Source: an uncultured Rhodospirillaceae bacterium (GTDB lineage Bacteria > Pseudomonadota > Alphaproteobacteria > Rhodospirillales > Magnetospirillaceae). Taken from it: 40,461 nt of DNA. Positions within the stretch are counted from its first letter, which is position 1; every line of letters starts with the position of its first letter. The notes beneath the pieces were generated by a model, which saw only the letters and a list, made by a program, of their open reading frames with translations, was not told where the DNA came from and did not search any database. Position numbers and translations under genes: made by a program. The stretch lies in NCBI GenBank assembly GCA_903899885.1, contig CAIULK010000182.1:1-40461 (forward strand), read 5' to 3'. Below, piece by piece: positions 1-40,461 of the stretch.

Positions 1-113
1 ACCGCCGTACTCGGGCTGACACCAAACACCCGCGCCGCATCCCGTCGAGAATGCCCCGCCGCGATGTAGTCGAAAATGCGCTCACGAAGATCCAAGGAAT
101 ACGGCTTGCCCAT
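1..113 (-). CDS. IS630-family transposase, N-terminal part (cut by window edge)
   Basis: The first 37 codons begin MGKPYSLDLRERI and continue into a helix-turn-helix with the pattern AAGHSRRDAARVFGVSPSTA. This is the usual N-terminal DNA-binding segment of IS630/Tc1-type DDE transposases. The ATG at 113 is preceded on the minus strand by TCTGGAGGTGACGC, a good ribosome binding site. The catalytic DDE domain lies outside the window, so completeness cannot be judged. The element appears to have inserted into the FecR-domain gene fragment that follows. Confidence 0.8.
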   Translation of the reverse strand, partial: MGKPYSLDLRERIFDYIAAGHSRRDAARVFGVSPSTA

Positions 114-195
114 GCGTCACCTCCAGATGGAAGTGAATCACATTAACCCCACGAAGGGAATCCCCGGCGATTCCGATCAAACGCAAACCGCTTTA
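1..195 (-). mobile_element. IS630-type insertion, left end
   Basis: The transposase start lies about 80 bp from the point where FecR-like coding stops making sense. A TA dinucleotide at 194-195 marks the probable junction, since IS630 elements insert at and duplicate TA. The sequence from about 161 to 178 forms a GGAATC/GATTCC hairpin between element end and transposase start. The exact terminal repeat cannot be confirmed without the other end. Confidence 0.5.
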
Positions 196-395
196 ATCGC
201 CAGTTTGCCGGTCCCCGACGCCGGATCGAACATCATCTCGTCAACCTTGAACCGCGCATTCTGGCCCAAGGTAACGATGGTCTGATCAAGCAGCATGACT
301 TGCAGGCCGGAATTCGGACCCGATGCGATCACGTCGCCCGCGTAAATCGGGGTGCCGCTGCCGACCTGTTGCCCAACCGGCGACGGCGGCCAAGG
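177..395 (-). pseudogene. FecR-domain protein fragment, truncated at both ends
   Basis: The minus frame reads GTPIYAGDVIASGPNSG followed by LQVMLLDQTIVTLGQNARF and DEMMFDPASGTGKLAI. This is the core of the FecR domain found in alphaproteobacterial envelope proteins (a GD.I.TG..S.LQV..LD pattern and a FDPA.GTGKL motif). The N-terminal part is missing: at about 365-395 the sequence changes into the barrel gene in another reading frame. The C-terminal part is missing too, replaced after GKLAIKA by the IS630 end. It is therefore a remnant and cannot make a FecR protein. The boundary near 395 is approximate. Confidence 0.65.
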
Positions 396-1647
396 GCAGG
401 CCATAGGTCAGACTGATCCGCTGGTCGTGATCATGACGGGTCATCGCCGATACCAGCGGATCGCCGGTTTGATAGATCGCGGTTCCCAGTTCGATCGACG
501 GGATCAGAAACTGCCCCTTGGGCAGCACGAGGGTGTCCGACACCCGCACCGCATGGCGCCAATTGGACATCCACCCCACCTGTGCGACGTGGCGAACCGA
601 TCCAGCCGACAAGGACAGGGTATTGGCGTCGTCGGGCCGCCATGTCGCGCCCAGCCAGCCGGTCGAGCTGATACCGCTGTTGTCGTTGCCGGTCGGATCG
701 GCGGCGACATCGTGAAAGGCTTGACGCTCGATCCGGAAATTCCCAAACGCCTCCCACCGTGGGTCAAGCCGCCGGGTCGGCTTGACCTCGACCCCGTAAT
801 CGTTGAGAAAGTAATCGCCGTACAGGCTCATCTCGGAGACGAAAATCCCCGCCTGAAGCCGCCATGGACCATCTTGGCGGCGCAGCCCGACCTCGCCGCC
901 GCCCGCCACCGTGTTGAACGTCCCGACATCCAGATGCTTGTCGCGAATCAGATTGGCGTTGGCGAACAGCGACATCGTCGGATCGGTGCCAAGGTCGCAG
1001 TCGAGGTCATAAAGACCCTGCGCAAAATAGCCCCGGTCGCGGCGAACCCGTGCGGCGTCTTGCAGCGTTGCCGCGATATCGGCCACCAGCACCTGTTCTT
1101 GATCGGGCGCGGCGTTTCCGTTGGTGTCGCGATGAAGGCCTAGGCTGAGGCTAAAGGATTGATGCAGCCGTTTCGACCGGTTTTCGAGTTGCGTCAGCAA
1201 CTGCTCGCGCTCGACCCTTTGGGCCGGGGTCAGCCGCGTGATGTCGATCTCGCCCAAGGTGGTTTTCGCGGTGATGGAATCGTCGAGGCGGAACAGCACG
1301 AAGGCATAGAGCAGCTTGGCATCCGCCGCCTCGGGGTGCGTCAAGATGATGCGTTCCAACGTCGCCGAGGCACCCAACAGATCGCCCGCCCGGATCTGGG
1401 CGCGTGCATAAGCGGCGTTGAGCCGGGGATCGTCGGGGTTCCTCAGCACCTCTTGAAAGGTGACGGCCGGACCTTCGGGAATGGCTTGACGTTCCGACCG
1501 GGCCGCCGTCCCGGTGGATTCGCGCAGGCCTTCGGTGGTGCGTTCCACGTCGCGCGGAATCTGCTGCGACGGCGTCGATTGAGCCAGCAGCGGCGACGCC
1601 CATGGGGCGCGCACACACAAACTCGCCAGAAACACCCACGCCCGCAT
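286..1647 (-). CDS. TPR plus beta-barrel outer-membrane protein (SLAM/DUF560-like), C-terminus replaced
   Basis: The 453-codon ORF starts with a signal peptide (MRAWVFLASLCVRAPWASPLLAQ). About residues 60-160 form tetratricopeptide-like helices (DPRLNAAYARAQIRAGDLLGA, with similar units after it). From about residue 165 there are alternating beta-strand repeats typical of outer-membrane barrels (FSLSLGLHRDTNG, GGGEVGLRRQDGPWRLQAG, STGWLGATWRPDDANTLSLS). This resembles surface lipoprotein assembly modifier proteins. After ISLTYGLPLA (about residue 420) the sequence turns into arginine-rich out-of-frame FecR DNA, so the last strands and the C-terminal aromatic residue expected of such barrels are lost. 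The protein is probably non-functional or poorly inserted. Function is inferred from architecture only. Confidence 0.6.
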   Translation of the reverse strand: MRAWVFLASLCVRAPWASPLLAQSTPSQQIPRDVERTTEGLRESTGTAARSERQAIPEGPAVTFQEVLRNPDDPRLNAAYARAQIRAGDLLGASATLERIILTHPEAADAKLLYAFVLFRLDDSITAKTTLGEIDITRLTPAQRVEREQLLTQLENRSKRLHQSFSLSLGLHRDTNGNAAPDQEQVLVADIAATLQDAARVRRDRGYFAQGLYDLDCDLGTDPTMSLFANANLIRDKHLDVGTFNTVAGGGEVGLRRQDGPWRLQAGIFVSEMSLYGDYFLNDYGVEVKPTRRLDPRWEAFGNFRIERQAFHDVAADPTGNDNSGISSTGWLGATWRPDDANTLSLSAGSVRHVAQVGWMSNWRHAVRVSDTLVLPKGQFLIPSIELGTAIYQTGDPLVSAMTRHDHDQRISLTYGLPLAAVAGWATGRQRHPDLRGRRDRIGSEFRPASHAA

Positions 1648-1692
1648 GCCCCGTCCCCCGCCCCATTGACGTGCAAGGCCGTGCGGCGATCG

Positions 1693-2553
1693 CTACCGGA
1701 ACACCACCGTCTTCGCCCCGTTCAGCAACACCCGGCGTTCGATGTGCCAGCGCACGGCGCGCGCCAGCACGACATTTTCGATGTCGCGGCCGATCGAGAC
1801 CAGATCTTCCGGCGTCGCGGTGTGATCCACACGCTCCACGCCCTGCTCGATGATCGGACCTTCATCCAGGTCGGCGGTGACGTAATGGGCGGTGGCGCCG
1901 ATGATCTTGACGCCGCGCGCATGCGCTTGGTGATAGGGCTTGGCGCCCTTGAAGCTGGGCAGGAAGGAATGGTGGATGTTGATCGCCCGGCCCGCCAAGC
2001 GTCCGGCCATGTCCGCCGACAGAATCTGCATGTAACGGGCCAGCACCACCAGATCGGCGTTGGCCTTGTCGATCACCTCCATCACGCGGGCCTCTTGCCC
2101 TGCCTTGTCCTGCTTGTCGGCGGCCAGATAGTGATAGGGGATGCCGTGCCATTCGACGATCGAGCGCATCTCGGGGTGGTTCGAGATCACCGCCGGAATC
2201 TCCATCGTCAATTGTCCGGTGGAATAGCGGTGCAAAAGATCGACCAGGCAATGGCCGAATTTCGACACCAAGATCACCACGCGGGCCTTTTGGCTGGTGT
2301 CGTGCAGCCGCCAGATCATCTGGAAGCGTTCGGCGATCCGCGCGAACAGTTTTTCGACCTCGGCCGCGGGCGGCGTCAGCGCACCCCGGGTGAAGACGAT
2401 GCGGGCGAAGAAGCGTTTGGACAACGGATCGCCATATTGCGCCGATTCCGTGATGAAGCAGTCGTGCTGGGTCAGAAACCCGGACACCGCGGCGACGATG
2501 CCAACGGTGTCCGGGCAGGTGATGGTCAGCACGAAGCCGGGGCGATGGGTCAT
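1693..2553 (-). CDS. purU: Formyltetrahydrofolate deformylase PurU
   Basis: PurU hydrolyses 10-formyl-THF to formate and THF, balancing the one-carbon pool and supplying formate for purine synthesis. The 286-residue protein has an N-terminal ACT regulatory domain (FVLTITCPDTVGIVAAVSGF, about residues 7-85). The formyltransferase-fold catalytic domain carries the family signature INIHHSFLPSFKGAKPYHQA with the catalytic Asn and His, followed by GATAHYVTADLDEGPIIEQ with the catalytic Asp. Length is normal for the family. It is monocistronic here, ending 46 bp from the start of the barrel gene. Confidence 0.95.
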   Translation of the reverse strand: MTHRPGFVLTITCPDTVGIVAAVSGFLTQHDCFITESAQYGDPLSKRFFARIVFTRGALTPPAAEVEKLFARIAERFQMIWRLHDTSQKARVVILVSKFGHCLVDLLHRYSTGQLTMEIPAVISNHPEMRSIVEWHGIPYHYLAADKQDKAGQEARVMEVIDKANADLVVLARYMQILSADMAGRLAGRAINIHHSFLPSFKGAKPYHQAHARGVKIIGATAHYVTADLDEGPIIEQGVERVDHTATPEDLVSIGRDIENVVLARAVRWHIERRVLLNGAKTVVFR

Positions 2554-2645
2554 ACGGTTTTCTCTTTCCCAGGCTTGCGTTTTATCCGAATTCCGTCCTA
2601 GGGTCGCGCCTGAGGCGGATAAAGGATCAACGGGAGCGCGCGGAG

Positions 2646-2990
2646 ATGATCACGGTTTATTATAAGTCCAGCCAGTCGCAGTGGAAGTATGAGCTGGAGG
2701 AAGGCGAACATCAGGAAATCATCAAGAATTTGATGGAAGAGCTGCCCGACGTCAAGGGTATGTTCGAGGAATCGCTTGAGATCCTGCGGGACGCAGCCTG
2801 TCTGGCCGACGACGAAATCGACGAGGACGAGCAGATTGACCAAACGATCGCCGTCGCATTCCTGTGGCAGTACTTCAACCACTTCGCGGCGGAAGACGAG
2901 CGTATCCAAGGCGACATCGCCGTGATCGAGCACGAGGACGGCACCGGCGTCACCGTGGTTTCGGCCGAGGAGATCAACGAAGAGGACTGA
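2646..2990 (+). CDS. Small acidic protein of unknown function
   Basis: The 114-residue protein is strongly acidic with many Glu and Asp runs (DDEIDEDEQIDQ, SAEEINEED at the C-terminus). It is predicted mainly helical, with no signal peptide or membrane segment and two possible Cys-free halves. GGAG just before the ATG and GGGAG 12 bases upstream could act as ribosome binding sites. It is divergent from purU with about 90 bp between starts, and convergent with the TusE-like gene. I do not recognise a family. The base composition matches its neighbours, and the reading frame has normal GC-rich codon use, so I regard it as a real gene. Confidence 0.65.
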   Translation: MITVYYKSSQSQWKYELEEGEHQEIIKNLMEELPDVKGMFEESLEILRDAACLADDEIDEDEQIDQTIAVAFLWQYFNHFAAEDERIQGDIAVIEHEDGTGVTVVSAEEINEED

Positions 2991-3080
2991 CGCGGTTTCC
3001 TTTGTCCGGGCAACCAGCCGCCACCCGCGGCGGCGGCCAAGCGGGCGGACGCCCGCGCCCGGCGAGGGACTTTTAAAAAA

Positions 3081-3386
3081 TCACCCGGTACTCCAGGCGC
3101 GCGGGCGCAGCATGCCCGCGATCTTGCAGGTCTGCTGGACATAGCCGTAGGGGAACAGTTCGAACACCCGGTTGCGGCCCGCGCCGTTGGTTTGGGTCAG
3201 GTGCTTCATCACATGGCGGACGTCCGGGGCGATGCGGTGTTCGTCGTAATAGGCGCGCATGAACCGCAGCACGATCCAATGCTCGTCGGTCAGGGCGATA
3301 TCCTCGCGCCCGGCCAGTTCGGCGGCGACCGCCTCGTCCCACTCGGCGGGATCGATCAAATAGCCTTCCGCGTCGGTTCGGATCAT
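3081..3386 (-). CDS. TusE/DsrC family sulfur-relay-type protein, penultimate Cys missing
   Basis: The 101-residue protein matches DsrC/TusE along its length: an N-terminal TDAEGYLIDPAEWDEAVA segment, then LTDEHWIVLRFMRAYYDEH, and a C-terminal arm with LFPYGYVQQTCKIAGM. Family members carry sulfur on a penultimate Cys of this arm (CysA), and DsrC has a second Cys (CysB) in the CKIAG-like motif. Here only the CysB position is present, and the arm ends RPRAWSTG with no penultimate Cys. It therefore cannot act as a classical TusE persulfide carrier for tRNA thiolation. The AAGGAGG ribosome binding site 6-8 bases before the ATG supports the start. No other tus or dsr genes are in the window. Confidence 0.8.
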   Translation of the reverse strand: MIRTDAEGYLIDPAEWDEAVAAELAGREDIALTDEHWIVLRFMRAYYDEHRIAPDVRHVMKHLTQTNGAGRNRVFELFPYGYVQQTCKIAGMLRPRAWSTG

Positions 3387-3561
3387 GGCCTTGGCCTCCT
3401 TCGGGGAACCGGCTTGAAGTGTAGTTCGCCCGGCCCGCCGCCGGCTTGATGTTGGTCAACCGAAAGGGGAATGAGTCCGCGCCATCCAGCGGATTGTTGA
3501 CGCGTGCCGCCACCCCAAGGCATCCTTGAAATCGCCATAATTTCGAGCGGTTTTCGTCAAC

Positions 3562-4618
3562 GTGACACAGTCGGCGCACGGTTCCCCGCACCCCCACGTC
3601 ACCCGTCAAACACACCGCCGCCGGACGCTGCGGCGGACCGTCTACCACATGCTGGGCGGCGACGGGCACGACGATTTGCGCGTCAAGCTGATCGACGGGT
3701 TCCTGATTTTGTTGATCTTGGTCAATGTCGCGGCGGTGATGGCCGAATCGATGGAGAATTTGTCGATCGCCCACGGCCCGACCTTTCACGATTTCGACGT
3801 GATCTCGGTGGCGGTGTTCAGCGTGGAATATGCCCTGCGGCTGTGGACGGCGGTCGAGCTGCCCGACGCCCGCTATCACCACCCGGTGTGGGGCCGTTTG
3901 CGCTGGGCGGCGTCGCCGCTGGCGCTCATCGACCTGTTGGCGGTGTTGCCGTTCTATCTGGGCATGGTGGTCGAGATCGACCTGCGGGCGATCCGGGTGC
4001 TGCGGGTGCTGCGCGTGTTCAAGCTGTCGCGCTATTCGATGGCGATGAATGTGATGGTCGCGGTCGCCCGCCAGGAGGCGCGCGTCATCAGCGCCGCCTT
4101 GGTGGTGATGGGCGTGGTTTTGGTGCTGGTCAGCAGCCTGATGTATTTGTTCGAGCATCATGTGCAGCCGCATGTGTTCAGCGACATTCCCTCGTCGATG
4201 TGGTGGGCGGTGGTGACCCTGACCACGCTGGGTTACGGCGACATGGTGCCGGTCACCCCGGCCGGGCGAATTCTGGGGGGGGCTGACCGCCATTCTGGGC
4301 GTCGGCATGATCGCGCTGCCCGCCGGTGTGTTCGCCTCGGGTTTTTCCGAACAGATGCGCATCCGGCGCGAGGAATACCGCGAAGCGGTGGAAAAGGCGA
4401 TGGACGACGGCGGCCGCCTGACCGCCCGCGAACGCCGGGCGCTCGAAGACACCCGCCACCGCCTGGGCCTGTCCGAGGACGAGGCGATTTACGTTCTGGA
4501 GGAAGCGATGCGCGAAAGCCGGGCCTGCCCCCATTGCGGCCTGCCGATCGTCCACCCGGTCCACGAACGCCGCCGCCGCGCGGCAACGCCGCCGGTCGAT
4601 CCGCTGGCGGAATCGTAA
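3562..4618 (+). pseudogene. Voltage-gated potassium channel, frameshifted in a G run
   Basis: The N-terminal frame holds six membrane segments. S4 carries the regularly spaced arginines of a voltage sensor (RAIRVLRVLRVFKLSR), and the pore has the K+ filter motif TLTTLGYGDMVP. Just after the pore, at 4275-4282, a run of eight G shifts the frame. With seven G the protein would continue GRILGGLTAILGVGMIALPAGVFASGF (S6 gate) into the ORF ending at 4618. That tail holds a helical cytoplasmic segment and a CPHC motif. GTG at 3562 is the longest start, and ATG at 3649 (MLGGDGHDD) is a plausible alternative. As read, the inner gate helix is destroyed. A sequencing error is a serious alternative. Confidence 0.8.
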
Positions 4619-4681
4619 ACGGCTTCCGTCGTTCCTACCGGGTTGCTTTCCGGCCCTAGGCGGACTATTTCTTGAATCACC

Positions 4682-5248
4682 ATGAAGATGACGTCGGGAT
4701 ATCTCGCAGGCCAATTGCTGATTGCCATGCCGCAACTGAGCGATCCGAACTTCGCTCGGGCGGTGGTCTATGTCTGCGCCCATACGGCGGACGGGGCGAT
4801 GGGGCTGGTGATCAACCGGGCACTCGACGGGGTGTCGTTCCCGGAACTGCTCGACCAGTTGGGCATTCCCGCCGGTCCGGGCGCCGAGCAAATCCGTATT
4901 TATTTCGGCGGTCCGGTGGAAGCCGGGCGCGGCTTCGTGCTGCACTCCACCGATTACGTCCATGAATCGACCCTGATGGTCGATAAGGGCGTGGCGCTGA
5001 CCGCCACCGTCGATGTTCTGCGGGCGATCTCGTCGGGCACCGGGCCGCACGCCGCCTTGCTGGCGCTGGGCTATGCCGGTTGGAACGCCGGGCAGCTGGA
5101 CGCCGAAATTTTGGACAATTCCTGGCTGACCCTGGCCGCCGAGCCCGATCTGCTGTTCGGCGGCGACCCGGACGGCAAATGGGAACGCGCCATCCACCGG
5201 CTGGGCATCGACCCCGCCTTGCTGTCGTCCGACGCTGGCCACGCCTAA
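4682..5248 (+). CDS. yqgE: YqgE/AlgH family protein
   Basis: The 188-residue protein begins [20 protein letters not shown], the hallmark N-terminus of the UPF0301/YqgE/AlgH family. It also contains [15 protein letters not shown], the glycine-rich [17 protein letters not shown] and a late [18 protein letters not shown] segment, all conserved in order. Length is typical. The biochemical role of the family is unresolved; AlgH has been linked to alginate regulation in Pseudomonas. Two nearby ATGs exist, and the one at 4682 keeps the conserved start. It lies 13 bp ahead of argH and may be co-transcribed with it. Confidence 0.93.
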
Positions 5249-5261
5249 AAGGGTATTTTCG

Positions 5262-6674
5262 ATGAGCGACACGCCTGCTCCCGCCGCCTCGACCATCTGG
5301 GGCGGCCGTTTCGCGGCCGGACCGGACCGCATCATGGAAGCGATCAACGTCTCGATCGATTTCGACAAACGCCTCTACGCCCAGGATATTCAGGGTTCGC
5401 AGGCGCATTGCCGGATGCTGGTCGCGCAAAAAATCCTCTCGGCCGAGGATGGGGCGCTGATTCAAGGCGGGCTGGATCGCATCTTGGCCGAGATTCACGC
5501 GGGCAGCTTCGTGTTCCGCCGCGACTTCGAAGACATCCACATGAATGTCGAGGCCCGTCTGGCCGATCTGATCGGCGACGCGGCGGGGCGGCTGCACACC
5601 GCGCGTTCGCGCAATGATCAAGTCGCCACCGATTTCCGCCTGTGGGTGCGCGGCGCGATCGATGGCTTGGACGGCGCCTTGAAGGGGCTGCAAGCCGCGC
5701 TGATCGCCCGCGCGGCCGAACACGCCGCCACCGTGATGCCGGGCTTCACCCATCTTCAGGCGGCGCAGCCGGTGACCTTCGGCCATCACCTGCTGGCCTA
5801 TGTCGAGATGATCGGCCGCGACCGGGGCCGGTTGACCGACGCGCGGGGGCGGTTGAACGAATGCCCGCTGGGATCGGCGGCCTTGGCCGGAACCTCGTTC
5901 CCCATCGACCGCCATGCCACCGCCCGCGACCTGGGTTTCGACCGTCCTTGCGCCAATTCGCTGGACGGGGTGTCGGACCGCGATTTCGCGCTGGAATTCA
6001 TGGCGGCCTCGGCGATTTGCGCGGTGCATCTGTCGCGCTTGGCCGAGGAATTGGTGATCTGGACCTCGGCGCAATTCGGCTTCGTGCGGTTGTCCGACGC
6101 CTTCACCACCGGCTCGTCGATCATGCCGCAGAAACGCAATCCCGATGCCGCCGAGCTGGTGCGCGCCAAGACCGGCCGGGTGATCGGCGATCTGACGGCG
6201 CTGCTGGTGGCGATGAAGGGGCTGCCGCTGGCCTATTCCAAGGATATGCAGGAAGACAAGGAACCGGTTTTCGAAGCCGCCGACACCATGGAACTGGCGG
6301 TCGCCGCGATGACCGGGATGATCCGCGACATGACGGTGGAAACCGCGCGGATGCGGGCCGCCGCCGGGGCCGGTTTCACCACCGCCACCGACATTGCCGA
6401 TTGGTGCGTGCGCGCGCTGGGGATTCCGTTCCGCCAAGCCCATCATGTCGCCGGCCGCCTGGTCAAACTGGCCGAGGACAAGGGCTGCGGCTTGGAGGAT
6501 TTATCGCTGGCCGAAATGCGGGTCATCGAGCCCCGCCTGACCGACGAGGCGAGGGCGGTCCTCACGGTCGAACATTCGGTGTCCAGCCGCACCAGTTTCG
6601 GCGGCACCGCGCCGGTTCGGGTCGAGGAGGCGGCCGCCGCCGCCCGCCAGCGCTGGCTTGGGGAGGGATGCTGA
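5262..6674 (+). CDS. argH: Argininosuccinate lyase ArgH
   Basis: ArgH splits argininosuccinate into arginine and fumarate, the last step of arginine synthesis. The 470-residue protein starts with the conserved [20 protein letters not shown]. It contains [17 protein letters not shown] and the fumarase/aspartase superfamily signature [16 protein letters not shown] with the catalytic Ser loop. The late [15 protein letters not shown] segment is also conserved. Full length and no lesions. The stop overlaps the next gene's start (TGATG), so argH, lptM and lysA are translationally coupled, an order seen widely in Proteobacteria. Confidence 0.97.
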
Positions 6675-6940
6675 TGATCAGGGCGCTCGTTCTTTTCTTG
6701 GCGACGGCCGCGATGGCGCTGTCGCTCACCGCCTGCGGGCGTCGCGCCGATCCACGCCCCCCCGAGGGCGTCGAATACCCGCACGTTTATCCGCGTTCGC
6801 CCGATCAGACCGAGATCGTGCGCCAGCGTTCGCCGCAAACCGGCCCCCAGACGGATGAGGATGAGGATCTGCCACAGGAGAAAACGAACGGTTCCACGCC
6901 GTTCGGCGATCTGCATCACGACAAGGCGACCGCGCCATGA
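6674..6940 (+). CDS. lptM: LptM-like small lipoprotein
   Basis: The 88-residue protein has a short signal peptide ending in the lipobox LTAC, then a charged proline-rich tail (GRRADPRPPEGVEYP...). Position between argH and lysA, and the CGxxxxPxxP start after the lipid-modified Cys, match LptM (YifL). LptM assists assembly of the LptD/LptE lipopolysaccharide translocon in enterobacteria. The tail is longer and more acidic than in E. coli. The ATG at 6674 overlaps the argH stop by one base, and its own stop overlaps lysA by four. A start at 6668 is possible. Function is by synteny and lipobox, not by strong sequence identity. Confidence 0.75.
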   Translation: MIRALVLFLATAAMALSLTACGRRADPRPPEGVEYPHVYPRSPDQTEIVRQRSPQTGPQTDEDEDLPQEKTNGSTPFGDLHHDKATAP

Positions 6941-8208
6941 ACCATTTCCATTATCGTGGCGGTCAGTTGCTGGCCGAGGGCGTGGCGATCGATGACATCG
7001 CGCGTCATGTCGGCACGCCGTTTTACTGTTATTCCACGGCGACCTTGGCCCGCCATTTCACGGTGTTCCAAGATGCGCTGGCCCAAGCCGGGCTGGACGC
7101 CACCGTGTGTTTCGCGCTGAAGGCCAACCCCAATCTGGCGGTGGTGCGCACCTTGGCCCAATTGGGGGCCGGGGCCGACGTGGTCAGCGAGGGCGAACTG
7201 CGCCGGGCGCTGCGGGCCGGCATCCCACCCGAGCGGATCGTTTTTTCCGGGGTGGGCAAAACCCGGCACGAGCTGGAATTCGCGGTCGCCAAGGGCATCT
7301 TCCAGATCAATGTCGAATCCGAGCCGGAATTGCGGGCCCTGTCGGAGATCGCGGCGGCGCGCGGCGTGCGCATGCCGATCGCGTTGCGCGTCAACCCCGA
7401 TGTCGATGCGGGAACGCACGCCAAGATCACCACGGGCAAGAAAGAGAACAAGTTCGGCATCGAATGGACCCGCGCGCACGAGGTGTTCACCCGCGCCCGT
7501 GCCCTGCCCGGTATCGAGGTAATGGGCATCGCCTGCCATATCGGCTCGCAATTGACCGAGATCGAACCGTTCCAAGCCGCCTTCCAGCGGGTCCGCGATC
7601 TTGTGGCGATCCTGCGCGCCGACGGGTTCAACATCCGCCGCCTGGATCTGGGCGGTGGTCTGGGCGTGCCCTATGACGGCGAAACCCCGCCGTCGCCCGC
7701 CGACTATGCCAAGGCGATCGCCGCCACGCTGGGCGATCTGGGCTGCCGGATCATCGTCGAGCCCGGCCGTCTGCTGGTCGGCAATGCCGGGATTTTGGTC
7801 TCGCGGGTGGTCTATGTGAAGGAAGGGGCGACCCGCACCTTCGTTATCGTCGATGCCGCGATGAACGATTTGATCCGCCCGGCGATGTACGAGGCCCATC
7901 ACGGTATTCTGCCGGTGACCGAACCGGCCGCCGGGGCGCCGTTGCTGCCGGTCGATGTGGTCGGGCCGGTCTGCGAAACCGGCGACACCTTCGCCCGTCA
8001 GCGCCCGCTGCCGCCCTTGTCCGAGGGCGACCTGATCGCCTTTACCACCGCCGGGGCCTACGGCGCCGCGATGGCCTCGATGTACAACGCGCGGCCCTTG
8101 GTGCCGGAGGTTCTGGTCAAGGGCGACGATTACGCCATCGTCCGCGCGCGGCCCGATTTCGAGGATATGATCGCGCTGGAATCGACGCCGGATTGGATGG
8201 GGGGGTAA
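6937..8208 (+). CDS. lysA: Diaminopimelate decarboxylase LysA
   Basis: LysA decarboxylates meso-diaminopimelate to lysine using pyridoxal phosphate. The 423-residue protein has the PLP lysine in VCFALKANPNLAVV, the substrate-channel segment NKFGIEWTRAHEVF, the glycine-rich phosphate loop LDLGGGLGVPYDGE, EPGRLLVGNAG and the partner-subunit CETGDTFA motif with its catalytic Cys. All alanine-racemase-fold and C-terminal barrel elements are present. It is the third gene of the argH-lptM-lysA operon. No lysine riboswitch is visible, as the gene has no leader of its own. Confidence 0.97.
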   Translation: MNHFHYRGGQLLAEGVAIDDIARHVGTPFYCYSTATLARHFTVFQDALAQAGLDATVCFALKANPNLAVVRTLAQLGAGADVVSEGELRRALRAGIPPERIVFSGVGKTRHELEFAVAKGIFQINVESEPELRALSEIAAARGVRMPIALRVNPDVDAGTHAKITTGKKENKFGIEWTRAHEVFTRARALPGIEVMGIACHIGSQLTEIEPFQAAFQRVRDLVAILRADGFNIRRLDLGGGLGVPYDGETPPSPADYAKAIAATLGDLGCRIIVEPGRLLVGNAGILVSRVVYVKEGATRTFVIVDAAMNDLIRPAMYEAHHGILPVTEPAAGAPLLPVDVVGPVCETGDTFARQRPLPPLSEGDLIAFTTAGAYGAAMASMYNARPLVPEVLVKGDDYAIVRARPDFEDMIALESTPDWMGG

Positions 8209-8290
8209 TCGTTACCGCGCCGGGGCGATCGAGGTTGATCAGTCCAAAGGCAACACGGACGAACGCGGACATCCGCCGATGGGCAAGGAT

Positions 8291-8671
8291 TCATCGGATG
8301 ATACGTTTGACTTCGACACGAGGCTTGCCGAAATTCAACAAAAGCCCGACGGGCAGACGGCTCGCCTTCAGGTAATTCAAAACCTGCGCGCGGTGCGCGC
8401 CAGCGAGGGCGTCAATCGCCTTCAATTCAACGATCACCGTATCATCGACGACCAGATCGGCAACGTACATTCCAACCTTTTCCCCTCGGTACAAGACCGG
8501 GAAGGCTCTCTCCTTGGTGACGTCCAGGCCGTTGGCTGTAAGTTCAAGCCATAAAGCGTTCCTGTAGACCATCTCCAGAAAACCATGCCCCAGACCACGG
8601 GAAACGGTGAAGGCACAGCCGATGATTTTTTCCGTCAGCGTATCAACGCCGGGGTCGATATCCGCCCTCAT
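8291..8671 (-). CDS. GxxExxY family protein
   Basis: The 126-residue protein carries the defining motif in GLGHGFLEMVYRNAL. It also shows LTEKIIGCAFTVSRGLG upstream and a nuclease-like DLVVDDTVIVELKAID with AQVLNYLKASRLPVGLLLNFG, all typical of the family formerly called Iron/GxxExxY. The D...ELKA pattern resembles PD-(D/E)XK folds, but no activity is established. It is isolated between lysA and the DUF3426 gene. Such genes are often patchily distributed, suggesting transfer. Confidence 0.85.
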   Translation of the reverse strand: MRADIDPGVDTLTEKIIGCAFTVSRGLGHGFLEMVYRNALWLELTANGLDVTKERAFPVLYRGEKVGMYVADLVVDDTVIVELKAIDALAGAHRAQVLNYLKASRLPVGLLLNFGKPRVEVKRIIR

Positions 8672-8801
8672 CCAGCCATCCGTGGTTGTCTATTCCGTCC
8701 GTGTTACCACAGCCGTTGGCCAACCCGATAGCGTATAACGGGAAGCTGAAGTCCGCTTCGAGCGCGGAAACTTTTTTGGAAACGGCGCTGGCCGCCCAAC
8801 C

Positions 8802-9722
8802 CTACTTCGCCGCTTCGGCGTTGGTCGGCGCGAAGACCACCTCGACCTCGGTCGCGCTGGCGTCGGGGCGCTGAAGCTGGATGGTGAAGCTGGAGGTTCC
8901 CCCAACCTCGAGGGTGGAGGCCGGTGGCTGGTCGATCTTTTCTTGCACCACCTTGCGGTCCTTGTCGTACAGCGTCAGCTTCAAGGCGGGGACGGGGCGC
9001 ACGCGGTCCGACACGTTGGCGACGATGCCGCGCACCACCAACACCTCGACATCATTGACGACGACGCGTTCCGGCGTTCCGGCGTTGCGCAAATCCAGAC
9101 CGGCGCCCGGTTTTTCGTGGCGCAACCCGACCTGGGTTAGATAATCCTCGGCCGGTGGCCAAAAGGCGATGACCTTGTCTTGGAAATAAAAGACCGCGCC
9201 GCCCGCCGAACACAGCAGCAGCAGGAACAAGAACGTCCACAGAACGGCGGCGGCACCCTTGCCGCGTCCTTTTTGGTCATGGGACGGGCCGACGTCGCCC
9301 GAACCAGGGTCAAGGTCCATGTCCATTCCGGGCGGCGCGTCGCGCCCGCCGGTAAAGTCGAGGTCGAAGGCCGCCGCCGCTTGGGCCGCCGTGGCGGCGG
9401 GATCGGGGATATCCCAATCGGGCAGTTTGACATCGGCGTCGGGGTCGGATGCGCCGACTGGATCCGGGGTAAAGATCGGCGGGGGCGGCGGCGCGGGCCG
9501 GGGAGGTGGCGGTGGCGGCGGTGCCGGGCGCGGCTTGGGTGCCGGTGGCGGCGGTGCCGCTTTTGCCTTGGGTTTGGGCAGAGGCTGGGGCGGGCTATCG
9601 GGTTCGGCGACGTGCAGCCACTGATGGCGGCACCGTGAACAGCGCAACATCCGGCCCTTCGGCCCCAAAGCACCATCGGGAACCGAGAAAGACGTATCGC
9701 ATTTCGGGCAGCTAATACGCAT
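8802..9722 (-). CDS. MJ0042 zinc-ribbon / DUF3426 membrane protein
   Basis: The 306-residue protein starts with a zinc ribbon of two CxxC pairs (SCPKCDTSF and RCSRCRHQW, residues 4-34). A long proline/alanine low-complexity linker follows at about residues 40-90, then a single membrane helix near residues 160-180 (VLWTFLFLLLLCSAGGAVF). The C-terminal DUF3426 beta domain (VEVLVVRGIVANVSDRVRPVP, SFTIQL) is probably periplasmic. This architecture is common in Alphaproteobacteria, and its function is unknown. The proline-rich DNA gives long spurious ORFs on the other strand. Confidence 0.85.
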   Translation of the reverse strand: MRISCPKCDTSFSVPDGALGPKGRMLRCSRCRHQWLHVAEPDSPPQPLPKPKAKAAPPPPAPKPRPAPPPPPPPRPAPPPPPIFTPDPVGASDPDADVKLPDWDIPDPAATAAQAAAAFDLDFTGGRDAPPGMDMDLDPGSGDVGPSHDQKGRGKGAAAVLWTFLFLLLLCSAGGAVFYFQDKVIAFWPPAEDYLTQVGLRHEKPGAGLDLRNAGTPERVVVNDVEVLVVRGIVANVSDRVRPVPALKLTLYDKDRKVVQEKIDQPPASTLEVGGTSSFTIQLQRPDASATEVEVVFAPTNAEAAK

Positions 9723-9787
9723 GAACCGCCGACAGACCCCTAGAAACCACGTCCGTTATAGGATGATCGTCCGGTCCTGACAAGCCG

Positions 9788-10654
9788 CTATCCCAGCAGC
9801 CGCGCCGCCTGGACCCACCAGGACGGGTCGTGCGCATGGATCGCGGCGGCGGCGGTGCCGGCGGCGGCTTCATCGGCGAACAGGCCGAAGCAGGTGGCCC
9901 CCGATCCCGACATCCGGGCCAGCAGGCAACCGGGCTGGCCGCCGATCCGTTCCAAGACGGCGCCAATCTCGGGCACTAGGCTGACGGCGGGCGGCCCCAA
10001 ATCGTTGCGGCGCTCGGCCAGGGCGGCGGCCAAACCGGCGGCGTCGGCACAAGCGCGGGTCAATGGGTTGGGAGGGGAAAACGGCCCGCTCCGCGCCTTG
10101 AAGACCGGCGGGGTCGGGCAGAGCCGCATCGGATTGACCAAAACCAGCCACGCGGGCGGCAGGGGTGGGGTATCGGCCAGCACCTCGCCGATGCCAGACA
10201 ACGCGGCGGCCTTTCCCCGCAGGCAGACCGGCACGTCGGCCCCCAGGCTTAGGGCCAGCGCGCTCATCGCCACGGTCGGCAAGGTGGTCTTCCACAAGCG
10301 CGATAACGCGGTCAGCGCGGCGGCGGCGTCGGCCGACCCGCCGCCGATCCCAGCCGCCACCGGCAGCCGTTTGATCAAACGAATGCGGGCGTTCGCCGCC
10401 ACCCCCGCTTTTTCCGCCAAGCGCCGCGCGGCGGTTAGAACGATATTGTCCTCGCCCACGGGAAGCGAGGACGCGGTCGGCCCCTCGACCGTCAGGCTCA
10501 GCGCGTCGGCGGGTTCGACGATCAGGGTGTCGCCGGCCTCGGCGAAGGCAATCAGGCTGTCGAGCAGATGAAAACCGTCGGGCCGGCGTCCGACCACATG
10601 CAGATACAGATTGATCTTGGCATGCGCCTCGACTTGGACACCGGCGGCGGTCAT
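9788..10654 (-). CDS. ispE: 4-diphosphocytidyl-2-C-methyl-D-erythritol kinase IspE
   Basis: IspE is the fourth enzyme of the MEP pathway of isoprenoid synthesis, phosphorylating CDP-methylerythritol with ATP. The 288-residue protein has AHAKINLYLHVVGRRPDGFH (the N-terminal substrate site with its catalytic Lys), the GHMP-kinase ATP loop LPVAAGIGGGSADAAAAL, and the C-terminal MSGSGATCFGLF motif. Normal length. Its ATG overlaps the stop of the upstream TPR gene by four bases, so the two are translationally coupled. Confidence 0.95.
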   Translation of the reverse strand: MTAAGVQVEAHAKINLYLHVVGRRPDGFHLLDSLIAFAEAGDTLIVEPADALSLTVEGPTASSLPVGEDNIVLTAARRLAEKAGVAANARIRLIKRLPVAAGIGGGSADAAAALTALSRLWKTTLPTVAMSALALSLGADVPVCLRGKAAALSGIGEVLADTPPLPPAWLVLVNPMRLCPTPPVFKARSGPFSPPNPLTRACADAAGLAAALAERRNDLGPPAVSLVPEIGAVLERIGGQPGCLLARMSGSGATCFGLFADEAAAGTAAAAIHAHDPSWWVQAARLLG

Positions 10655-12366
10655 CGCGACACCGGTTTATCCGGAAGCCGTCCGGTGCGGACTTTTTCCT
10701 GCAAGGGGGCAATCTGATCGGGATCGGGGTCCAGCGACATCGCCCGTTGCCATTGCAGCCGGGCCTCGCCGGACCGACCGACCTGCCAATAGGCGTCGCC
10801 CAGATGTTCGTTGATGGTGGAATCCTCGGGCCGCAACTCGACCGCATGCTCCAACTCACGAACGGCCCCCGTGAAATCGCCGGTCCGGTACAGCGCCCAG
10901 CCCAAGGAATCGACCACCGCCCCGTCGCGCGGGTTCAAGGCGACCGCCTTTTCGATCATGGCGCGGCCTTGTTCCAAATTGATGCCGAGATCGATCCAGG
11001 AATAGCCGAGATAGTTCAGCACCTCGGAGGCGTCGGGCTTCAACTTCAGCGCCGTGATGAAGTCGGCCTCGGCCTTCGGCCATTGGTGCAGGCGGTCATA
11101 GGCGACGCCCCGGCTGTAATGAACCGACCAATAGCGGGGCTGGTTGCCCCCGGTCCGGCCGAGGGCGCGGGTGAAGGCCTGGACGGCGCCGTCATAGCGT
11201 TTGCGGTGGCTAAGAATGTCACCCAGCGTGATCAAGGGATCGACGGCGGCGGGATGGCTTTTGGCCAATGCTTCCAGCGCGGTAACCGCGCCCTCGGTGT
11301 CGTCGCCGTCATCGAGATTGACCGCCATCCGCACCTGCCCCAAGGCGTAGGCGGGCGTCGCCGGATCGATCGCGCGGTAGAGGGCGTTGGCTTCCGTCAA
11401 GCGCCCTTGCGCCGACAACAAATCGGCCAGGGTCAGCTGGGCCAGCGGAAAATCGGGCGTCAGTTCAAGCCCCAAGCGGCAAAAGACCAGGGCGTAATCG
11501 GGACTGCTGCCCTGGCGCACCAGGGTGGAGAGGTCGAACATCGCTTCGGCGATCCCGGCCTTGGCATCGGCGACCGGGCGCGGCGCGTTGGTTCCGGCGG
11601 CCAGCAATTCGGCGCCGTCGAACAGCAAGGTGTCGGGATGTTCGGCCTGGTAGGCGTCGTACAAGGCGCGGGCTTGGTCCGGGTGGCCGGTCCGCTGGAA
11701 CAGCGATCCCGCCGCCTCGATCGGGCGGATGCCGGACTGGCCCGCCAGGGCGATGGCGTATTGGGCCTGGGCGTCGGCGTCACGCCCGGCCAGATCCAGG
11801 ATCAAACCGGCGTGAAAGGCATGCAGCGCCTTCAAGGCGGGATTCTGCGCCAAGGAGGCGAGCGAGGCCAAGGCATCGTCGGTCCGCCCCTCGGCCGCCT
11901 GAACCCAGGCGGTCATCAAGGGGCCCAAAAAGGCGATGCCGCCGCGTTTGGGCAGGTTGGCGAAGCGAGCCTCGGCCTCCTTCAGGCGGCCGTCGCGGAC
12001 ATCGCGGACACCCAGCGTCAGGGTCGGCAGGGGCGAGTCGGAATCCAGGGCCACCATCCGCAGGGCCAGGGGCAGCGCTTGGTCGAAATGCCCCTCGGCG
12101 ACCATCAGGGTGAAGGTCTTGCGCATCAGATCCGCGTTTTCCGGGTCGTAATCGAGCGCGAGGCCGTAAAAAGCCGCCGCCGCCTTGGTATCACCCGAAC
12201 TGTGCGCCAAGCGGGCCGCCAGATAGGCACCCATCGCCGATCGCGGAACGACGTCCTCGTCTTGTCCCTGTGCGGCCGAGCCGGTTTTCGATTCAGGGCT
12301 GCACGCCGCGAAGGCGGCGGCCAACAAAGCCGCCACAGCCGAAAAAATAAGAACCGACCGTCTCAC
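10651..12366 (-). CDS. TPR-repeat lipoprotein
   Basis: The chosen GTG start at 12366 gives MRRSVLIFSAVAALLAAAFAAC, a compact lipoprotein signal ending in a lipobox-like AFAAC, with GGTGG five bases upstream. TTG at 12378 and GTG at 12375 are longer alternatives. The mature protein of about 550 residues is made of tetratricopeptide repeats. Clear units include YLAARLAHSSGDTKAAAAFY at the N-terminus and, near the C-terminus, GWALYRTGDFTGAVRELEHA and HLGDAYWQVGRSGEARLQWQ. It is probably a periplasm-facing protein-binding scaffold. It sits between ETF-QO (17-29 bp gap) and ispE (4-base overlap). Confidence 0.85.
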   Translation of the reverse strand: MRRSVLIFSAVAALLAAAFAACSPESKTGSAAQGQDEDVVPRSAMGAYLAARLAHSSGDTKAAAAFYGLALDYDPENADLMRKTFTLMVAEGHFDQALPLALRMVALDSDSPLPTLTLGVRDVRDGRLKEAEARFANLPKRGGIAFLGPLMTAWVQAAEGRTDDALASLASLAQNPALKALHAFHAGLILDLAGRDADAQAQYAIALAGQSGIRPIEAAGSLFQRTGHPDQARALYDAYQAEHPDTLLFDGAELLAAGTNAPRPVADAKAGIAEAMFDLSTLVRQGSSPDYALVFCRLGLELTPDFPLAQLTLADLLSAQGRLTEANALYRAIDPATPAYALGQVRMAVNLDDGDDTEGAVTALEALAKSHPAAVDPLITLGDILSHRKRYDGAVQAFTRALGRTGGNQPRYWSVHYSRGVAYDRLHQWPKAEADFITALKLKPDASEVLNYLGYSWIDLGINLEQGRAMIEKAVALNPRDGAVVDSLGWALYRTGDFTGAVRELEHAVELRPEDSTINEHLGDAYWQVGRSGEARLQWQRAMSLDPDPDQIAPLQEKVRTGRLPDKPVSR

Positions 12367-12394
12367 GCTTGCCACCAACCTGAAGTTCCACCGT

Positions 12395-14011
12395 TTACAT
12401 ATTCGGGTAATTGGGGCCGCCCCCGCCTTCCGGCACCGTCCAGGTGATGTTGCCGGTTGGGTCCTTGATATCGCAGCTTTTGCAGTGCAGGCAGTTGCCG
12501 GCGTTGATCACCAGCCGCGCCTGTGACCCGCCGCGGTCGATTTCATAGACTCCAGCTGGACAATAGCGCTGCTCCGGCGCGTCGTACAACGCCAGATTCA
12601 CGGAAATCGCGGCGCCCTCGTCGGTCAGCTTCAAGTGGTTCGGCTGATTTTCCTCGTGATGGGTGTTCGAGACGAACACCGACGACAGACGATCGAAGCT
12701 GACCACCCCGTCCGGTTTCGGGTAGGCGATCGGTTCGCAAGCGTCCGCCCGCTTCAACCCCAGGTGATCGGCGCGGTTGGGGAATGTGAACGGTGTCCGC
12801 CCCTTCAAGACATAGGCGTCCACCGCCGACCAGATCAGCCCGGGCACGAAGCCCAAGCGGAATGACGGCCGGATGTTGCGGGCTTCATGCAGTTCCCGCC
12901 ATACCCACGAGGCGCGCACCCGCTCGGGGTAGGATGCGCCGCCCTTGCCGGTCAGATCGCCGAACACCGCCTCGGCGGCCAGCATGCCCGACTTCATCGC
13001 GGTGTGGGTGCCCTTGATCTTGGGCACATTGACGAACCCGGCGGCGTCGCCGATCAGCAGGCCGCCCGGAAAATCCAAGCGCGGCTGCGACTGCAAGCCG
13101 CCTTCATACAGCGCGCGCGCACCATAGGCGATGCGCCGTCCGCCCTCGAACAGCGGGCGGATCTTGGGATGGGTCTTGAAGCGCTGGAACTCCTCGAACG
13201 GCGACAGATGGGGATTCTCGTAATCCAGGCCGACCACGAAGCCGACCGCCACCTGATGGGCGCTCAAATGATAGAGGAACGAACCGCCATAGGTCCCTTG
13301 ATCCAACGGCCAGCCGACCGTGTGCAGCACGGTGCCCGGCTTGTGTTTGGCGGGATCCACTTCCCACAGTTCCTTGACGCCCAGCCCGAAGGTTTGCGGG
13401 CTGCTGTCCTTGTCGAGCGCGAAACGGCGGATCAGCGTGGCGGCCAGCGAGCCGCGCGCCCCCTCGGCGACCAGCACCCGCGTGGCCATCAGATCGACGC
13501 CGGGCGCGAAGTTCGGGCCGGGCTTGCCATCGCGGCCGATCCCCATGTCGCCGATCGCGACGCCGGTGACCGCCCCATCCTCGCCGAACAGCGCGTGGGT
13601 GACCGCGAATCCCGGGAAAATCTCGACCTCCAAAGCCTCGGCCTGGGCGGCTAGCCAGCGGCACAGATTGCCCAGAGAGGCGACGAAATTGCCCTGATTG
13701 TGCATCGACGGCGGGGTCGGCAGCGGCACCGCGAACCGCTTGGTCAGGAACAGGAAGGAATCGGCGGTGGCCGGGGTATCGAGCGGCGCGCCCAGGGTCC
13801 GCCAATCGGGAATCAGCTCGTCCAGCGCCTTGGGGTCGATGACCGCGCCCGACAGAATGTGGGCACCAACCTCGGACCCTTTCTCGACGACGCAGACCGA
13901 CAGCTCGGCCTTGGCGTCCCGGGCCAATTGCTTAAGGCGGATGGCGGCGGCCAGACCGGCCGGACCGGCCCCCACCACCACCACGTCGAATTCCATGCTT
14001 TCGCGAGTCAT
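12395..14011 (-). CDS. Electron transfer flavoprotein-ubiquinone oxidoreductase
   Basis: ETF-QO is a membrane-attached enzyme that passes electrons from reduced ETF (fatty-acid and amino-acid oxidation) to ubiquinone. The 538-residue protein has the N-terminal FAD-binding fold VVVVGAGPAGLAAAIRL, the mid-protein quinone/FAD region GLLIGDAAGFVNVPKIKGTH, and a C-terminal 4Fe-4S ferredoxin-like domain with YCPAGVYEI and NCLHCKSCDIKDP, which supply all four cluster Cys. Length is normal. It heads the operon continuing into the TPR lipoprotein and ispE. The genes for ETF itself are not in the window. Confidence 0.96.
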   Translation of the reverse strand: MTRESMEFDVVVVGAGPAGLAAAIRLKQLARDAKAELSVCVVEKGSEVGAHILSGAVIDPKALDELIPDWRTLGAPLDTPATADSFLFLTKRFAVPLPTPPSMHNQGNFVASLGNLCRWLAAQAEALEVEIFPGFAVTHALFGEDGAVTGVAIGDMGIGRDGKPGPNFAPGVDLMATRVLVAEGARGSLAATLIRRFALDKDSSPQTFGLGVKELWEVDPAKHKPGTVLHTVGWPLDQGTYGGSFLYHLSAHQVAVGFVVGLDYENPHLSPFEEFQRFKTHPKIRPLFEGGRRIAYGARALYEGGLQSQPRLDFPGGLLIGDAAGFVNVPKIKGTHTAMKSGMLAAEAVFGDLTGKGGASYPERVRASWVWRELHEARNIRPSFRLGFVPGLIWSAVDAYVLKGRTPFTFPNRADHLGLKRADACEPIAYPKPDGVVSFDRLSSVFVSNTHHEENQPNHLKLTDEGAAISVNLALYDAPEQRYCPAGVYEIDRGGSQARLVINAGNCLHCKSCDIKDPTGNITWTVPEGGGGPNYPNM

Positions 14012-14085
14012 GTGTCTGCACCCGTTGCTTGACGGGGCTTATCTACCCGGTTTTGGTATCCGGGTTCCATGATAATTATGGCACG

Positions 14086-14586
14086 TTATTCGTGATCCGC
14101 CTCCGGCCCCGCCTCGATATCGATCGGGATGCCGGGCGCGCTTTTCGAGGCGCGGATCGCCAGGGCACTTTTGACGTGGCTGACATTGGGGGCGGAAGTC
14201 AGTTGGGTGGTCAGGAAACGCTGGTAATCGTCCCAGTCGTGCGCCACCACCTTCAGCAAGAAATCGGTCTCGCCCGCCAGCATGTGGCATTCGCGGACCT
14301 CGGGCCAGCTGAGTACCCGTTCCTCGAACCCGCGCAGATCCGCCTCGGCTTGGCTGCTCAGGCCGACCTGGGCGAAAATGGTCACAGCGAAACCCAGGCT
14401 GGCGGGGGCGATTTCGGCGTGATAGCCGCGAATGACCCCGGCTTCCTCCAGCGCGCGCACCCGGCGCAGGCAGGGCGGTGCCGAAATGCCGGCCCGGCGC
14501 GCCAACTCGACGTTGGTCATCCGGCCGTCTTCCTGCAAATCCGCCAGGATTCGACGGTCGATGCGGTCGAGCTTGACCCGCTGCAT
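14086..14586 (-). CDS. Lrp/AsnC family transcriptional regulator
   Basis: The 166-residue protein has the usual start LDRIDRRILADLQEDGRMTN and a winged helix-turn-helix (VELARRAGISAPPCLRRVRAL). The C-terminal RAM ligand-binding domain contains VLSWPEVRECHMLAGETDFL. Lrp-type regulators form octamers and respond to amino acids. It lies divergent from the peroxiredoxin with a 159-bp shared upstream region, and tail-to-head behind it is ETF-QO. The target is unknown. Confidence 0.93.
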   Translation of the reverse strand: MQRVKLDRIDRRILADLQEDGRMTNVELARRAGISAPPCLRRVRALEEAGVIRGYHAEIAPASLGFAVTIFAQVGLSSQAEADLRGFEERVLSWPEVRECHMLAGETDFLLKVVAHDWDDYQRFLTTQLTSAPNVSHVKSALAIRASKSAPGIPIDIEAGPEADHE

Positions 14587-14677
14587 TACGAAAACTCCGA
14601 AATGTCCCCCATGCGTGAAACTATATTACAAACGCCCCCGGCGCAACATCGTCCCTAAATTTTAAAACGATTCTATC

Positions 14678-14706
14678 TTGCCGTCCGTCCGGCGCGGCAC
14701 TAAATT
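14678..14706 (+). promoter_or_regulatory. Sigma-70-like promoter of the peroxiredoxin gene
   Basis: TTGCCG (14678-14683) and TAAATT (14701-14706) are separated by exactly 17 bases and lie about 40 bases before the peroxiredoxin start, which has an AGGGAG ribosome binding site. The call is from sequence pattern only. Confidence 0.5.
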
Positions 14707-14745
14707 GCCCCGCATACTTACACGGTTCGCAAGGGAGAGCGACGA

Positions 14746-15366
14746 ATGAGCGAAGCCTGCTGCTCCGGAGCGCTGGTCGGACAGACCGCGCCCGATTTCA
14801 CCGCCCAGGCGGTGATGCCCAATAACGAGATCAATCCCACCTTCAATCTGAAGACCTATCTGGCCGATTCCTATGGGCTGGTGTTCTTCTATCCGCTCGA
14901 TTTCACCTTCGTCTGCCCGTCGGAAATCCTGGCGCACCATCACCGCTTGGCCGCGTTCGCGGAACGGAAATGCAAGCTGGTGGCCGTCAGCGTCGATTCG
15001 CAGTTCTGCCATTTGGCCTGGAAGAACACCCCGGTCGATAAGGGCGGTCTGGGCAATGTCCAGTTTCCGATGGTCGCCGATCTGAACAAGACGATCGCCA
15101 AGGATTACGGCGTTCTGCTGCCGGGCGGCGTCGCGCTGCGCGGTTCGTTCCTGATCGACCGCTCCGGCCTGGTGCAGGCCGCCCATGTCAACAACCTGCC
15201 CTTGGGCCGCAATGTCGATGAGATGCTGCGCCTGGTCGATGCGTTGCAGTTCCACGAGCAACACGGCGAAGTCTGCCCCGCCGGTTGGCAGAAGGGCAAG
15301 GCCGGCATGAAGGCCAGCCCGGCGGGCGTGGCCGATTATCTGGCCAAGCACGCCACCGAACTGTGA
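14746..15366 (+). CDS. Typical 2-Cys peroxiredoxin (AhpC/Prx1 type)
   Basis: The enzyme reduces hydrogen peroxide and organic peroxides. The 206-residue protein has the peroxidatic Cys in FTFVCPSEI (about residue 60), the catalytic Arg region, and the resolving Cys in GEVCPAGWQ near the C-terminus, defining the typical 2-Cys class. A cluster of Cys at the very N-terminus (SEACCSGA) is unusual and not part of catalysis. It is monocistronic, with a strong terminator right behind. trxB follows, and thioredoxin is the usual electron donor for such enzymes, so the pairing makes functional sense. Confidence 0.95.
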   Translation: MSEACCSGALVGQTAPDFTAQAVMPNNEINPTFNLKTYLADSYGLVFFYPLDFTFVCPSEILAHHHRLAAFAERKCKLVAVSVDSQFCHLAWKNTPVDKGGLGNVQFPMVADLNKTIAKDYGVLLPGGVALRGSFLIDRSGLVQAAHVNNLPLGRNVDEMLRLVDALQFHEQHGEVCPAGWQKGKAGMKASPAGVADYLAKHATEL

Positions 15367-16383
<1,017 letters not shown>

Positions 16384-16452
16384 ACAGCCAGCCTTAGTTC
16401 CGGCACAGTACAAAAAAAGATTTCAGGGAAACTGTCCGCCGGGGATCCAAAA

Positions 16453-17346
16453 ATGGATTGGGATAAGCTGCGCGTGTTCCACGCGGTGGCGGAGGCTGGC
16501 AGCTTCACTCATGCGGGTGAGGCGCTGAACCTCAGTCAGTCCGCCGTTAGCCGTCAGATTGGGGCGTTGGAGGAATCACTTCATCTTCCGTTGTTCCACC
16601 GTCATGCCCGCGGCTTGATTCTGACCGAGCAGGGCGAGCTTTTGTACAAAACCGCCCGCGAGATATTCGCCAAATTGGCGATGACCGAGGCGATGCTGAC
16701 CGAAAGCCGTGAACAGGCCCAAGGCCCGTTGAAGGTCACCAGCACGGTCGCCTTCGGCTCGCTGTGGCTGACCCCGAAGATCAAGGATTTTCTGGAACTG
16801 TATCCCGACATTCAGTTGTCGATGGTGCTGCTGGACGGCGAGCTGGATCTGGCGATGCGCGAGGCCGATGTCGCGATCCGCATGACCCCGCCCAAACAGC
16901 CCGACCTGATTCAGCGGCATCTGTTCACGATGCACTACAACATCTACGCCTCGCCCGATTACTTGAAGCAATACGGCACGCCGAAAACCCCCCAGGATCT
17001 GGATCATCACCGGATCATCATTTACGGCGAGGATCAGCATATCGTGCTGCCCGCCGCCAATTTGAACTGGCTGGTCGAGGCTGGGGCCGACCCGGCCCAT
17101 CCGCGCCGCCCGGTGCTGGAGGTTAATAACCTGCACGGCATCTACCGGGCGGTGAAATCCGGTCTCGGCATCGCGGCGCTGCCCGACTATATGAGCGTGG
17201 ACGCCGGAAGCCTCGTGCATGTGCTGCCCGAATTGAAGGGCCCCGCCCTGGATACCTATTTCGTGTATCCCGAGGAATTGCGCCATTCGAAACGCATCGC
17301 GGTCTTCCGCGATTTCTTGCTGCGCAAAATACAGGAAACACTGTAG
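16453..17346 (+). CDS. LysR-family transcriptional regulator
   Basis: The 297-residue protein begins MDWDKLRVFHAVAEAGSFTH. The LysR winged helix-turn-helix (LNLSQSAVSRQIGALEESLH) covers residues 1-60, and a periplasmic-binding-like effector domain covers about 90-290 (LDLAMREADVAIRMT, VKSGLGIAALPDY). It is encoded 69 bp after trxB in the same direction, so it could be read through from trxB. The effector and targets cannot be told from sequence. This WDKLR-start subgroup is common in Rhodospirillales. Confidence 0.93.
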   Translation: MDWDKLRVFHAVAEAGSFTHAGEALNLSQSAVSRQIGALEESLHLPLFHRHARGLILTEQGELLYKTAREIFAKLAMTEAMLTESREQAQGPLKVTSTVAFGSLWLTPKIKDFLELYPDIQLSMVLLDGELDLAMREADVAIRMTPPKQPDLIQRHLFTMHYNIYASPDYLKQYGTPKTPQDLDHHRIIIYGEDQHIVLPAANLNWLVEAGADPAHPRRPVLEVNNLHGIYRAVKSGLGIAALPDYMSVDAGSLVHVLPELKGPALDTYFVYPEELRHSKRIAVFRDFLLRKIQETL

Positions 17347-17386
17347 GCGGGCGTTTTAGCCATGCGCCAAATGCATGCCACCGCCG

Positions 17387-17416
17387 TTGTTTTTCCGCGT
17401 GGTGGATGAATACAAA
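17387..17416 (+). promoter_or_regulatory. Candidate promoter for the 17.4-kb structured RNA
   Basis: TTGTTT (17387-17392) and TACAAA (17411-17416) are 18 bases apart, in a short AT-rich patch unlike the GC-rich surroundings. Transcription would start near 17423, just ahead of the series of hairpins. Pattern-based only. Confidence 0.4.
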
Positions 17417-17422
17417 ATATCG

Positions 17423-17568
17423 TATATAAGGAGAATGTCGTCTGCTGGATTCTGGTAGACGTCATTGTTCGGGCCGTTGCCCGGGCAGGGCCTTTGGCCC
17501 TTACGTCTCCCAGACGTAACCTCCCTGTTTACCTAGAGCCCTCGGTTTGCCGGGGGCTTTCTTTTTTT
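17423..17568 (+). ncRNA. Probable small RNA: a chain of five hairpins with CU-rich loops and a terminator
   Basis: Between the LysR gene and the convergent lipoprotein gene, about 145 bases fold into consecutive stems. They are CGTCT/AGACG (17439-17461), CGGGC/GCCCG (17470-17483), GGGCC/GGCCC (17488-17500), a perfect 8-bp TTACGTCT/AGACGTAA stem with a CCC loop (17501-17519), and a terminator. The single-stranded AACCTCCCTG after the fourth stem and the UCUCCCA loop could pair with Shine-Dalgarno sequences, as in CCUCCC-motif sRNAs of other Alphaproteobacteria. I do not match it to a known family (not 6S, 4.5S or tmRNA). An AAGGAGAATG at 17428 could alternatively start a 7-codon peptide, but the spacing is too short for normal initiation. 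Confidence 0.5.
17537..17568 (+). terminator. Rho-independent terminator of the structured RNA
   Basis: AGCCCTCGG (17537-17545) pairs with CCGGGGGCT (17550-17558, one G-U pair) around TTTG, followed by TTTCTTTTTTT. The T run ends exactly at the stop codon of the convergent lipoprotein gene. Confidence 0.9.
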
Positions 17569-17993
17569 CACTGCATCCCGTTGCCGCCGGACATCCCCGC
17601 GAACGGCTCGGTCAGATGGAGATCGCGTTCCGAGACCAAGCAGGCCTGAACGCCCGGCACGGTCCGTCCGCCCAGCGGCGCCGCGACCGTGTTGACCATG
17701 CAGGTCTGCGAGCAGGCTTCGGCGCACATCAACACTTCATTGTCCCACTGCTCCGACGCCGCCAATTGGATATACCCTCGCATCGCGGCGATTTCCTTTT
17801 CGGAATAAAGGCCGCCCAACGCCTTGGGATATTCGGCGATCATTCGGGCGGGAGTGATGTCGGAGCATTCGCAGCGCGCGACAAGGCCCATGAAGCGGGC
17901 CATGCGGGCAAAGTACGCGGGTTGATCCGGCGGCGTCTGGCTGCATCCGGCCAAAGCCAAAGCAAGCGCAAGGCACAGAGAAACGCGTTTCAT
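17568..17993 (-). CDS. Cys-rich lipoprotein of unknown function
   Basis: The start at 17993 gives MKRVSLCLALALALAGCSQ, a classic lipoprotein signal with lipobox ALAGC, and it is preceded by GGAGG seven bases upstream. A longer in-frame ATG at 18020 has no such site. The 141-residue protein has six or more Cys after the lipid Cys (RCECSD, MCAEACSQTCM, VQACLV), which suggests disulfides or metal binding in the periplasm. No family recognised. Downstream it meets the terminator of the structured RNA. Confidence 0.75.
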   Translation of the reverse strand: MKRVSLCLALALALAGCSQTPPDQPAYFARMARFMGLVARCECSDITPARMIAEYPKALGGLYSEKEIAAMRGYIQLAASEQWDNEVLMCAEACSQTCMVNTVAAPLGGRTVPGVQACLVSERDLHLTEPFAGMSGGNGMQ

Positions 17994-18053
17994 GGGACAC
18001 CTCCGGAAACGGTATTCCACTCGGACATTGTAGCACGAATCGCGCCGCCCGGC

Positions 18054-20382
18054 TTACGGTTTCCCCCCCTCCCGGACCAGTTTGACGGCTCCCGCCAGTT
18101 GTTTCAGCGAGAACGGTTTGGGCAGGAAATGAATACCCTCGTCCGGGTCGATGCCGTTGCGGGCGACATCCTCGGAATAGCCAGAAATCAGGATCACCTT
18201 GATACCGGGCCGCTCGGTGCGGACCAAGCGGGCCAGGGTGACCCCGTCCATGCCGGGCATCACCACGTCGGTGATCAGCACGTCGATCGCCTCGTCGCCG
18301 CGCAGCAGGTCCAGCGCCTGCTCGCCCGAACGGGCCTCGATCACGGTGTAACCCTTGTTCTTCAAGGCGCGCGAGCCGAACAGGCGCACCGCGTCCTCGT
18401 CCTCGACCAGCAAGATGGTGCCGTTTCCGGTGAGGTCGCCCTCAGCGGCCTCGGCGCTCAGGGCTGGGCGAACCTCGGCGGGGGCGGTTTCCTCGATGCG
18501 CGGCAGATAGATCGAGAAGGTGGTGCCGTGCCCGACCTCGCTGTCGACGAAGACGAAGCCGTCGGTTTGGCGCACGATGCCGTACACCGTCGATAGCCCC
18601 AGGCCGGTGCCGGCGCCAACTTCCTTGGTCGAAAAAAACGGCTCGAAAATGCGGCCCAAGGTTTCCCGCGCGATGCCGGTGCCGGTGTCGGCCACCTCGA
18701 TCAACACGTAATCGCCCGGCGGCATCAGTTCGGGGCCGCGTTGGACCGGCTCGGCGACCGCGACCGCGCTGGTCCGCAAGGTCAGCACGCCGCCGCCCGG
18801 CATGGCGTCGCGGGCGTTGACCGCCAGATTGATGATGACTTGATCGAATTGGCCGGGATCGACCCGCACCACCCCCCAACTGGCGGCCGTGCACCATGCG
18901 CAGCTCGATGGTCTCGCCCATCAGGCGGCGTAGCAAATGCGACAGTTCGGCCAAGGCGTCGGTAACGTTGAGCAGGCGGGGCTGCAAGGCTTGGCGGCGC
19001 GAAAAGGCCAGCAATTGGCGCACCAGGCTGGCCGCCCGGTTGGCGTTCTGGCGCACTTGGATGATGTCGGCGAAACTGGGATCACCGGGGCCGTGGCGTT
19101 GCAGCAACAGATCGCAAAAGCCGATCATCGCGGTCAGCAGATTGTTGAAATCATGGGCGACGCCGCCGGCCAACTGGCCCATCGCCTGCATTTTCTGCGA
19201 CTGGGCGAATTGCGCCTCGAGATTGCGGTGTTCCGTGGCATCGATGAAGTGAACGATCAGCCCGGAAATCTCGCCGTCCTCGAAGGTCGGGCTGACGAAC
19301 AGCTGGGCGATCAAGTCGCGCCGTCCCTTCAGCGTGACTTCCATGTGGGTTCCCGGCAATGATCCGGCCAGCACGCGGCCCAAACGTTCGGCCGCCAAGG
19401 CGCGGTGATCCTCGGCGATGAAGTCGGCGATCAAACGCCCCGCCATCGCCTCGCGCCCGGTGCCCATCGTCGCTTGCAGGGCGAGGTTGCAGTTGGCGAC
19501 CCGTCCGTCGGGATCGACCAGCGCGATGCCGATCGGCGCATCGTCGAACAGCCAGTGGAAGCGTTGTTCCGCCGCCCGCAAGGCGCGTTCCCACTTCTGC
19601 TCGGGCATCACATCGCGCATGACCACCGAGCGGGTGAAGATCTCGCCGCCCTCGTCGAACACGGTGTGCGCCACCAGGGCTTGGAAGATCTCGCCGCCAC
19701 GCCCCTTTAGGCGCAGTTCGGCGCGTTCGCGTTCGGGATTGGGGGCGTCGCCGCCCAAAACCTCGTCGAGCGGGCGCCCGATCAAATCGGCGGGTGTGCG
19801 GCCCAGCCATTCGGCCAAACGCTGATTGATGCGGCGGATGATGCCCGCCGCGTCGGCGCTGTAGCAGCCGACGGGAAGAAAATCGACGAAATCGGCCAGC
19901 GAGTCGGCTTCGCGCCGGGTGGTTTCCTCGATGGCGCGCCGCGCGGTGACGTCCTCGGCTATCCACAAGACGGCATCGTCGAGCGGCCGGGTTTCCACGG
20001 CGAACCATTCGCGTCCGCCGCCGGGAACGGCGAAGGTCACCTCGGTCCGCCGGGCGCCGCCGATCAGCGCCGCCGCCTCCAGCCGGGCGATTTCCTCGCA
20101 CGCCCGCTCGTCGGTTCCCGCCCGCGCCGCCAGCACCGCCAGCGGCCGCGCGGGCGGACCGAAATGGTCGCGTGCCGCCCGGTTGCGGGCGGTTTCGGCG
20201 CCGTCCCGCCCGACGATCAGCACCGCCCGGACGTCGCCGTCGAGCGCGCCGGTCAAGCGGCGGATTTTAAGCATGGACGCGCGGGCGCGCCGCCGGGCGC
20301 CGATCAGCAAGGGGATCGCGGTCAGGGGGGCGGCCACGGCGAGAATCCACGGCAACGGCGCTATGGCGAGATCAAAGTCCAA
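18054..20382 (-). pseudogene. cckA: CckA hybrid sensor histidine kinase, one-base frameshift in a G run
   Basis: CckA phosphorylates (through ChpT) the master regulator CtrA. The N-terminal frame has one membrane segment, PAS domains at about residues 150-400, and the CckA-diagnostic HisKA block LAGGVAHDFNNLLTAMIGF with SLVRQLLAFSRRQALQPR and LSHLLRRLMGETIEL. At 18872-18877 a run of six C (G on the coding strand) shifts the frame. With five, the text continues RQLGVVRVDPGQFDQVIINL into the ATPase domain (DTGTGIARETLGRIFEPFF, GTGLGLSTVYGIV) and a receiver domain with the phosphorylated Asp in VLITDVVMPGMDG. The start is TTG at 20382 with AAAGGCG upstream, overlapping flhB by 11 bases. A sequencing error is quite possible. 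Confidence 0.85.
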
Positions 20383-21442
20383 GTTCGCCTTTCAGTCGCA
20401 TGACGTATCCGATCACCTCGGCCACCGCCTTGTAATGTTCGGGCGGGATCTCCTCGTCCAGCTCGACCGTGGCGTAGAGGGCACGGGCCAGCGGCGGGTT
20501 CTCGACGATGGGGACCTCGTTTTCGGAAGCCAGATCGCGGATGCGCTTGGCCACCAGTTCGGTGCCCTTGGCCACCAGGACCGGCGCGCCCATGGTGTCC
20601 ATGTCGTATTTCAGGGCCACCGCATAGTGGGTCGGGTTGGTCACCACGACGTCGGCGCCGGGCACCGCCTGCATCATCCGCTGGCGCGCCCGCTTCATCC
20701 GCAAAGAGCGGATGCGGCCCTTGACCATCGGGTCGCCTTCCTGCTGCTTGTTTTCGTCGCGGACTTCCTGCTTGCTCATCTTCATCTTCTCCATGAACCG
20801 GAAGCGTTGGAGAATAAAGTCCGAGACCATCAGGAGCGTGGAAAACAGCACCACCGCCAGCATCAGCGCGAAGATGCGGTCGCGCAGGTAAGCCAAGATC
20901 CCCAGCAGATCCAGTTCCGCCAAGCTTTGGTACTCGCGGATGCGCGGGCGGATCAGCAGGACCATCGTCGTGCCGATCACGCCGATCTTGGCCAATTGCT
21001 TGACCAGTTCGATCAATTGCTGCGGCGAAAACAGCCGCTTGATCCCGGCCAGCGGGCTGATCCGCGCGAAATCGGGCGCCAGCTTGCTGGGGATCCACAT
21101 GAACCCCTTCGTCTGGATCACCATCGCCGTCACCGTGATCACGATCACCACCGCGAAGGGCCAGGCCAGAACCTTGGCGACCGCCAGCGCCAGACCGGCC
21201 AGCAGCGCGGCCAGCGATTCCGGGGTCAGTTCGGTCGATCCCAGACTGCCCAACAGCGGGGCCAGCGTATTGGCGACCCCGGTGGCCATCCGGCCCGACA
21301 GCGTCGTGACGATGATGAACGCGGCCACCAGCGAGGCCCACATTCGGACCTCGGCCGATTGCGGGACATCACCATGTTCCCGCGCTTCGCCCAGTTTTCG
21401 GGAGGTTGCGTCTTCTGTCTTGTCGTCGCTCTCGTCGGCCAT
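20372..21442 (-). CDS. flhB: Flagellar export apparatus switch protein FlhB
   Basis: FlhB is an inner-membrane part of the flagellar type III export gate and switches substrate specificity from rod/hook to filament. The 356-residue protein begins with the charged ESDDKTEDATSRKLGEAREHG motif, has four membrane segments (about residues 30-240), and carries the self-cleaving NPTH site in VVTNPTHYAVALKYD. It is encoded 6 bp after fliR, and its end overlaps cckA. Confidence 0.97.
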   Translation of the reverse strand: MADESDDKTEDATSRKLGEAREHGDVPQSAEVRMWASLVAAFIIVTTLSGRMATGVANTLAPLLGSLGSTELTPESLAALLAGLALAVAKVLAWPFAVVIVITVTAMVIQTKGFMWIPSKLAPDFARISPLAGIKRLFSPQQLIELVKQLAKIGVIGTTMVLLIRPRIREYQSLAELDLLGILAYLRDRIFALMLAVVLFSTLLMVSDFILQRFRFMEKMKMSKQEVRDENKQQEGDPMVKGRIRSLRMKRARQRMMQAVPGADVVVTNPTHYAVALKYDMDTMGAPVLVAKGTELVAKRIRDLASENEVPIVENPPLARALYATVELDEEIPPEHYKAVAEVIGYVMRLKGELGL

Positions 21443-21448
21443 CGCGGT

Positions 21449-22225
21449 CTATTTCGGCGCGAGCGGCGGCGTCAGGTACGGCGCCAAGCCGTCCTCGAAC
21501 GCGTGCAAGAACAACAGCATGATCAGCGGCAGGGCCACCATCAACATCCACAGCCCGCCCAGCACCTGCATCGGCTGGGCAACGAAGAACACCTGCATTT
21601 GCGGCACCAAGCGCGACAAAAGCCCCAGCCCAGCGTAAAAAACCAGCCCGAACACCAGCAGCGGCGCCGCCATCCGCACGCCCAGCGTGAAGCTGTCCGA
21701 CGTCATGTGGGCCAGCGTTTCCGAAAAATCGCCGAACGGCATGGGCTGGCCGGGGCGGAACAGGTCGTAGGAATCGACGATCGCGTGGATCATCACATGG
21801 TGCATGTCGGTGGCGAAAAGCGCTACCAGCGCCAGATTGGACAAGAAGCCCGACAGCAGCGTGCTTTGCTGCTGCGCCACCGCATCGAAGGAAAAGGCGT
21901 TGGTCAAGCCTGTCTGAAAGCCGATGAAGGTACCCGCCACCTGCAACGAACTAACCAGAACCTGGGTCATGACGCCGAGATAGACCCCCACCGTCACCTC
22001 GCCCGCGATCAACAGGAACAAGGTGGATGGATGCGAGGGCAGCGGCGGGATCGTCGATCTTAGGACCGGCAGCAGCAGGAAGGCGACGGCGACGGCCAGC
22101 AATAATCGCACGCGGGCCTGCACCACCGAACTGCCGAAGCCCGGCATGATCATCATCGCCGCCCCGACGCGCGAGAATATCAAGAACAGGCGATAGATGT
22201 CGGTGGTCAGGATTTCGTTGAGCAT
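21449..22225 (-). CDS. fliR: Flagellar biosynthetic protein FliR
   Basis: The 258-residue integral membrane protein of the export gate has about six hydrophobic segments. It shows the family pattern FSRVGAAMMIMPGFG near the start, TQVLVSSLQVAGTFIGFQTG in the middle, and the C-terminal RLVPQMQVFFVAQPMQVLGG. FliP, FliQ and FliR form the 5:4:1 export pore, and all three are in this window, fliP in the divergent operon. Confidence 0.95.
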   Translation of the reverse strand: MLNEILTTDIYRLFLIFSRVGAAMMIMPGFGSSVVQARVRLLLAVAVAFLLLPVLRSTIPPLPSHPSTLFLLIAGEVTVGVYLGVMTQVLVSSLQVAGTFIGFQTGLTNAFSFDAVAQQQSTLLSGFLSNLALVALFATDMHHVMIHAIVDSYDLFRPGQPMPFGDFSETLAHMTSDSFTLGVRMAAPLLVFGLVFYAGLGLLSRLVPQMQVFFVAQPMQVLGGLWMLMVALPLIMLLFLHAFEDGLAPYLTPPLAPK

Positions 22226-22234
22226 GACGCGGGG

Positions 22235-22501
22235 CTATCCGCCCGAGATCATGCGGTCCATCACCGACCGCCAGAAATCCCCCAGGGTGTGCAGCATGTA
22301 AGGCAGCAGGATAATCAACGAGGTGAAGACCACCAGCACCTTGGGAACGAAGGTCAGGGTCATTTCCTGCAACTGGGTGACCGCCTGAAGAATCGAAATG
22401 GCCACGCCAATGGCCAGACCAGCCAACAAAACCGGCCCGGCGACCTTGATCATCGTCCAGATTCCCTCGCGGGCGACGTCCATCAGGTCGGCTTCGGTCA
22501 T
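22235..22501 (-). CDS. fliQ: Flagellar biosynthetic protein FliQ
   Basis: The 88-residue export-pore subunit has two membrane helices (GPVLLAGLAIGVAISILQAV and VFTSLIILLPYMLHTLGDFW) joined by the conserved QEMTLTFVPK loop. The start at MTEADLMDVAREG (22501) gives the usual length. The ORF is open 19 codons further upstream, but that part overlaps fliE. Confidence 0.95.
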   Translation of the reverse strand: MTEADLMDVAREGIWTMIKVAGPVLLAGLAIGVAISILQAVTQLQEMTLTFVPKVLVVFTSLIILLPYMLHTLGDFWRSVMDRMISGG

Positions 22502-22502
22502 C

Positions 22503-22835
22503 TTAGATCGGCATGCGCAGAATTTCGTTGTAGGCGTTGACCACCTTGTCGCGGACATTGACCACGGTTTCCAAGGTCAATTCGGCGTTGGTGACGGCGG
22601 CGACCACATCGCGGATATCGGCCTTGCCGGCGATCCCGGCGGCCGAGGCGACTTCGCCGGTTTTCAAGGTGGTGACGGCCGATTGTGCGGCACCCTTCAG
22701 CACGCTGGCGAAATCGGCGCCGGGCGCGGCGGTGTCTTGGTCGCGCGCGTCCAAACCGTCGGCGCCTCCACCGGCGGTGGCGCGGGCCAGTGCCGAATAG
22801 GCGTTGACCGCGTTGGTGATGGCCGAATTGCTCAT
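22503..22835 (-). CDS. fliE: Flagellar hook-basal body adapter FliE
   Basis: FliE joins the MS ring and the rod. The 110-residue protein shows FASVLKGAAQSAVTTLKTGE in the middle and the characteristic C-terminus IRDVVAAVTNAELTLETVVN with RDKVVNAYNEILRMPI. Its stop lies one base before the fliQ start. Confidence 0.95.
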   Translation of the reverse strand: MSNSAITNAVNAYSALARATAGGGADGLDARDQDTAAPGADFASVLKGAAQSAVTTLKTGEVASAAGIAGKADIRDVVAAVTNAELTLETVVNVRDKVVNAYNEILRMPI

Positions 22836-22858
22836 GGTCCGAAATCCATCCGAAAAGG

Positions 22859-23269
22859 TCAGCGCAGCATCTGCACGGTTTCGGTCAACAGGCTGCGCGA
22901 CGTGTTGACGACGTTAAGATTGGCCTCGTAGCTGCGCTGGGCTTGGCGCATATCCATCAATTCGATCATCGGGTTGACGTTGGGGGCCAGCACATAGCCG
23001 TCACGGTCCGCCGCCGGATGCTTGGGGTCGTAACGACGCTGGAATTCGCTGCGGTCGTTCTCGACCTTGCCGACCTTGACCGTGGTCATGCCGTTGGCGC
23101 GGTCGAGTTCGTTCTTGAAGGTCACCACCTTGCGGCGATAAGGGGCTCCATCCGGGGTTTGCGCCAGCGAATCGGCGTTGGCCAGATTCTGCGAGATGAC
23201 GCGCATGCGTTCGGACTGGGCCTTCATGCCCGCGATCGCCACCGCCGTGCTTTTTTGCAAATCATCCAT
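22859..23269 (-). CDS. flgC: Flagellar proximal rod protein FlgC
   Basis: The 136-residue rod protein has the N-terminal heptad-like segment SERMRVISQNLANADS shared by rod/hook proteins. It also contains YVLAPNVNPMIELMDMRQAQ and the C-terminal coiled-coil segment RSYEANLNVVNTSRSLL. It is 14 bp after flgB and is exported by the type III apparatus encoded around it. Confidence 0.95.
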   Translation of the reverse strand: MDDLQKSTAVAIAGMKAQSERMRVISQNLANADSLAQTPDGAPYRRKVVTFKNELDRANGMTTVKVGKVENDRSEFQRRYDPKHPAADRDGYVLAPNVNPMIELMDMRQAQRSYEANLNVVNTSRSLLTETVQMLR

Positions 23270-23283
23270 CGAACGGTTCCAGA

Positions 23284-23682
23284 TCAGTGCTCGGTGGTCA
23301 CCAGTTTCAGCATCGCCACCTGTTTCGAGAACAGGGTCGATGCGGTGTCATAGGCTCCCTTCGCCTCGCCCAATTTGGCCATCTGCTCTTCCATCACCAC
23401 GGCGTTGCCATCGGGCGAGGACTCGTAGACCTTCTTGGTGGTGAGAACGGTGTTGGGATCTTGCAGTTTCGGCACGATGTGGCGCGGATCGGTGGCGACC
23501 GGCAGCACCGCCGGTTGGCCCGCGTCGCGCAGTGCCGTTTTGAAATCGAGTTCCTTAAGGTCCTTCGGCGTATAACCCGGGGTGTCCGTGTTCGAGATGT
23601 TCTCGGACAACACCTCTTGGCGCTGGGCGACCCAGTTCATCTTCGCGGTGGCCATCGCCAGAACAGTGAGTTTGTCGAACAT
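23284..23682 (-). CDS. flgB: Flagellar proximal rod protein FlgB
   Basis: The 132-residue protein has the rod signature RQEVLSENISNTDTPGYTPK and a C-terminal helix SKQVAMLKLVTTE. I take the ATG at 23682 (MFDKLTVLAMATAK) because it gives the family length; the frame stays open upstream with non-family residues, and the upstream site is weak. It is the first gene of the minus-strand flagellar operon. Confidence 0.9.
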   Translation of the reverse strand: MFDKLTVLAMATAKMNWVAQRQEVLSENISNTDTPGYTPKDLKELDFKTALRDAGQPAVLPVATDPRHIVPKLQDPNTVLTTKKVYESSPDGNAVVMEEQMAKLGEAKGAYDTASTLFSKQVAMLKLVTTEH

Positions 23683-23771
23683 CAGGGGCCGTCCCCAAAG
23701 GTTTTCCCAACCAGCGGCCATCATGACTCCGTTCCGCTTAAGATTCCATGAATCGGCGGTTGTGGCGCCGT

Positions 23772-23786
23772 TTAAGGCGTTGTTAA
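23772..23786. promoter_or_regulatory. CtrA-type binding box (TTAA-N7-TTAA)
   Basis: TTAA at 23772-23775 and TTAA at 23783-23786 are separated by GGCGTTG, an exact match to the full CtrA site TTAA-N7-TTAA. It lies in the 151-bp region between the divergent starts of flgB (23682) and the FlhB-like gene (23834), 90 and 48 bp away. Such motifs are rare in this GC-rich DNA. Confidence 0.65.
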
Positions 23787-23833
23787 GCGGGCCCGCGCCA
23801 CAGTGATTGGTGTCTTTGGGAAATGGGGCACTG

Positions 23834-24190
23834 ATGGCGATCCGGCGCGATATTTGGAACGAACGGGCCGAAACGGAGAAGGAAACCTCCGATCGCGAGG
23901 CCGGGCGCACGCCGATCGCGGTGGCCTTGGCCTATGACCCGGCGCAAGCCGACGCGCCCAAGGTGGTGGCCACCGGCAAGGGGTTCATGGCCGAACAAAT
24001 CTTGGAATTCGCCTTCGCGCACGGCGTCAAGGTTCGCACCGACGCCGATTTGGCGCAGATCCTGGCCGCCGTCGAGATCGACACGGTGATCCCGGTCGAG
24101 GCCTTTTTGGCGGTGGCGGAAATCCTGGCTTACGTCTACCGCGCCAACGGCCAAATGCCGCCCGAGGCCCCGGCCGGAGCCAGCGCATGA
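23834..24190 (+). CDS. FlhB C-terminal-domain-like protein (FhlB type)
   Basis: The 118-residue soluble protein resembles only the cytoplasmic C-terminal half of FlhB. Its segments TPIAVALAYDPAQADAPKVVATG, FAFAHGVKVRTDADLAQILAA, VEIDTVIPVEAFLAVAEILAYVYRA parallel FlhB in order, but the cleavage NPTH motif is replaced by AYDPAQ. Stand-alone homologues (FhlB/YlqH) can partly substitute for the FlhB cytoplasmic domain in other bacteria. The start at ATG 23834 is chosen; a TTG at 23807 is possible. It opens the plus-strand operon leading to fliOP. Confidence 0.8.
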   Translation: MAIRRDIWNERAETEKETSDREAGRTPIAVALAYDPAQADAPKVVATGKGFMAEQILEFAFAHGVKVRTDADLAQILAAVEIDTVIPVEAFLAVAEILAYVYRANGQMPPEAPAGASA

Positions 24191-24486
24191 ACACGTCGGC
24201 GAACGCGGCGAACGCCACGCGCGAGGAATTGGAAAAGGCCACGTCGCTGGTCGGCACCGCGCGCCGTTTGCTGGCCAAGGGCACGATGGTCGATCTGTCG
24301 GCGCTGGAAGGCAAAATCCGCCTAGTCTGCACCGAAATTCAGGCGATGGACAAAAGCCAGGGCCGTCCGTTGATGCCCGCGATGGAAAGCTTGATCGCCG
24401 ATCTCGACCGGCTGGCCGAGGCGATCTTGGAGCGGTCGAAGCCGCTGGCCGATCGCCTTGGTCCCGATGACACGGGTTTGGGGTGA
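24187..24486 (+). CDS. Small helical protein in flagellar operon, unknown
   Basis: The 99-residue soluble protein is predicted almost entirely helical (EELEKATSLVGTARRLLAKG, MESLIADLDRLAEAILERSK), the style of a small flagellar chaperone such as FlgN, but I see no specific motif. It overlaps the FlhB-like gene by four bases (ATGA) and fliO by one, so translation is coupled and a flagellar role is likely by position. Confidence 0.7.
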   Translation: MNTSANAANATREELEKATSLVGTARRLLAKGTMVDLSALEGKIRLVCTEIQAMDKSQGRPLMPAMESLIADLDRLAEAILERSKPLADRLGPDDTGLG

Positions 24487-24763
24487 TGGACGCGATCGTC
24501 TATCTGCGGTCGGTGGCGGCGCTGGCGCTGGTGATCGGCTTGATCCTGGGCGGGTTGTGGCTGGTCCGCCGTTTCGGCTTGGGCGCCATGACCGGCTTGG
24601 CGGGCGGCGGGCGGCGGTTGAAGGTGATAGAATCGCTGCCGGTGGACGGACGCCACCGTCTGGTCCTTGTGCGCCGCGACGGACACGAGCATCTTCTGCT
24701 GATCGGCGCCAGCTCGGCCCTGGTGGTCGAGAGCGCCATTTTATCGACGGAGATTCCCCCCCC

Positions 24764-24767
<4 letters not shown>
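24486..24767 (+). CDS. fliO: Flagellar biosynthetic protein FliO
   Basis: The 93-residue protein has one N-terminal membrane helix (ALALVIGLILGGLWLVRRFG) and a small cytoplasmic domain with RLKVIESLPVDGRHRLVLVR and HEHLLLIGASSALVVES, as in FliO/FliZ. FliO helps FliP assemble into a ring. It is coupled at both ends by ATG/stop overlaps. Confidence 0.9.
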
Positions 24768-25501
<734 letters not shown>

Positions 25502-25575
25502 AAACCGCTTGCGAAGAACGGCGCGACGACATACAAAGTGCGCCTCCTCGGCCCGGCACCGCCGGACCACCCTGG

Positions 25576-25651
<76 letters not shown>

Positions 25652-25653
25652 TA

Positions 25654-25692
25654 TCAAACCCCCTGATAGGCAATGCTTATCAGGGGGTTTGA
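25654..25692. repeat. Perfect 15-bp inverted repeat after tRNA-Lys
   Basis: TCAAACCCCCTGATA (25654-25668) and its exact reverse complement (25678-25692) flank a 9-base loop, starting two bases after the tRNA CCA. No T run follows on either strand, so it is not a standard terminator, though such a strong hairpin could still stop transcription or guide 3'-end processing. Confidence 0.8.
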
Positions 25693-25881
25693 ATGTAGAG
25701 CGCCAGGGGAACATCAGACTGTTGTCAGACTCATTCGTTCCTAGCCTGTTCCCAGGAATCGTTCTCACCCTCACAGTCATGCCGCCCATTGGCCACCTTG
25801 GGCTGCCGCCCACACACCGTGCGGCAACGGAAGTTCGAACCACCCTTGCCCGCCGCCGCGTTCCGGGTCAAACTCCGCCCC
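25693..25881. other. Intergenic stretch before hisN, nothing recognised
   Basis: I see no gene, tRNA or clear promoter in this region. A short GGGAAC/GTTCCC inverted pair (about 25707-25757) is present, and the reading frames have no family features. Confidence 0.5.
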
Positions 25882-26652
25882 ATGATCGTTTCCGAAGACA
25901 TGATCCGGCTTGCCCACAGTCTCGCCGACGCCGCCCGGCCGGTGATCCGGCATTATTTCCGAACCCCCATCGCGATCGATGACAAGGCCGACGCCTCGCC
26001 AGTGACCATCGCCGACCGCGAGGTGGAAGCCGCGATGCGCGCCCTGCTGGCCCGACATGTCCCCGAGCACGGCGTTCTGGGCGAGGAACACGGCCGCTCC
26101 GACAAGGACTCTGACTGGGTGTGGGTGCTTGATCCGATCGACGGCACGCGGGCCTTCATCACCGGCAAACCCAGTTTCGGCACCCTGATCGCGCTGACCT
26201 TTCGCGGACGGCCGGTGCTGGGGATCATCGATCAAGCGATCACCGATGAACGCTGGCTTGGCGCCGCCGGGCGGCCGACCACGCTGAACGGCGCCGTCGT
26301 GCGGGCACGGGCCTGCCCCGATCTGGCGCACGCCTATGCCTATTCCACCGGCCCGGAACTGTTCGACCCCGCCACCCGCCCCGCCTGGGACCGCATCGTC
26401 GCCGCCGTCAAACACGCCCGCTATGGCGCCGATTGCTATGCCTATGCGCTGGTCGCCACCGGCTTCGTCGATCTGGTGGTCGAGGCGGGGTTGAAGCCCT
26501 ACGATTATTCCGCCCTGGTGCCGGTGATCGAGGGGGCGGGCGGCATCGTCACCGATTGGAACGGGCGGGCGCTGGATTTGAATTCCTCGGGCCGGGTCGT
26601 CGCGGCGGGCGACCGGCGCACCCATGCGGCGGCCTTGGGTCTGCTGTCGTGA
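25882..26652 (+). CDS. hisN: Inositol-monophosphatase-family histidinol-phosphatase (HisN type)
   Basis: The 256-residue protein has the metal-binding motifs of the family: GEEHG near residue 75, WVLDPIDGTRAFITG near residue 92, and the C-terminal LKPYDYSALVPVIEGAGGIVTDWNG. The RAFITG after DPIDGT and the EGRS-like SPVTIADREVE are typical of the alphaproteobacterial HisN that dephosphorylates L-histidinol phosphate. A general inositol or 3'-phosphoadenosine phosphatase cannot be fully ruled out. The start at 25882 fits the family; the upstream in-frame extension does not look coding. Its stop overlaps the yejA start. Confidence 0.88.
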   Translation: MIVSEDMIRLAHSLADAARPVIRHYFRTPIAIDDKADASPVTIADREVEAAMRALLARHVPEHGVLGEEHGRSDKDSDWVWVLDPIDGTRAFITGKPSFGTLIALTFRGRPVLGIIDQAITDERWLGAAGRPTTLNGAVVRARACPDLAHAYAYSTGPELFDPATRPAWDRIVAAVKHARYGADCYAYALVATGFVDLVVEAGLKPYDYSALVPVIEGAGGIVTDWNGRALDLNSSGRVVAAGDRRTHAAALGLLS

Positions 26653-28424
26653 TCCGCCGCCTGCTGGTCTTGGCCCTGCTGCTGACAGCAAGCCCCGCCC
26701 GGGCCCAGGCGGTGCACGGTCTGGCAATGCACGGCCAGCCGAAATACGGGCCCGATTTCACCCATTTCGATTACGTCAATCCCGACGCCCCCAAGGGCGG
26801 CGAGCTGCGGCTGGCCAATGGGGCGGGCACCACCTTCGACAGCCTCAACCCCTTCATCATCAAGGGCGTTCCGGCGGCGGCGGCGGAATCGCCGTTCGAA
26901 ACCCTGATGGCCGGTTCGGCCGACGAGGCGTTCAGCGAATATGGCCTGATCGCTCAAAGCGTCGAAACCCCGGCCGATCGCTCGTGGGTGATCTTCACCC
27001 TGCGGCCCGAGGCGCGCTGGCACGATGGCAAGCCGATCACCGCCGATGACGTGCTGTTCTCGTTCGAGACCCTGAAAGCCAAGGGCTCCCCGCAATACCG
27101 TTTTTATTATCAGGCGGTTGAAGCGGCCGAAAAACTGGATGCGCACCGCGTGCGGTTCCGGTTCCGCGCGGGCGACAACCGCGAAATGCCGCTGGTGATG
27201 GGCCAAATGCCGATCTTGGCCGAGCATTACTGGCGGGGCCGCGAATTCGGCAACACCACGCTGGAACCGCCCTTGGGATCCGGCCCCTATAAGATCGGCG
27301 CGTTCGAGCCGGGGCGTTTCATCACCTATGAGCGGGTCAAGGATTACTGGGGCAAGAATTTGCCGGTCCGGCGCGGATTGAACAATTTCGACCGCATCCG
27401 CTATGACTATTACCGCGATTCGACGGTGGCGCTGGAGGCCTTCAAGGCCGGTGAATTCGATCTCCGGATGGAGAACGAAGCCAAGAAATGGGCAACCGGC
27501 TACGCGGATTGGACCGCCTTGAAGGACGGGCGGGCCAAGAAGCAAACCTTCGCCCATCACCGCACCTCGGGCATGCAGGCCTATGCCTTCAATCTGCGCC
27601 GCCTGTTGTTCGACGATGTCCGAGTGCGCCAAGCCCTGGGGCTGGCCTTCGATTTCCAGTGGACCGGGCGGACCTTGTTTTACGGCCAATATGAACGGTC
27701 CGAGAGTTTCTTTTCGAACTCGGAACTGGCGGCGGCCGGCCTGCCCTCGCCCGCCGAATTGGCGGTTTTGAACCCGTTGCGCGGACAGCTGCCGCCCGAG
27801 GTCTTCACCACCGAATTCCACGCCCCGGTCACCGACGGCACCGGCAATGTGCGGCCCAATCTGCGCCTTGCCATGGCCTTTCTGGAACAAGCGGGCTGGC
27901 ACGTCGAGAACGGCCAGCTGATCAAGGACGGCCAGCCGTTCCGCTTCGAGATTCTGCTCGACGCGCCGATGTGGGAACGCATCACCCTGCCCTATGTCCG
28001 CAATCTGGCACGGCTGGGGATCGAGGCGAATGTGCGCACGGTCGATACCGCGCAATACAAGAACCGGGTCGATCACCATGATTTCGACGTCGTCGTCAAC
28101 GCCTGGGGCCAAAGCCTGTCGCCCGGCAACGAACAGCGCGGCTATTGGGGCGCCGCCGCCGCCGACGAGCCCGGCAGCGACAATGTCTGCGGCATCAAGA
28201 ACCCGGCGATCGACACGCTGGTCGAGAAACTGGTCGCCTCGCCCGACCGCGAAACCCTGGTCGCCCGCACCAGGGCGCTGGACCGCGCGCTGTTGTGGAA
28301 CTTCTACGTCGTGCCCCATTGGCATCTGGGGGTCGATCGGGTGGCGTGGTGGGATAAATTCGGCATGCCGTCCGTCGTGCCCCAGCAAGGGGTGCAGATC
28401 ATGGCGTGGTGGAGCAAATCATGA
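26649..28424 (+). CDS. yejA: YejA-type peptide ABC transporter substrate-binding protein
   Basis: The 591-residue periplasmic protein has a signal peptide ([20 protein letters not shown]) from a GTG start that overlaps the hisN stop. It shows the family-5 solute-binding pattern: [20 protein letters not shown] and LNPFIIKG typical of Yej[21 protein letters not shown], and [10 protein letters not shown]. It captures oligopeptides for the YejBEF importer; in enterobacteria Yej takes up microcin C-type peptides and affects sensitivity to host peptides. Confidence 0.94.
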
Positions 28425-29485
28425 TCGCTTATGTTGTCCGCCGCTTGGCCCTGATCCCGCTGACCCTGTTCGGGATCATGGTGGTCAATTTCGCGGTCGC
28501 CCAGTTGGCGCCGGGCGGGCCGGTCGATTTGATGGTGGCCCGCGTCAAGGGGATGACCCACGACACCGGATCGCGGGTGGCGGGCGGCGGCGGCGAGACC
28601 ATCACCTATCGCGGCGCCCAGGGGCTGGACCCGGCGTTCTTGAAGGAAATCACCCATCAATTCGGGTTCGACCGGCCGCCGGGCGAACGCTTCGTCTCGA
28701 TGATGGGGCATTACCTGCGCTTCGATTTCGGCAAAAGTTTTTACCGCGACGTCTCGGTGGTCGATCTGTTGCTGGAAAAGATGCCGGTCTCGGTGTCGTT
28801 GGGGCTGTGGAGCACCTTGATCATCTATCTGGTGTCGGTGCCGCTCGGCATCGCCAAGGCGGTGCGCGACGGCTCGCGCTTCGACATTCTGTCGTCCTGG
28901 GCGGTGATCGTCGGCCATGCCATTCCCAGCTTCCTGTTCGCCATCGTCTTGATCGTGCTGTTCGCGGGCGGCAAATATCTGGCGTGGTTCCCGTTGCGCG
29001 GCCTGACCTCGCCCGATTGGCAACAAATGTCGTGGTTCGGGCGGATTTTCGATTATCTGCGCCATCTGGTGCTGCCGGTCACCGCGCTGGTGATCGGCGG
29101 CTTCGCCGGGCTGACCATGCTGACCAAGAACTGCTTCTTGGAAGAGATCAACAAGCAATACGTGGTGACCGCGCGGGCCAAGGGGCTGACCGAGAACCGG
29201 GTGCTCTACGGCCATGTCTTTCGCAACGCGATGTTGCTGGTGATCGCCGGTTTTCCCTCGGCCTTGGTCGGTATTTTGTTCACCGGGGCGTTGTTGATCG
29301 AGATCATCTTCTCGCTCGACGGCATCGGCCTGTTGGGCTACGAGGCGGTGGTCAACCGCGACTATCCGGTGATGTTCGGCACGCTGTACATGTTCAGCCT
29401 GTTGGGGCTGGTGCTGAATTTGATCAGCGATCTGACCTATCACTTCGTCGATCCCCGGATCGATTTCGAAACGCGGGGGATGTAG
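28421..29485 (+). CDS. yejB: YejB-type peptide ABC transporter permease
   Basis: The 354-residue inner-membrane protein has the family start [19 protein letters not shown], six membrane segments, and the EAA loop that contacts the ATPase ([22 protein letters not shown]). The ATG at 28421 overlaps the yejA stop. The region at residues 40-75 ([23 protein letters not shown]) is the periplasmic insert usual in YejB. Confidence 0.95.
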
Positions 29486-29488
29486 GGG

Positions 29489-30504
29489 ATGAGCCCGCTC
29501 GACCGCCGCCGTTTTGCAGCCTTCCGCGCCAACCGGCGCGGCTGGTGGTCGGCCTGGATTTTCGCCGTCCTGGTCCTCGTCACCCTGTTCGCCGAGGTGA
29601 TCGCCAACGACCGGCCGATCCTGCTGGTCTATGACGGCACCCCCTATTTCCCGGTTTGGCGCGATTATCCCGAAACCACCTTCGGCGGCGATTTCCTGAC
29701 CTATGCCGATTACCGCGATCCCTTGATCGCCACCAACATCGCCCAGCACGGCTGGGCGATCTGGCCGCCGATCCGCAACGACTGGCGCTCGATCGATTAC
29801 GAACGGGTCCAGCCGCATCCCGCCCCGCCCTCGGCCTTCGACCTGTTGGGCACCGACGATCAAGGGCGCGACGTGCTGGCGCGGCTGATTTACGGGCTGC
29901 GGCTGTCGATCCTGTTCGGGCTGGCCTTGACCGTGGTGTCTTCCGTCATCGGCGTGGGGGCGGGCGCCGTTCAGGGCTATTTCGGCGGCAAGATCGATCT
30001 GGTCGGCCAGCGGGTGCTGGAAATTTGGGGCGGTCTGCCACAATTGCTGATCTTGATCATCGTCGCCTCGGTGATCGCGCCGGGATTTTGGACGTTGTTG
30101 GGCGTGCTGACGCTGTTTTCCTGGACCAGCCTGGTCGGCGTGGTGCGCGCCGAATTCCTGCGCGCGCGGAATTTCGATTACGTGCGCGCCGCCCGCGCCC
30201 TGGGGATGGAGGACCGCCGGATCATGGTCCGCCACGTGCTGCCCAACGCGATGGTCGCCACCGTGACCTTCCTGCCCTTCGTGCTGTCATCCTCGATCGT
30301 GGCGCTGACCGCGCTGGATTTCCTGGGGCTCGGCATGCCGCCGGGATCGGCCTCGCTGGGCGATCTGTTGCGTCAGGGCAAGGAAAACCTGCAAGCCCCC
30401 TGGCTGGGCATCACCGGCTTCGTGGTGCTGGCGGTGCTGCTGTCGCTGCTGGTGTTCATCGGCGAGGCGGTGCGCGACGCCTTCGACCCGCGAAAGACCA
30501 ATTC

Positions 30505-30508
<4 letters not shown>
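29489..30508 (+). CDS. yejE: YejE-type peptide ABC transporter permease
   Basis: The 339-residue permease starts RRRFAAFRANRRGWWSAWIF, has six membrane segments and a large periplasmic insert (DGTPYFPVWRDYPETTFGGD), and the EAA loop YVRAARALGMEDRRIMVRHV. It begins 3 bp after yejB and overlaps yejF by four bases. Confidence 0.95.
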
Positions 30509-32102
<1,594 letters not shown>

Positions 32103-32109
<7 letters not shown>

Positions 32110-32369
32110 TGATAGTGGCATTGGGCGATCTCAATCGCCTGCTCGTCGCCCGCGCCCGTGACGCGATAGACCAACCGATGCTCCCCGGTGATCCGCCGTG
32201 ACCACCAGCCCTTCAAGCCGCCTTTCAGCGGTTCCGGCTTGCCTATCCCCGTGAATGGATCACGCGTGGTGGCCTTGATGAGATCGTTGATCCGGCAAAC
32301 GACGTCCGGATCACTTTCCTGCCAATACCGGTAATCCTCCCAGGCGTGCCGCGCCCAGACGATTTTCAT
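32103..32369 (-). CDS. yoeB: YoeB toxin (ribosome-dependent mRNA interferase)
   Basis: The 88-residue toxin has KPEPLKGGLKGWWSRRITGEHRLVYRV and the C-terminal CHYHY, with the Glu, Arg and His residues known to catalyse mRNA cleavage in the ribosomal A site in E. coli YoeB. Full length. It overlaps the antitoxin stop by four bases, the usual coupling. The end overlaps yejF by seven bases on the opposite strand. Confidence 0.96.
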
Positions 32370-32614
32370 TCCGGAGTGAACTCGACACCTTGCCCCGCCT
32401 CAAGAGCGGCGATGCCCCCCAACAGACGTTGCGCGTTCGCCGGACTTTTTAACAGATGGACGGTTTCCATCAGCCCCTCGAACTCGTTTTCGGACAGAAC
32501 AACCACCGAACGGCCCTTCTGACGCGTCACGGTCAACGGGGCGTGCGAATCGCACACGCCGTCCATATAGGTCGCCAGACCTTGGCGGAATTCCGTATAG
32601 GTGACATGGGCCAT
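32366..32614 (-). CDS. yefM: YefM antitoxin
   Basis: The 82-residue Phd/YefM protein has the N-terminal DNA-binding and dimer part (VTYTEFRQGLATYMD, APLTVTRQKGRSVVVLSENEFE). Its C-terminal toxin-binding tail includes ETVHLLKSPANAQRLLGGIA, which closely parallels E. coli YefM. I choose the ATG at 32614 because the GGAG in the preceding 12 bases serves it as a ribosome site; ATG at 32626 would include that site in the coding region. Confidence 0.93.
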   Translation of the reverse strand: MAHVTYTEFRQGLATYMDGVCDSHAPLTVTRQKGRSVVVLSENEFEGLMETVHLLKSPANAQRLLGGIAALEAGQGVEFTPE

Positions 32615-32634
32615 CGCACTCTCCATCGCCGATC

Positions 32635-32652
32635 TGTACAGAAATACGTACA
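32635..32652. promoter_or_regulatory. YefM-YoeB operator (two TGTACA-type boxes)
   Basis: TGTACA (32635-32640) and CGTACA (32647-32652, one mismatch) are exactly 12 bp apart centre to centre and lie 21-38 bp before the yefM start. This is the spacing and core sequence described for the E. coli yefM operator, where YefM and the YefM-YoeB complex repress their own promoter. Confidence 0.75.
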
Positions 32653-32676
32653 GACCGCCGCACTGTCAAGTCCGCC

Positions 32677-33663
32677 TTATTCCTCGAACGCGACGAACGG
32701 TTTGCCCGCGTCCTTCTCGTTGAAATTCAGGCTTTGGAACGCCGTCAGGAAATGCGGCGGCAGCGGCGCCACGACCTCGATCACCCCGCCGCGCGGATGG
32801 GGCAGGCGGACGGCGCGGGCGTGCAGGTGCAGCGACTTGTCCAGGTTCAGGCCGTCAAGAAAGGCCGCCCGGCCGCCGTATTTGCCGTCGCCGATGATCG
32901 GCGTGCCCAGCACCACGCAATGGGCGCGCAATTGGTGTGTACGGCCGGTTTTCGGTTCCATCTCCAGCCACGCGACATGGCGCCCGGCGTGATCGACGAC
33001 GCGGTAGGCGGTGACCGCGCGTTTGCCGTCGTCCTCGTCCACTTCCACCTTGTCGCCCAAGCGCCCGGGGCGTTTGGCCAGGGCGGCATCGATGGTCCCC
33101 ATGCGGATTTTCGGCACGCCCGCGACCAAGGCCCAATAGCATTTGCGCGCCGTGCGCACCTTGAAGGCTTGCGCCAGGGCGGCGGTGGCAAAGGCGTTGC
33201 GGCCCAACACCAGAACCCCCGAGGTATCCTTGTCCAAACGGTGAACCAGACGCGGCCGCTCGGGCGCGTCAAAAGCCAGAACGTCGAGCATGGCATCCAG
33301 ATGCGCCTCGCCCAGGCCGGTGCCGCCTTGCACCGCCAATCCCGGCGGCTTGTTCAGCACCAAGATGTCGTCGTCGATGAACAAGATCGCCTCTTTCAGC
33401 CAGGCCAGCGTGGCGGGCGACAAGGTGACCGGTTTGGGCGTGGGGGGCGGCGGCGGTTGATCGGGCAGCGGCGGCACCCGCACGCTTTGGCCCTCCTCCA
33501 GCCGCTGGCCGGATTTGACGCGCGCGCCATCGACCCGCACTTGGCCGGTGCGCAGCCATTTTTCCAACAGGCCGTGGCTGACGGCGGGATAACGCCGCTT
33601 GAACCAGCGATCCAGACGAATCCCGCCCTCATCGGCGGTGACGATTTGTGTTTCAACAGGCAT
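32677..33663 (-). CDS. RluC/RluD-type 23S rRNA pseudouridine synthase
   Basis: The protein has an N-terminal S4 RNA-binding domain (GIRLDRWFKRRYPAVSHG, LRTGQVRVDGARVKSGQ). The pseudouridine synthase domain carries the catalytic Asp in RLVHRLDKDTSGVLVLG, plus EMEPKTGRTHQLRAHCV and GTPIIGDGKYGG. The proline-rich linker (about residues 75-90) is a local feature. The start at 33663 (MPVETQIVTADEGGIR) matches the family; an ATG at 33720 adds 19 residues. RluC (positions 955/2504/2580) is the likelier function, but RluD-type cannot be excluded. Confidence 0.9.
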   Translation of the reverse strand: MPVETQIVTADEGGIRLDRWFKRRYPAVSHGLLEKWLRTGQVRVDGARVKSGQRLEEGQSVRVPPLPDQPPPPPTPKPVTLSPATLAWLKEAILFIDDDILVLNKPPGLAVQGGTGLGEAHLDAMLDVLAFDAPERPRLVHRLDKDTSGVLVLGRNAFATAALAQAFKVRTARKCYWALVAGVPKIRMGTIDAALAKRPGRLGDKVEVDEDDGKRAVTAYRVVDHAGRHVAWLEMEPKTGRTHQLRAHCVVLGTPIIGDGKYGGRAAFLDGLNLDKSLHLHARAVRLPHPRGGVIEVVAPLPPHFLTAFQSLNFNEKDAGKPFVAFEE

Positions 33664-33799
33664 GGGAAGGAACGGGCCAGAAAGCGCGGAGAATGTCAAT
33701 CGTGGTGGATCGGCGGTCATGGCTTTGGGTAGCCAGACGGGGGCCCCAGCATCAGTGGTCAGCGACGACGGGGCCGGAATACCGGCGCGGGCGGTTACG

Positions 33800-34195
33800 C
33801 TATCGTCCGAGGCTGCGCTCGAACTCCGCTTTCGCCATCTCGATTTCCCTCACCCAGTCGGCAATCTCTTCGACCGATGGCGACGGCGGAACCCCGAACA
33901 AATCATCGACCGGATAGCGATAGGCAGTGGCATAGGGGGTGAACCGGGCCAACGGCAGCAACAGGGCGGCAAGCGGGTATTTCGGCAGCAGGCCGACGAG
34001 AACACGGATGTCATGCGAATACGGCGCGTTGACGCCCTCGCTTACCAGGATGGCCTTTACCAGCTTTTCGGCGGCCTGCTGGCAATGGTAGGCGGCGGCT
34101 TCCTCGGTGGGCTCCGGCCCGAACAGACAGTTGCGCGCCGCCTTCAGGTCGCGCTCAACCACCGCCAGCCAGGGAAGAACCTCGTCAATGTCCAT
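33800..34195 (-). CDS. HEPN-domain protein (partner of MNT)
   Basis: The 131-residue helical protein has the HEPN pattern WLAVVERDLKAARNCL, AAYHCQQAAEKLVKAILV and YSHDIRVLVGLL. It overlaps the nucleotidyltransferase gene by 11 bases. HEPN/MNT pairs behave as toxin-antitoxin systems, with HEPN the RNase and MNT the adenylyltransferase that silences it. Here the R-x4-6-H RNase motif is not visible, so this HEPN may be non-catalytic or belong to the substrate-binding subtype. The start at 34195 (MDIDEVLPWL) is chosen over the longer frame inside MNT. Confidence 0.85.
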   Translation of the reverse strand: MDIDEVLPWLAVVERDLKAARNCLFGPEPTEEAAAYHCQQAAEKLVKAILVSEGVNAPYSHDIRVLVGLLPKYPLAALLLPLARFTPYATAYRYPVDDLFGVPPSPSVEEIADWVREIEMAKAEFERSLGR

Positions 34196-34520
34196 GCACG
34201 AGGTGTCCTTCGGACCATACCGTCCGGCTGAGCGTGCCCGGTACCAGCTTCTTGCGCTCGAATACCGACCGGCGGCAGGCAATCACCTCCACCGCCACGT
34301 CGAAGCCGCTGGTCGCTTCGAATGCCGCCAGCAGGCTCATCTTCTCGCGCGGGGTGTCGTCCGGCATCACGACGAGAAGGTCGTAGTCGCTGTCGGGACG
34401 GTTGGTGCCCCGCGCGCGCGAACCGAACAGATAGACCGCCTCCGGCCGCATCGAAGGAACGATGCGCTCCAGCAGCTTTCCCAGGTTGGGATCATCCCGC
34501 ACATTTACCGAACCGGCCAT
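34185..34520 (-). CDS. MNT-type minimal nucleotidyltransferase
   Basis: The 111-residue protein has the pol-beta-fold active site YLFGSRARGTNRPDSDYDLL (GS...G then SDYD), with a later FDVAVEVIA supplying the third acidic residue. It probably adenylylates its HEPN partner. First gene of the two-gene unit. Confidence 0.9.
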   Translation of the reverse strand: MAGSVNVRDDPNLGKLLERIVPSMRPEAVYLFGSRARGTNRPDSDYDLLVVMPDDTPREKMSLLAAFEATSGFDVAVEVIACRRSVFERKKLVPGTLSRTVWSEGHLVHGH

Positions 34521-34713
34521 CGGTCGCTCTCCAGCGGGGCATACCCGCGAAATCCTCGCCGATCATAGCAAAGACGGCGGTGGATGGGCAGCGGGCAGAA
34601 GCGTCTTGACTTCCCTGGCGTCGCCAGGGTCAGCAACAGCCCGCTGCACCGGCAGCTCACTTACGGGCGCCCGGCCGCACCATAACCGAAAACGCTAACC
34701 CTTTCAAAAACCG

Positions 34714-34730
34714 TGGCGGGCCCGGCAGGA
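34714..34730 (+). repeat. Candidate left attachment site (direct repeat of tRNA 3' end)
   Basis: TGGCGGGCCCGGCAGGA matches, with one mismatch and in the same orientation, the 17 bases at 40292-40308 that form the 3' end (CCA, acceptor strand, start of T stem) of the minus-strand tRNA(CAU). The spacing and orientation fit attL/attR of an integrative element of about 5.6 kb. Confidence 0.55.
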
Positions 34731-34795
34731 TGCCCCACGCGGAACACCACACCCTGGGATTTCCGCAGGTTTCAGCCGCTGTACGACATCGAAGC

Positions 34796-34814
34796 GTAAC
34801 AGCGATGTGATACA
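34796..34814 (+). repeat. 19-bp repeat, left copy (possible integrase arm site)
   Basis: GTAACAGCGATGTGATACA matches 17 of 19 bases of 40210-40228 in the same orientation. It starts 82 bp inside the left att-like repeat, and the right copy starts 82 bp before the right one. Confidence 0.5.
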
Positions 34815-34990
34815 GCAAATTTGCGCTGTGGCGCACTACCATCGGCCCATACGACGCACCCTTTGCGTGCATAATGGCTGACCACATAATCGCTAGATTG
34901 GCGGGGCGCGTGTATGCTTTTTGAGCCAATCCATGGAAGGGGCGCCCCGAGGGGGCAAATGTGGTGCGGCTTCGGGGATGATGGAAACGG

Positions 34991-35021
34991 AAAAGCCCGC
35001 CCCATTCAAGGGCGGGCTTTT
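34991..35021. terminator. Bidirectional rho-independent terminator
   Basis: AAAAGCCCGCCC (34991-35002) pairs perfectly with GGGCGGGCTTTT (35010-35021) around CATTCAA. On the minus strand it ends transcription of the antitoxin-PIN unit, whose stop lies 40 bp before it. Confidence 0.88.
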
Positions 35022-35061
35022 ACATTGTATCACTCAGGAACAGAGCCAATCCGAGGCGTCT

Positions 35062-35472
35062 TCACCCGCCAACCATATCCAGGAACTCGCGGGGCGTGAC
35101 GACCAGGGCGGGGCCATAGGACGGGGCCGTAAAATGGTTGGTATTGCCCGTCACGATGGCGTCAGCCTCGCCCACATGAGCCGCAACCACGTACACGAGA
35201 TCGTCGGCATCCGATATCCCCTCAGTTTTCGGCGGGTTTTCCGGGACGCTCACGCATTCGGCACGAAGCGCCAACTCTTCGATGAGGACGTGCATTTTTA
35301 TCTTGTTGGTTTCGGAAAACTTCGAATATCCGGCCACCCGCCGGTACTCGTCGAGAATTTCCTCGCTGACCAGGATGGTGTGATTGTCGCGGGCCTCTGC
35401 GATGACCCGCAGACAAACACCGCCCGATATGGCGGCGGAAACGATAATGTTGCAGTCGATGAGAATGCGCAT
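35062..35472 (-). CDS. PIN-domain toxin (putative RNase)
   Basis: The 136-residue protein starts MRILIDCNIIVSAAISGG with the first acidic residue of the PIN fold. Further conserved acids follow in LVSEEILDEYRRV, ISDADDLVYVVAAHVGEAD and the late VTGNTNHF. It matches the PIN family of the COG1569 type, VapC-like RNases of toxin-antitoxin systems. It follows the antitoxin gene by 13 bp and ends before a strong terminator. Confidence 0.87.
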   Translation of the reverse strand: MRILIDCNIIVSAAISGGVCLRVIAEARDNHTILVSEEILDEYRRVAGYSKFSETNKIKMHVLIEELALRAECVSVPENPPKTEGISDADDLVYVVAAHVGEADAIVTGNTNHFTAPSYGPALVVTPREFLDMVGG

Positions 35473-35485
35473 AAATCGGGCCGGG

Positions 35486-35770
35486 TTACTTGGCGGCGGA
35501 TTTCTTGCGCTCTTGGCGCACTTCGTCCACGACCTGGATGGCGTAGGCCATCACCTCGTCCTCGGTCATACCCTCGAACTGCGGATCGCCCTGGTATTGG
35601 TCGAGGATCGCGGTAAGGCGTGCAACCTCAGCTTCGCGCACTTCCTTGGCATCCACATACTCGACGTGCAAACGCACCTTCCGACCAGGACGAAACCCCG
35701 CCCTCACGATAGCATCGCGGGCGGCTTCGACGTTCGTTTCGATGGTGGCTTGTTGCGTGCTCATGCTCAT
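35486..35770 (-). CDS. Antitoxin partner of the PIN protein
   Basis: The 94-residue charged helical protein (EAARDAIVRAGFRPGRKVRL, AKEVREAEVARLTAILDQYQ) ends in a lysine-rich tail. Identity as the antitoxin rests on size and on lying 13 bp upstream of the PIN toxin; I do not see a named DNA-binding fold. Two ATGs (35770, 35764) are possible. Confidence 0.7.
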   Translation of the reverse strand: MSMSTQQATIETNVEAARDAIVRAGFRPGRKVRLHVEYVDAKEVREAEVARLTAILDQYQGDPQFEGMTEDEVMAYAIQVVDEVRQERKKSAAK

Positions 35771-36027
35771 GGTGGCGTGCGGGTTAGAATCTACCGGATC
35801 ATTATATCCATATCCGGCGGATTTCCAAATTTTCCAAACGGGGCGCTGGATGGAATCCTAAGTGGCGTCCGCTTTGGGTCAGAAGGGGACGGGTGGGCTT
35901 CGGACCGTCTGATTGCGGAACCCGACATAAATTCCGACAGTGTGAGCGGCTCGGGGTGGCTCTGAGAAGACATTCGGAGATTTCGCGCAAAGGCGATGCG
36001 CATGCCTCCTTACGATATGTGAAGCGG
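35771..36027. other. Intergenic stretch between antitoxin and helicase remnant
   Basis: The region is less GC-rich than the chromosomal backbone. I see no gene; it must contain the antitoxin promoter. No terminator stem is obvious. Confidence 0.5.
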
Positions 36028-37964
36028 CTATTCCACACCCTTGGCCTCGATGGCCTCATCGGGTGTGATCCCGTCGAAGAAGAACTTGACGACGTAGCGG
36101 TCAAATGGCCCGAGCGACTTGATCGCCAGCACCGCCTCTAGCCCGAGGTGATTGAACCGTTCGAGTGCCGCCAAGAGGTCCATCTCTGGGGCGAGGAAGT
36201 CGATGAGGCCCGACGCGTGAATCTTCTTCGAGATCATGCGCGGAAGCCCGTACTCTTCGAGGTGGTAGACCGCGCTCGGCAAAAACGCCCGGCCCATGCG
36301 CCCGATGAAGGCCGAAATATCGACTGACGAGTTGACGATCATCCTGTGGAGTTCGTTCGCGTCGCTAAGAAGGGCTGATAGTTTGAACGTGATTGTCCGC
36401 TCGAGCTTAAAAAAATCCTCGATATCAATCCCATCATTTTTGAGGCATGAAAGAAGATTAGGGAGGTCGCGATCCCAATTATACGCGATTGCCTTTGTAG
36501 TCACCACGAGCTTGCTGAATTGCGTGTCCCAGTTTCCCGGCTTAAGCTTAAGTATTTTATAAAGCATATTACCCCATTGCTCGGGATTATTAGAATTCAT
36601 ATACCCAAATCCGCGCCATTCGCTAGGGTTGTCTTTCATGTCCATCGCTAGGCGGAGCAAAAAATCCGCGTCGCTATCTTGGAGCAAATTCTCCCGCCTA
36701 ACGTGCTCGAAGTTCTCGGCACCAATGATCGATGACATCTGGGTTCTATATTCGATGATGCGCTCGACCTGCCGATCCGTGAGCGAGCCCGCGTCCTGGT
36801 CTTCATCCAGCGTACCCAGGATTTCCTCCGGGAATTCGATCTCCAATTGAGTGTCTTCAGACTTAGGAGGAGCGTCCAGCAAGAATATGTTTCCAACGAA
36901 ATATTTGAACATACGACCGCCGCGTCCGATAATATTTTTGTACGTAAAATCTTTTAATTTACCAGATCCTAAATTGCTTTTCCATACGATAACGTTCTGC
37001 GCTGACGTATTAACGCCCTCGATAATTGATGATGTAGATATTATGCTGTCAAATCCGTCTGGATATTCGAAAAGGCGTATCTGAATCTGGCTGAGGCATC
37101 TGTGCATGCTGCCATTGTGAACACCGATGGCCCGATCAACCAAATCGGCCAATATCCAGTCTGACTGGTAGTTTTGCCGCAACCATTTGGAAAGCGCGCT
37201 GGTGTATATGCGATCTACTGGTGTAATTTCCGCAATGGCGAGCTTGGCGATTTTCGTGATTTCTGAGTAGGTGCCCGCGTAGATTAGGGATTTCTGACTG
37301 CTGAGAGAGATCAACTCAATAAGTTTCTGCCCCTTCTTTATCTCATCACTACCAATCTCCTTGTATAGTTCCTTGATGTCAAGGTAGACGGTATTGAAGT
37401 CAAGTAGCTCTAAAAACTCCATATCGCGTGTAAAAGCGTTGTCATTGAGTTTCTTTATGTTCGGGGCAAGGTAGTACCGCTGCTTCGCTTTCTTCGACAG
37501 CTTCAGGATCGCTTTGATGAGCGATGGCCGTCATGCGTCTTGCTCGCCTTGTAGAATTCATCGTCCACCAGCAGATCAATGGTCTCCAGCGCGGCGAGGT
37601 ACCCGAACGCCCGCTCCTGCGGGAAGATGAGGATATTCTTCGGGCCAAGGCGCGTGTCTGGCGCGTTAACGATAGTATACCGATCAGAGAATTTCTTAAA
37701 CAGCCGCCGCCGCGTTTCGTCCATCAGCGCGATTGTCGGAACGATGATCACCACATTATCCGGTTGCTTGGCGGCGATGAAGGCGTCGATGATGAAGCTC
37801 TTCCCGAAGCTGGTCGGAGCGCTCACAGCGATGCTTTTCCCGTCCAACAGTTTGGAGAGAACGCTCGACTGTTCACGGTGCAAGGTCGCGATGCGCCGCC
37901 CTACATCGACCTCAAATACGTAGTGCACGAACTTCTGATCCCATGACGCGCCCGATAGCTGCAG
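36028..37964 (-). pseudogene. hamB: HamB-like DEAD helicase of Hachiman defence, 5' truncated and frameshifted
   Basis: The coherent text starts at about 37964 (LQLSGASWDQKF) and runs through Walker A SAPTSFGKSF, motif Ia-like VIIVPTIALMDETRRRLFKK and a DEAD-box variant LLVDDEFYKAS. It then breaks at about 37525: one missing base moves it into the frame that continues LIKAILKLSKKAKQRYYLAP, motifs DSIISTSSIIEGVNTSAQNV and IIGRGGRMFKYFVGN, and a long C-terminal helical part to 36028. The DEFYK form of motif II and the neighbouring DUF1837-like remnant point to HamB, the helicase of the Hachiman anti-phage system. The N-terminal part is lost in a deletion joining it to hamA. Base and codon use are more AT-rich than the backbone, a sign of transfer. 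Confidence 0.75.
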
Positions 37965-38308
37965 GTATGAACGCTGTCCGCGCCCTTGGCATTGTCTTGG
38001 ACATTCTGCTTGTAGAAAATCTTAGGAACGACTGGAAGCGCGCCGAAGTGATGTCGCATCAAGCCGTAGAGAAAGACTTCAGCGATCTCGCTGCCCTGGC
38101 CGATCTTATCGTTATCTGTGAGCCTGAGGTTTTTAGCTGCGGCGATGAGGGTGCTGTGGCTCTGGTCGACGAGTGCTGATCGCTCTCTCTCCGACAACGC
38201 GGTCTGGGCGATGTTATCCCACAGGTAGCTTTGGAATTTGGGGTGACCTGCCCCTGAAAAGTTCCTCCAGTTTGAGATAGAGTCCGGCCCTCACGAAGGA
38301 CGGACGAG

Positions 38309-38575
38309 ATGAAACGGACGAGATTCACGGAAGAGCAGATTATCGGGATTCTGAAGGAGCAGGAGGCCGGTGCGAAGACGGCGGATCTTTGCCGCCGCCA
38401 CGGGATCGGCGAATCGACGTTTTACAAGTGGAAAGCCAAATACGGCGGGCTTGAGGTGTCGGAGGCCAAGCGGCTGAAGGCGCTTGAGGATGAAAACGCC
38501 CGACTGAAGAAGCTTCTTGCCGAGTCGATGCTGAATGAGGCGGCGCTTCGCGATCTTCTTGGAAAAAAATGGTAA
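38309..38575 (+). CDS. IS3-family transposase OrfA
   Basis: The 88-residue protein is the DNA-binding half: [19 protein letters not shown] and a helix-turn-helix [20 protein letters not shown], then a leucine-zipper-like coil [19 protein letters not shown]. The last codons run over seven A (38563-38569), an A-AAA-AAA slippery site where a -1 ribosomal shift would make the OrfAB transposase. Confidence 0.95.
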
Positions 38576-39495
38576 GGCCCGCCGCCAAGCGGGATGCCGT
38601 CGCCCATCTGCGAAGCCAATTCCAGATGAGCGAGCGTCGGGCCTGCACTGTGATCGCGGCGGATCGCACGATGGTTCGTTACCGCTCGGTTCGGCCCGAT
38701 GACGCCAGTCTTCGCGGACGTTTGCGCGAGTTGGCTCAGCAACGGCGCCGGTTCGGATATCGGCGTCTGTTTGTCCTTCTGCGCCGAGATGGGGAGGCGT
38801 CGGGGATCAGTCGGGTTTACCGGCTGTATCGCGAGGAGGGATTGGCCGTGCGCAAGCGCCGCGCGCGGCGCAAAGCCGTCGGCACGCGAGCGCCGGTTCT
38901 GGTTGAAGCCATGCCCAATGCCCGCTGGTCCCTGGATTTCGTCCACGACCAGATGGACAGCGGACGACGCTTCCGCGTGCTCAACATCGTCGATGACATG
39001 ACGCGGGAATGTTTGGTCGCGGTCCCGGACACGTCGATTTCCGGCCTGCGGGTCGCCCGCGAACTGACAGCGTTGACCGCGCGGCGCGGCAAGCCGGGAA
39101 TGATCGTTTCCGACAACGGGACCGAGTTGACATCAAGCGCCGTGCTGAAATGGGCGCAGGACCAAAAGATCGCTTGGCATTACATCGCGCCCGGCAAGCC
39201 GATGCAGAACGGGTTTGCCGAGAGCTTCAACGGCCGCATGCGGGACGAACTGCTCAACGAGACGATCTTCACCAGCCTGAACCAGGCCCGCGCCGTCATT
39301 GCGGCCTGGGTCACCGATTACAACACGGCAAGGCCGCATTCGGCTTTGGGATATCAAACGCCAGCGGCCTATGCCGCCAAATTCAAGGCAATGGGGCCAG
39401 GATCTCCGCCCGTACCGGGCTCCGACCCCGACCCCATTGCCTTGATCGCTCCACACGGCTTAACCTCAGCCAAGGCTCTACTTATGGCTGGATGA
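38569..39495 (+). CDS. IS3-family transposase OrfB (DDE integrase core)
   Basis: The 308-residue protein in the -1 frame relative to OrfA has the rve catalytic core: the first Asp in [10 protein letters not shown], the second in [12 protein letters not shown] and the Glu in [18 protein letters not shown]-terminal [18 protein letters not shown] is the IS3 hallmark. It is intact, so the element may still be mobile. It is made mainly as an OrfAB fusion by frameshifting; the ATG at 38569 could also be used directly. Confidence 0.95.
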
Positions 39496-39681
39496 AAGTT
39501 TCACGGCAGGTCAGGGGTAGCGCCACTTCGTGTCTTCAAAGCCGTTGATTAGACTGAGAACACGCTTCTTGACTAAGCCGATTAGTTGAGGGGCCGAGGT
39601 GACGCTGGCAAGCGTATCATCAACCAGAATTTCAAATGATAGCCCTGCCATGAATGCCAATGCCCCCGAATTGACGCGCAA

Positions 39682-39861
39682 TTAGTTAATGTACGCCTTG
39701 ATGATGCGCGCCCTTAGCTGGATATCGACTGCGTACAGCACGCGATGGTAGCTCGCCGAAGGACAGCTTTCTAGAACTAAAGTAAACATCCATTGGGGCG
39801 CGACAGTGACTTGCCGGTTGGGCTCTACAACGGCAGCTTCGAGGAAGTGGCCATAATGCTC
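39682..39861 (-). other. Coding-like fragment between integrase stub and hamA
   Basis: The minus frame is open for about 60 codons (EHYGHFLEAAVVEPNRQVTV, then MFTLVLESCPSASYHRVLY and VDIQLRARIIKAYIN before TAA). It reads like the C-terminal end of a protein. It follows directly, in the same frame, after the stop of the integrase stub, so it may be the tail of a gene whose front was deleted. I do not recognise it. Confidence 0.35.
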
Positions 39862-40206
39862 TCAATGGCTAATGTGCGCGCCGGTTCCAGCCGCGAAGCG
39901 TGCGGCCCGCAGCCGGGCAGCCGGTGAGAGATACCGAAAGCCCGTCTGCCTAACTTCCGGCTCGGGGGATGGCGCAGACGCGACCTCCTCCCGCAGACGC
40001 TTGAACTCTTTGTCCCAGTAGTCGCGCTCCTTCTTCCACCGCTCGTCGGCAGTGGCGCGATCCTTGGTGCCGAGGCTCTTGGGCGGCACCTCGCCGTTCT
40101 TGAACAGGTGCCGAAGATCGACGGGTGCGCGACGGCGGTAGTAGTAGACCCCGTTGTCGCGTTTGACCAAGCCAGGAGGGAGTTTCGCCACGTCGATCAT
40201 GCCCAA
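39862..40206 (-). pseudogene. Tyrosine recombinase (integrase) N-terminal stub
   Basis: The 114-codon ORF begins next to a tRNA gene and reads LPPGLVKRDNGVYYYRRRAP, DLRHLFKNGEVPPKSLGTKD, ATADERWKKERDYWDKEFKR. This is the N-terminal DUF6538-type segment of phage and island integrases. The core-binding and catalytic (R-H-R-Y) domains are missing: after AARFAAGTG the frame stops at 39862. It cannot catalyse excision, so the island is stranded unless helped in trans. Confidence 0.8.
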
Positions 40207-40209
40207 TGT

Positions 40210-40228
40210 GTAACAGCAATGTAATACA
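40210..40228 (+). repeat. 19-bp repeat, right copy (possible integrase arm site)
   Basis: GTAACAGCAATGTAATACA lies just upstream of the integrase start and matches 17 of 19 bases at 34796-34814 in direct orientation. It begins 82 bp before the tRNA-end repeat. Confidence 0.5.
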
Positions 40229-40291
40229 CACGGAAGATGAGGCTGGCGGAAATCCTGGAGTTCTAGGCCCTGCGCGGGTTTCAGGGGAGGA

Positions 40292-40308
40292 TGGTGGGCC
40301 CGGCAGGA
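40292..40308 (+). repeat. Candidate right attachment site (tRNA 3' end)
   Basis: TGGTGGGCCCGGCAGGA on the plus strand is the complement of the tRNA CCA end, acceptor 3' strand and part of the T stem. It pairs with the near-identical copy at 34714-34730. Confidence 0.55.
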
Positions 40309-40368
40309 CTCGAACCTGCAACCAGACCGTTATGAGCGGCCGGCTCTAACCAATTGAGCTACTGGTCC
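40292..40368 (-). tRNA. tRNA with CAU anticodon (probably Ile2, possibly Met), mismatched acceptor stem
   Basis: The 77-base cloverleaf includes CCA. It has GCTC/GAGC D stem, GGCCG/CGGTC anticodon stem around CTCATAA (anticodon CAT), and GCAGG/CCTGC T stem around TTCGAGT. General sequence resembles the lysidine-modified isoleucine tRNA. The acceptor strands GGACCAG and CGGGCCC pair at only five of seven positions (A3-C70 and A6-G67 mismatched), so its function is doubtful. It is the likely integration site of the adjacent island. Confidence 0.8.
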
Positions 40369-40385
40369 AGTGATGACTTGGGCCG

Positions 40386-40461
40386 TCACTTCCCTTTTGC
40401 CGGCTTTCCAGCAGAGGCTGAACCCTTCAGTGATGGCGCCGCCGCAATTTCCTTCGGCTTG
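40386..40461 (-). CDS. Possible C-terminal end of a Lys/Ala-rich protein (cut by window edge)
   Basis: The last 24 codons before a TGA at 40386-40388 read KPKEIAAAPSLKGSASAGKP then AKGK, a basic low-complexity tail like those ending several DNA-binding proteins. It is too short to name, and could be non-coding. Confidence 0.3.
   Translation of the reverse strand, partial: KPKEIAAAPSLKGSASAGKPAKGK

Follow-up and report, generated by a model that had tools for sequence, protein, structure and literature searches.

Two probable CtrA sites, rather than one, lie between the back-to-back flagellar operons of the window (the whole 40,461-nt stretch of DNA analysed here, from an uncultured Rhodospirillaceae bacterium), and one of these sites fronts a leftward operon, flgB-flgC-fliE-fliQ-fliR-flhB-cckA, such that CtrA probably drives the gene of its own kinase, CckA, through a flagellar operon. 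In this reading, which rests on comparison of sequences and which as a whole, including the feeding of the cckA operon by CtrA, we give a probability of roughly 0.75, the gap between the operons would consist of a pair of sigma-70 promoters pointing away from each other, with CtrA activating each from a separate site at the -35 position. Phosphorylated CtrA bound at the first site (box 1) would recruit RNA polymerase rightward into flhX-fliO-fliP, and bound at the second (box 2) would recruit it leftward into flgB-flgC-fliE-fliQ-fliR-flhB-cckA. We infer that the leftward transcript would extend into cckA and that cckA would be translationally coupled to flhB via the overlapping start, such that phosphorylated CtrA would raise the level of CckA as a side effect of export-apparatus synthesis. 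Because CckA is both kinase and phosphatase, the sign of such a loop would depend on the mode in which CckA works.

The gap itself measures 151 bp and runs from flgB (minus strand, ATG at 23682) to flhX (plus strand, ATG at 23834). As the original prediction had stated, it contains an exact TTAA-N7-TTAA at 23772-23786 (box 1, plus strand, TTAAGGCGTTGTTAA), which a motif scan of the whole window found to be the only exact copy, and this predicted CtrA-type site is followed by a predicted -10 element (CACAGT, 23799-23804, with A at 23800 and T at 23804, a spacing that recurs on the flhX side only) and a predicted transcription start near 23811. A second box that had gone unreported, TTCATGGAATCTTAA at 23738-23752 on the minus strand (box 2), departs from the motif by one mismatch and is followed in the direction of flgB by a predicted -10 element (CATGAT, 23720-23725, with A at 23724 and T at 23720) and a predicted transcription start near 23713, both starts being positioned from distances given in passages of PMC6180460. 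By sequence, then, the two sites resemble CtrA promoters, box 1 being exact, box 2 carrying one mismatch, and the predicted -10 elements standing at the published distance with the A/T pair 14 nt past the box in both cases. The bare TTAA-N7-TTAA motif is weak evidence: the window has three sites at ≤1 mismatch, and when it was shuffled 100 times, three or more turned up in 21 of the shuffled sequences. It is position and conservation, not the motif alone, that give the exact box its significance; two box-plus-minus-10 sites in such a gap arose in 1 of 2000 dinucleotide shuffles.

Protein models identified the genes on either side of the gap. On the minus strand, flgB (proximal rod protein, 23284-23682) scored below the cut-offs of the NCBIfam FlgB models and above that of Pfam Flg_bb_rod, and flgC (22859-23269), fliE (22503-22835), fliQ (22235-22501), fliR (21449-22225), and flhB (20372-21442) scored above the cut-offs of TIGR01395, TIGR00205, TIGR01402, TIGR01400, and TIGR00328, respectively, with the fliQ match beginning at residue 20 of ORF 22235-22558 and its ATG placed at 22501. 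These are followed by cckA in two parts, a 5' part with PAS and HisKA domains (18873-20382) and a 3' part with HATPase and receiver domains (18054-18872). All genes from flgB to cckA share one strand with gaps of ≤23 bp in the window, and flhB overlaps the cckA frame (TTG at 20382) by 11 bases, exactly as predicted; the companion claim that the operon ends in cckA stands for the conserved core, since a small lipoprotein-like ORF (17568-17990, minus strand), which had no match at E 0.05 in the 80 related loci (best 80 of 561), follows directly after cckA. On the plus strand, the divergent operon begins with flhX (23834-24190), an FlhB C-terminal-domain-like gene scoring above the cut-off of PF01312 and below that of TIGR00789, and continues with a small gene that adjoins flhX in relatives and has no family match (24187-24486), fliO (24483-24767; TIGR03500, 51.1 bits against a cut-off of 55.25), and fliP (24764-25501; TIGR01103 above cut-off, ATG 24764 inside ORF 24458-25501).

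To describe conservation, we used a named set that comprised the window and the loci fetched with the FlgC alignment (best 80 of 561), from which L151 was dropped for upstream counts as its contig begins within flgB, leaving 80 loci (the window and 79 relatives) with a search region of 250 bp before flgB. A box 2-type TTYA-N7-TTAA was present in that region in 69/80 loci and absent in 11 (dinucleotide-shuffle mean 0.86), and a site within one mismatch of TTAA-N7-TTAA occurred in 77/80, compared with 1 to 9 for five controls with rearranged half-sites (best 80 of 561). When the spacer was varied among these best 80 of 561, exact matches favored a gap of 7 (34/80 loci, against 1 to 4 for each gap of 4, 5, 6, 8, 9, or 10), and matches at ≤1 mismatch were found in 77/80 at gap 7, 54 at gap 6, 26 at gap 8, and 8 to 15 at the others. 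The gap-6 and gap-8 matches probably overlap with the same A/T-rich sites. Because the alignment carries little information in columns other than those of the box and -10 region, this conservation is not mere recent ancestry.

Gene order behaved in the same way, such that the check on box and gene order in relatives that the original prediction had proposed came out in its favor for the boxes, the order, and the flhB-cckA junction alike. Among the best 80 of 561, flhB lay downstream on the same strand in 73/80 named relatives and was followed by cckA in 60; among the other 13, L186 and L188 lacked cckA despite more than 5 kb of contig and 11 contigs end ≤1630 bp after flhB. This places cckA after flhB in 60/62 named loci with a downstream flhB and enough contig (best 80 of 561, chosen for flgC), which qualifies the figure in passages of PMC8116508 that cckA was identified in only 27-36% of surveyed Rhodospirillales genomes. 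The genes are also tightly packed: the flhB-cckA gap was ≤69 bp in 60/60 named loci, and gaps of ≤100 bp were found at the six successive junctions from flgB to cckA in 81/81, 78/79, 72/77, 75/77, 71/74, and 60/60 cases (best 80 of 561). The window's own arrangement, a TTG or GTG cckA start 10 bases before the end of flhB, recurred in 21/60 (best 80 of 561). In seven named relatives flhB was not found downstream of flgC (best 80 of 561); in four the contig stops within 1.8 kb, and L132 and L177 continue for 8 kb and L135 for 2.5 kb, so the gene order is not universal. These three flgB-flgC loci (L132, L135, and L177) lack downstream flhB and cckA, with L132 and L135 also lacking the flgB box, and may be second flagellar systems.

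Beyond the order, we drew a class-wide sample of 114 genomes (≥90% completeness, almost all from different families), in which, at the thresholds used, cckA was found in 58/114, flhB in 71/114, and both in 50. Within those 50, cckA lay ≤6 kb downstream of flhB on the same strand in 40, a count that includes the window's own genome and one family member, and did not in 10. The region was fetched for the other 38 of the 40, with flgB readable in 33 and not in 5. The order flgB, flgC, fliE, fliQ, fliR, flhB, cckA recurs in these 33 loci, 29 of them with fliP divergent upstream, and gaps of ≤100 bp were seen at flgC-fliE in 21/33 and at flhB-cckA in 30/38. Upstream of flgB, a box with ≤1 mismatch was present in 29/33 class-wide loci and no such site in the remaining 4/33 (controls 2 to 9; shuffles mean 3.1, maximum 8), and a box plus -10 pair was present in 20/33 (shuffles mean 0.065, maximum 2). 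The named and class-wide sets are not fully independent, since L166 and L214, at the least, seem to come from a single genome. A predicted CtrA-type promoter joined to a flagella-cckA operon is found in many families of Alphaproteobacteria. A published example of the junction is Phenylobacterium zucineum, where passages of PMC2529317 give flhB and cckA the consecutive tags PHZ_c0932 and PHZ_c0933.

The chief rival to CtrA feeding cckA through the operon accepts that CtrA drives the flagellar genes and holds that cckA is transcribed mainly from its own CtrA-independent promoter, in flhB or in the small gap, without meaningful feedback. Such promoters have precedents, as internal operon promoters are reported in Caulobacter (passages of PMC4287350) and in Brevundimonas the named targets of GcrA and CcrM include cckA (passages of PMC7987155), and the flhB-cckA gap exceeds 100 bp in 8/38 class-wide loci. 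Further in its favor, in Ruegeria KLH11, where a full CtrA site precedes cckA by 62 bp, extra ctrA left cckA expression unchanged, according to passages of PMC3692519, which is the closest published test of a CtrA-cckA link and a negative one. Against it stands the junction itself, in which the cckA start overlaps flhB as in the window in 17/21 of the loci L109-L129, the other four being L115, L117, and L125, whose contigs end early, and L128, whose start lies 34 bases before the flhB end. Mild evidence comes also from GANTC, which is not in excess in the 200 bp before cckA relative to the flhB body (per 200 bp, 0.56 vs 0.46 in 61 named loci including the window, best 80 of 561, and 0.37 vs 0.43 in 38 class-wide loci), and from third-base variability of flhB, which showed no drop at the 3' end in 29 loci. 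Two further scans carry little weight either way: a CtrA-type promoter in the 300 bp before cckA was found in 0/60 named (best 80 of 561) and 0/38 class-wide loci, with controls also at 0 and hence little power, and consensus sigma-70 promoters in 17300-24300 numbered none where shuffles average 1.0, which leaves that scan powerless. We regard a dominant separate promoter as unlikely, if the most serious of the alternatives.

A second rival accepts the arrangement and questions the window's copy of cckA, which as assembled is split over two frames, with PAS and HisKA in ORF 18442-20382 and HATPase and REC in ORF 18054-18872. Among NCBIfam models, both pieces score best with CckA (NF046020; residues 93-502 of ORF 18442-20382 and, in the other frame, profile positions 584-865); they stay below its cut-off of 1000 bits, and so does an intact relative at 666.6 bits. 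The reading frame breaks where the coding strand has six consecutive Gs (18872-18877); the same-family locus L119, with nearly the same bases there, has five. If this frameshift were real, the lineage would have lost CckA or would be switching it, and the loop would be dead here; the six Gs against five in L119, the two ORFs in place of one, and the open frame at that place in all 60 relatives read (best 80 of 561), which carry one longer open cckA frame, often of ~800 aa, are compatible with that. Homopolymers are typical error sites, however, and the draft has 269 contigs, which makes an assembly or sequencing error likely, and past the shift, identity to relatives reaches 85%, as would be expected of a gene selected until recently. 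A lost or switching CckA therefore seems improbable, and the extra G is probably a sequence or assembly error, or else a fresh mutation. Because the assembled cckA is interrupted, our statement on feedback refers to the conserved arrangement rather than to a proven working copy in this genome.

With two boxes in one gap, the next matter is which box serves which operon, and here the part of the original prediction that had box 1 serving the cckA operon was not borne out by comparison among loci. Among the best 80 of 561, the 58 loci with flhX near and divergent held the exact box in 32 cases and the TTYA box in 52 upstream of flgB, and in the 9 loci with flhX elsewhere the exact box was at flgB in 0/9 and the TTYA box in 7/9. 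Ahead of flhX, five of those 9 loci (best 80 of 561) carried an exact box, three carried a box with one mismatch, and L128 carried none; where the position of flhX was unknown (13/80, best 80 of 561), the TTYA box was found in 10 and the exact box in 2.

The polarity of the -10 signal points the same way. In R. sphaeroides, transcription starts 23-24 nt past the CtrA site and the A at -11 is invariant (passages of PMC6180460), from which an A some 13-14 nt past the box, and the sigma-70 T four bases on, would be predicted; the A and its distance were taken from that report, and the A-T pair pattern was fixed after the first alignment had been seen. Past box 2 toward flgB, the A(-11)/T(-7) pair occurred at 13 nt in 46/69 loci and at 14 nt in 29/69, some loci having both, and in the opposite direction in ≤5 loci at any offset from 8 to 21 (best 80 of 561). 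Past box 1 toward flhX, it occurred in 21/36 and 20/36 loci at 13 and 14 nt, respectively, and the other way in ≤3 (best 80 of 561). On the strength of the loci with flhX elsewhere and of this polarity, box 1 probably belongs to flhX-fliO-fliP and box 2 probably to the flgB...cckA operon, and we infer CtrA binding and activation at each. The assignment of one independent site to each promoter comes from comparison of loci, not mutation.

That 23772-23786 alone activates both divergent operons has some appeal, since a single site serves fliL2-fliF2 in R. sphaeroides (passages of PMC6180460) and box 1 lies inside the gap with identical halves readable on both strands. It is nonetheless very unlikely: the second box is nearer flgB and more widely conserved, of the nine loci with flhX not adjacent, seven keep box 2 and none has the exact box at flgB (best 80 of 561), and the -10 signal is absent on the flgB side of box 1. 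Control of both operons by a single box is thus disfavored because the cckA operon has its own box and box 1 fits flhX. The original prediction that CtrA regulates both operons is sustained to the extent that predicted CtrA-type promoters face both ways, and its interpretation was partly supported, being right in outline and wrong on which box serves cckA.

Binding of the two boxes by another OmpR-family regulator is similarly remote, for although the genome holds 18 Trans_reg_C matches and the left half TTYA deviates from the Caulobacter consensus, the half-sites, 7-nt spacing, and -10 spacing are those of published CtrA promoters and the signal is absent with other half-site letters. CtrA is itself encoded in the genome (L194:665-1366; NF045991, 404.5 bits against a cut-off of 350), its best solved-structure match being the CtrA chain 4qpj over residues 1-118, as is a ChpT-type phosphotransferase (HPTransfase), so relay partners for CckA exist there. 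Roughly 80 bp upstream of ctrA, at about 1440-1455 of L194 (contig C25 of the same genome), we noted GTTAACCAT, a match to TTAACCAT, which passages of PMC6180460 and PMC3692519 name as a variant CtrA site. This site suggests that ctrA may be autoregulated.

Among the known systems that can be set beside the two predicted promoters and the cckA operon, Caulobacter has flhB directly before CC1078, in a fliQ-fliR-flhB operon that is not known to include flgB-flgC-fliE. CC1078 is the Caulobacter cckA (passages of PMC2529317), and the fliQ promoter of this class II operon is CtrA-activated (passages of PMC6180460), a likeness to the operon described here. Another is the fla2 system of R. sphaeroides, where experiments showed a divergent flagellar region to hold two CtrA sites that are independent of each other (passages of PMC6180460). 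The flgB2p-fliI2p region there likewise has one CtrA site per divergent promoter and a short gap before flgB, and fla2 promoters likewise have A at -11 and the site at the -35 position. The two systems differ in that the divergent partner is fliI there and flhX-fliO-fliP here, that cckA is absent from the fla2 gene list in the Fig. 1 legend, and that an extra gap was needed to align the sites there whereas N7 fits here (passages of PMC6180460).

Feedback of CtrA on its kinase has been predicted before, in that CtrA would control its own kinase gene in the Rhodobacterales 'cluster B' (passages of PMC2877005); the predicted site there lies in the promoter of cckA itself, unlike the distant operon promoter here. 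According to the same passages, Magnetospirillum and Rhodospirillum show no clear feedback of CtrA at the transcriptional level, a finding that the operon arrangement qualifies. An operon-level loop, if true, would have been overlooked because the survey scanned the genes' own promoter regions. The nearest account that we found in print describes ctrA, cckA, and chpT as co-localized with flagellar operons in Rhodospirillum rubrum and urges attention to it (passages of PMC12363192), so the neighborhood of phosphorelay genes and flagellar operons is already known in print. That account concerns one genome, and its passages at hand carry no promoter, operon structure, or class-wide survey. Of the results described here, it is the class-wide linkage that holds the more interest. 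In the literature covered, we found no description of a CtrA-driven flagellar operon ending in cckA, and a 2012 Magnetospirillum CtrA study outside that coverage may hold one.

These observations touch on the route by which a phosphorelay for motility turned into a controller of the cell cycle. Should the kinase gene, in many families, still be part of a CtrA-driven flagellar operon, the supply of CckA would be tied to flagellar expression. More tentatively, and at somewhat less than even odds, cckA may have originated as the final gene of a flagellar export operon activated by CtrA, with the loop from CtrA to the flgB promoter to cckA and back to CtrA ancestral to the Alphaproteobacteria. Were this so, lineages with an essential cell-cycle CtrA would have had to release cckA from flagellar control.

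Genome-wide, the motif behaved differently from its behavior in this gap. Exact TTAA-N7-TTAA occurs 11 times in the 3.44-Mb genome against 14 for a reversed control, so it is not enriched, and we rejected genome-wide enrichment as support. Scanning eight of the ten other exact sites revealed ten neighbor proteins with no flagellar family match, and the remaining two sites lie upstream of an extensin-like gene and a DUF488 gene; as the neighbors of these sites lack flagellar families, the exact motif alone is no marker of a flagellar regulon. One of the ten neighbor proteins is a chemotaxis receptor; its gene, preceded by an exact site on contig C4 of the genome (L009, 528-542), may be another target of CtrA. 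The box-plus-minus-10 pattern with a 13-nt spacer has 4 sites in the genome, two of which are box 1 and box 2, and in single-contig relatives the same gap holds 2/5 sites (G018) and 2/6 (G027). Totals in the window's genome (G000), G018, and G027 were 4, 5, and 6 against 2, 10, and 4 for the reversed control with the 13-nt spacer, and 2, 4, and 0 against 8, 9, and 4 with the 12-nt spacer, and genome-wide there is no consistent excess over the control. The two other 13-nt-spacer sites of the window's genome precede the extensin-like gene and the DUF488 gene, which have no known flagellar link, and in G027 two of the four remaining sites precede flagellin and flaF (L256 and L258), no more than about 3 kb apart.

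The window holds further features away from the flagellar genes. At 3504-4659 on the plus strand, the coding signal changes frame near 4286 without a gap, which may reflect overlapping genes or another frameshift; considered as a gauge of assembly quality, this switch had no Pfam family on either part. At 14746-16383 on the plus strand, a peroxiredoxin (AhpC/TSA) gene is followed by a pyridine-nucleotide-disulphide oxidoreductase gene, and the idea that this stretch is one broken gene was rejected in favor of two genes. Near this pair lies a LysR-type regulator gene (16453-17346). Finally, at 33800-34520 on the minus strand, a HEPN-domain protein (PF05168) is encoded beside a nucleotidyltransferase-domain protein (PF01909), a pair that looks like a HEPN/MNT toxin-antitoxin.
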